Assembly: GCA_039801905.1 (NCBI GenBank)
Contig: JBDRVQ010000018.1
Location: 1-38,103, forward strand
Reading direction: 5' to 3'
Length of the DNA stretch: 38,103 nt
DNA from: a candidate division WOR-3 bacterium
Lineage (GTDB): Bacteria; Hydrothermota; Tepidihabitantia; Tepidihabitantales; JBDRVQ01
Shown here: in pieces, positions 1 to 38,103 of the stretch
Numbering within the stretch: the first letter of the stretch is position 1
How the letters are laid out: each line of letters starts with the position of its first letter
Notes under the pieces: model-generated
Seen by the model: only the letters and a program-made list of their open reading frames with translations
What the model was told of the DNA's origin: nothing
Database searches by the model: none
Translations under genes and position numbers: made by a program

Positions 1-484
1 TTATGGCTAATGGGTTTAAACGATATGCTTTTTTCTCTTCTTTTCTGATGTGTAATCCTAAACTTATCTCGTTAAAAACAGAAACTAAAGGGATCTGGGA
101 ACGCTCGGCTCGTTCTTCTTTTGTTTCCTTCTCCACCTCTTCTTCTTTTTCTGCCCTTCGCTCTTTTGAAGAAAGTTTATCCGCAATAGATATTAAGTGG
201 GCTTTCAAAATTTTATTCTCATCTCGGTCCTGGTCCTGGTAATCTTTTTTCTTTCCCGGCTGGCCATGGTATAGAACCATATCAATTAAACTCGTTGCAT
301 CATTAAAAATTTGGTTATTTTTTTTAAGTATATTACTTACAAAGGAAGCGCTCCATTTGGCATGACCGTGCCCATTTAGTTTTACATCTTTGAACTCCTC
401 ACATAGAGGTTCGCCTAAATAGAACTTTCCAATATCGTGTAAAAGGGCACCAAGGATTAGGGTAATTTGGTCAGGCGAAAGCAT
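1..484 (-). CDS. cas10: Type III CRISPR Cas10/Csm1, N-terminal HD domain (partial)
   Basis: N-terminal 161 residues of a large-subunit Cas10 of a type III (Csm-like) CRISPR effector; the gene runs off the left edge, so the palm/GGDEF cyclase domains are not visible. Read from the ATG at 484-482, the protein shows HD-nuclease signatures: HDIGK at residues 16-20, a His-Gly-His at 39-41 inside a HAKWSASF stretch, another His at 73, and an ADKLSSKERR motif at 101-110. The last is the Csm1-type version of the HD-domain Asp, followed by the usual charged linker and a PLVSVFNEISL segment. In this family the HD domain cuts ssDNA at the transcription bubble. cas6 lies upstream on the same strand, but with its own promoter and separated by a repeat array. 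The start has no Shine-Dalgarno and sits 5 nt after a -10 box, so the mRNA may be leaderless. Csm1 rather than Cmr2 is judged from the motif style only. Confidence 0.78.
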   Translation of the reverse strand, partial: MLSPDQITLILGALLHDIGKFYLGEPLCEEFKDVKLNGHGHAKWSASFVSNILKKNNQIFNDATSLIDMVLYHGQPGKKKDYQDQDRDENKILKAHLISIADKLSSKERRAEKEEEVEKETKEERAERSQIPLVSVFNEISLGLHIRKEEKKAYRLNPLAI

Positions 485-517
485 AAATTATATTAACTTA
501 AAAGTTGGCTTTGTCAA
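485..517 (-). promoter_or_regulatory. Promoter of cas10, predicted leaderless
   Basis: On the minus strand TTGACA (517-512), a 16-nt spacer, TAATAT (495-490), then 5 nt to the cas10 ATG at 484. The geometry puts the transcription start at or next to the start codon. No Shine-Dalgarno is present. Confidence 0.7.
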
Positions 518-562
518 GTGTTTTGAATAAAATATTAATGAGAGTAATATTTTTTCAGCCCG

Positions 563-605
563 CCTTTTTCTTATAAGTCCTTGATTTATAATAACTTATT
601 TGATT
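563..605 (-). repeat. Dispersed AT-rich repeat, copy 1 (inverted relative to copy 2)
   Basis: The reverse complement of this stretch contains AATAAGTTATTATAAATCAA followed by a near match to GGCTTATAA and AAAAGG. The same sequence occurs in the opposite orientation at 14684-14725: 20 identical core bases and about 40 alignable bases. Both copies are in intergenic DNA upstream of a 12-bp periodic array. It may be part of the same repeat family; its function is unknown. Confidence 0.6.
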
Positions 606-630
606 TGGGCTTAAAAATGGGGGGGAGTAT

Positions 631-646
631 AGGGGATGGTATCGGA
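631..646 (+). repeat. Conserved head of 12-bp array 1
   Basis: AGGGGATGGTATCGG lies exactly 16 bp before the first array unit. The identical 15-mer lies 16 bp before the first unit of array 2 (15019). Two identical heads at the same offset mark a fixed boundary, and suggest the arrays are read from this side (+ strand). Confidence 0.75.
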
Positions 647-874
647 GGTTTAATAAAAAGCCTAACTTTTAGCCTAATATAAGGGATAATGATGAGTCTA
701 ATTATCAGTCTAATAGAAGTTATAATCATTAGCCTAAATCATAGGCTAAGGAAAGGTTTTATTAGGGGTTAAATTCCCTTCATAATGAAGGACCGAAAAG
801 GGGAACTAATTAAGGGAATAAGTGAAGGGATAATCTTGAGTCTAAACCGGGGTCTAATTGGTTATTTAATTAAG
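647..874 (+). repeat. Degenerate 12-bp periodic array 1 (19 units)
   Basis: Nineteen consecutive 12-bp units with no phase slip. The consensus is roughly RGNHTAATNNNN, with TAA at unit positions 5-7 in 16 of 19 (exceptions are the units at 755, 767 and 791). Position 4 is never G in the TAA-bearing units, position 8 is usually T, and positions 9-12 vary freely. In one plus frame the units read as a tetrapeptide such as S/G-L-I-x, but in-frame stops interrupt it. The Leu/Ile codon always ends in A, which points to conservation of DNA or RNA rather than protein. The array occupies the cas6-cas10 gap. Array 2 (15035-15262) has the same length, unit and head. Confidence 0.85.
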
Positions 875-877
875 AGA

Positions 878-911
878 GCCTTCCCGTCTCTCTTTGGGAT
901 AGGGGAGAGGC
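878..911 (+). terminator. Imperfect hairpin with T-rich tail after array 1
   Basis: GCCTTCCC at 878-885 can pair imperfectly with GGGGAGAGGC at 902-911, followed on the + strand by a T-rich run (TTACTTATTTTC). It starts 4 bp after the array and so resembles a plus-strand intrinsic terminator for an array transcript. The 3' end of cas6 begins right after it on the other strand. The stem is imperfect, so the call is tentative. Confidence 0.3.
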
Positions 912-1871
912 TTACTTATTTTCTTTTCCATCAAAGGCGAGACCTCGCCTCGCGGGTAGGATGCTCAGTTTGTATTTCCCAAAACCGAAGACCGTTCCCT
1001 TGCCGATGTGAATCCGCTCCCCAATTTTCAGGTAGGGGATGAATTCGGTCAAATCCCCCTCGTAGGTCACTTCGCCAATTAGCCCTTCCAGTTTTATTCT
1101 CCTCTCCTGCCGGGAGGAATAACGGGTGAGGTCTAAAATCTGGAAATTGGTCCTTCGGGTCTTTATTGCCATCGCCTTTTTAATTAAATCTTGGTAAGCA
1201 ATGGGAAATGGAACCGGGGAATGGAAATAGGAGATGAGACCAAGCCGCCGGAGGAGATTTCTCATAACGATATGGAAGTCTAAATTTTGTGCCGTCTTCC
1301 CTTGATAGATAATTCGCAATGGGGTGAGGAGTTTAATTTTTATTTCCTTGACGGGTTTCCTGCGCTTCTCAATTTTTAACTCCTCTTCTTTAATTTTGCT
1401 CTTTATCGTTTTTGTTTTGCCATCATAGATAATCTCTTTCCCTTGGTTAAGGGATTCAATTTCCAATCTTCCCCGGTCCTTGCCCAAACCTTTTTGTGCC
1501 ATCTCTTCAAAGGAGTAGATGAAATAGGGGAGATAGTCAATCGCCTTACCCAAGAGGATGAGGTTAAAGGAGAAGGGGTCACCCGTCTGATATTCGGTCT
1601 TATTTTCTAAGGGTGGTTCCAGGAGGAAGGGATGGGGGACATTTGGGTATTTCCGCATAATCTCGGAGTTCTCAGGCCTTGGGGTCTCAAAGATATAGGA
1701 GTAGACGCATTGGGCTTTTAAGAGACAAGCAGAACATTCCTTCTCCGGAAAGGGGCAGGAAACTTTGCGGAAGGCGAGACCGAAGGCACCCCGAAGGAGA
1801 AAGCCTTTATAGGGAGGCAAGGTCATCTTCTCCTTTGCCTTCATTTTTACGGAGAATTCGGCAATTCTCAC
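912..1871 (-). CDS. cas6: CRISPR-associated endoribonuclease Cas6 (RAMP)
   Basis: A 319-residue RAMP-fold protein matching the Cas6 type with the C-terminal DUF2276-like domain, which cuts pre-crRNA within repeats. The N-terminal half contains PYKGFLLRGAFG and a Cys cluster at roughly residues 39-55 (CPFPEKECSACLLKAQC), as in this family. The C-terminus carries the glycine-rich motif GKGTVFGFGKYKL at about residues 292-304. The catalytic residue cannot be assigned by eye. The start is a GTG at 1871, 5 nt after a TATAAT box and without a Shine-Dalgarno; an internal ATG at residue 10 is the alternative. The last 14 residues, beyond the usual end at KYKLSIL, are encoded by DNA containing the palindrome GGCGAG-AC-CTCGCC (935-948). 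This resembles the hairpin repeats near 14850, so the tail may come from a repeat insertion. It pairs functionally with the cas10 downstream. Confidence 0.82.
   Translation of the reverse strand: MRIAEFSVKMKAKEKMTLPPYKGFLLRGAFGLAFRKVSCPFPEKECSACLLKAQCVYSYIFETPRPENSEIMRKYPNVPHPFLLEPPLENKTEYQTGDPFSFNLILLGKAIDYLPYFIYSFEEMAQKGLGKDRGRLEIESLNQGKEIIYDGKTKTIKSKIKEEELKIEKRRKPVKEIKIKLLTPLRIIYQGKTAQNLDFHIVMRNLLRRLGLISYFHSPVPFPIAYQDLIKKAMAIKTRRTNFQILDLTRYSSRQERRIKLEGLIGEVTYEGDLTEFIPYLKIGERIHIGKGTVFGFGKYKLSILPARRGLAFDGKENK
935..948. repeat. Palindromic repeat in the cas6 3' end
   Basis: GGCGAG-AC-CTCGCC is a perfect 6-bp inverted repeat inside the last codons of cas6. It shares the GTCTCGCCT core with the three tandem hairpin units at 14827-14888, suggesting a small mobile or spreading palindromic element. 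Confidence 0.45.
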
Positions 1872-1905
1872 CTTCTATTATAGTTATCCTTTTGAGAAAA
1901 GGCAA
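1872..1905 (-). promoter_or_regulatory. Promoter of cas6, predicted leaderless
   Basis: On the minus strand TTGCCT (1905-1900), a 17-nt spacer, TATAAT (1882-1877) and 5 nt to the GTG at 1871. The -35 is weak (4 of 6 consensus bases) and the -10 is perfect. It lies back to back with the promoter of the gene at 1940. Confidence 0.6.
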
Positions 1906-1906
1906 G

Positions 1907-1934
1907 TTGACAATCTCTATTATTTTATTAAAAT
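1907..1934 (+). promoter_or_regulatory. Promoter of the DUF4870-like gene, predicted leaderless
   Basis: TTGACA (1907-1912), 16-nt spacer, TAAAAT (1929-1934), then 5 nt to the ATG at 1940. No Shine-Dalgarno. This fixes the start at 1940 rather than at an upstream in-frame ATG inside cas6. Confidence 0.7.
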
Positions 1935-1939
1935 TCCTT

Positions 1940-2305
1940 ATGGAAAATAGGACGCTTTCCGCAATTGGTTATCTTCCCTTCTTTTTCCCTCTGCCTTTAT
2001 ATTTTGGCAAGGAGGATGAGTTCTCCCAATTCCACGGCCGGCAGAGTCTCGCCTTACTCATCTCTTTAATTGCCATCTGGATTTTAATCTGGCTTATCGG
2101 CTTAATCTTCGGTGGGATTTTGGGTCATATCTTTATCGTCGGGATTTTTTTTAAGATTATCAATTGGCTAATAAAAAATATTGTTGGTAGTTTGGTCTCA
2201 ATTATTTATATCATCTTGGTGATCTTAGGGATGGTAAATGCCTTGCAGGGTAGGTGTTGGGAGATTCCAGTAGTTTCGGTCATTGCCCGGCGATTAAAAA
2301 TTTAA
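1940..2305 (+). CDS. Small DUF4870/Tic20-like membrane protein
   Basis: A 121-residue integral membrane protein. It begins RTLSAIGYLPFFFPLPLYF and continues with DEFSQFHGRQSLALL, the 'xxFxxFHxxQSLxL' signature typical of DUF4870-like small membrane proteins. Then come two or three hydrophobic segments, roughly residues 38-65 and 75-103. The family has no established biochemical activity. A longer open frame starts upstream at 1679, but it overlaps cas6 antisense. The ATG at 1940 has a clear promoter exactly 5 nt upstream, so this start is preferred. The gene stands alone: cas6 diverges from it and guaB converges towards it. Confidence 0.6.
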   Translation: MENRTLSAIGYLPFFFPLPLYFGKEDEFSQFHGRQSLALLISLIAIWILIWLIGLIFGGILGHIFIVGIFFKIINWLIKNIVGSLVSIIYIILVILGMVNALQGRCWEIPVVSVIARRLKI

Positions 2306-2437
2306 GTCTTCGGGATTTATAAAATCCTTACGGATTAACTCCATTTTCTTATGTCTGATAAGATATATTATGTAAACTAACAAGGAAATGGAAAATAGGG
2401 TAATCTGTGGTATTTTGTGGCATTTAATCTCCCCTAT

Positions 2438-3904
2438 TTATGACCAATCTGGTGGTTCGTAGTTTGGTGCTTCTTTGGTGATGATGATGTCGTGGGGATG
2501 ACTCTCCTTTAACCCCTCACTCGTAATTTTAACAAAGCGTGCCTTTCGGCGTAATTCCTTTATATCCTTTGCCCCGCAATAACCAAAACCGGCTTTTATC
2601 CCACCAACTAATTGGTAAATCACTTCTGATGCCTTTCCCCGGTAAGGAACCCGGCCTTCAATCCCTTCGGGAACGAATTTCTTTGCCTCCTCCTGAAAAT
2701 ATCTATCTTTGGAACCCCGCTTCATCGCATCAATTGAACCCATCGCTCGGTAAATCTTATATCTCCTCCCTTCAAATAGGACCTCTTCTCCTGGACTCTC
2801 GTCAGTTCCGGCGAAGAGATTGCCAATCATTACGGTATCCGCTCCGAAGGCTAATGCCTTTACAATATCCCCGGAATATCTTATCCCGCCATCAGCACAT
2901 AAAGGAATCTTCTCTCTTTTAAGAACCGAATAGGCGTCCATTATCGCGGTAATCTGGGGAACGCCAACACCGGCAATCACCCGGGTGGTGCAGATAGAAC
3001 CCGGACCAATTCCCACCTTAACCCCATCAATATCAAGTTTCAATAGTTCCAAACAGGCTTCCTTTGTTGCCACATTGCCGACAACGATATCAATATCTTT
3101 ATATCTCTTTCTTAAAATCTTTGCCTTCTTAATTACCATCTCGGAATGGGCATGGGCGGTATCAATCACTAAGGCATCAACCCCCGCGGAAACCAAGGCT
3201 TCAGCCCGGGCTTCGCAATCCTTACCAACACCAACCGCCCCTGCCACCCTTAATCTCCCTAAGGAGTCAACAGTGGCGTAAGGGTTTTCCAATTTTTTGA
3301 TAATATCCTTGGCGGTGATTAAGCCTTTTAAGTAGCCCTTACTATCAATAATGGGCAATTTTTCAATCTTCTTCTCTTTGAGAATCCTTTTCGCCTCCTC
3401 TAAGGTTATCCCTTCCAAAGCGGTAATCAAACCTTCCCTTTTGGTCATCACCAGTTTCAGTTTCTTATTACCATCGGCTTCAAAGAGTAAATCCCTTTTG
3501 GTGACAATTCCTAAAAGTTTACCCTCTTCATCCACAATCGGCACTCCAGAAATTCCGTACTTTTCCATCAAATCCCGACAGTCCCTTATCGTATCGTTTG
3601 GTTTCAGGGTGAAAGGGGAAAGTATCATTCCACTCTCTGCCCTTTTTACCTTTATCACCTCTTCTGCCTGTTCGGCAAGAGAAAGGTTTTTATGAATTAC
3701 CCCAATCCCCCCGGAGGTGGCTAAGGTGATTGCCATCCGCGCCTCGGTCACGGTATCCATCGCGGCACTGACCAGGGGGATATGTAAAGGGATGGAACGG
3801 GAGAAGCGGGTTTTAAGGGAGACATCCTTCGGTAGAACCTTGGAGCGATTGGGCACTAATAATATATCGTTGAAGGTTAAGGCTTCCCGGATCTTCCCTC
3901 TCAC
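2438..3904 (-). CDS. guaB: Inosine-5'-monophosphate dehydrogenase
   Basis: Full-length 488-residue IMPDH, which oxidises IMP to XMP with NAD+ in the first committed step of GMP synthesis. The N-terminus ([20 protein letters not shown]) is typical. Two CBS domains occupy about residues 95-210 ([23 protein letters not shown] and a second copy ending [13 protein letters not shown]). The catalytic loop [15 protein letters not shown], containing the active-site Cys, is at about residues 299-313. The flap region [17 protein letters not shown] and EGRVPYRGK follow, and the protein ends with a standard [15 protein letters not shown] tail. It is the last gene of a minus-strand cluster; its ATG lies 2 nt after the tlpA-like stop codon, so it is probably cotranscribed with, and translationally coupled to, the thioredoxin genes. 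Confidence 0.97.
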
Positions 3905-3906
3905 TT

Positions 3907-4392
3907 TTATCTCTGAGTAATTAGTTCCTCAATCTTATTCTTAATCTCCACCATCTCCTCCTCACCGAAGCCAACCTTTCTCAGTTGCGTCTTACCCCTT
4001 TTGTCAAGAAGTATAAGTGTAGGAATGGCTTCAATTTCGTACTGCTTGGCGACCTTATCATTACCGATAAGAATTGGGTAGGTGATATTTAACTCCTCTT
4101 GGACCTTCAAAAGGTCGGTCTTTTCATCCAAACCAATCCCTAAGACCAAAAAGTTTCTATCTTTATACTCCTCATAGATTTTAACTAGTTCCGGAATCGC
4201 CCGCCGGCAGGGTGGACACCAGGTTGCCCAGAAGTCAAGAAGGACAACCTTACCTTTCAGTTTGGAGAGGGTGATATTTTCACCGGCGAGGGTGGGCAGG
4301 GTAAAATCCTTTGAAGACTCCAAGAGGCTTTTTTCTTTTAACCCGCAAAAGATAAAAAGTAGGAAGAAAAAAAGTAGGATCTTTTTATTCAT
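3907..4392 (-). CDS. TlpA/ResA-like exported thiol-disulfide oxidoreductase
   Basis: 161 residues. An N-terminal hydrophobic segment (KKILLFFFLLFIFCGLKEK) is either a signal peptide or a lipoprotein signal; the FIFCG around Cys16 is a poor lipobox. An AhpC/TSA-type thioredoxin domain follows: KDFTLPTLAGENITLSKLKG, then the redox motif FWATWCPPCR at about residues 54-63 and the cis-proline region AIPTLILLD. Family members reduce or oxidise extracytoplasmic thiols, for example in cytochrome c maturation; the substrate here is unknown. The start overlaps the stop of the cytoplasmic thioredoxin gene by 8 nt, giving a tight trxA-tlpA pair. A cytoplasmic and an exported thioredoxin encoded together suggests one reducing chain, but no membrane transfer protein (CcdA/DsbD) is seen nearby. 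Confidence 0.85.
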   Translation of the reverse strand: MNKKILLFFFLLFIFCGLKEKSLLESSKDFTLPTLAGENITLSKLKGKVVLLDFWATWCPPCRRAIPELVKIYEEYKDRNFLVLGIGLDEKTDLLKVQEELNITYPILIGNDKVAKQYEIEAIPTLILLDKRGKTQLRKVGFGEEEMVEIKNKIEELITQR

Positions 4393-4708
4393 CCTTTTCC
4401 TCCTTTAAGAAATTTTCTATCTTCTCTTTTAAGTATTCCTTGGGGCAGGCACCGATCACCTTATCAATCACCTTCCCTTGTGCAAAAAAGATTAAGGCCG
4501 GGATACTCATGATGCCGTATCTTTCCGCCAGTTCCGGCTCTTCGTCCACATTCACCTTCCCGATTTTCACCTTCCCTTCGTATTCCTTCGCCAGTTCTTC
4601 AATGATGGGGCTCATCATCCGACAGGGTTGACACCACTCCGCCCAAAAGTCAATTAAGGCTAAGGGGGAGTTTATAACTTCACCAAAGTTTTTCTTATTG
4701 ATTTCCAT
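4385..4708 (-). CDS. trxA: Thioredoxin
   Basis: 107 residues, the normal thioredoxin length. Active site DFWAEWCQPCRMMSP at about residues 20-34, followed by KVNVDEEPELAERYGIMSIPALIFF with the cis-proline preceded by Ile. The redox motif is WCQPC instead of the common WCGPC. The residues between the two Cys tune redox potential in this family, so the protein may be more or less reducing than standard thioredoxin. It has its own promoter with the -10 box 5 nt before the ATG and no Shine-Dalgarno, although it may also be reached from the upstream TPR gene. The downstream tlpA-like gene overlaps its last codons. Confidence 0.93.
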   Translation of the reverse strand: MEINKKNFGEVINSPLALIDFWAEWCQPCRMMSPIIEELAKEYEGKVKIGKVNVDEEPELAERYGIMSIPALIFFAQGKVIDKVIGACPKEYLKEKIENFLKEEKDE

Positions 4709-4741
4709 ATTTATTTATAGATAAAATTTATTAAAAGTCAA
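4709..4741 (-). promoter_or_regulatory. Promoter of trxA, predicted leaderless
   Basis: On the minus strand TTGACT (4741-4736), 16-nt spacer, TATAAA (4719-4714), 5 nt to the ATG at 4708. The -35 box directly abuts the stop codon of the upstream TPR gene (4744-4742). Confidence 0.7.
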
Positions 4742-5413
4742 CTACCGGAATTTCTTCTTTTCTAAGAGGGTATTGACATAAGAGAGACCGGCTTTGGCAT
4801 CGTCTCTTGCCACATCGTTGGGATAATCTTTGAGAAACTTCTCGTAGACCTCTTTTGCCTTTTTATAATTTCCCAAATTCTTATAACAGCGGGCGGCGGC
4901 AAGAAGGGCGGGTGGGGCAAATGGTGACTTCTTGTAAACCTGGGCAACCCTCTCGTAGGTCTCCCCCGCTTTCTTATACTCTTTTACCTCTTCATAACAA
5001 TTGGCAATCCCCAAAAGGGAACTGGGAGAAAGGAGGGGATCTTTCTTATTTTTATTGTAAAACTGCATAAAAGCCCTCCTTGCCTCGTCGTAGCGTTGGG
5101 TGTGGAAGTAGATATTACCTAAATAGAATTGGGCTTTGATTCCCAATTTTTGATTCGGGAAACGTCGGACAATCTCCAAAAATCTCTCCTCCGCTTCTCC
5201 GAGATTGCCGGTGGAGTAAAAACCCAATGCCTCTGTGAAGCGAACGGAAACTTCTGGATTCTCTTTCGGTTTTGAAGAGAGGAAGAAAATAAGAGCGACA
5301 ATTACCGCCAGAAAACCACCGACAATCATTAAAAATTTTTGCCGGTCCCGGTAATAAAGAGAAAAGAACTTTGCCACATAGTCCTGTAATTTATCTTCCT
5401 TTATCTCTTTCAT
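4742..5413 (-). CDS. Membrane-anchored tetratricopeptide repeat protein
   Basis: 223 residues. A short cytoplasmic N-terminus (KEDKLQDYVAKFFSLYYRDRQK) is followed by one transmembrane helix at about residues 28-47 (IVGGFLAVIVALIFFLSS). Then come four to five TPR-like repeats: FYSTGNLGEAEERFLEIVRRF, FYLGNIYFHTQRYDEARRAF, a YEEVKEYKKAGETYERV unit and a CYKNLGNYKKAKEVYEKFL unit. The layout resembles the YfgM/YbgF class of envelope TPR proteins, which act as scaffolds or in chaperone networks; no specific partner can be named. The tRNA-Arg gene ends 14 nt upstream on the same strand, so both are probably transcribed from the tRNA promoter. Confidence 0.75.
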   Translation of the reverse strand: MKEIKEDKLQDYVAKFFSLYYRDRQKFLMIVGGFLAVIVALIFFLSSKPKENPEVSVRFTEALGFYSTGNLGEAEERFLEIVRRFPNQKLGIKAQFYLGNIYFHTQRYDEARRAFMQFYNKNKKDPLLSPSSLLGIANCYEEVKEYKKAGETYERVAQVYKKSPFAPPALLAAARCYKNLGNYKKAKEVYEKFLKDYPNDVARDDAKAGLSYVNTLLEKKKFR

Positions 5414-5427
5414 TCTTTTTTATAAAA

Positions 5428-5501
5428 TACCCCTGGTGAGAGTCGAACTCACGACCTACGGTTTAGGAAACCGTCGCTCTATCCAACTGAGCTACAGGGG
5501 C
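5428..5501 (-). tRNA. tRNA-Arg (CCT anticodon)
   Basis: A 74-nt cloverleaf on the minus strand. Acceptor stem GCCCCTG/CAGGGGT (G-U at pair 1), D-arm GCTCAGTTGGATAGAGC, anticodon stem ACGGT/ACCGT with loop TTCCTAA (anticodon CCT), T-arm GTGAG-TTCGACT-CTCAC. The 3' CCA is not encoded. Confidence 0.96.
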
Positions 5502-5509
5502 GTATAATT

Positions 5510-5537
5510 ATTATAAAAAATTAAAGGTAATTGTCAA
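5510..5537 (-). promoter_or_regulatory. Promoter of tRNA-Arg
   Basis: Minus strand TTGACA (5537-5532), 16-nt spacer, TATAAT (5515-5510), 8 nt before the tRNA 5' end. A full consensus sigma-70-type promoter that likely also feeds the downstream TPR gene. Confidence 0.8.
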
Positions 5538-5638
5538 GGTAATTGCCAAGGATAGGCTTTCAAAAATCAAGCCGATGCCAAAATCACGGAGTTAAATTGG
5601 AAGAATTTAATAAATAAAGAAGGGATTTTTCAATCCAA

Positions 5639-5662
5639 AGCCTAACTAAAAGTTTAACCGGA
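5639..5662 (+). repeat. Two units resembling the 12-bp array
   Basis: Two adjacent 12-mers (AGCCTAACTAAA, AGTTTAACCGGA) fit the RGNHTAA unit, and a third TAAT follows two bases out of phase. There is no head sequence and no long run, so this could be a remnant or chance. The rest of the 5538-5690 intergenic stretch shows no gene. Confidence 0.3.
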
Positions 5663-5690
5663 TGTAATTGGGAGACGGATATAAGGGGAA

Positions 5691-5718
5691 TTGACATTTC
5701 CCCCAAATGTGATAAATT
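5691..5718 (+). promoter_or_regulatory. Probable promoter of purD
   Basis: TTGACA (5691-5696), 16-nt spacer, TAAATT (5713-5718) 13 nt before the purD ATG. No Shine-Dalgarno precedes the start, so the leader would be only a few nucleotides long. Confidence 0.5.
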
Positions 5719-5731
5719 TCCTTTTATATTT

Positions 5732-7030
5732 ATGCGCATCTTAGTAGTGGGCGGTGGTGGTCGGGAGCATGCGCTTCTCTATTCTCTGGCGCGCTCTCCG
5801 GATACAGAACTATTCGCTTGTCCGGGAAATGGAGGAATTTCCCAGATTGCCCAGTGTTTTCCTATCCCCGCCGATGATCTACCCTCCCTTTTGGAGTTTG
5901 CCCGGGAGAAAAAGATTGACTTAACGGTAGTCGGTCCGGAACTCCCCCTTGCCTTAGGGATTGTGGATGTCTTTGAGAAAGAAGGGCTTTTCATCTTCGG
6001 ACCGAATAAAGAGGCTGCCCGTTTAGAATCGGACAAGGGGTTTGCCCGGGAATTTATGCGGCGATACGATATTCCCATTCCGGAATTTTTCGTGACCGAA
6101 GACCCCAAAGAGGCAAAGAGGGTCGCTAAGCATCTTTTCCGAAAGAGTCCGTTCCAATCCTGTGTCATCAAGGCGAGTGGTTTGGCAGCAGGGAAAGGGG
6201 CGTTTATCTTAAATTCTATAAAAGAGATAGAAGAGACGATTGACGACCTAATGGTTAAGAAGACCTTAGGTGAAGCGGGAAATAAGGTAGTGGTGGAAGA
6301 GTTTATTCTGGGCGAAGAGGCATCTCTAATCGCCTTCACCGATAGCGAAACAATTTTACCCTGTCTCCCTTCTCAAGACCATAAACGCCTTTATGATCAC
6401 GATGAAGGTCCGAATACCGGTGGGATGGGTGCCTATGCCCCAGCACCATTAATTGACGAGAGAATCTATAAAAAGGCAAACGAAAAAATTTTCTTACCTT
6501 TTCTGAAAGGGCTAAAAAAGGAAGGGATTATTTATAAAGGGATAATCTATGCCGGAATTATTGTCAGTAATGGTGAACCTTATCTCTTAGAATTTAATTG
6601 TCGGTTTGGCGATCCGGAGACCCAAGCGCTTTTACCTTTGTTAAAAACTGATTTGAAAGAAGTGATTATCAAAACAATTGAAGGAAAATTGAAAGATTTA
6701 GAATTGATTTGGGAGGAAGGCTATGCCTTAAATGTCGTTTTAGCCTCCCGGGGGTATCCGGGCCATTACGAGAAGGGGAAGTTAATTAAAATTCCGGAAA
6801 GATATGAGAAGGCGATAATTTTCCATTCGGGAACGGTAAAGAAGGATAACGAGTTCTACACCGCCGGGGGTAGGGTGATCTCGGTCACTGGTTTAGGAAA
6901 GACCCTTCTTGAGGCAAAGGAGAATGCCTATAAGGTTTGCGAAGAGATTCAATTTGAGGGGAGGCATTTTCGGAAGGATATTGGGGATAAGGGGATAAAA
7001 AGGCTCAATGAAAAAAGAAAAATGGCGTGA
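5732..7030 (+). CDS. purD: Phosphoribosylamine-glycine ligase (GARS)
   Basis: 432 residues of a complete ATP-grasp GARS, which joins phosphoribosylamine and glycine in the second step of de novo purine synthesis. The N-terminal motif RILVVGGGGREHALL, PGNGG (about residues 30-34) and the LTVVGPELPLALG segment are canonical. The ATP-grasp core has VIKASGLAAGKGAFI and EEFILGEEASLIAF, then the substrate loop SQDHKRLYDHDEGPNTGGMG, and LLEFNCRFGDPETQ with the Mg-binding residues. Its C-terminus overlaps the next gene by 23 nt. With guaB on the other strand, the window holds two purine genes, but they are not in one operon. It is first of an overlapping four-gene plus-strand cluster. Confidence 0.97.
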   Translation: MRILVVGGGGREHALLYSLARSPDTELFACPGNGGISQIAQCFPIPADDLPSLLEFAREKKIDLTVVGPELPLALGIVDVFEKEGLFIFGPNKEAARLESDKGFAREFMRRYDIPIPEFFVTEDPKEAKRVAKHLFRKSPFQSCVIKASGLAAGKGAFILNSIKEIEETIDDLMVKKTLGEAGNKVVVEEFILGEEASLIAFTDSETILPCLPSQDHKRLYDHDEGPNTGGMGAYAPAPLIDERIYKKANEKIFLPFLKGLKKEGIIYKGIIYAGIIVSNGEPYLLEFNCRFGDPETQALLPLLKTDLKEVIIKTIEGKLKDLELIWEEGYALNVVLASRGYPGHYEKGKLIKIPERYEKAIIFHSGTVKKDNEFYTAGGRVISVTGLGKTLLEAKENAYKVCEEIQFEGRHFRKDIGDKGIKRLNEKRKMA

Positions 7031-7964
7031 TCACCCAAAACTTATTAAAAAGATAAGGGAGATAAGCGAGGTCGGGGTTGTCCTCCTCCCTTACCGGCAA
7101 ACAAAAATTTTTGTCTCCAAAGAAAAAGAAAAATTGCCTCTCCCCTCTCGCCTCCTTTTTTCCGCCGAAGCGCTGAGAAGAGAACTGCCCAACTCGCAGG
7201 TAGAAGAAATCCTCAAAAAAATTTTCCCCGCCTCCCTCCTCTTTCACTTTAAGGAGAAGGAATACCTAACTCTTGCCTCGGACCCAATCTTGGAGAAAAT
7301 TTTTCCGGAAAGCGAAGAAATTTTCTTATCGGAATGGGAAGAAGAAAAGAATTGGGAAGTTGGTCTCTGGGTGGAAAAGGAGGCGGAGAAGATAAAACCT
7401 TTTACGATTCTCAATGTCCAAACTAATCCCTTCCTTTTGGAAAAGAAAGGGGAAGTTGGGATATTAGAGATTGAGAGGGCAATTGGCGAAAAGATTAAAT
7501 TAGCCCCTTCCCTTATTTTTTCCGTTCTCATTGTCTGCACCGGCAATACCTGCCGGAGTCCAATGGCTAAGGGGATACTGGAAAATCTCTTGAAAGGAGA
7601 TAGAGTCTTCATCTATTCTGCGGGCACCAATGGCTTAAAAAACTCTCCGCCCTCTGATTATGCCCAAAAGGCGGTAGCAAGATTTGGTGGGGATATCTCG
7701 CGCCACCTCTCTCAACCATTAACCAAGGAGATGATTGAAGATGCGGACCTGATTTTGGTGATGGAAAAGAGGCATCTTCTAAGAATAAAGGAGATGGTGC
7801 CGGAGGCAGAAAGTAAAACCTTTATGCTTTCCGGTTATCCGGAAAAGGAAGGGGAAGATATCCTTGACCCAATCGGTCTCTCTTATGAGACATTTTTAGA
7901 AGTGGGTGAAGAGATGAAAACCTATTTGGCAAAAGTCGCTTTGGATATAAAGGAGAGGTTATGA
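7008..7964 (+). CDS. Low-molecular-weight phosphatase (YwlE-like) with unknown N-terminal domain
   Basis: 318 residues, twice the usual 150. The C-terminal half (about 168-318) is a low-molecular-weight phosphotyrosine/phosphoarginine phosphatase. Its P-loop is IVCTGNTCRSPMA (Cys at about 177), and the general-acid loop has the DP motif at LDPIGLSYETF. The Thr in CTGNTCRS matches the residue that favours phosphoarginine in Bacillus YwlE, so arginine phosphatase activity is possible but unproven. The N-terminal half (1-165) is Lys/Glu-rich and not clearly recognised. Sua5/YrdC is often next to, or fused with, such phosphatases, and VVLLPYRQTKIFV could be a decayed start of that fold; this is speculative. 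It overlaps purD by 23 nt upstream and acyl-CoA dehydrogenase by 4 nt (ATGA) downstream. Confidence 0.8.
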   Translation: MKKEKWRDHPKLIKKIREISEVGVVLLPYRQTKIFVSKEKEKLPLPSRLLFSAEALRRELPNSQVEEILKKIFPASLLFHFKEKEYLTLASDPILEKIFPESEEIFLSEWEEEKNWEVGLWVEKEAEKIKPFTILNVQTNPFLLEKKGEVGILEIERAIGEKIKLAPSLIFSVLIVCTGNTCRSPMAKGILENLLKGDRVFIYSAGTNGLKNSPPSDYAQKAVARFGGDISRHLSQPLTKEMIEDADLILVMEKRHLLRIKEMVPEAESKTFMLSGYPEKEGEDILDPIGLSYETFLEVGEEMKTYLAKVALDIKERL

Positions 7965-9121
7965 TAGATAAATTTTTAACCGAAGAACAGAAGATGATAA
8001 AAGATTTGGCAAGAAAAATTGCCGAAGAGAAGGTGAAACCAATTCGGCAGAAATTGGATGAGACCGGTGAATATCCTTATGAGATAATGAAGGAGTTTGC
8101 CAAGGCGGATTTATTCCGAATTTATATCCCGGTAGAATACGAAGGGATGGGGGGCGGTGTTTTTGAGATGTGTCTGGCGGTGGAAGAGATCTCCCGCATC
8201 TGCGGTGGGGTGGGCGTTTCTTATGCCGCCTGCGGGCTAGCCGCCTTTCCCATCATCCTCTTCGGCTCAGAAGAGCAGAAGAAAAAATATCTCCCCCGGA
8301 TTGCCCAAGGCGAGATCTGCGCCTTCGCCTTAACCGAAGCCCAGGCGGGTTCTGATGCCTCTAATGTCCAAACGACCGCCCGGCGCGAGGGAAATTATTA
8401 TATCCTCAACGGCACAAAGCAATTTATCACCAACGGCAGTGTTGCCAATATCTATGTGGTGATTGCCGCAACCGATAAGAAGAGAGGGGCAAGAGGTCTC
8501 TCGGCATTCATCGTTGAGAAAGGGACCCCTGGTTTCAATTTCGGTAAAGAAGAGAATAAGATGGGGATTCGGTGTTCTAAGACAACCGAACTAATCTTTC
8601 AAGATTGCCCGATACCAGAGGAGAACCTTTTGGGAAGAGAAGGGATGGGATTTATCATCACGATGCGCACCTTTGACAAGACAAGGCCCGGGGTTGGTGC
8701 CCAGGCGGTCGGGATTGCTCAGGGCGCCTTAGAAGAGGCACTGACTTATGCCAAAAACCGAATTCAATTTGGTCAACCGATTGCCTCTTTTCAAACAATT
8801 CAAAATTATCTTGCCGATATGGCAACCGAGATTGAAGCGGCAAGGCAACTGGTCTATTATGCGGCAAAGGTTTGCGACTCCGGTGCCAAAAATATCTCCG
8901 CCCTCTCTTCCATGGCAAAACTCTTCGCTTCCGATGTGGCGATGCGGACGACCATCAAGGCGGTCCAAATCTTTGGCGGTTATGGTTATATGAAAGATTA
9001 CCCAGTAGAGAAGATGCTGCGGGATGCGAAAATTACCCAAATCTACGAGGGGACAAACGAAATCCAAAGACTAGTCATCGCCTCCGAACTACTAAAAGGG
9101 ACCGCTTATCCAACACTTTGA
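7961..9121 (+). CDS. Acyl-CoA dehydrogenase
   Basis: 386 residues, the normal length for the short/medium-chain acyl-CoA dehydrogenase family, which uses FAD to form trans-2-enoyl-CoA and passes electrons to ETF. N-terminal helices begin FLTEEQKMIKDLARKIAEE. FAD/substrate-loop motifs are ALTEAQAGSDASNVQTTA and YILNGTKQFITNGSVA, and the KMGIRCSKTTELIFQDCPIP strand follows. The C-terminal helical domain includes RIQFGQPIASFQTIQNYLADM, AVQIFGGYGYMKDYPVEKMLRDAKI and YEGTNEIQR, with the catalytic Glu expected in that last motif. The closest functional type appears to be butyryl-CoA-dehydrogenase-like, but substrate cannot be settled by eye. ETF genes are not in the window. It starts inside the phosphatase gene and its stop overlaps the TTG start of the next gene. 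Confidence 0.94.
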   Translation: MIDKFLTEEQKMIKDLARKIAEEKVKPIRQKLDETGEYPYEIMKEFAKADLFRIYIPVEYEGMGGGVFEMCLAVEEISRICGGVGVSYAACGLAAFPIILFGSEEQKKKYLPRIAQGEICAFALTEAQAGSDASNVQTTARREGNYYILNGTKQFITNGSVANIYVVIAATDKKRGARGLSAFIVEKGTPGFNFGKEENKMGIRCSKTTELIFQDCPIPEENLLGREGMGFIITMRTFDKTRPGVGAQAVGIAQGALEEALTYAKNRIQFGQPIASFQTIQNYLADMATEIEAARQLVYYAAKVCDSGAKNISALSSMAKLFASDVAMRTTIKAVQIFGGYGYMKDYPVEKMLRDAKITQIYEGTNEIQRLVIASELLKGTAYPTL

Positions 9122-11664
9122 AATCCTTAATTTATCTTTTAGCAATCTCTTTCCTCTTTGCTGACCACCCTGTCTTCCGCAAGGAAAGATACGAGAAGAT
9201 CTTAAAGGAAAAACCGGATAATCCAGAAGTTCTTAGGCAATTGGGAATGACCTATTTTAAGTTGAGGGATTTTGATAAAGCAGAAGAATATCTTAAAAAA
9301 TCTTTAAGCCTCTCCCCTACTTTTGAGATGAAAGTCTGGTATTATAAAGCGAAGGCGAAGTTAGCAGAAGGAAAAGAAAGAGAAGTGAAGAGGTTAAAAG
9401 AAGAGATAAAGAATTTAATAAAAGAGAAGAGTGAAGAGAATTTAACGATTGCCTATGAGGTCTTCTCAATAATTGATACCAATCAGGCAAAAATCCTCAG
9501 TGAAGAGATTGTTAAAAAATTTCCCGAATCAAAAACCGGTTATCTCATCCTCGTCCACAACCTCTTCTATGACAGCCTCTATCCCATCTGGAATAACGAT
9601 ACCTTAAAAATCCAGTATCTGAACCGCTTCTTAGAGAGGTATCCCAAGACCGAGTGGCGCTTTACTGCTTACCAGTATCTTTTAACTTCTCTATTCTATT
9701 TAAAAGATTATCCTTCTTTAATTACCAATATGGAAAGGATGTTAAAAGAGGATTCCCTAAATCCCCTCGCCTATAACTTTGCCGCCAATCTTCTTCTGAG
9801 AGCGGAGACTTTAACGATGAGGGCAAAAGAATACGCAAGGAAGGCAAGAGAATTGGCACCGGGATTTAAGAAGTTTCCTAATCTCCCCGAGGAGCAGTGG
9901 CAACTGCAAAAACCCCGTCTCTTACCGGATGCCAATTTCAATTACGCCCGGGCATACTTCCGCTTGGGAGATTTGGACTCCGCTGAGATTTATGCGACAA
10001 AAGCGATTGAAGGGAGTAATTTTGATTTAGATAACGATGCCACCAGTTCTCCCTATTATTACCTCTTGGGGCAAATTAAAGAGAAGAAAGGAGATCTTGG
10101 AGAGGCAATTAAAAATTATTGCCAATCCCTGATTGAAGGTGATGTGAATAATTTCTGGTCAAAAAAATCGGACTCCGCCCTCAAGAGGATCTTTAAGGAT
10201 ACGACAGAGATTCTTCCTACTGCCCGGAAAATTTTCCGTTACCGTGGACCAACATTTCTTGACATCACCGAGCAGGTTGGTCTTAAAGAGCGAAGAGAGA
10301 CAAGGGTTGCCTTCGGCGATTACGATAACGATGGTTATGAAGATTTACTTCTCAATGGCTGTAAGTTATTTAAGAATATTAAAGGAAAGGAATTTCAGGA
10401 AGTGAGTGCCGGCGCGGGACTGGGCAATTTTTCTTCCGGTGGTGGTCTCTTTGCCGATTTTGATAATGATGGCTTCTTAGATATCATCGCTTGTGGCGGC
10501 GGGGAAAAAGGGGACAGAATCTTCAAGAATAATGGCGATGGCACTTTTACCGAGATGACCGAAATCGCCAATGTTAGTGATTCTTATCCCACCGAAGGCT
10601 TGGGAGTTGGGGATTATAATAATGATGGCTTCTTAGATATCTATTTTGCCAACTACGAAGACTGGGCAACTCACAAGTATTTCCCAGATTTTCTTTATAG
10701 GAATAACGGTAATTTCCAATTCACCAATGTGACGGAATCGGCTGGCATTATTCCCCCGTTTAAGGAAGACCGGGCTGGTCGGGGTGTTAACTGGTGCGAT
10801 TATAACGAAGATGGTCTAATTGACATCTATGTCTCAAACTACCGTTTGCAAGAGAATTTCCTCTGGCACAATCTGGGAGATGGTAAATTTATTAACCTTG
10901 CCCCCAAATTAGGTATCGCGGGGGATGAGACCCTTGACTATTATGGCCATACGATTGGCTCGGAGTGGACGGATTATGATAACGATGGCGACTTTGATTT
11001 AATCACTTGTAATTTAGCCCACCCCCGTTATATTGAATTTTCTAACCGGACAAGACTTTACCAGAACCAAGGAGCGCCCGATTATCAATTTATTGATAAG
11101 AGAAAGGAAGCCGGGATAAAATATGAGGAGACCCATTCCGAACCCTGCTTCGGTGATCTTGATAACGACGGTGACTTAGATTTATACCTCACCTCGGTCT
11201 ATGAGAATAGAAGGAGTTTCTTATACGAAAATGATGGAAAAGGTAAATTTTTTGACATTACCTATTTGAGTGGTACTCGGGTCTTCAACGGCTGGGGCGC
11301 TGCCTTTTGTGATTTTGACAATGACGGCGACTTAGATTTAATTGTTGGTTCTGGTTCCGGATTAAAATTCTTTGCGAATCAAACCAAAAATAAGGGCAAT
11401 TACTTAAAGATAAAACTGGTTGGTCAGAAATCAAATAGAGATTGTATTGGGGCAAAAATTACTGCCTATTACCAAGATAAGATAATGGCCAGGCAGGTGG
11501 AAGGAGGAAAGGGAACAACCAACCAGAACTCTTTAATTATCCATTTCGGCTTCGGGAAGTATAAAGGACCGGTTAAATTGGAGATAAAATTCCCCTCGGG
11601 AAAGAGAAAGGTCTTAGAAAATATAAAGTTGAACCAACTCTTAGTTGTTTCCGAAGAATCGTAA
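9118..11664 (+). CDS. Secreted TPR / FG-GAP (VCBS) / ASPIC-UnbV protein
   Basis: 848 residues starting at a TTG that overlaps the upstream stop (TTGA). This start gives a good signal peptide (KSLIYLLAISFLFA), whereas a longer in-frame version would read through acyl-CoA dehydrogenase in a shadow frame. After the signal comes a TPR region (about 20-370; RQLGMTYFKLRDFDKAEEYL is a clear unit). It is followed by a beta-propeller with at least seven Ca-binding D-x-D/N-x-D-G-x-x-D loops: DYDNDGYED, DFDNDGFLD, DYNNDGFLD, DYNEDGLID, DYDNDGDFD, DLDNDGDLD, DFDNDGDLD. The C-terminus (about 745-848; NYLKIKLVGQKSNRDCIGAKI) is an ASPIC/UnbV domain. Such proteins are extracellular and probably bind carbohydrate or protein partners; the role is unknown. 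It is the last gene of the purD cluster. Confidence 0.88.
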   Translation: MKSLIYLLAISFLFADHPVFRKERYEKILKEKPDNPEVLRQLGMTYFKLRDFDKAEEYLKKSLSLSPTFEMKVWYYKAKAKLAEGKEREVKRLKEEIKNLIKEKSEENLTIAYEVFSIIDTNQAKILSEEIVKKFPESKTGYLILVHNLFYDSLYPIWNNDTLKIQYLNRFLERYPKTEWRFTAYQYLLTSLFYLKDYPSLITNMERMLKEDSLNPLAYNFAANLLLRAETLTMRAKEYARKARELAPGFKKFPNLPEEQWQLQKPRLLPDANFNYARAYFRLGDLDSAEIYATKAIEGSNFDLDNDATSSPYYYLLGQIKEKKGDLGEAIKNYCQSLIEGDVNNFWSKKSDSALKRIFKDTTEILPTARKIFRYRGPTFLDITEQVGLKERRETRVAFGDYDNDGYEDLLLNGCKLFKNIKGKEFQEVSAGAGLGNFSSGGGLFADFDNDGFLDIIACGGGEKGDRIFKNNGDGTFTEMTEIANVSDSYPTEGLGVGDYNNDGFLDIYFANYEDWATHKYFPDFLYRNNGNFQFTNVTESAGIIPPFKEDRAGRGVNWCDYNEDGLIDIYVSNYRLQENFLWHNLGDGKFINLAPKLGIAGDETLDYYGHTIGSEWTDYDNDGDFDLITCNLAHPRYIEFSNRTRLYQNQGAPDYQFIDKRKEAGIKYEETHSEPCFGDLDNDGDLDLYLTSVYENRRSFLYENDGKGKFFDITYLSGTRVFNGWGAAFCDFDNDGDLDLIVGSGSGLKFFANQTKNKGNYLKIKLVGQKSNRDCIGAKITAYYQDKIMARQVEGGKGTTNQNSLIIHFGFGKYKGPVKLEIKFPSGKRKVLENIKLNQLLVVSEES

Positions 11665-11692
11665 CTTTTATTTAATCACCAGAGTTTAGTTT

Positions 11693-11910
11693 TTAAGAGT
11701 ATTCATTCGGATTAGGGATTACCAATGAATCCGATGGCACAACCAAAATTGGTGATAATCTCTTCGCTATCTTCCGCAGGGATTTGGCATAATGACTGCG
11801 AAAGGATAAAAGCCCCACTCTTCCGGTTTCAAAGTTTTCAATTATTTCGGCAAAGTTCGTTTCCGGAGATAAGAAATAGAAGAAAAGTAATGAGTTAAGG
11901 AGATATTCCA

Positions 11911-11911
<1 letters not shown>
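11693..11911 (-). CDS. Short hypothetical protein, possibly a truncated exported protein
   Basis: A 72-codon frame starting with GTG, which overlaps the last base of the pcm stop codon, so it could be translationally coupled. The N-terminus YLLNSLLFFYFLSPETNFA is hydrophobic like a signal peptide. NFAEIIENFETGRVGLLSF follows, and that 'NFETG' stretch resembles the mature start of larger secreted proteins. The remaining residues are not recognised. It may be the 5' stub of a deleted gene, because it ends abruptly between two convergent operons. It could also be non-coding. Confidence 0.3.
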
Positions 11912-14681
<2,770 letters not shown>

Positions 14682-14683
14682 CT

Positions 14684-14725
14684 ATCAAAAATAAGTTATT
14701 ATAAATCAAAGGCTTATAAAAAAGG
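14684..14725 (+). repeat. Dispersed AT-rich repeat, copy 2
   Basis: Contains AATAAGTTATTATAAATCAA, identical over 20 bases to the reverse complement of 563-605. The flanks also match: ATCAAA on one side, CTTATAA and AAAGG on the other. It sits about 290 bp before the head of array 2. Confidence 0.6.
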
Positions 14726-14779
14726 AGAAAATTTAGTGTCAGAAAATGGGGGGTATTTCCGTATTTATTATAGAGGGCT

Positions 14780-14941
14780 ATGGAGAAGTTAAAAGAAATT
14801 ATTAAAGATTTTCCCCTTTTGGAATTAAGTCGCTCGCCTTTGGCGAAGTCTCGCTCGCCGAAGGCAAAGTCTCGCCTCAAAGAGGCGGATAAGACTTTTA
14901 TAATTATCAGAAGGAGGTGCTATCGGGTAAGTAGCAGTTAA
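14780..14941 (+). CDS. Small ORF carrying hairpin repeats in frame (doubtful)
   Basis: A 53-codon open frame. It starts MEKLKEIIKDFPLLEL, then three repeat-encoded segments SRSPLAKSRSPKAKSRLKEA, then DKTFIIIRRRCYRVSSS. The non-repeat ends read like a protein N-terminus interrupted by an in-frame insertion of palindromic DNA, after which homology is lost. No product can be named, and no clear Shine-Dalgarno is present. It is probably the stub of a decayed gene; it may not be expressed. Confidence 0.25.
   Translation: MEKLKEIIKDFPLLELSRSPLAKSRSPKAKSRLKEADKTFIIIRRRCYRVSSS
14827..14888 (+). repeat. Three tandem hairpin units
   Basis: Three consecutive units each begin AAGTC and carry a small inverted repeat: CGCC-TTT-GGCG (14827-14845), GCC-GAA-GGC (14846-14866), GCCTC-AAA-GAGGC (14867-14888). 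They share TCTCGC cores with each other and with the palindrome in the cas6 3' end (935-948). Confidence 0.6.
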
Positions 14942-15018
14942 ATAAAAATATGGCGTTAAATTGCAAAAACTTTATCAAACAGGAGGGGTTTATCTTTATA
15001 AAAAGGGGTGTAGCATAC

Positions 15019-15034
15019 AGGGGATGGTATCGGG
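15019..15034 (+). repeat. Conserved head of 12-bp array 2
   Basis: AGGGGATGGTATCGG, identical to the head of array 1 (631), and again exactly 16 bp before the first unit. Confidence 0.75.
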
Positions 15035-15262
15035 GATTTAATGGAAGGCATAATCTAAGGTCTAAGAAAAGGCATAATTTTAGGCTTAATCGGAGTTTTA
15101 ATAGAGGGTTTAATTGAGGATTTAATAAATAGTCTAAGAAAGGTTATAACCGGGGGTATAATTAGAAACCTAATTCAGAGTTTAATAGAAGGGATAATAA
15201 AGAGTTTAATCCTATGTCTAACTATGGGTTTAATCCGAAGGGAAAATGGAAGCCTAATTGAG
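15035..15262 (+). repeat. Degenerate 12-bp periodic array 2 (19 units)
   Basis: Nineteen 12-bp units without any phase slip, 228 bp, exactly the length of array 1. TAA is at unit positions 5-7 in 18 of 19 (the exception is the unit at 15239); position 8 is T in 14 of those 18; positions 9-12 vary. Example units are GGTTTAATTGAG, AGTCTAAGAAAG, AGTTTAATAGAA. One plus frame gives a G/S-L-I-x tetrapeptide series with a stop in unit 2 and no good start codon. Although head, length and spacing match array 1, individual units are not the same in the two arrays, so this is not a recent copy. Confidence 0.88.
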
Positions 15263-15605
15263 AATGATTAGTGGAGAAGAATAATCTTCTCTTTTGAATA
15301 GAGCCCTCGCTTTCCATCCGCTTCCAATAAATGGGTAAAACTTTTCCCAGATGCGCATCGTATTTGCCGGATGAGTGTTGATGTAATCGGTCCAGCCGGA
15401 ATAGGTGATGAGAAATTGATTACCTATCCCGTGTGCCAATGAAGGCGAAATCTGATTTCCTTGCCGGTGGGAAGAGAAGTCGTTTAGATTGACGACACAT
15501 CACCGGACAAATCCGCGGGTGTGAATCGCCTCAGATATCTTTATCGGTTGAGCCGGATTGGAGACATTGATGACATATATCCCACAACCAGAACCCAAAA
15601 ATGCT
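15254..15605 (-). pseudogene. Remnant of a secreted LVIVD-type repeat protein
   Basis: The minus strand reads GSGCGIYVINVSNPAQPIK then ISEAIHTRGFVR, one clear LVIVD-type repeat. A TGA stop follows, then the same frame continues with DFSSHRQGNQISPSLAHG and NQFLITYSGWTDYINTHPAN-TMRIWEKFYPFIG. The start of the gene, most repeats and the C-terminus are missing, so it is a decayed fragment of an extracytoplasmic protein. The frame runs into the last unit of array 2, but real similarity probably ends near 15290. The 61-codon frame at 15254-15439 is therefore unlikely to be an intact gene. Confidence 0.6.
15274..15295 (+). terminator. Hairpin plus TTTT just after array 2
   Basis: GAGAAGA-ATAA-TCTTCTC is a perfect 7-bp stem with a 4-nt loop, followed by TTTT on the + strand, starting 12 bp after the last array unit. 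It looks like a short intrinsic terminator for a plus-strand array transcript; it could also act for the minus strand. Confidence 0.45.
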
Positions 15606-15716
15606 AATTACTCTAATAAACCTCATACAAAAATCACCCACCTAAACTTTTCATTTGTCAACCCAATAATCTCCTTAATTCAAAAGATAAAGGCATTGAC
15701 GATACCTACTTAGAAC

Positions 15717-15744
15717 TTGAAAAATTTTTTTTCTCATTTATAAT
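15717..15744 (+). promoter_or_regulatory. Promoter of tRNA-Gln
   Basis: TTGAAA (15717-15722), 16-nt spacer, TATAAT (15739-15744), 9 nt before the tRNA. The stretch 15606-15716 before it shows nothing recognisable. Confidence 0.7.
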
Positions 15745-15753
15745 TAAAGATCT

Positions 15754-15825
15754 TGGGGGATCGTCTAACTGGCAGGACGTCTGACTCTGGATCAGATAAT
15801 CGGGGTTCGAATCCCTGTCCCCCAG
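15754..15825 (+). tRNA. tRNA-Gln (CTG anticodon)
   Basis: 72 nt. Acceptor TGGGGGA/TCCCCCA, anticodon stem TCTGA/TCAGA with loop CTCTGGA (anticodon CTG), T-arm CGGGG-TTCGAAT-CCCTG (one mismatch at the base of the stem). Discriminator G; CCA not encoded. Confidence 0.93.
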
Positions 15826-15831
15826 ATAGAA

Positions 15832-16236
15832 ATGGATTACCGCCTTGCTGCTTTCCTTGCTTTCCTGCTCTGGGGCATCTGGGCATATTTTACTAAGGTC
15901 TTAACTCAACATATTAACCCCGGTATCCTTTCCTTAGTAACCTATATCGCCCTCCTCATCCCACTCTTTTTGTTCTGTCTTCTCACATCAGCCTTCACCT
16001 ATAAACCAATCCTATTATACGCTATCCCCATCGGGATTGTCAGTGGCATCGGAACCGCTCTTTTTTATTATGCCCTTGCCCGGGGTCCAGCCAATGTTGT
16101 CCTTCCTTTCACCTCTTTATATATTTTAATCCCGGTGATTTTGAGCACTCTCTTCTTAAAGGAGCCGTTAACCAAAACGCACCTCCTGGGGATTATCTTC
16201 TCTCTTTTAGCGATTTTCTTCCTCTCCCTAAAATGA
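15832..16236 (+). CDS. EamA/DMT-like small transporter (single repeat)
   Basis: 134 residues with about five hydrophobic helices. It starts YRLAAFLAFLLWGIWAYFTK and ends FLKEPLTKTHLLGIIFSLLAIFFLSLK, which is the EamA-domain pattern (W-G-x-x-A/Y-x-x-K near the start, 'KEPLT..xxxGxxLxxxGI' near the end). Usual DMT transporters have two EamA repeats in about 300 residues. This is one repeat, so it would have to work as a dimer, like small multidrug-resistance proteins. Substrate unknown. It follows tRNA-Gln by 6 nt with no obvious Shine-Dalgarno, and overlaps the next gene by 4 nt (ATGA). Confidence 0.78.
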   Translation: MDYRLAAFLAFLLWGIWAYFTKVLTQHINPGILSLVTYIALLIPLFLFCLLTSAFTYKPILLYAIPIGIVSGIGTALFYYALARGPANVVLPFTSLYILIPVILSTLFLKEPLTKTHLLGIIFSLLAIFFLSLK

Positions 16237-17042
16237 CAGAAATTGATTTTTTGGTTATCTCCATCATAATTTTATCTGTTTTCTTGGAGGCAAAGGAGGG
16301 ATTTTTTAACTCCCTAAAAGACCTCTTGAGCGCCTTAGGAAGTATTTTTATTGGCATCATTACCTATCAGATAACCTATCGTCTCTCCTACTCCTTTAAT
16401 TTGGGGATTATCTCCTTTCTGGTCTCTGCCTTCGGTTTTTTAATTATTATTTACCTTGTCTTTCGGAATAAGAAAGATAGAGGGAAATCTCTTTTTTCCC
16501 GAATTGGCGGCGGGATTTCTGGCTTTTTCTTAGGAATTGGTGCCTCCCTTGCCACTCTCATCATTCTCTCTCTATTTTTTCCGGTAGCGGTTGAGGAGGC
16601 AAAATTGGGGAATAAGATTTTGGATCTCCTGCCTAAGATTTATTATTTGGCTGACCGCGTTGATTTACAATTTCCGATGCTAAAAAATGCCTATACCAAA
16701 GAATGGGAGAATTGGGATGGGCAATTTCGAGAAAGGATAAACTTTTCCCATTTAGACCGAAGCACTTGTATTCAATGCCGCGGAAAGGTGAGATTTGAGG
16801 GCTATTTCCGAAAAGGTGGGGCTTTGGTTTCACCTCTTTTTATTTGCGAAAAATGCGGAAGAAAATCGGATGGTTGCCAAACATTTGAAGGCTTTCATAA
16901 GCTTTATAACAAATGCCCAATTGATATCGCCCAAAAGGGGATGCTTTTAGATTGTGGGGTCTGGGCAAGCGGTGTCGGGGTATTTCCGAAAGGTCAGTGT
17001 CCGGTTTGTGGTAAAAGGTTACTTTCTGATTATCGGCATTGA
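16233..17042 (+). CDS. CvpA-like membrane protein with C-terminal zinc ribbons
   Basis: 269 residues. The N-terminal part (about 1-125) has four hydrophobic helices in the CvpA/colicin V production style (FLVISIIILSVFLEAKEGFFNSLKDLLSALG). A linker follows, then a Cys-rich C-terminal domain: CIQC at about residue 174, CEKC at about 205, a lone Cys after GRKSDG, KCP and LDCG, and a final CPVCG at about 258. The Cys pairs look like two zinc ribbons, placed after the last transmembrane helix. CvpA alone is about 160 residues, so the zinc module is an addition. The function is not known; it might sense or scaffold at the membrane. It overlaps the EamA gene upstream, and its TGA stop lies inside the -35 box of the next gene's promoter. 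Confidence 0.6.
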   Translation: MTEIDFLVISIIILSVFLEAKEGFFNSLKDLLSALGSIFIGIITYQITYRLSYSFNLGIISFLVSAFGFLIIIYLVFRNKKDRGKSLFSRIGGGISGFFLGIGASLATLIILSLFFPVAVEEAKLGNKILDLLPKIYYLADRVDLQFPMLKNAYTKEWENWDGQFRERINFSHLDRSTCIQCRGKVRFEGYFRKGGALVSPLFICEKCGRKSDGCQTFEGFHKLYNKCPIDIAQKGMLLDCGVWASGVGVFPKGQCPVCGKRLLSDYRH

Positions 17043-17066
17043 CTCTATTTATTAGCAAAATATAAT
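17039..17066 (+). promoter_or_regulatory. Promoter of the PQQ-propeller gene
   Basis: TTGACT (17039-17044), 16-nt spacer, TATAAT (17061-17066), then a leader with AGGAGG 5 nt before the ATG at 17086. The TGA of the upstream gene is embedded in the -35 box. This gene has a Shine-Dalgarno, unlike the leaderless group. Confidence 0.75.
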
Positions 17067-17085
17067 TTTTTCTCAGGAGGATCAG

Positions 17086-18531
17086 ATGGCTAATTCTAAA
17101 TTAACTTCTTGGTTGGTCCTTTTGGGCATAGTTGGTTTTATAGCCTTCTTCTTAATCCCAGAGAATTCTAACGGAGAAAACTTCCCCACCCACCCTTGGA
17201 GTCACTATCACGCCAATCCCCAAAGAACGGGTCTTTCCCAGTTCTCGGTTGGCGATTCCTTTGAAATCCTTTGGACCTTCAATGTCGGAGCGGAGATTTC
17301 CGGTTCCCCAGTAGTTGATAATAGGGGGAGAGTTATCTTTGGGGCGCGGAATGCTCGCCTCTATTGTCTAAGTCCCAATGGGGAGATGCTTTGGACAACA
17401 CCTTTAAGTTATACTGTCTGGTTCTCCACCCCAGCTCTGGATGACAGTGGGAATATCTACATCACGGATGGCCGACATCTATTTAAGATTGATTCCGGGG
17501 GGAGAATCATCTGGTCCTGGCCGGGGCATAATAACCTTTCCATCACCCATTCGCCGGTGATTGGTAAAGATGGCAAAATATATTTTGCTTGCTATTCTGA
17601 TTCCCTCTATGCCCTAAAACCCGATGGCAACTTGGACTGGGCTGAATATCTAGGAAGGGATGTCAACTCCTCGCCCACGGTGGGTCATGACGGCCGAATT
17701 TATGTGGCAACCACAAGAGGCAATGGACCTTGGCACCTTTGGGCATTCAACCCCAACGGCACCGTGGCTTGGGTTATGGCTTTAGAAAGTGGTGTTGAAT
17801 TTGCGACACCCGCGGTTGGTCCGGATTCCACAATCTATGTGGGTGCGGGCCGGTATCTTTACGCGGTGAGAGCGGATGGCACTTTAAGATGGCGTGATAG
17901 TTTAGGAGCAACGATTCAAACTTCACCTGCGGTCGCTAACGAATCTACCATCTATGTCAATACCGGTAGTCTTTATTGTCTTGACAGCCGTTCGGGTGCC
18001 CACCGCTGGGTTTTACAGAATTTAGTGAGTTATTTCTCTGCCCCCGCGGTTGATGCGGAAGGAAATATCTATGTCGGTTCCGATAGGACATTTTACATTA
18101 TCAGTCCCGAGGGAAGAATCCTTTGCTCCCGGACGATTGCCACGAGCCAAAGCCTCTTCGCTTCACCAGCGATTGGACCAAATCAAAGAGTATATTTTGG
18201 TCATATGAATGGTCTATTCTTCGCCTGTCAAGGATATGGCTCTACCGCGGTTCGGGAAGGAGTGGCAAGTAAAAGGGAAAGGGAGATTTTGATTATTCCC
18301 AACCCTTCTGTAAATTCCGCGAAAATTCTTTACCGGGTCTCGGTTAACGGAAAAGTCTCCTTAACCCTCTATGATAAATCCGGAAGATTAATTGCTAACC
18401 TAATTGATAAATCTCTCTCCCCTGGTTTTTACTCAATCAACCTTTCCCCGGATAATCTACCAAAAGGTGTTTATTTTCTTCACTTCAAAAACGGGATTCG
18501 GAGAGCGATAAAAGAAATAATTTTTAGGTAG
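17086..18531 (+). CDS. Secreted PQQ-like beta-propeller protein with C-terminal sorting domain
   Basis: 481 residues. An N-terminal signal-anchor (LTSWLVLLGIVGFIAFFLI) precedes seven to eight propeller blades of the PQQ/BamB type, such as SPVVDNRGRVIFGARNARLY and SPVIGKDGKIYFACYSDSLY; each ends in a 'G-x-x-L/I-W' turn (PNGEMLWTTPL, SGGRIIWSWPG). The propeller ends near residue 385. The last 85 residues (ILIIPNPSVNSAKILYRVS ... LPKGVYFLHF) form a type A sorting-signal beta-sandwich with the usual 'P-N-P' start and 'L-x-x-G-x-Y' turns, which directs export through a type IX-like route in Bacteroidetes; it is inferred here by similarity. The propeller is probably structural, with no redox cofactor residues seen. 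Promoter and Shine-Dalgarno are strong. Confidence 0.85.
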   Translation: MANSKLTSWLVLLGIVGFIAFFLIPENSNGENFPTHPWSHYHANPQRTGLSQFSVGDSFEILWTFNVGAEISGSPVVDNRGRVIFGARNARLYCLSPNGEMLWTTPLSYTVWFSTPALDDSGNIYITDGRHLFKIDSGGRIIWSWPGHNNLSITHSPVIGKDGKIYFACYSDSLYALKPDGNLDWAEYLGRDVNSSPTVGHDGRIYVATTRGNGPWHLWAFNPNGTVAWVMALESGVEFATPAVGPDSTIYVGAGRYLYAVRADGTLRWRDSLGATIQTSPAVANESTIYVNTGSLYCLDSRSGAHRWVLQNLVSYFSAPAVDAEGNIYVGSDRTFYIISPEGRILCSRTIATSQSLFASPAIGPNQRVYFGHMNGLFFACQGYGSTAVREGVASKREREILIIPNPSVNSAKILYRVSVNGKVSLTLYDKSGRLIANLIDKSLSPGFYSINLSPDNLPKGVYFLHFKNGIRRAIKEIIFR

Positions 18532-18544
18532 ATTTCTCTTGTGG

Positions 18545-18573
18545 TTGACAAAAAGGAAAATTTTATCTATTAT
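18545..18573 (+). promoter_or_regulatory. Promoter of the tRNA-tuf operon
   Basis: TTGACA (18545-18550), 17-nt spacer, TATTAT (18568-18573), 8 nt before tRNA-Thr. It would drive four tRNAs and tuf. Confidence 0.8.
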
Positions 18574-18581
18574 TCTTTTAT

Positions 18582-18653
18582 GCCGACATAGCTCAGTGGT
18601 AGAGCAGGGGTTTTGTAAACCTCAGGTCGGGGGTTCAAATCCCTCTGTCGGCT
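18582..18653 (+). tRNA. tRNA-Thr (TGT anticodon)
   Basis: 72 nt. Acceptor GCCGACA/TGTCGGC, anticodon loop TTTGTAA (TGT), T-arm GGGGG-TTCAAAT-CCCTC. CCA not encoded. First tRNA of the tuf operon, the position of thrU in E. coli. Confidence 0.96.
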
Positions 18654-18666
18654 AAAAATAAAAAAT

Positions 18667-18750
18667 GGGCAGGTACCCAAGCGGCCAAAGGGGGCAGACT
18701 GTAAATCTGCTGGCATTATGCCTTCGGAGGTTCGAATCCTTCCCTGCCCA
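18667..18750 (+). tRNA. tRNA-Tyr (GTA anticodon)
   Basis: 84 nt with a long variable arm. Acceptor GGGCAGG/CCTGCCC, anticodon stem GCAGA/TCTGC with loop CTGTAAA (GTA). Discriminator A; CCA not encoded. The position of tyrU in E. coli. Confidence 0.96.
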
Positions 18751-18751
18751 T

Positions 18752-18823
18752 GCGGGTGTAGCGCAAAGGTAGCGCAACGGCCTTCCAAGCCGTTGGTTGC
18801 GGGTTCGAATCCCGTCACCCGCT
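18752..18823 (+). tRNA. tRNA-Gly (TCC anticodon)
   Basis: 72 nt. Acceptor GCGGGTG/CACCCGC, anticodon stem ACGGC/GCCGT with loop CTTCCAA (TCC). Only 1 nt separates it from tRNA-Tyr. The position of glyT in E. coli. Confidence 0.96.
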
Positions 18824-18852
18824 TGTTGACTTTTTCTAAAAATTTGTTATAT

Positions 18853-18880
18853 TTGACTTTTAGAAAAAGTTTAATATAAT
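18853..18880 (+). promoter_or_regulatory. Internal promoter of tRNA-Thr(GGT)-tuf
   Basis: TTGACT (18853-18858), 16-nt spacer, TATAAT (18875-18880), 7 nt before tRNA-Thr(GGT). A second TTGACT at 18826-18831 lies further upstream. This lets tuf and the last tRNA be transcribed without the first three tRNAs. Confidence 0.75.
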
Positions 18881-18887
18881 ATTTTAT

Positions 18888-18960
18888 GCCCATGTAGCTC
18901 AGTCGGTGGAGCACATCCTTGGTAAGGATGAGGTCGCCGGTTCGATTCCGGCCGTGGGCT
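18888..18960 (+). tRNA. tRNA-Thr (GGT anticodon)
   Basis: 73 nt. Acceptor GCCCATG/CGTGGGC (one G-U pair), anticodon stem CATCC/GGATG with loop TTGGTAA (GGT), T-arm GCCGG-TTCGATT-CCGGC. Directly upstream of tuf, the position of thrT in E. coli. Confidence 0.96.
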
Positions 18961-18996
18961 TAAAAAAGGAGAAAAAAGGAAAAGGGAGGAATATAC

Positions 18997-20196
18997 ATGG
19001 CTAAGGCGAAGTTTGAAAGAAAAAAACCACATTTGAATATTGGAACAATCGGACATGTGGACCACGGCAAAACGACGCTTACGGCGGCTATTACCCTCTG
19101 CTTAGAGAAAAAGGGGTTAGCGAAATATACCCCTTATGACCAAATTGATAAGGCGCCCGAAGAAAAGGCACGAGGTTTGACAATTCAATTAGCCCACATT
19201 GAATACGAGAGTGAAAAGAGGCACTACGCCCATATTGACTGCCCCGGGCATGTGGACTATATTAAAAATATGATAACCGGTGCCGCGCAGATGGACGGCG
19301 CAATTCTTGTCGTCTCCGCTCCGGATGGACCAATGCCTCAGACCCGGGAACACGTCCTCTTAGCCCGTCAGGTGAATGTGCCCGCGATTGTGGTCTTCTT
19401 AAATAAGATTGATATGATGTCCGACCCGGAACTGATTGAGGTGGCGGAATTAGAAGTCCGAGATATCCTAAATAAATACAACTTTCCAGGGGACGAAATT
19501 CCATTCGTTCGGGGAAGTGCCCTTAAAGCCTTAGAGTGCGGCTGCGGGAAAGATGAATGCCAATGGTGCGGACCAATCTTCCAGTTAGTGAAGGCGGTTG
19601 ATGACTATATCCCCATCCCAGTTCGTGATCTTGACAAACCATTCCTGATGCCGGTGGAGGATGTATTCTCAATTACCGGAAGAGGAACGGTGGTTACCGG
19701 AAAAGTGGAAAGGGGAAGGATTGTTCCGGGAACCGAAGTGGAACTCATCGGCTTCGGCACGCACATTAAAACCGTCGCAACGAGCATTGAGATGTTCCGC
19801 AAGGTGCTTGACGAAGGAGTGGCTGGGGATAACATCGGAATTTTGCTCCGGGGTGTGGAAAAAGACCAGGCATTGCGCGGGATGGTAGTAGCAGCGGTCG
19901 GTTCTATAAAACCGCATAAGAAATTTGAAGCTCAGGTTTACGTTCTGAAGAAGGAAGAAGGTGGTCGCCATACACCATTCTTTAATGGTTATCGACCTCA
20001 ATTCTACATCCGGACAACCGATGTCACCGGTTCCATTCAATTGCCCCCCGGTGTAGAGATGGTGATGCCGGGAGACAATGTAACCCTCCAAGTGGAATTG
20101 ATCTCTGAGGTCGCCTTAGAAGAAGGTTCCCGATTTGCCATTCGGGAAGGTGGAAAGACAGTGGGGGCGGGAGTGGTGAGCAAAATTATTGAATAA
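18997..20196 (+). CDS. tuf: Elongation factor Tu
   Basis: 399 residues of complete EF-Tu, the GTPase that brings aminoacyl-tRNA to the ribosome. G motifs: GHVDHGKT (residues 19-26), [12 protein letters not shown], and the SAL motif RGSALKALE. Domains 2 and 3 are complete and end [20 protein letters not shown]. Two oddities stand out. First, the end of the G domain has a Cys-rich loop [14 protein letters not shown] with Cys at 181, 183, 188 and 191, spaced like a metal site. Second, switch I reads [13 protein letters not shown] where most bacteria have RGITINTAHVEYE. The Shine-Dalgarno GGGAGG is 9 nt upstream of the ATG. It is preceded by four tRNAs and followed 2 nt later by rpmG. Confidence 0.98.
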
Positions 20197-20198
20197 CG

Positions 20199-20345
20199 AT
20201 GAGGGTATTAATTCAACTAGCCTGCGCTGAATGCAAAAGAAGGAATTACTCAACAACCAAAAATAAGAATAAGCAAGAGAGATTGGAATTACGGAAATAT
20301 TGTAAATTCTGTCGCAAACACACTGTCCATAAAGAGGTTAAATAG
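20199..20345 (+). CDS. rpmG: Ribosomal protein L33
   Basis: A 48-residue protein of the zinc-binding L33 type. Two Cys pairs form a ribbon, CAEC (residues 9 and 12) and CKFC (35 and 38), around the conserved RNYSTTKNK segment, and it ends [10 protein letters not shown]. It starts 2 nt after the tuf stop and has no strong Shine-Dalgarno, so translation is probably coupled to tuf. Its TAG stop (20343-20345) overlaps the first two bases of tRNA-Trp, so tRNA processing would remove the stop codon from the mRNA. Confidence 0.93.
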
Positions 20346-20417
20346 GCCAGTAGCTCGAACGGTTAGAGCACCGGACTCCAAATCCGGGGGGTGGGGGTTC
20401 GAATCCCTCCTGGCCTG
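20344..20417 (+). tRNA. tRNA-Trp (CCA anticodon)
   Basis: 74 nt. Acceptor AGGCCAG/CTGGCCT gives seven Watson-Crick pairs starting at A20344; anticodon stem CCGGA/TCCGG with loop CTCCAAA (CCA); T-arm GGGGG-TTCGAAT-CCCTC. Discriminator G. The 5' end overlaps the rpmG stop codon. tRNA-Trp between rpmG and secE is a common bacterial arrangement. Confidence 0.96.
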
Positions 20418-20443
20418 GTTGAAAGTATCTTAAGAATAATTAG

Positions 20444-20644
20444 ATGATATTTAAGAGAATGTTTGATGCGGCAACTAAATACTTAAAGGAAGTGATTGGC
20501 GAGTTAAAGAAGGTGAGTTGGACGAGTAGACGCGAGTTATTCCTGGCGACTTTGATGGTGATCATCCTTTCCTTCATCCTCTCCATCTTTGTTGGCTTTT
20601 TTGACTTCCTTTTTTCGGGTTTACTCCGCTTAATCCTACGATAG
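20444..20644 (+). CDS. secE: Preprotein translocase subunit SecE
   Basis: 66 residues, the short single-helix SecE form. The conserved amphipathic stretch KYLKEVIGELKKVSWTSRRE (about 12-31) precedes one transmembrane helix (about 33-60, LATLMVIILSFILSIFVGFF). SecE clamps the SecY channel. A second ATG at 20459 would remove five residues (MIFKR) and is equally plausible; neither has a strong Shine-Dalgarno. It stands in the standard place between tRNA-Trp and nusG. Its partner SecG is at 35042; SecY is not in the window. Confidence 0.94.
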   Translation: MIFKRMFDAATKYLKEVIGELKKVSWTSRRELFLATLMVIILSFILSIFVGFFDFLFSGLLRLILR

Positions 20645-20648
20645 GAAA

Positions 20649-21173
20649 ATGGCATTTTATATCATCCATACCTATACCGGTAAGGAAAGGAAGGTGAAGG
20701 AGATCTTGGAGAAGAGGATTGCAGAGTTGAACTTAAAAGAGATAATCCACCAAGTAATTTTACCTTCGGAGCGGGTGCTGAAAATAAAAAAGTCGGAATT
20801 TGTGCCCGAGGAAAAGAAATTGTATCCGGGATATCTGATTGTGGAGATGGAAGAGAGCGAGGAAGCCTTTAAGTTGGTCAGTTCGATTCCCGGAGTTACT
20901 CATATTTTAGGCACCCGAAAGAAACCCCTCTCTCTCACTGAGGAAGAGGTGCAAGAAATCATCCAGCAGATAGAGAAAGGGAAAACGAAGGCGACACCGG
21001 AAGCTCCCTTCACCAAGGGAGAGACGGTAAAGGTAATTTCCGGACCGTTTAGTGGTTTCGCCGGAACTGTGGAGGAAATCTTTCCCGAACGGCGGCGGGT
21101 CCGGGTAAATGTTACCATTTTTGGTCGCCAAACACCCGTAGAGTTAGATTTTGTTGAAGTGCAACCTATTTAG
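20649..21173 (+). CDS. nusG: Transcription termination/antitermination factor NusG
   Basis: 174 residues, normal size. The NGN domain opens [20 protein letters not shown] and contains [11 protein letters not shown] and the [10 protein letters not shown] segment. A short linker leads to the KOW domain ([20 protein letters not shown], about 118-137), ending [11 protein letters not shown]. NusG binds RNA polymerase and links it to Rho or the ribosome. The start is 4 nt after the secE stop with an AGGAAA-type binding site. Confidence 0.97.
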
Positions 21174-21181
21174 GAGTTGAT

Positions 21182-21613
21182 ATGGCAAAAAAACAGATTG
21201 CCTTGGTCAAATTACAAATCCCCGCCGGACAGGCAACACCGGCGCCCCCGGTTGGTCCAGCATTGGGTCAATACGGAGTCAATATCGTTGAGTTTTGCAA
21301 ACAGTTTAATGCGGCGACCCAGAAAGAGACACCGGGAATTATCATCCCTGTGGTCATTACCATTTATCAAGACCGCACCTTCACCTTCATTACCAAGAGT
21401 CCACCCGCTTCCGTCCTTCTCAAGCAAGCCGCCGGTTTGGCAAAAGGTTCGCCCGAACCCAATCGGGCTAAAGTGGGAAAGATTACCCGGAGTCAGTTGC
21501 AGGAAATTGCAAAAAAGAAACTTGCCGATTTAAATACCGACGACTTAACGAAAGCGATGCGGATTATTGAAGGAACCGCAAAACAAATGGGGATTACGAT
21601 TGAGGAGAGTTAA
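21182..21613 (+). CDS. rplK: Ribosomal protein L11
   Basis: 143 residues. The N-terminal domain [20 protein letters not shown] and the C-terminal 23S-binding domain ([19 protein letters not shown], then [13 protein letters not shown]) are typical. L11 forms the GTPase-associated centre with L10/L12. AGGAG lies 5 nt before the ATG, right after the nusG stop. Confidence 0.97.
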
Positions 21614-21614
21614 G

Positions 21615-22325
21615 ATGAAACGAAGTAAACGTTATCGGGAACTTCTAACAAAAGCTAAGGGCAAGGAGACCTATTCTTTAGGAGAGGCAATCCGGATGGT
21701 AAAAGAATTAGCTAATGCCCGTTTTAACGAATCGGTTGATGTGGCAATCAAACTTGGCTCCGACCCTAAAAAACAAGACCAGATGGTTCGCGGCTCGGTC
21801 CTTTTACCTTACGGCACCGGTAAGGAAACAAAAGTGTTGGTAATCACGAAGGGTGAGAAGGAGAAGGAGGCAAAAGAGGCGGGAGCGGATTATGTCGGCT
21901 TTGAGGAATACTTAGAAAAGATAAAATCGGGTTGGCTTGACTTTGATGTTTTAGTTGCCACCCCCGACGCTATGCCGGAGGTGAGTAAAATCGGAAAGAT
22001 TTTAGGTCCCAAAGGGTTGATGCCCTCGCCAAAAACCGGAACGGTAACCTTTGATGTCGCCTCCGCCGTAAAAAGTTTGAAAGCGGGAAAGATTCAATTC
22101 AAAATGGATAAAACCGGAAACGTTCACGCGATGATTGGCAAAGTATCCTTTGAAACAGAAAAGTTGGAGAAAAATCTCTTGGCCCTAATCAGTGAACTGT
22201 TAAGATTAAGACCCCCGAGTGTAAAAGGGCAGTATATCCGTTCCTGCTATTTATCTTCCACTATGGGACCTTCTTTTAAGTTGGATGTCAAAGAATTGAT
22301 TGATTTATCCCGAAAGGAGAGTTGA
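21615..22325 (+). CDS. rplA: Ribosomal protein L1
   Basis: 236 residues from the ATG at 21615, which has GAGGAG upstream and follows the rplK stop by 1 nt; a longer frame from 21567 overlaps rplK and is rejected. Conserved elements: RYRELLTKAKGKETYSLGEA, the DVLVATPDAMPEVSKIGKIL segment, GPKGLMPSPKTGTVT, and the C-terminal GPSFKLDV. L1 forms the E-site stalk and in many bacteria represses its own operon; no L1 operator was located here. Confidence 0.97.
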   Translation: MKRSKRYRELLTKAKGKETYSLGEAIRMVKELANARFNESVDVAIKLGSDPKKQDQMVRGSVLLPYGTGKETKVLVITKGEKEKEAKEAGADYVGFEEYLEKIKSGWLDFDVLVATPDAMPEVSKIGKILGPKGLMPSPKTGTVTFDVASAVKSLKAGKIQFKMDKTGNVHAMIGKVSFETEKLEKNLLALISELLRLRPPSVKGQYIRSCYLSSTMGPSFKLDVKELIDLSRKES

Positions 22326-22326
22326 G

Positions 22327-22833
22327 ATGAGAAAAGAGCAAGTAATAGAAAGAGTAAAAGCACTTCTAAAAGATGCAAAAGGGATTTACTTTGTTGATTA
22401 CCAGGGGATTAAGACCGGGGATTTAAATACCATTCGGAAAAAGTTGCGAGAATCAGCCATCTCTTTCTCAGTGGTGAAAAACCGGTTAGCGGCAATTGCC
22501 TTACAAGAATTCGGAATTCTGGATAAGGCTCTCCCCTTCTTAAAAGGACCGACTTCTATTCTCGTTAGCCGAAATGATGAAATTGCCCCGGCCCGTCTTC
22601 TGAAAGATTTTCAGAAAAACTACCCTTTTAAATTTAAAGGGGCGATTATTGAGAAAGAGGTCTTCGCGGCGAATCAGTTTGATCTCTTAGCCAGTATCCC
22701 CTCCCGACAAGAACTACTTTCCCACCTTTTCTCTTCTCTCCTCTCCCCTATCGCCCAATTAATAGCGCTTTTGGAAGGTCTCCTGAACGATCTTATTGCC
22801 ACTCTAACGGAGATGGAAAAGAAAGGTCATTGA
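22327..22833 (+). CDS. rplJ: Ribosomal protein L10
   Basis: 168 residues from the ATG at 22327 with AAGGAG 8 nt upstream. The frame open from 22300 would overlap rplA and is rejected. It contains KGIYFVDYQGIKTGDLNTIR, the conserved VVKNRLAAIA segment, FLKGPTSILVS, and a C-terminal helix (SPIAQLIALLEGLLNDLIATL) that binds L7/L12 dimers. Its TGA stop is inside the -35 box of an rplL promoter. Confidence 0.96.
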   Translation: MRKEQVIERVKALLKDAKGIYFVDYQGIKTGDLNTIRKKLRESAISFSVVKNRLAAIALQEFGILDKALPFLKGPTSILVSRNDEIAPARLLKDFQKNYPFKFKGAIIEKEVFAANQFDLLASIPSRQELLSHLFSSLLSPIAQLIALLEGLLNDLIATLTEMEKKGH

Positions 22834-22857
22834 CAATTTCCGAAAAGTGCTTATAAT
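22830..22857 (+). promoter_or_regulatory. rplL promoter P1 (full consensus)
   Basis: TTGACA (22830-22835), 16-nt spacer, TATAAT (22852-22857). The -35 overlaps the rplJ stop codon. Confidence 0.8.
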
Positions 22858-22874
22858 TCTAAAATCAAAAACAT

Positions 22875-22903
22875 TTGACAATTTAGAAAAAGTGAAGTAT
22901 AAT
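22875..22903 (+). promoter_or_regulatory. rplL promoter P2 (full consensus)
   Basis: TTGACA (22875-22880), 17-nt spacer, TATAAT (22898-22903), leaving a leader of only about 14 nt that contains the GGAGG for the ATG at 22924. Confidence 0.85.
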
Positions 22904-22923
22904 AAAAATTTATGGAGGATAAC

Positions 22924-23310
22924 ATGCCAACGAAGGTAGAAGAGTTGGTTAGTATGATTGAGCAATTGAGTGTGAGTGAACTTCACAGTTTAGTCCAGGC
23001 TTTGAAGGAGAAGTTTGGAATTACCGGTTCCGTCTTTATGCCCCAGGCGGCGCCCGGACCGGTAACCGCACAGCCAGCAACGGAAGTAAAGGAGGAGAAA
23101 ACCGAATTTACGGTGTCTCTCATCTCGGTGGGTGATAAGAAAATTCAAGTGCTCAAAGAGTTACGCGCCCTCACTAATCTTGGTTTAAAGGAAGCGAAGG
23201 ACTTGATTGACAATGTACCAAGTATTATTAAACAAGGAGTTAATAAAGAAGAGGCAGAGAAGATAAAAGCAAAATTGGAGGAAGTAGGGGCGAAGGTTGA
23301 AATAAAGTAA
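22924..23310 (+). CDS. rplL: Ribosomal protein L7/L12
   Basis: 128 residues. The ATG at 22924 is chosen because GGAGG (22914-22918) lies 5 nt upstream; the ATG at 22912 would overlap that binding site. N-terminal dimerisation helices ([20 protein letters not shown]), an Ala/Pro-rich hinge ([15 protein letters not shown]) and the C-terminal factor-binding domain ([20 protein letters not shown], ending VGAKVEIK) are all present. Two perfect sigma-70 promoters separate it from rplJ, suggesting extra transcription to meet the multi-copy stoichiometry of L7/L12. Confidence 0.97.
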
Positions 23311-23367
23311 GACAATAGATGCCGGAAGCAGGTGGGATTGATTCTTGATTAAGGGGCTCTAAAGAAA

Positions 23368-26300
23368 ATGAAAAAGTATTTTGCGAAATTAAAACATTTT
23401 TGGGATATACCACCATTATTATCAATTCAGTTAAAGTCTTATCACTCTTTTCTCCAGATGGATACCCCACCGGAAAAGCGGAAATGCGAAGGTTTGGAGG
23501 CACTCTTCCGGGAAGTCTTCCCAATAGAAGATCCCCATCGGAATTTCGTTTTAGAATACATCTCCTACGAATTCGCCTCACCCACTTATACAATTGAAGA
23601 AGCGATTGAAAAAGGACTAAATTATTCCGTACCACTCTATGTCAATTTTCGCCTTATCCGCCGCGCACCATCAAAGGAGGGGTATCGGACAAAAGGTGTT
23701 GTGGAGCAGAAGATTTTTCTAATGGACTTTCCCCTCATGACGAAGCAGGGAACCTTTATCATCAATGGTATCGAACGGGTCGTTGTCAGCCAACTCCACC
23801 GGGCGCCGGGTCTCTACCTCCAAAGAGAGGAGGGGGAGGAATCAATCCTTTTAGTTCCCCTCCGGGGTGCTTGGTTTGAAATGCGGATTGATGCTAATGA
23901 ACAGATGGTTGTCCTTTTAGACCGACACCGCCGAATTCCAATTTTTACCTTTTTCCGAGCGCTTGGCTTTTCGCTGTCGGAAATTTTTGAGAAACTCTTT
24001 TCCGTAGAAGAGAAAGAGATAGAGGTTGGGGATGTGATTGTGGAAAAGATTACCGGAGAGGAGGGAAGGGTTTACTGTGATGTGGGCGATGAAGTAACCA
24101 CCGGGATTTATGATTTTCTTACCACGAAAGGGATTAAAAAAGCGAAGTGCGTACGGAGGGATACTCCCGGCCTCTCTGTCATCCTGCAGAGTTTAAAACA
24201 AGATTCGACCACCTCCAAAGAAGATGCCTTAAGAAAAATCTACCACCGCATCCGAGGGATTGCCGCCCATTCCTTAGAAATTGCCGAAAGTGTCGTCATG
24301 GGAATTCTTTTTGATAAACGCCGATTTGAATTGGGGAGCTGTGGACGGTATCGATTGAATCGGATATTTAATGAAAACCTCCCTCTTACGGAGACGGGTT
24401 TAACCCGTGACGATATCATCAAAATGGCCAAGCGGGCTCTCCTTTTCCACCATCGGCTTTTACCTCCAGATGACGTAGACCACCTGATTGCCCGTCGGGT
24501 GCGAGCGGTTGGGGAACTTTTAACTAACCATTTCCGAATCGCACTCCAGCAGTTAGCCCAAAGTATTCGGGAACGCGCCGCTCTGTTGGAAAATACCCAA
24601 TTAACACCCCACGAATTAATTAATACTCGGGGAGTATCTACCCTTGTGATGAAATTTTTCACCCAAAATCCCCTCTGCCAATTTATGGAACAAACTAATC
24701 CCCTTTCCAGTCTTATTCATAAGAGAAGAATCTCGGCTCTCGGTCCCGGAGGGCTGACTAAGGAGACAGCCGGTTTTGAAATTCGGGATGTCCATTATTC
24801 CCATTACGGACGGATCTGCCCCATTGAGACGCCAGAAGGCCCGAACATCGGGTTAATAAATACCATCGCCACTTATGCGGACATTAATGAACACGGTTTC
24901 ATCACGACACCCTATTGGAAAGTTAAGGACGGTGTTGTGACGAAAGAAATTCAGTACGTGAGTCCGGACGAGGAAGAAGAGCTAACTATTGCGGCAGTGG
25001 ACACCCCAATTGATGAAAACCGAAGAATCGTCGCCAAAGAGGTGATTGCCCGTCGGCGCGGAGATGTGATTACTGTCCCCCCGGAGGAAGTTACCCATAT
25101 GGATATATCTCCAAAACAACTATTCTCCCCTTCCACCATCCTTATTCCGTTTTTAGAACACGATGATGCCGACCGAGCCCTCATGGGAGCGAATATGCAA
25201 CGTCAGGCGGTGCCTCTTTTAATGCCTAAAAGACCTTTGGTGGCAACGGGAGTGGAAAAACGCTGGGCGGAGGAATCAGGTTTTTTACTTTTAGCCGAGG
25301 AAGATGCGGAAGTAGTTAAGGTTGATGCTTCGCGCATTTTACTCCGGACCAGTTCTGGACTTAAGGAAATGCGTCTCCAAAAATTTTTTAAGAGTAATCA
25401 GTATACCTGCCATAATCAAAAACCGGTAGTGAAAGAAGGGATGAAAGTAAAGAAGGGAGATTTATTAGCCGATGGCGCGAGCACCGATCAGGGAGAATTA
25501 GCCTTGGGAAGAGATGTCTTTGTGGCTTTCCTCCCCTGGCGGGGATACAATTATGAAGATGCAATATTAATTTCGGAAAATCTTTTACGTGAGGACGCCT
25601 TTACCTCCATCCAAATTTTGGAATTTGAAATCCAAGCCCGGATGACCAAGTTAGGACCAGAAGAAATTACCCGAGATATCCCAGGGACCCGAGAAGAAGA
25701 TTTAGCCAATTTGGACGCCTTCGGGATCATCCGGATTGGGGCAGAAGTGATCCCCGGTGATATATTGGTGGGAAGGATCACTCCCAAAGGGGAAACGGAA
25801 TTTACGCCGGAGGAGAAGTTACTCCGAGCCATTTTTGGAGAAAAGGCGGAAAATTATCGGGATACTTCCTTACGGGCGGAACCGGGGGTATACGGAACGG
25901 TGATTGATGTGAAAGTACTCACCCGCCGGGATGATAGTAGCCTAGCCAAAGATGTCTTTAAAAAGAGAGAGATGCAACTTCTAAAACAATACGAAGAGAA
26001 GAAACTTTTTGTTCAGAATCGGCGGGACGACCGATTGCGAAATATCCTTTTAGGGGAAGAGGCAGCGGTCAATGTGAAAGATAATAAAGACAACATCCTT
26101 CTCCGGAAAGGGGAGAAATTTACCGAAGACTTTTTCCGCTCCGGAAAGATCAGCAAGGTAAAAGATTTTGACCGGATTGTTGAATCCGAAAAAAAGTTAA
26201 AAGAGATTGCCAATGTCTTGAAAGAATACGAAATCGAGAGAAAGATGTGCGAGGACGAACTAGCAAAAGGGAAGGAAAAATTATTGCAGGGAGACGAACT

Positions 26301-27063
26301 TCCCCACGGAGTCTTAAAATGGGTCAGGGTCTTCATCGCCCAGAAGCGGCGGTTGAGTGTCGGTGACAAGATGGCTAATCGCCATGGAGGTAAGGGTGTC
26401 GTCGCGAAAATTTTGCCCGTGGAGGATATGCCTTTCTTAGCCGATGGCACACCAGTAGATATGGTTGTCAACCCCTTAGGTGTACCTTCAAGAATGAATA
26501 TCGGTCAAATTTTAGAAACTGTTTTAGGCTGGGCAGCGAAACGTTTAGGCTATCAGGCAATTGCTCCGCCGTTTGAGGGACCGTCCGTAGAAGAGATAAA
26601 AGAAGAATTGAAAAAAGCGGGGCTTCCCCCTGATGGAAAAGTTACTCTTTACGACGGGCGTACGGGTCTCCCCTTTAAGGAAAAAGTAGTGGTTGGTTAT
26701 ATGTATATGATGAAACTTATCCATATGGTTGATGATAAAATCCATTCCCGAGCGGTTGGTCGGTATTCTTTAATCACCCAGCAACCCTTAGGAGGTAAAG
26801 CGCAATTTGGTGGTCAGCGCTTTGGGGAAATGGAAGTCTGGGCATTAGAAGCCTACGGTGCCGCTCATACCCTTCAAGAGATGCTCACCATCAAATCCGA
26901 CGATGTGGAAGGCAGGACCGAACTTTTTGAATCCCTTTTCAAAGGGAAATCGCCACCGGAACCAAAAATCCCTGCCTCCTTCTCCGTGTTGACTAAGGAA
27001 TTACGGGGCCTCTGTTTAGATTTAATTCCGGAAAAGATGAAAGAAGAAAAGGAGAAGAAATAA
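23368..27063 (+). CDS. rpoB: RNA polymerase beta subunit
   Basis: 1231 residues. Conserved blocks: GTFIINGIERVVVSQLHRAPG, the rifampicin region ending HKRRISALGPGGL, CPIETPEGPNIGLI, GYNYEDAILISE, the DKMANRHGGKGVV block and the C-terminal QPLGGKAQFGGQRFGEMEVWA. It lacks the large lineage-specific insertions of proteobacterial RpoB. In the rifampicin pocket FFTQNPLCQFMEQTNPL replaces E. coli FFGSSQLSQFMDQNNPL: Pro at 510, Cys at 512 and Glu at 516 (E. coli numbers). The stop overlaps the rpoC start by one base. A 57-nt gap separates it from rplL. Confidence 0.98.
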   Translation: MKKYFAKLKHFWDIPPLLSIQLKSYHSFLQMDTPPEKRKCEGLEALFREVFPIEDPHRNFVLEYISYEFASPTYTIEEAIEKGLNYSVPLYVNFRLIRRAPSKEGYRTKGVVEQKIFLMDFPLMTKQGTFIINGIERVVVSQLHRAPGLYLQREEGEESILLVPLRGAWFEMRIDANEQMVVLLDRHRRIPIFTFFRALGFSLSEIFEKLFSVEEKEIEVGDVIVEKITGEEGRVYCDVGDEVTTGIYDFLTTKGIKKAKCVRRDTPGLSVILQSLKQDSTTSKEDALRKIYHRIRGIAAHSLEIAESVVMGILFDKRRFELGSCGRYRLNRIFNENLPLTETGLTRDDIIKMAKRALLFHHRLLPPDDVDHLIARRVRAVGELLTNHFRIALQQLAQSIRERAALLENTQLTPHELINTRGVSTLVMKFFTQNPLCQFMEQTNPLSSLIHKRRISALGPGGLTKETAGFEIRDVHYSHYGRICPIETPEGPNIGLINTIATYADINEHGFITTPYWKVKDGVVTKEIQYVSPDEEEELTIAAVDTPIDENRRIVAKEVIARRRGDVITVPPEEVTHMDISPKQLFSPSTILIPFLEHDDADRALMGANMQRQAVPLLMPKRPLVATGVEKRWAEESGFLLLAEEDAEVVKVDASRILLRTSSGLKEMRLQKFFKSNQYTCHNQKPVVKEGMKVKKGDLLADGASTDQGELALGRDVFVAFLPWRGYNYEDAILISENLLREDAFTSIQILEFEIQARMTKLGPEEITRDIPGTREEDLANLDAFGIIRIGAEVIPGDILVGRITPKGETEFTPEEKLLRAIFGEKAENYRDTSLRAEPGVYGTVIDVKVLTRRDDSSLAKDVFKKREMQLLKQYEEKKLFVQNRRDDRLRNILLGEEAAVNVKDNKDNILLRKGEKFTEDFFRSGKISKVKDFDRIVESEKKLKEIANVLKEYEIERKMCEDELAKGKEKLLQGDELPHGVLKWVRVFIAQKRRLSVGDKMANRHGGKGVVAKILPVEDMPFLADGTPVDMVVNPLGVPSRMNIGQILETVLGWAAKRLGYQAIAPPFEGPSVEEIKEELKKAGLPPDGKVTLYDGRTGLPFKEKVVVGYMYMMKLIHMVDDKIHSRAVGRYSLITQQPLGGKAQFGGQRFGEMEVWALEAYGAAHTLQEMLTIKSDDVEGRTELFESLFKGKSPPEPKIPASFSVLTKELRGLCLDLIPEKMKEEKEKK

Positions 27064-30000
27064 TGGAAGAGATATTCAAAGACTTTGATACCCTCCGACT
27101 CACCCTTGTTTCTCCGGAATTAATTCAAAAGTCAGTAAAAGAAAAAGGGTGGTCTTGGGGGGAAGTAACAAAACCAGATACTATTAATTACCGGACGCAA
27201 AAACCGGAAAGGGATGGCCTCTTCTGCGAAAGAATTTTTGGTCCGGTAAGAGATTACGAATGCAACTGTGGTAAATTTAAAAAGATTCGGTATAAAGGAA
27301 TCATCTGTGACCGGTGCGGGGTTGAAGTAACCCTCTCTAAAGTCCGGCGGGAGCGAATGGGTCATATAAAACTGGTGGTACCAGTGGCTCACGTTCTTTT
27401 TTATCAGGTTCCTCCTTCTAAAATCGGTCTTCTCTTAGATCTCACCATTAACGAAATTGAAAGCATATTAAATTACGAAGTTTACGTCGTTTTAGAACCG
27501 GGTGCTTCTCCCTACAACCGCGGTGACCTCTTAGAGGAAGAGGACTATTTGGAAATCAAGGATAAATATGAGAAATTCTTTGCCGAGACGGGAGCGGTTG
27601 CTTTAAAGTACCTTTTGTCAAAATTGGACTTAGATGATTTGGCGGCAGACTTGAAGGTAAGAATGGATCGGGAGCCTTCCAAGCGATTTTCTCTCCTTCG
27701 GCGGTTAAAGGTTGTGGAAGCTTTCCGGAATTCCGAAGTGAAACCCGAATGGATGATATTAGAAGCGATCCCCGTCATTCCTCCCGATTTGAGACCCTTA
27801 GTGCCATTGGAAGGCGGTCGTTTCGCCACTTCTGATTTGAACGATCTTTATAAACGAGTAATCGTCCGGAACAATCGCTTAAAACATCTTTTGAGTATCA
27901 AAACCCCCAATATCATTCTAAAAAACGAAAAAAGGATGTTACAAGATGCGGTTGATGCTCTTTTCTCTAACGAAACCCGCCCCCGGCCAGCAAAGGGAGC
28001 AGGGGGAAAAATTCTCAAATCCCTCTGCGAAACGCTCCGCGGAAAACAAGGCCGATTCCGAAGGAACCTTTTAGGTAAGAGAGTTGACTATTCTGGCCGT
28101 TCGGTCATCGTTGTTGACCCAACACTCCGTCTCCACCAGTGTGCCCTGCCAAAAGAAATCGCCTACGAATTATTCAAGCCCCTCATTATGCGGAAGTTCG
28201 AGGAGAAGAAATTAACCGAGGGGGAAAACGCGGCTAAACTTCTCCATAAAAAATGCCCGCCCGAAGTCTGGGAAATTTTAGAGGAGATCACAAAAGACCA
28301 TCCTGTGCTCTTAAATCGTGCCCCGACCCTCCACCGACCTTCAATTGAAGCCTTCTTCCCCGTTCTAGTAGAACATCGGGCAATTGGGATTCATCCTTGT
28401 GTCTGTCCACCTTTCAATGCTGATTTTGACGGGGATACGATGGCGGTTCATCTTCCTCTCACTCCAGAGGCGATTTTAGAATCGATGCTCCTGCTTCTCG
28501 CACCTTTTAATATCCTCTCGCCGGCTCACGGCAAGCCACTAATGGTTCCGACCCAAGATATCGTAGCGGGTATCTACTATCTAACAAAACTCAATCCCCA
28601 GGCGAAGCGGATCGATAGGGTTTATGCCGATTTTAATGAAATTATCTCCGCTTACGAATTGGGTGAGATGGAATTGCATACGATGATTAAGTTTCGCTAC
28701 AATAATACGGATTACGAGACAACTGTCGGCCGGGTGATCTTCAATAAGATTCTGCCCGAAACCCTCCGTTTTGCTAATGACCTTTTTAATAAAGAGAAAC
28801 TCGCCTCCCTAATTTATCAGTGCCACCGAAAGCTAGGAAGCGAAAGGGCGGCCAAACTCCTTGACGACATCAAAGACTTAGGGTTTGAAATTGCCACCAT
28901 CGCCGGCATCTCCATCGGAATGGATGACATTGTTGTTCCCAAGGAGAAACCAAAGATCTTAAAAGAGAGTGAAGAAGAATTAAAGCGTCATTACCACAAC
29001 TACCGCCGGGGCCTCATTTCTGAAAGTGAGAAGTACAACTTAGTAGTTAGCACCTGGACCCAGGCTGCGGCGCGGGTGGAATCGGCATTGATGAAAGCCT
29101 TGGAAGCAGATAAAAGTGGCTTTAACCCCCTATTTCTCCTTTTAGATTCGGGCGCCCGGGGTTCCAAAAGTCAGGCAGTTCAAATCGGTGGAATGCGCGG
29201 ATTAATGTCCAAACCCCAACGGAAAATTGTGGGCGAAGAAATTATTGAAACCCCAATCAAAAGTTCTTTCAAAGAAGGGCTTTCGGTTTGGGAATATTTC
29301 ATTTCCACCCATGGGGCGCGTAAAGGATTAACCGACACCGCTCTCAAAACCTCTGAGGCAGGTTATTTAACCCGCCGCTTAGTAGATGTGGCGCAGGATG
29401 TCGTCATTACTATGGAAGACTGCGGAACCATCTTGGGACAAGAGGTCTCCGCTCTGCGCGAGGGGGGTGATATCATTGAACCGCTTTCGGAGAGAATCTT
29501 GGGGCGGATTCCTGTAGAAGACATCATCAATCCGATTACGAAGGAGGTAATTGTCAAAGCTGGAGAAGAGATCACCGAAGAGGCAGCAGAGGAGATAGAA
29601 AATTCCGGAATTACCACCGTCAAGGTCCGCTCGGTTCTAACCTGTGAGGCGCCTCATGGCCTTTGTGTGAAATGTTACGGCCGAAATCCGGCAACGGGGA
29701 GATTGGTAGAAGTGGGAGAGGCGGTAGGGATAATTGCCGCTCAATCAATTGGAGAACCAGGAACCCAGCTCACTTTAAAAACTTTCCATATGGGGGGTGC
29801 GGCAACCGGTGTTTCCGAAGAAAATAAGGCATTAGCGAAGTTTGATGGTGTAGTAAAATTTGATAGATTATCGGTTGTTAAACGCTCGGATGGGGAAACC
29901 GTGGCTCTCGCACCGGGTAAGATCATCCTCTCTCATAACCATCGGGTCCTCAATTATGAAGTCCCCGAAGGAGCAATTATTAAAGTTAGAGATAAAGAGG

Positions 30001-31082
30001 AAGTAAAGGAAGGGGCGACCCTTTTTGAATGGGAACCCTATTCCATTCTCATAATGGCAAAAAAATCGGGTCGGGTGAGATATGCGGATATTGAATTAGG
30101 CATCACCTTGCGGGAGGATGTTGACGAACGAACGGAACGCCGAGAAAAGATTATCACTGAAGACCGAGAAAGAAAAAGGCACCCACGAATTGAAATAATT
30201 GACGAAGAAGGACGCATTTTAGAAAAACATCCTCTACCTAAGGATGCCTATTTGGTGGTGGAGGATAATCAGAGAGTGATGGCAGGTGATACCTTAGCCC
30301 GCTTCTTAAAAGAGGTGGCTAAAATAAAAGATATCACAGGTGGCTTACCAAAGGTTGCGGAACTATTTGAAGCGAAGCGGATAAAAGACCCGGCAATTAT
30401 TTCGGAGATTGAGGGCACGGTGGAGGTGGAGGAACCACATCTGGGAATGAGAACCGTGAAGGTAATCTCCCAAGAAGGGATGGAGAAGTCTTATCGGATT
30501 CCCTACGGAAAGTATCTCTTGGTAAGAAGTGGGGATAAGGTGAAAGCCGGAGATAAACTTTGTGAAGGAGAGATCGACCCTCACGATGTCTTAAAGGTCA
30601 AAGGATGGCTGGCGGTTCAGGAATTCCTTGCCAACCAGATATTGGCTGTCTACCGAATCCAAAATGTGAAGATTGATGATAAACATATTTCAATAATCGT
30701 GCGGCAGATGTTACGAAAAGTAAAAATTGAAGACCCAGGCGATTCTAATTTCTCGGAAGACGAAATTGTGGAAAGACAGAGGGTCTTGGAAGAGAATAAA
30801 AAATTGTCTCAAGAGAACCGGAAGCCCATTAGGCATCAACCAATCCTTCTGGGGATCACCCGAGCGGCACTTCTTACCGAAAGTTTTCTTTCTGCCGCTT
30901 CTTTCCAAGAAACGACCCGCATTCTTTCCGAAGCCGCCATTGCACAAAGAATTGATTACCTCCGTGGCTTAAAAGAAAACGTGATCGTTGGTCGCTTGAT
31001 TCCCGCTGGAACGGGATTTCGGGAATTTAGAAAAAAAGTGATGGAAACTAAAGAGGAGAAAGAACAAAGGGAGGCTGGATAA
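27063..31082 (+). CDS. rpoC: RNA polymerase beta' subunit
   Basis: 1339 residues. N-terminal zinc site [20 protein letters not shown] (about 68-87), bridging elements [15 protein letters not shown]-like (here [19 protein letters not shown]), the lid/rudder region [16 protein letters not shown], the catalytic loop [14 protein letters not shown] with three Asp, and the second zinc site with [13 protein letters not shown]. The trigger-loop/bridge region [20 protein letters not shown] and the C-terminal [20 protein letters not shown] are intact. It overlaps rpoB by 1 nt and is followed 3 nt later by rpsL. Confidence 0.98.
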
Positions 31083-31085
31083 ATT

Positions 31086-31948
<863 letters not shown>

Positions 31949-31972
31949 GGTAAAAAGTAATCGGTAAGTCTT

Positions 31973-34837
31973 TTATTTAATTATTATCTTCCGATATAAA
32001 CCTTCCCTCCCTTGTGGGTGGAACCTTAAAAAATAAACCCCACTGGGCAGATTGAGTTCCAAAGAGAAATTATTCTCACCTCCCTCTCCCTTCTTCTCTA
32101 TTTTTTGGAGGAGCCGACCTGCCGGGTCATAAATTAGCAAGACAAGATTATCCCTTTCGGGTAGAAAATAGGATACGAAAAACTTTCCCGTATTGGGATT
32201 TGGATAAACGGAAAAGTGAAAACCCTTTCTTAACTCTCCTTCTTTTTCGGTAATTTCTTCCTCATCCTCTTCTAAAAATCTCTTCTCGGTGGTATCCCAG
32301 GAGAACATCCAGAATTCAAAAGTTCGGTTTCCTTTTAGGGCGTAGATATTGCCACCGGCCTGCGCTAATGCCCCTCCGCTCTTCACCTTTCTGTTTGAAG
32401 GATAAGTAGGAATTGGTGGTAACTCCACCCAGGTATCTAATTCTGGGAAATAACCCCAGAATTCATCGGTATTCCCACCTTTGAGGAGGTAGACAATACG
32501 CCGGCTCCCATCATAAGCCATCGCTGCCCCATCCCGCACACGGCTTCTTTTCCCCAAGCGATTAAATAAAGGCACATCCCTCCTCGTTTGCCATTCCCCA
32601 TTATCATAATCGTAGGCAAAAAATTCATTATAATGAGATTTCACACAATAGATATAATCACCCGCCCTTACAAGGCAGCTTCCTGCCTTGCACTCTTTTT
32701 GACTTTTACCGGGAGGGACTTCTGGCAAAGTGGTCCAAGAATCACCCTGAATATGATAGCGATAAAATTCCCTCGTTCTGCTTCCTTTCAAAAAATAGAT
32801 GTAGCGATTTTGACCCTGCCGTAAATAAGCCAATCCCGAACCGTATTTCACCTTTTTCCCAGAATAACCCAAGGGAACTCCCTTTGCTATTTGGTGCCAA
32901 GTATCTTGGTTGGTAAAATACTTCCAAAATTCCAAGGTATTTCCCCCTTTTATTGCATAGATCACGCTATCTACCCCATCATAAGTGAGGGCCGCTCCAT
33001 TTTTTATCCTCCTTTTACCATCCGGGGCATAGGGAATACTGCATCTCATCGTCCAACTGTCCCCTGAGATACTATACATCTGAAATTCGTTCGTATTATT
33101 TCCCTTAAAGGCATAGATATATCTACCCCGCACCGCCACCAAACTGCCACCGTATTTTACTGGCTTTTGACTCGGTCCAAAAAGGAGATAAGGTTTCATA
33201 ACCCAACCCGCTGGTGTTGGTGGTCTAACAATAAAAGTACCGATCTTGAAATTATTAGTAGGATTCTCGTCGCCAATAAGTAAGGTTGAGCACTTTGCGG
33301 TATAGGTATCGCCAATTGTGAAAAGAAGGCCCGGAAATTGAATCTCAATCGTGTCTAAGGCGGAAAGGAGAGTATCCAGAGTCCGAGAGTAAATAACCTG
33401 TCCTTTTCGGAAAATGGTAAATTGGCAGGCGAAATGCTCCTCCGTTCCCCCATAATTGATTATCCTTGCTCTTGGGACCCGGGCAGTATAAGCATCAAAT
33501 TCTCCAGCAGGAGAAAGAAGGGAATCAACACCAATATCTCTTATTTGGTGGTATTTGATAATCCCGATCTCCCCTCCCGAGAAATTTCCTATTAGATAGA
33601 TATCATTAAAATTGTCAAGATTTATTCCAACCAATTCGTCTCTCCCGCTTCGCACGTATCGTTTCACCCATTCCCTCTTCCCCAAGGGAGAGTACTTGAT
33701 TAAAAGGAAATCAAAGTCGGAATTTGGGTCGTAACTACTCCCTCCCACATAAACGTTACTCTTTTCATCAAGGCATAAAGCAACTGCGCACTCTCGGTTA
33801 TTATTTCGGTCATAAGATAAATCCCATATCCGATTACCCTGCCCGTCATATTTTAAGGTGAGAAAGTCTTCATTACTCCCATCCCAGGAAGAGCCAGTGA
33901 CGTAAAGATTCCCATTAGCATCGGAAACAATGGCTCTTGGTAAATCATCATCATTGGTGGAAGAACGATTATAGTTACGGATCCAAATGGTCTCCCCATT
34001 TAAACTATATTTAACCATTCCAATATCATAAAATCCGTTGCTCGCTTCCGTATACCCGACAACAAAAAGATTTCCATTTGGAGAAAGATTGAGAAGTAAT
34101 CCTTTATCCTCCCTGCCAGCAGCACGGTTGTATCTCCGAGTCCAGATGGTTTCCCCATTAGGACTATATTTTATTGTTAGAAAATCTTCGGAACCATTGT
34201 GAGAGATATAGCCTGTAACATAAACATTCCCGGCACTATCCGTAATGACCGCAGCGGCACTGTCATTGGCGCTATCCGAACCCGCATAATACCTATGCCA
34301 GAGGAGCTCGCCATTAGAAGCATATTTTATCGTCAAATAGTCATAATTAACCCCTTGCCTTTGGCTCATACCAGTAACTAAAACATTCCTGTCCTTATCC
34401 AGCGCAATTCCTGAGGGGACGTCAAATAAATCACCAGTAAATCTTCTTGTCCACACGGTATCCAAATTGGAATCATATTTTATCGTTAGGTAATCCCGGT
34501 CCGTTCCCATTCCCTTACTCCAACCGGTCACATAGAGATTACCCGAATCATCAAGAACCATTGCGGTAATCATTTCGGAATCGTTTGCTAAATGGTTATT
34601 AAAGAAGGCGCTGTCAATGAGGTTACCATTTGGGTCATATTTTAGGAGGAGAAAATCGTCCCGATTTCCTCCTCGCTCGATGAAGCCGCCAATATAAATA
34701 TTGCCTAACTTATCCATTTGGCAAACCGCCGCCCGAGCGGGGGAAGGGCTATGATAGATTCTCACCCAAAGGGTATCAACCTGGGAGAAAAGAAAATTGA
34801 AAGAAAATATAGAAAAGAAAAATTTTAACCATTTCAT
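31973..34837 (-). CDS. Secreted SBBP/Kelch-like protein with C-terminal sorting domain
   Basis: 954 residues. A signal peptide (KWLKFFFSIFSFNFLFS) precedes eight or so SBBP-type blades (about 20-440), each with 'FLTIKY-x-PNGE-x-W-x-RRY' and 'D-x-x-GN-x-YVTG', for example NVLVTGMSQRQGVNYDYLTI. A CARDB-like sandwich follows (about 440-560; RARIINYGGTEEHFACQFTI), then six or so Kelch-like blades (about 575-860; YAIKGGNTLEFWKYF, YLLKGGNTDEFWGYF). The C-terminus (about 875-954; FSVYPNPNTGKFFVSYFLPE ... LPSGVYFLRF) is a type A sorting domain. It is probably a large cell-surface or secreted protein with binding roles; the ligand is unknown. A TTGACT-17-TATAAT promoter and a GGGAG binding site precede the ATG. 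Confidence 0.85.
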   Translation of the reverse strand: MKWLKFFFSIFSFNFLFSQVDTLWVRIYHSPSPARAAVCQMDKLGNIYIGGFIERGGNRDDFLLLKYDPNGNLIDSAFFNNHLANDSEMITAMVLDDSGNLYVTGWSKGMGTDRDYLTIKYDSNLDTVWTRRFTGDLFDVPSGIALDKDRNVLVTGMSQRQGVNYDYLTIKYASNGELLWHRYYAGSDSANDSAAAVITDSAGNVYVTGYISHNGSEDFLTIKYSPNGETIWTRRYNRAAGREDKGLLLNLSPNGNLFVVGYTEASNGFYDIGMVKYSLNGETIWIRNYNRSSTNDDDLPRAIVSDANGNLYVTGSSWDGSNEDFLTLKYDGQGNRIWDLSYDRNNNRECAVALCLDEKSNVYVGGSSYDPNSDFDFLLIKYSPLGKREWVKRYVRSGRDELVGINLDNFNDIYLIGNFSGGEIGIIKYHQIRDIGVDSLLSPAGEFDAYTARVPRARIINYGGTEEHFACQFTIFRKGQVIYSRTLDTLLSALDTIEIQFPGLLFTIGDTYTAKCSTLLIGDENPTNNFKIGTFIVRPPTPAGWVMKPYLLFGPSQKPVKYGGSLVAVRGRYIYAFKGNNTNEFQMYSISGDSWTMRCSIPYAPDGKRRIKNGAALTYDGVDSVIYAIKGGNTLEFWKYFTNQDTWHQIAKGVPLGYSGKKVKYGSGLAYLRQGQNRYIYFLKGSRTREFYRYHIQGDSWTTLPEVPPGKSQKECKAGSCLVRAGDYIYCVKSHYNEFFAYDYDNGEWQTRRDVPLFNRLGKRSRVRDGAAMAYDGSRRIVYLLKGGNTDEFWGYFPELDTWVELPPIPTYPSNRKVKSGGALAQAGGNIYALKGNRTFEFWMFSWDTTEKRFLEEDEEEITEKEGELRKGFHFSVYPNPNTGKFFVSYFLPERDNLVLLIYDPAGRLLQKIEKKGEGGENNFSLELNLPSGVYFLRFHPQGREGLYRKIIIK

Positions 34838-34863
34838 ATTCGCTCCCCTAAACTTTATAACTC

Positions 34864-34892
34864 ATTATAACACCAAAAAAATAAAAAGTCAA
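34864..34892 (-). promoter_or_regulatory. Promoter of the SBBP/Kelch-like gene
   Basis: Minus strand TTGACT (34892-34887), 17-nt spacer, TATAAT (34869-34864), 26 nt before the ATG at 34837. The leader contains GGGGAG, so this gene is translated with a Shine-Dalgarno. Confidence 0.75.
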
Positions 34893-35008
34893 TCGCCATC
34901 TTCACTCCCTTCCCCAATAATTCAACCCGAACCTTTGCCTTCCCTAAGGAAGAGGAAGTTAAAAAAGAAATAGGAAGGTCCAGAATTATAGCCCAAAGAA
35001 TTGGAGAG

Positions 35009-35036
35009 TTGACAAAAGAAAAAAAATAGGTATTAT
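35009..35036 (+). promoter_or_regulatory. Promoter of secG-rplU, predicted leaderless
   Basis: TTGACA (35009-35014), 16-nt spacer, TATTAT (35031-35036), 5 nt to the ATG at 35042; no Shine-Dalgarno. Confidence 0.75.
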
Positions 35037-35041
35037 AAACT

Positions 35042-35317
35042 ATGTTTACAGTATTATTGGTATTTCATTTTTTGGTTGCGATCATTTTGATTTTGGTCGT
35101 TCTTTTACAGCAACCGCAGAAAGGCGGAATGTCAACTGTTTTCGGCGGCGGGGAATCAATTTTCGGCGGCGGTGGTATCTCTCCCTTTATGACCAAACTC
35201 ACCTCTGCCTTAGCCGCGATCTTCCTCCTCACTTCCCTCCTTCTGGTTATGACCTCCGCCCGGCAGAGTCGGACCCAATTACCTCAAAAACCAACAACCG
35301 AAGAAAGGGGACGGTGA
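35042..35317 (+). CDS. secG: Preprotein translocase subunit SecG
   Basis: 91 residues. Two transmembrane helices (about 3-22, LLVFHFLVAIILILVVLLQQ; and about 50-68, ALAAIFLLTSLLLVMTSAR) are joined by the family loop with QPQKGGMSTVFGGGESIFGG and SPFMTKLTSALA. SecG supports SecA-driven export through SecYE. It starts 5 nt after a -10 box without a Shine-Dalgarno. The rplU start follows 1 nt after the stop. Confidence 0.95.
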   Translation: MFTVLLVFHFLVAIILILVVLLQQPQKGGMSTVFGGGESIFGGGGISPFMTKLTSALAAIFLLTSLLLVMTSARQSRTQLPQKPTTEERGR

Positions 35318-35318
35318 G

Positions 35319-35636
35319 ATGTTAGCCATTGCTAAAATAAAGGGGTTTCAATATTTAGTTAAAGAAGGGGATAAGATTATCATTCCCAACTGTCCGGTTC
35401 CCGAAGGAGAAACGATTAAGTTTGACGAGGTCCTATTTTTGAAGACCCCCGAAAGGACAATTATCGGCAATCCAACCATTGCTAGCGCCTCGGTGGAAGC
35501 CAAGGTTCTATCTCATTTTAAGGGGAAAAAGATAATTGTTTTTAAGTTCCGCCGGCGGGAGAACTATCGGCGAAAAAAAGGACACCGTGATTTACTCACC
35601 AAAATTGAAATAACGAAAATTAACCCTCCCCAATAA
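35319..35636 (+). CDS. rplU: Ribosomal protein L21
   Basis: 105 residues, typical L21. IAKIKGFQYLVKEGDKIIIP, the FDEVLFLKTPE turn, and the RNA-binding end KKIIVFKFRRRENYRRKKGH-RD. It is coupled to secG; its usual partner rpmA (L27) does not follow. Instead a convergent tRNA-Val is found. Confidence 0.94.
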   Translation: MLAIAKIKGFQYLVKEGDKIIIPNCPVPEGETIKFDEVLFLKTPERTIIGNPTIASASVEAKVLSHFKGKKIIVFKFRRRENYRRKKGHRDLLTKIEITKINPPQ

Positions 35637-35682
35637 CCCACTTGCGATAGAATCACAAATCCCACCTTTCTTTAATAAAAAT

Positions 35683-35756
35683 TGGGCGGTAGAGGAATTG
35701 AACCTCTAACCTTCGGTATGTGAGACCGACGCTCTAACCAGTTGAGCTAACCGCCC
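35683..35756 (-). tRNA. tRNA-Val (CAC anticodon)
   Basis: 74 nt on the minus strand. Acceptor GGGCGGT/ACCGCCC, anticodon stem TCGGT/ACCGA with loop CTCACAT (CAC), T-arm AGAGG-TTCAATT-CCTCT. Discriminator A; CCA not encoded. Confidence 0.95.
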
Positions 35757-35763
35757 TTTTCTC

Positions 35764-35791
35764 ATCTTAAGCAAAGACTATTTAAAGTCAA
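35764..35791 (-). promoter_or_regulatory. Promoter of tRNA-Val
   Basis: Minus strand TTGACT (35791-35786), 16-nt spacer, TAAGAT (35769-35764), 7 nt before the tRNA. Confidence 0.65.
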
Positions 35792-35845
35792 GGGGGCGAA
35801 TGAACCTTCCTTTTCGGGTAAATTATCTTTGCGCAATTTTGAAAG

Positions 35846-35873
35846 TTGACTAATTTCTCTCAAAAAATATAAT
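35846..35873 (+). promoter_or_regulatory. Promoter of the frameshifted membrane-protein gene
   Basis: TTGACT (35846-35851), 16-nt spacer, TATAAT (35868-35873), 12 nt before the ATG at 35886. The promoter is intact although the gene behind it is broken. Confidence 0.65.
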
Positions 35874-35885
35874 ATAAAAAATTGG

Positions 35886-36314
35886 ATGAAAATGAATAAC
35901 AACGGAAAGTTTTTAATTTTAGGTAGCATCTTCCTTGTTTTAATAATTCTCTTGGTTGGTTTCTCAATTGATGGGAAAGGCTATCTTAGTAACATTTTAG
36001 CGGAAATGGCTGGCCTCATTTTTAGTGTTCTTGTCGCTTTATTTCTTATTTGCTCTTCCAATTGCAAACCATCACGGAGACGAGCCTTTCGGAAAAATCA
36101 ATCTCTGACGCTTTGGTTGAATATTACAAGACCGTCCGATGGGAAATCAACAAGGTGCGTTACGATTTAATCCCTCGGGTCATCCAGACACAAAAGGATG
36201 TCAACCCAAAACGCTCTCCCCTATTTCCTAACCTTTGTCGAAAAAATTTTTACGGTTTATGAGGTGTTAATAAAACATTCTTTGCCCCGCGCCGGCCGTC
36301 TTTCATCAAAATAA
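35886..36314 (+). pseudogene. Frameshifted small membrane protein
   Basis: The first frame gives NGKFLILGSIFLVLIILLVG and a second helix GLIFSVLVALFLI, then turns into a low-complexity tail near 36060. From about 36050 the +1 frame continues with a sensible cytoplasmic sequence (QTITETSLSEKSISDALVEY, TVRWEINKVRYDLIPRVI). From about 36205 the third frame gives NALPYFLTFVEKIFTVYEVL up to a stop at 36312-36314. Two frameshifts in 430 bp suggest a decayed gene, although a sequencing error could explain one. The product is not recognised: two helices followed by a soluble domain. The distal end is uncertain because the opposite strand also shows short coding-like stretches there. Confidence 0.5.
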
Positions 36315-36515
36315 AATCTTACCATTGTTGAGATGGAAATTTTTGAGGCTAATTCAATAAGAATTTCTGCTTCTTCTTTTTTGATATGGAGCGATAATTT
36401 TTGAGGTTAGCTTTAATTATTGACCATTTATCTTTCATTTTGTATACTTTTTTGGGATATTTATAATCCATTCCGCCTGAGACGGATAAGATTATTTTTG
36501 ATGAAAACTGAGCCC

Positions 36516-36543
36516 TTGATTTTTTCAAAATTTTTGCTATAAT
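36516..36543 (+). promoter_or_regulatory. Promoter of the secreted protein gene at 36571
   Basis: TTGATT (36516-36521), 16-nt spacer, TATAAT (36538-36543), then a leader with AGGAGAGG ahead of the ATG. The stretch 36315-36515 shows no intact gene; its minus strand has short, broken coding-like stretches only. Confidence 0.7.
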
Positions 36544-36570
36544 TAGAAAAATGGAGAGATAGGAGAGGAT

Positions 36571-38103
36571 ATGAAAAAAGGGTTAATTTTTATATTTTTA
36601 CTTCTTTTTAGCACCTCTTTTGCCCAAAGGGTTCTCTTTGGAGATGATATGACAAATTTCCCTGGCTCCTGGACGCTCGGCGGCACTTCAGGAAACTACT
36701 GGTCGCAAAAATCAAACCGGTGGTATTCCCATTCTTATTCTATAAAATCAACCCCTTATGATAATTACAATAATAATGTTGATGTCTGGCTGATGCGGAC
36801 AATAAGCCTCACATCTTACAACTTAGGAGTCCTAACCTTTTGGGTCTGGCAAAAGACCGAGGGCAACGATTATTGCCAGTTTCAATACTCTACGGATGGG
36901 GGAACAAGTTGGACAACTGCCTGGCAGAGAGCAGGAAATTATCCCTCCTGGCAGATAATCACCATTACCAATATCCCCAACAGTGCCAATCGCATCCGTT
37001 TCCGCTTTTATAGTGATGGGAGTGGCACTGATGAAGGAGTCTATATTGACGATGTTATCCTTTACGGTGTTAATCGGACGACCAATCGGCTATTCTTAGA
37101 AAATGGCAATTACTTTCCAGAAAACTGGCAATTGGGGGGAAACTACAACTGGACAAAAGTTACCTATCGCTATCGTTCAACCCCCAATAGTGTCAAATGT
37201 TCGCCAATTGATGGCTATGGTTATTATAATTATCAGGATAACTGGATTGATAGATATTTCAACTTAACCAATTATGATTATGGTCTCCTCCAATTCTGGA
37301 TGTACTACGATACCCAGAGCCCTCAGGATTATTTAACAATCCAGTATCGCTCTGGTGGCAATTGGTACACCCTCGCCACATTCTCCGGCTATGCCAGTTG
37401 GACCAACTATTCCTACACCATACCCAATAATGCGGATGGTTTAAGATTTCGTTTCCAAAGCGATGGTTCCACAACCTATGACGGTGTTTATATTGATGAT
37501 ATAACCTTAGATGGTATCAGCACCCCCTGGATTGATATGACCACTTTATCTCTAAACTCACCCCCCAGTCTTGTTGAATTTGGTGATACCGTCTCGGTCT
37601 CCGCGACCATTGCCAATTTTAGTCCCTATGTGATTGGCACACCAGTTTACTATCGGATTGGCGATTTCTATAACGCCCTTTTAATTGTTGACCCATTAAA
37701 CCCTTATACCAACCAACAAGTTAATTTCCCGGATTGGATTGTAACCCAATCGCCCGGAACTTATCTCAAAAGATGCTCAACCGCTTATTATCGCGATTCG
37801 GTAATTAACAATAACGCCCAAACCGGACTTGTGACGATAACAATGGGCAATTTAGATGTTGGCGTAACCGAGATTTTATCTCCCAGCGGCACGATTGATT
37901 CCGGGCAAACAGTAAATCCATCCGCTAAGGTAAAAAACTTTGGCGAAGGGACAATTGATTTCAGTGTGAAGTTTACCATTGGCACCTATTCCAGCATTAA
38001 GTCAGTGGAAGACCTTACTCCGAATGACGAAAGGGTAATCCAATTTGACCCCTGGACCGCCCAGCAGAGGGGAAGTATCGCCGCAAAATGCTCAACCCAG
38101 TTA
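36571..38103 (+). CDS. Large secreted beta-sandwich protein, N-terminal part (partial)
   Basis: At least 511 residues, open to the right edge. Signal peptide KKGLIFIFLLLFSTSFAQ is followed by two tandem copies of a jelly-roll-like domain of about 150 residues. The first has FWVWQKTEGNDYCQFQYSTD and GVYIDDVILYG. The second has FWMYYDTQSPQDYLTIQYRS and GVYIDDITLDG. This resembles the sandwich domains of immune-inhibitor-A-type or MAM-type extracellular proteins. Two CARDB-like domains follow (VEFGDTVSVSATIANFSPY; LDVGVTEILSPSGTIDSGQT). No catalytic domain is visible yet, so it may be a structural surface protein or the front of a protease. The ATG is supported by AGGAGAGG 2-9 nt upstream and a promoter. 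Confidence 0.8.
   Translation, partial: MKKGLIFIFLLLFSTSFAQRVLFGDDMTNFPGSWTLGGTSGNYWSQKSNRWYSHSYSIKSTPYDNYNNNVDVWLMRTISLTSYNLGVLTFWVWQKTEGNDYCQFQYSTDGGTSWTTAWQRAGNYPSWQIITITNIPNSANRIRFRFYSDGSGTDEGVYIDDVILYGVNRTTNRLFLENGNYFPENWQLGGNYNWTKVTYRYRSTPNSVKCSPIDGYGYYNYQDNWIDRYFNLTNYDYGLLQFWMYYDTQSPQDYLTIQYRSGGNWYTLATFSGYASWTNYSYTIPNNADGLRFRFQSDGSTTYDGVYIDDITLDGISTPWIDMTTLSLNSPPSLVEFGDTVSVSATIANFSPYVIGTPVYYRIGDFYNALLIVDPLNPYTNQQVNFPDWIVTQSPGTYLKRCSTAYYRDSVINNNAQTGLVTITMGNLDVGVTEILSPSGTIDSGQTVNPSAKVKNFGEGTIDFSVKFTIGTYSSIKSVEDLTPNDERVIQFDPWTAQQRGSIAAKCSTQL

Follow-up and report, generated by a model that had tools for sequence, protein, structure and literature searches.

Twelve-base-pair-phased DNA arrays in a bacterial order as putative binding sites for proteins related to Adnaviria capsid proteins

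The window, the whole 38,103-nucleotide stretch analysed here, is contig 18 of the 58 contigs of a 1.70-Mb genome and carries two arrays of 12-bp units on its forward strand. Array 2 (15035–15262) consists of 19 units with the consensus RGTYTAATNRRR; TAA is present in 18 of the 19, the exception being the unit at 15239, AGGGAAAATGGA. Array 1 (647–874) also has 19 units of 12 bp and the same consensus. A 15-bp head, AGGGGATGGTATCGG, is identical at positions 631 and 15019 and begins 16 bp ahead of unit 1 in both cases. Taken up to unit 1, which it abuts, the head spans 15019–15034 at array 2 (AGGGGATGGTATCGGG) and 631–646 at array 1, and it is near-invariant across most genomic copies. Our recount bore out everything that the initial annotation had reported of array 2, namely its 19 units, TAA in 18 of them, the head shared with array 1 and the 16-bp offset. 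Its 7-bp hairpin with TTTT was likewise present as described: on the forward strand at 15274–15295, GAGAAGA-ATAA-TCTTCTC and then TTTT begin 12 bp past the last unit. This hairpin is found in only a few related copies and is not constant.

Upstream of array 2, and on the same strand, lie four further parts. The leader AGGAGGGGTTTATCTTTATAAAAAGGGGTGTAGCATAC (14981–15018) is common to most copies. What is left of a gene termed B, the last codons at its 3' end (14911–14934), was recognised by by-eye alignment with locus L091 and other copies and reads KEVLSGK-stop, versus EIKEALSEK-stop in intact copies of the gene. The H block, TTTAGTGTCAGAAAATGGGGGGTATTTCCG... (14732–14777), is conserved and precedes a gene termed A or its remnant, and the T block, AAGTTATTATAAATCAAAGGCTTATAAAA (14693–14721), is the furthest-upstream conserved block. 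The remaining parts of genes A and B are absent here. Inside the gene remnant, at 14830–14934, are palindrome-like dispersed repeats, TCGCTCGCC...GGCGAAGTC and CGCCTCAAAGAGGCGGATAAGACT. At array 1, a T block sits inverted (569–597, reverse strand) directly 5' of the head, as it does at loci L088 and L111.

Array and head recur in the genome far above chance. With up to three mismatches the head pattern gave 34 genome matches versus none for a reversed control (57 with a looser pattern), and eight successive TAA-N9 units gave 335 overlapping matches versus 10 for the control. In total the genome holds about 60–70 dispersed array copies. A profile scan over the window and 60 further loci gave 65 scoring array segments; those that are arrays of at least 12 units number 58. 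These 58 contain 12–19 units, most commonly 17 (20 arrays) or 18 (18 arrays), so 19 is the upper end of a range and the proposal of a number always fixed at 19 was rejected. The expectation that a terminator-like hairpin regularly ends the array fared no better: one was found within 70 nt in 7 of the 58 arrays, where 3 are expected, and a conserved terminator was discarded. In 60 related genomes the head returned just single matches at chance level. A match on a Chloroflexi contig resembled, on inspection, ordinary coding sequence and had no array. Matches to the TAA pattern also occur in genomes G006 and G128, that in G128 being a perfect short repeat.

The order of parts upstream of most arrays is conserved: blocks T and H, then gene remnants, then the near-invariant leader and head. 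In a few copies, two small genes, A (~122 amino acids) and B (~111 amino acids), occupy the place where others have remnants. Behind four of the five intact A genes in the genome come B, which is broken in one case, and an array, in the same order and on the same strand; the fifth, on contig 4, lacks both B and array. This fifth gene is the one at 9458–9904 of L267 (G000:C4), which like the others resembles genes for major capsid proteins (MCPs; see below); its neighbours are Peptidase_M15_3, helix-turn-helix and sigma-factor-like genes. Compared with the fuller copies, array 2 is a deleted copy, in which T (from 14693), H (from 14732) and the last codons of B are followed by head and array. 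It is the 3' end of a larger element that carries capsid-protein-like genes where it is more complete. Most dispersed copies are such internally deleted A-B-array elements, retaining the array and flanking blocks.

The initial annotation had also suggested a mobile or satellite-like element. The dispersal and the internal deletion of most copies agree with that suggestion; terminal inverted repeats or target duplications were not demonstrated. The T block is a candidate 5' end of the element and is sometimes inverted, and no matching 3' end was seen. A repeated gene starting MSIFLKISKKSRVK, which by eye resembles IS256/mutator-type transposase genes, lies on the reverse strand of L164 (2411–2864) and downstream of the arrays L069, L071, L077, L082 and L089. 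This gene and a repeated GAGATATATTCAAATTATGTGG block directly follow several arrays.

If the arrays were no more than decaying tandem repeats, all of their positions should drift alike. Across about 1000 units the TAA positions are conserved at 95, 97 and 99%. Between close copies, compared as 21 independent pairs with 330 aligned units, these positions differ by 2–3% and the other nine by 12–20%; this uneven decay, about 2% for TAA versus 12–20% elsewhere, led us to reject ordinary decaying tandem repeats. We also considered a repeated tetrapeptide, given that one frame of the array (GLIE...) is often open. In this frame, A is the third base of the Leu/Ile/Val codon in 97% of cases, whereas the first base of that codon varies freely. 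Units with C at the key position have a purine deficit equal to that of units with T. Most copies have an in-frame TAG ahead of the head. Substitution rates within the arrays lack codon periodicity, and positions outside TAA change at equal rates. Taken together, these patterns indicate that the array is not coding and that triplet and spacing are what is kept, and the tetrapeptide reading was dismissed. Purifying selection acting on DNA geometry and TAA, and not on codons, is therefore strongly supported.

The same constraint bears on the idea of a MITE-like selfish repeat, dispersed by some transposase, in which period 12 and TAA would mirror the source copy and nothing else. The 60–70 copies with conserved outer blocks T and H and with internal deletions would suit such a repeat, as would the IS-like sequence adjoining several arrays. 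However, the constraint on TAA persists between diverging copies, arrays of equal period and unrelated cores stand beside homologous genes in other genomes (described below), and the termini and duplications of a transposon were not shown. We consider this explanation very improbable.

Further insight came from proteins A and B, which belong to one family and occur in tandem; tandem pairs are also found in genomes G003, G006 and G009. Searched singly, their sequences gave weak leads only. A family profile built from 71 relatives matched adnaviral coat proteins in the PDB: SSRV1 (6wq0, 1.5e-10), SIRV2 (3j9x, 2.2e-9), AFV1 ORF140 (5w7g, 1e-6) and ORF132 (5.5e-5), and SFV1 (6d5f, 1.1e-4), the other top matches being likewise adnaviral. 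The Pfam family Sulf_coat_C was matched by 34 of the 71 members (best 4.4e-16). The AlphaFold2 model of A (pLDDT 93.8) matched 3j9x in Foldseek with probability 1.00, TM 0.70 and E 4.9e-3, and that of B (pLDDT 84.0) matched 3fbl and 3f2e with probability 1.00 and weak E-values. Overall, the two models match the coat proteins of SIRV2, SSRV1 and AFV1 at probability 1.00 with modest E-values. Sequence profile and predicted helical fold thus identify A and B as homologues of the MCPs of Adnaviria. No bacterial relative of these MCPs was reported in the literature that we searched, mostly open-access journal papers. According to one published description, no virus of bacteria or eukaryotes is connected to the adnavirians (PMC10848233).

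The host is a bacterium. The window contig encodes bacterial rpoB, rpoC, nusG and rplA, and the small-subunit rRNA model RF00177 scores 1513 bits, a model that also matches archaeal controls. The MCP-like family is present in all 28 genomes examined from the host's order, including a single-contig genome, with 3 to at least 30 copies each. Outside the order, it was found in one further genome (with 7% contamination) among the 147 genomes examined from the phylum. In the neighbourhoods examined, MCP-like genes adjoin housekeeping genes (clpX, flavin reductase, aldehyde dehydrogenase, cstA, riboflavin genes and ndk) and have no recognisable viral neighbours. Synteny is partly kept between genomes, as with clpX-MCP in G005 and G002. 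At L237 (G023:C15), three consecutive MCP-like genes (1269–1673, 2032–2436 and 3241–3609) lie behind one array of about 22 units (882–1145), which has alternating 24-bp units and is followed by a G-rich hairpin.

These neighbourhoods weigh on a viral explanation, according to which A and B would have been left behind by Adnaviria-like viruses of bacteria after integration, the arrays would be packaging or nucleation signals and the dispersed copies viral satellites. MCP homology itself speaks for it, together with the multiplied, internally deleted copies and the contig 4 copy of A beside Peptidase_M15_3 and helix-turn-helix genes. It is opposed by genes that stand alone among housekeeping genes in kept synteny (clpX-MCP, riboflavin genes, CstA, NDK) and by a family distribution that takes in every one of the 28 genomes from the order and a single further one among 147. 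Patterns derived from A and B found no viral relative in IMG/VR, a search of limited sensitivity that distant relatives would escape, and no MCP relative was found in phage records. With housekeeping neighbours in place of viral ones and a host that is not archaeal, we did not assign the genes to an adnavirus or provirus, and we judge the viral explanation unlikely.

Each capsid-protein dimer of AFV1, SFV1 and PFV2 grips exactly 12 bp of A-form DNA (PMC5517147, PMC6105669, PMC7189273), and the AFV1 study found that 12 bp per dimer fitted SIRV also (PMC5517147). This published figure, with which the period of our arrays agrees as expected for the predicted binding, prompted us to look for the same period next to homologues of these genes in other genomes. 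Autocorrelation in the regions upstream of 70 such genes was elevated at lags 12 (mean z 2.30) and 24 (2.05), versus −0.13 to 0.17 at lags 10, 11, 13 and 14. We then scanned periods 7 to 20 for phased triplets. With a triplet required in at least 6 of 10 units, 11 of 71 upstream regions had an array at period 12 and the 13 other periods together yielded 3. In 62 held-out regions fetched after the first test, the same threshold gave 24 at period 12 versus 20 at all others, and at least 7 of 10 gave 17 versus 1. For both sets combined, the stricter threshold gave 26 arrays at period 12 versus 2 at the 13 other periods together. Within 20 loci of up to 20 kb (~390 kb), chosen around MCP-like genes, the period-12 arrays number five, every one of them next to such genes, and each of nine control periods returned 0 or 1 array. 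Period 12 is thus near-exclusive among strongly phased arrays beside these genes, about two thirds of which have no strong array. Strong 7-bp tandem repeats occur near MCP-like genes at L190 (~1969, G024) and L191 (~3173, G027), with lag-7 identities of 0.71 and 0.83, and the set of downstream regions also shows period 7. Loci L328 and L318 resemble simple 6- and 24-bp repeats and are possibly not true arrays.

The core within the 12-bp unit differs among genomes: TAA here, and ATAAG, TGA, TCA (as in the array of the single-gene homologue L252/L309), GTC, GAC, ACC, GGC, TGG or CTG elsewhere. Core triplets vary with MCP subfamily while the period stays constant, and loci with more similar proteins have more similar unit motifs (Mantel r 0.51, 0 of 2000 permutations). 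Joint descent of gene and array, instead of recognition, could give this overall correlation. Two pairs of loci have similar proteins and similar units, yet array DNA that can no longer be aligned: L255 and L312 (proteins 93% identical, motif similarity 0.81, array DNA 48%) and L320 and L321 (identical proteins, motif 0.75, array DNA 57%). Selection for geometry such as the spacing of bound proteins, which the initial annotation had put forward, is strongly supported by the constrained TAA and by neighbours homologous to proteins that hold 12 bp per dimer. The persistence of period 12 beside homologous genes in other genomes, with changing core triplets, adds to this.

Alternatively, the arrays could be transcribed and act as a noncoding RNA in which UAA recurs every 12 nt, either as a binding target of A/B-like or other proteins or as a sponge. 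Complete copies carry the array at the 3' end of the A-B transcription unit. A TTGACA-N16/17-TATAAT promoter precedes 11 of the 58 arrays, at −122 to −135 from unit 1, and has no mismatch in ten of these cases; the eleven arrays (L066, L076, L082, L092, L096, L100, L104, L109, L112, L113 and L119) all lack A/B remnants. Such near-perfect sigma-70 promoters at a fixed distance speak for an RNA role. Nevertheless, no terminator is constant, folding is weak when set against column-shuffled controls (mean z −0.8 for the sense and −1.0 for the antisense strand) and there was no Rfam match, with only tRNAs in the window, L162 and L237. A structured RNA or Rfam family was rejected on these last two grounds, and the RNA of fixed length that had been suggested for the arrays is unsupported, given the variable unit number, the inconstant terminator and the lack of marked structure. 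Transcription geometry also varies. Arrays lie downstream of the genes in the host genome and elsewhere mostly 150–450 bp upstream. Finally, the homologous proteins bind double-stranded DNA. An RNA function is about as unlikely, in our estimation, as a viral one.

We favour, with a probability of roughly three in four, the reading that the arrays are phased binding sites for dimers of the A/B MCP homologues and seed a nucleoprotein filament. One dimer would be seated on each 12-bp unit, reading its short core (TAA here), and adjacent dimers would polymerise cooperatively into a filament starting at the head. DNA within the filament would be A-like in geometry. The filament would presumably serve the cell, through self-regulation or local DNA compaction, and would not make particles. 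The A-B-array unit has multiplied in this genome, with most copies keeping array and flanking blocks only. Several observations count against this reading: strong arrays are missing beside about two thirds of the homologous genes, the position of the array relative to the genes differs between this genome and others, joint descent of array and gene would equally link core and subfamily, and the promoters before 11 arrays speak for RNA. Published filaments have 14.7 (SIRV2), ~15.7 (PFV2), 17.1 (SFV1) and 9.3 (AFV1) dimers per superhelical turn; the arrays of the host genome, mostly of 15–19 units, would thus correspond to about one turn of the SIRV2, PFV2 or SFV1 filament, though not of AFV1, an analogy that is suggestive only.

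A 12-bp repeat beside genes for relatives of the coat proteins of archaeal filamentous viruses, which grip DNA 12 bp at a time, suggests that the bacteria of this order maintain a DNA-wrapping system akin to a virus coat and have dedicated landing strips for it. A wider proposal, to which we give slightly less than even odds, is that this whole bacterial order maintains MCP-like proteins encoded on the chromosome. Each of them would read its own array, phased at 12 bp, by a core triplet that differs from those of the others, and would build on it an A-DNA-like filament seeded by the sequence. Such a cellular DNA-wrapping system would be related, and possibly ancestral, to the Adnaviria coat. 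If this is correct, the adnavirian capsid protein has cellular relatives in bacteria, a point relevant to how a virus realm originated. The arrays would be naturally occurring, sequence-phased substrates for proteins of a family that converts DNA to the A form, and the many paralogues with differing cores would supply a code, already in place, for work on sequence reading by an A-DNA-wrapping protein.

Among known systems, the MCPs of Adnaviria (Tokiviricetes; SIRV2, SSRV1, AFV1, SFV1 and PFV2) are similar in sequence profile, in helical fold and in the DNA held per viral dimer, which equals the 12-bp repeat; the paired MCPs of AFV1 recall the A-B tandem paralogues. In contrast to these viruses, the host here is bacterial, and the genes stand singly or in pairs among housekeeping genes and not in a recognised viral genome. 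To our knowledge, sequence-phased DNA arrays with gene-specific cores have not been described for Adnaviria. MITE- and REP-type intergenic repeats share the numerous internally deleted, non-coding copies between genes, but the present arrays have strict 12-bp geometry and ongoing constraint on one triplet, with no termini or target duplications shown. Double jelly-roll capsid proteins have cellular homologues (PMC8812541). These set a precedent for cellular kin of a viral capsid protein, although their fold and virus realm are unrelated to those of A and B. We know of no phased DNA arrays associated with them. In ParB-parS, ParR-parC, TubR-tubC and Rep iteron systems, arrays are bound by the protein of a neighbouring gene. 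The likeness lies in phased direct repeats beside the gene of a putative binder and in the cooperative assembly that we propose. Unlike those systems, the protein here is an MCP homologue, the listed neighbourhoods yielded no recognisable ParA, TubZ or Rep gene, and a genome can have 30 or more paralogues, with about 60 array copies.
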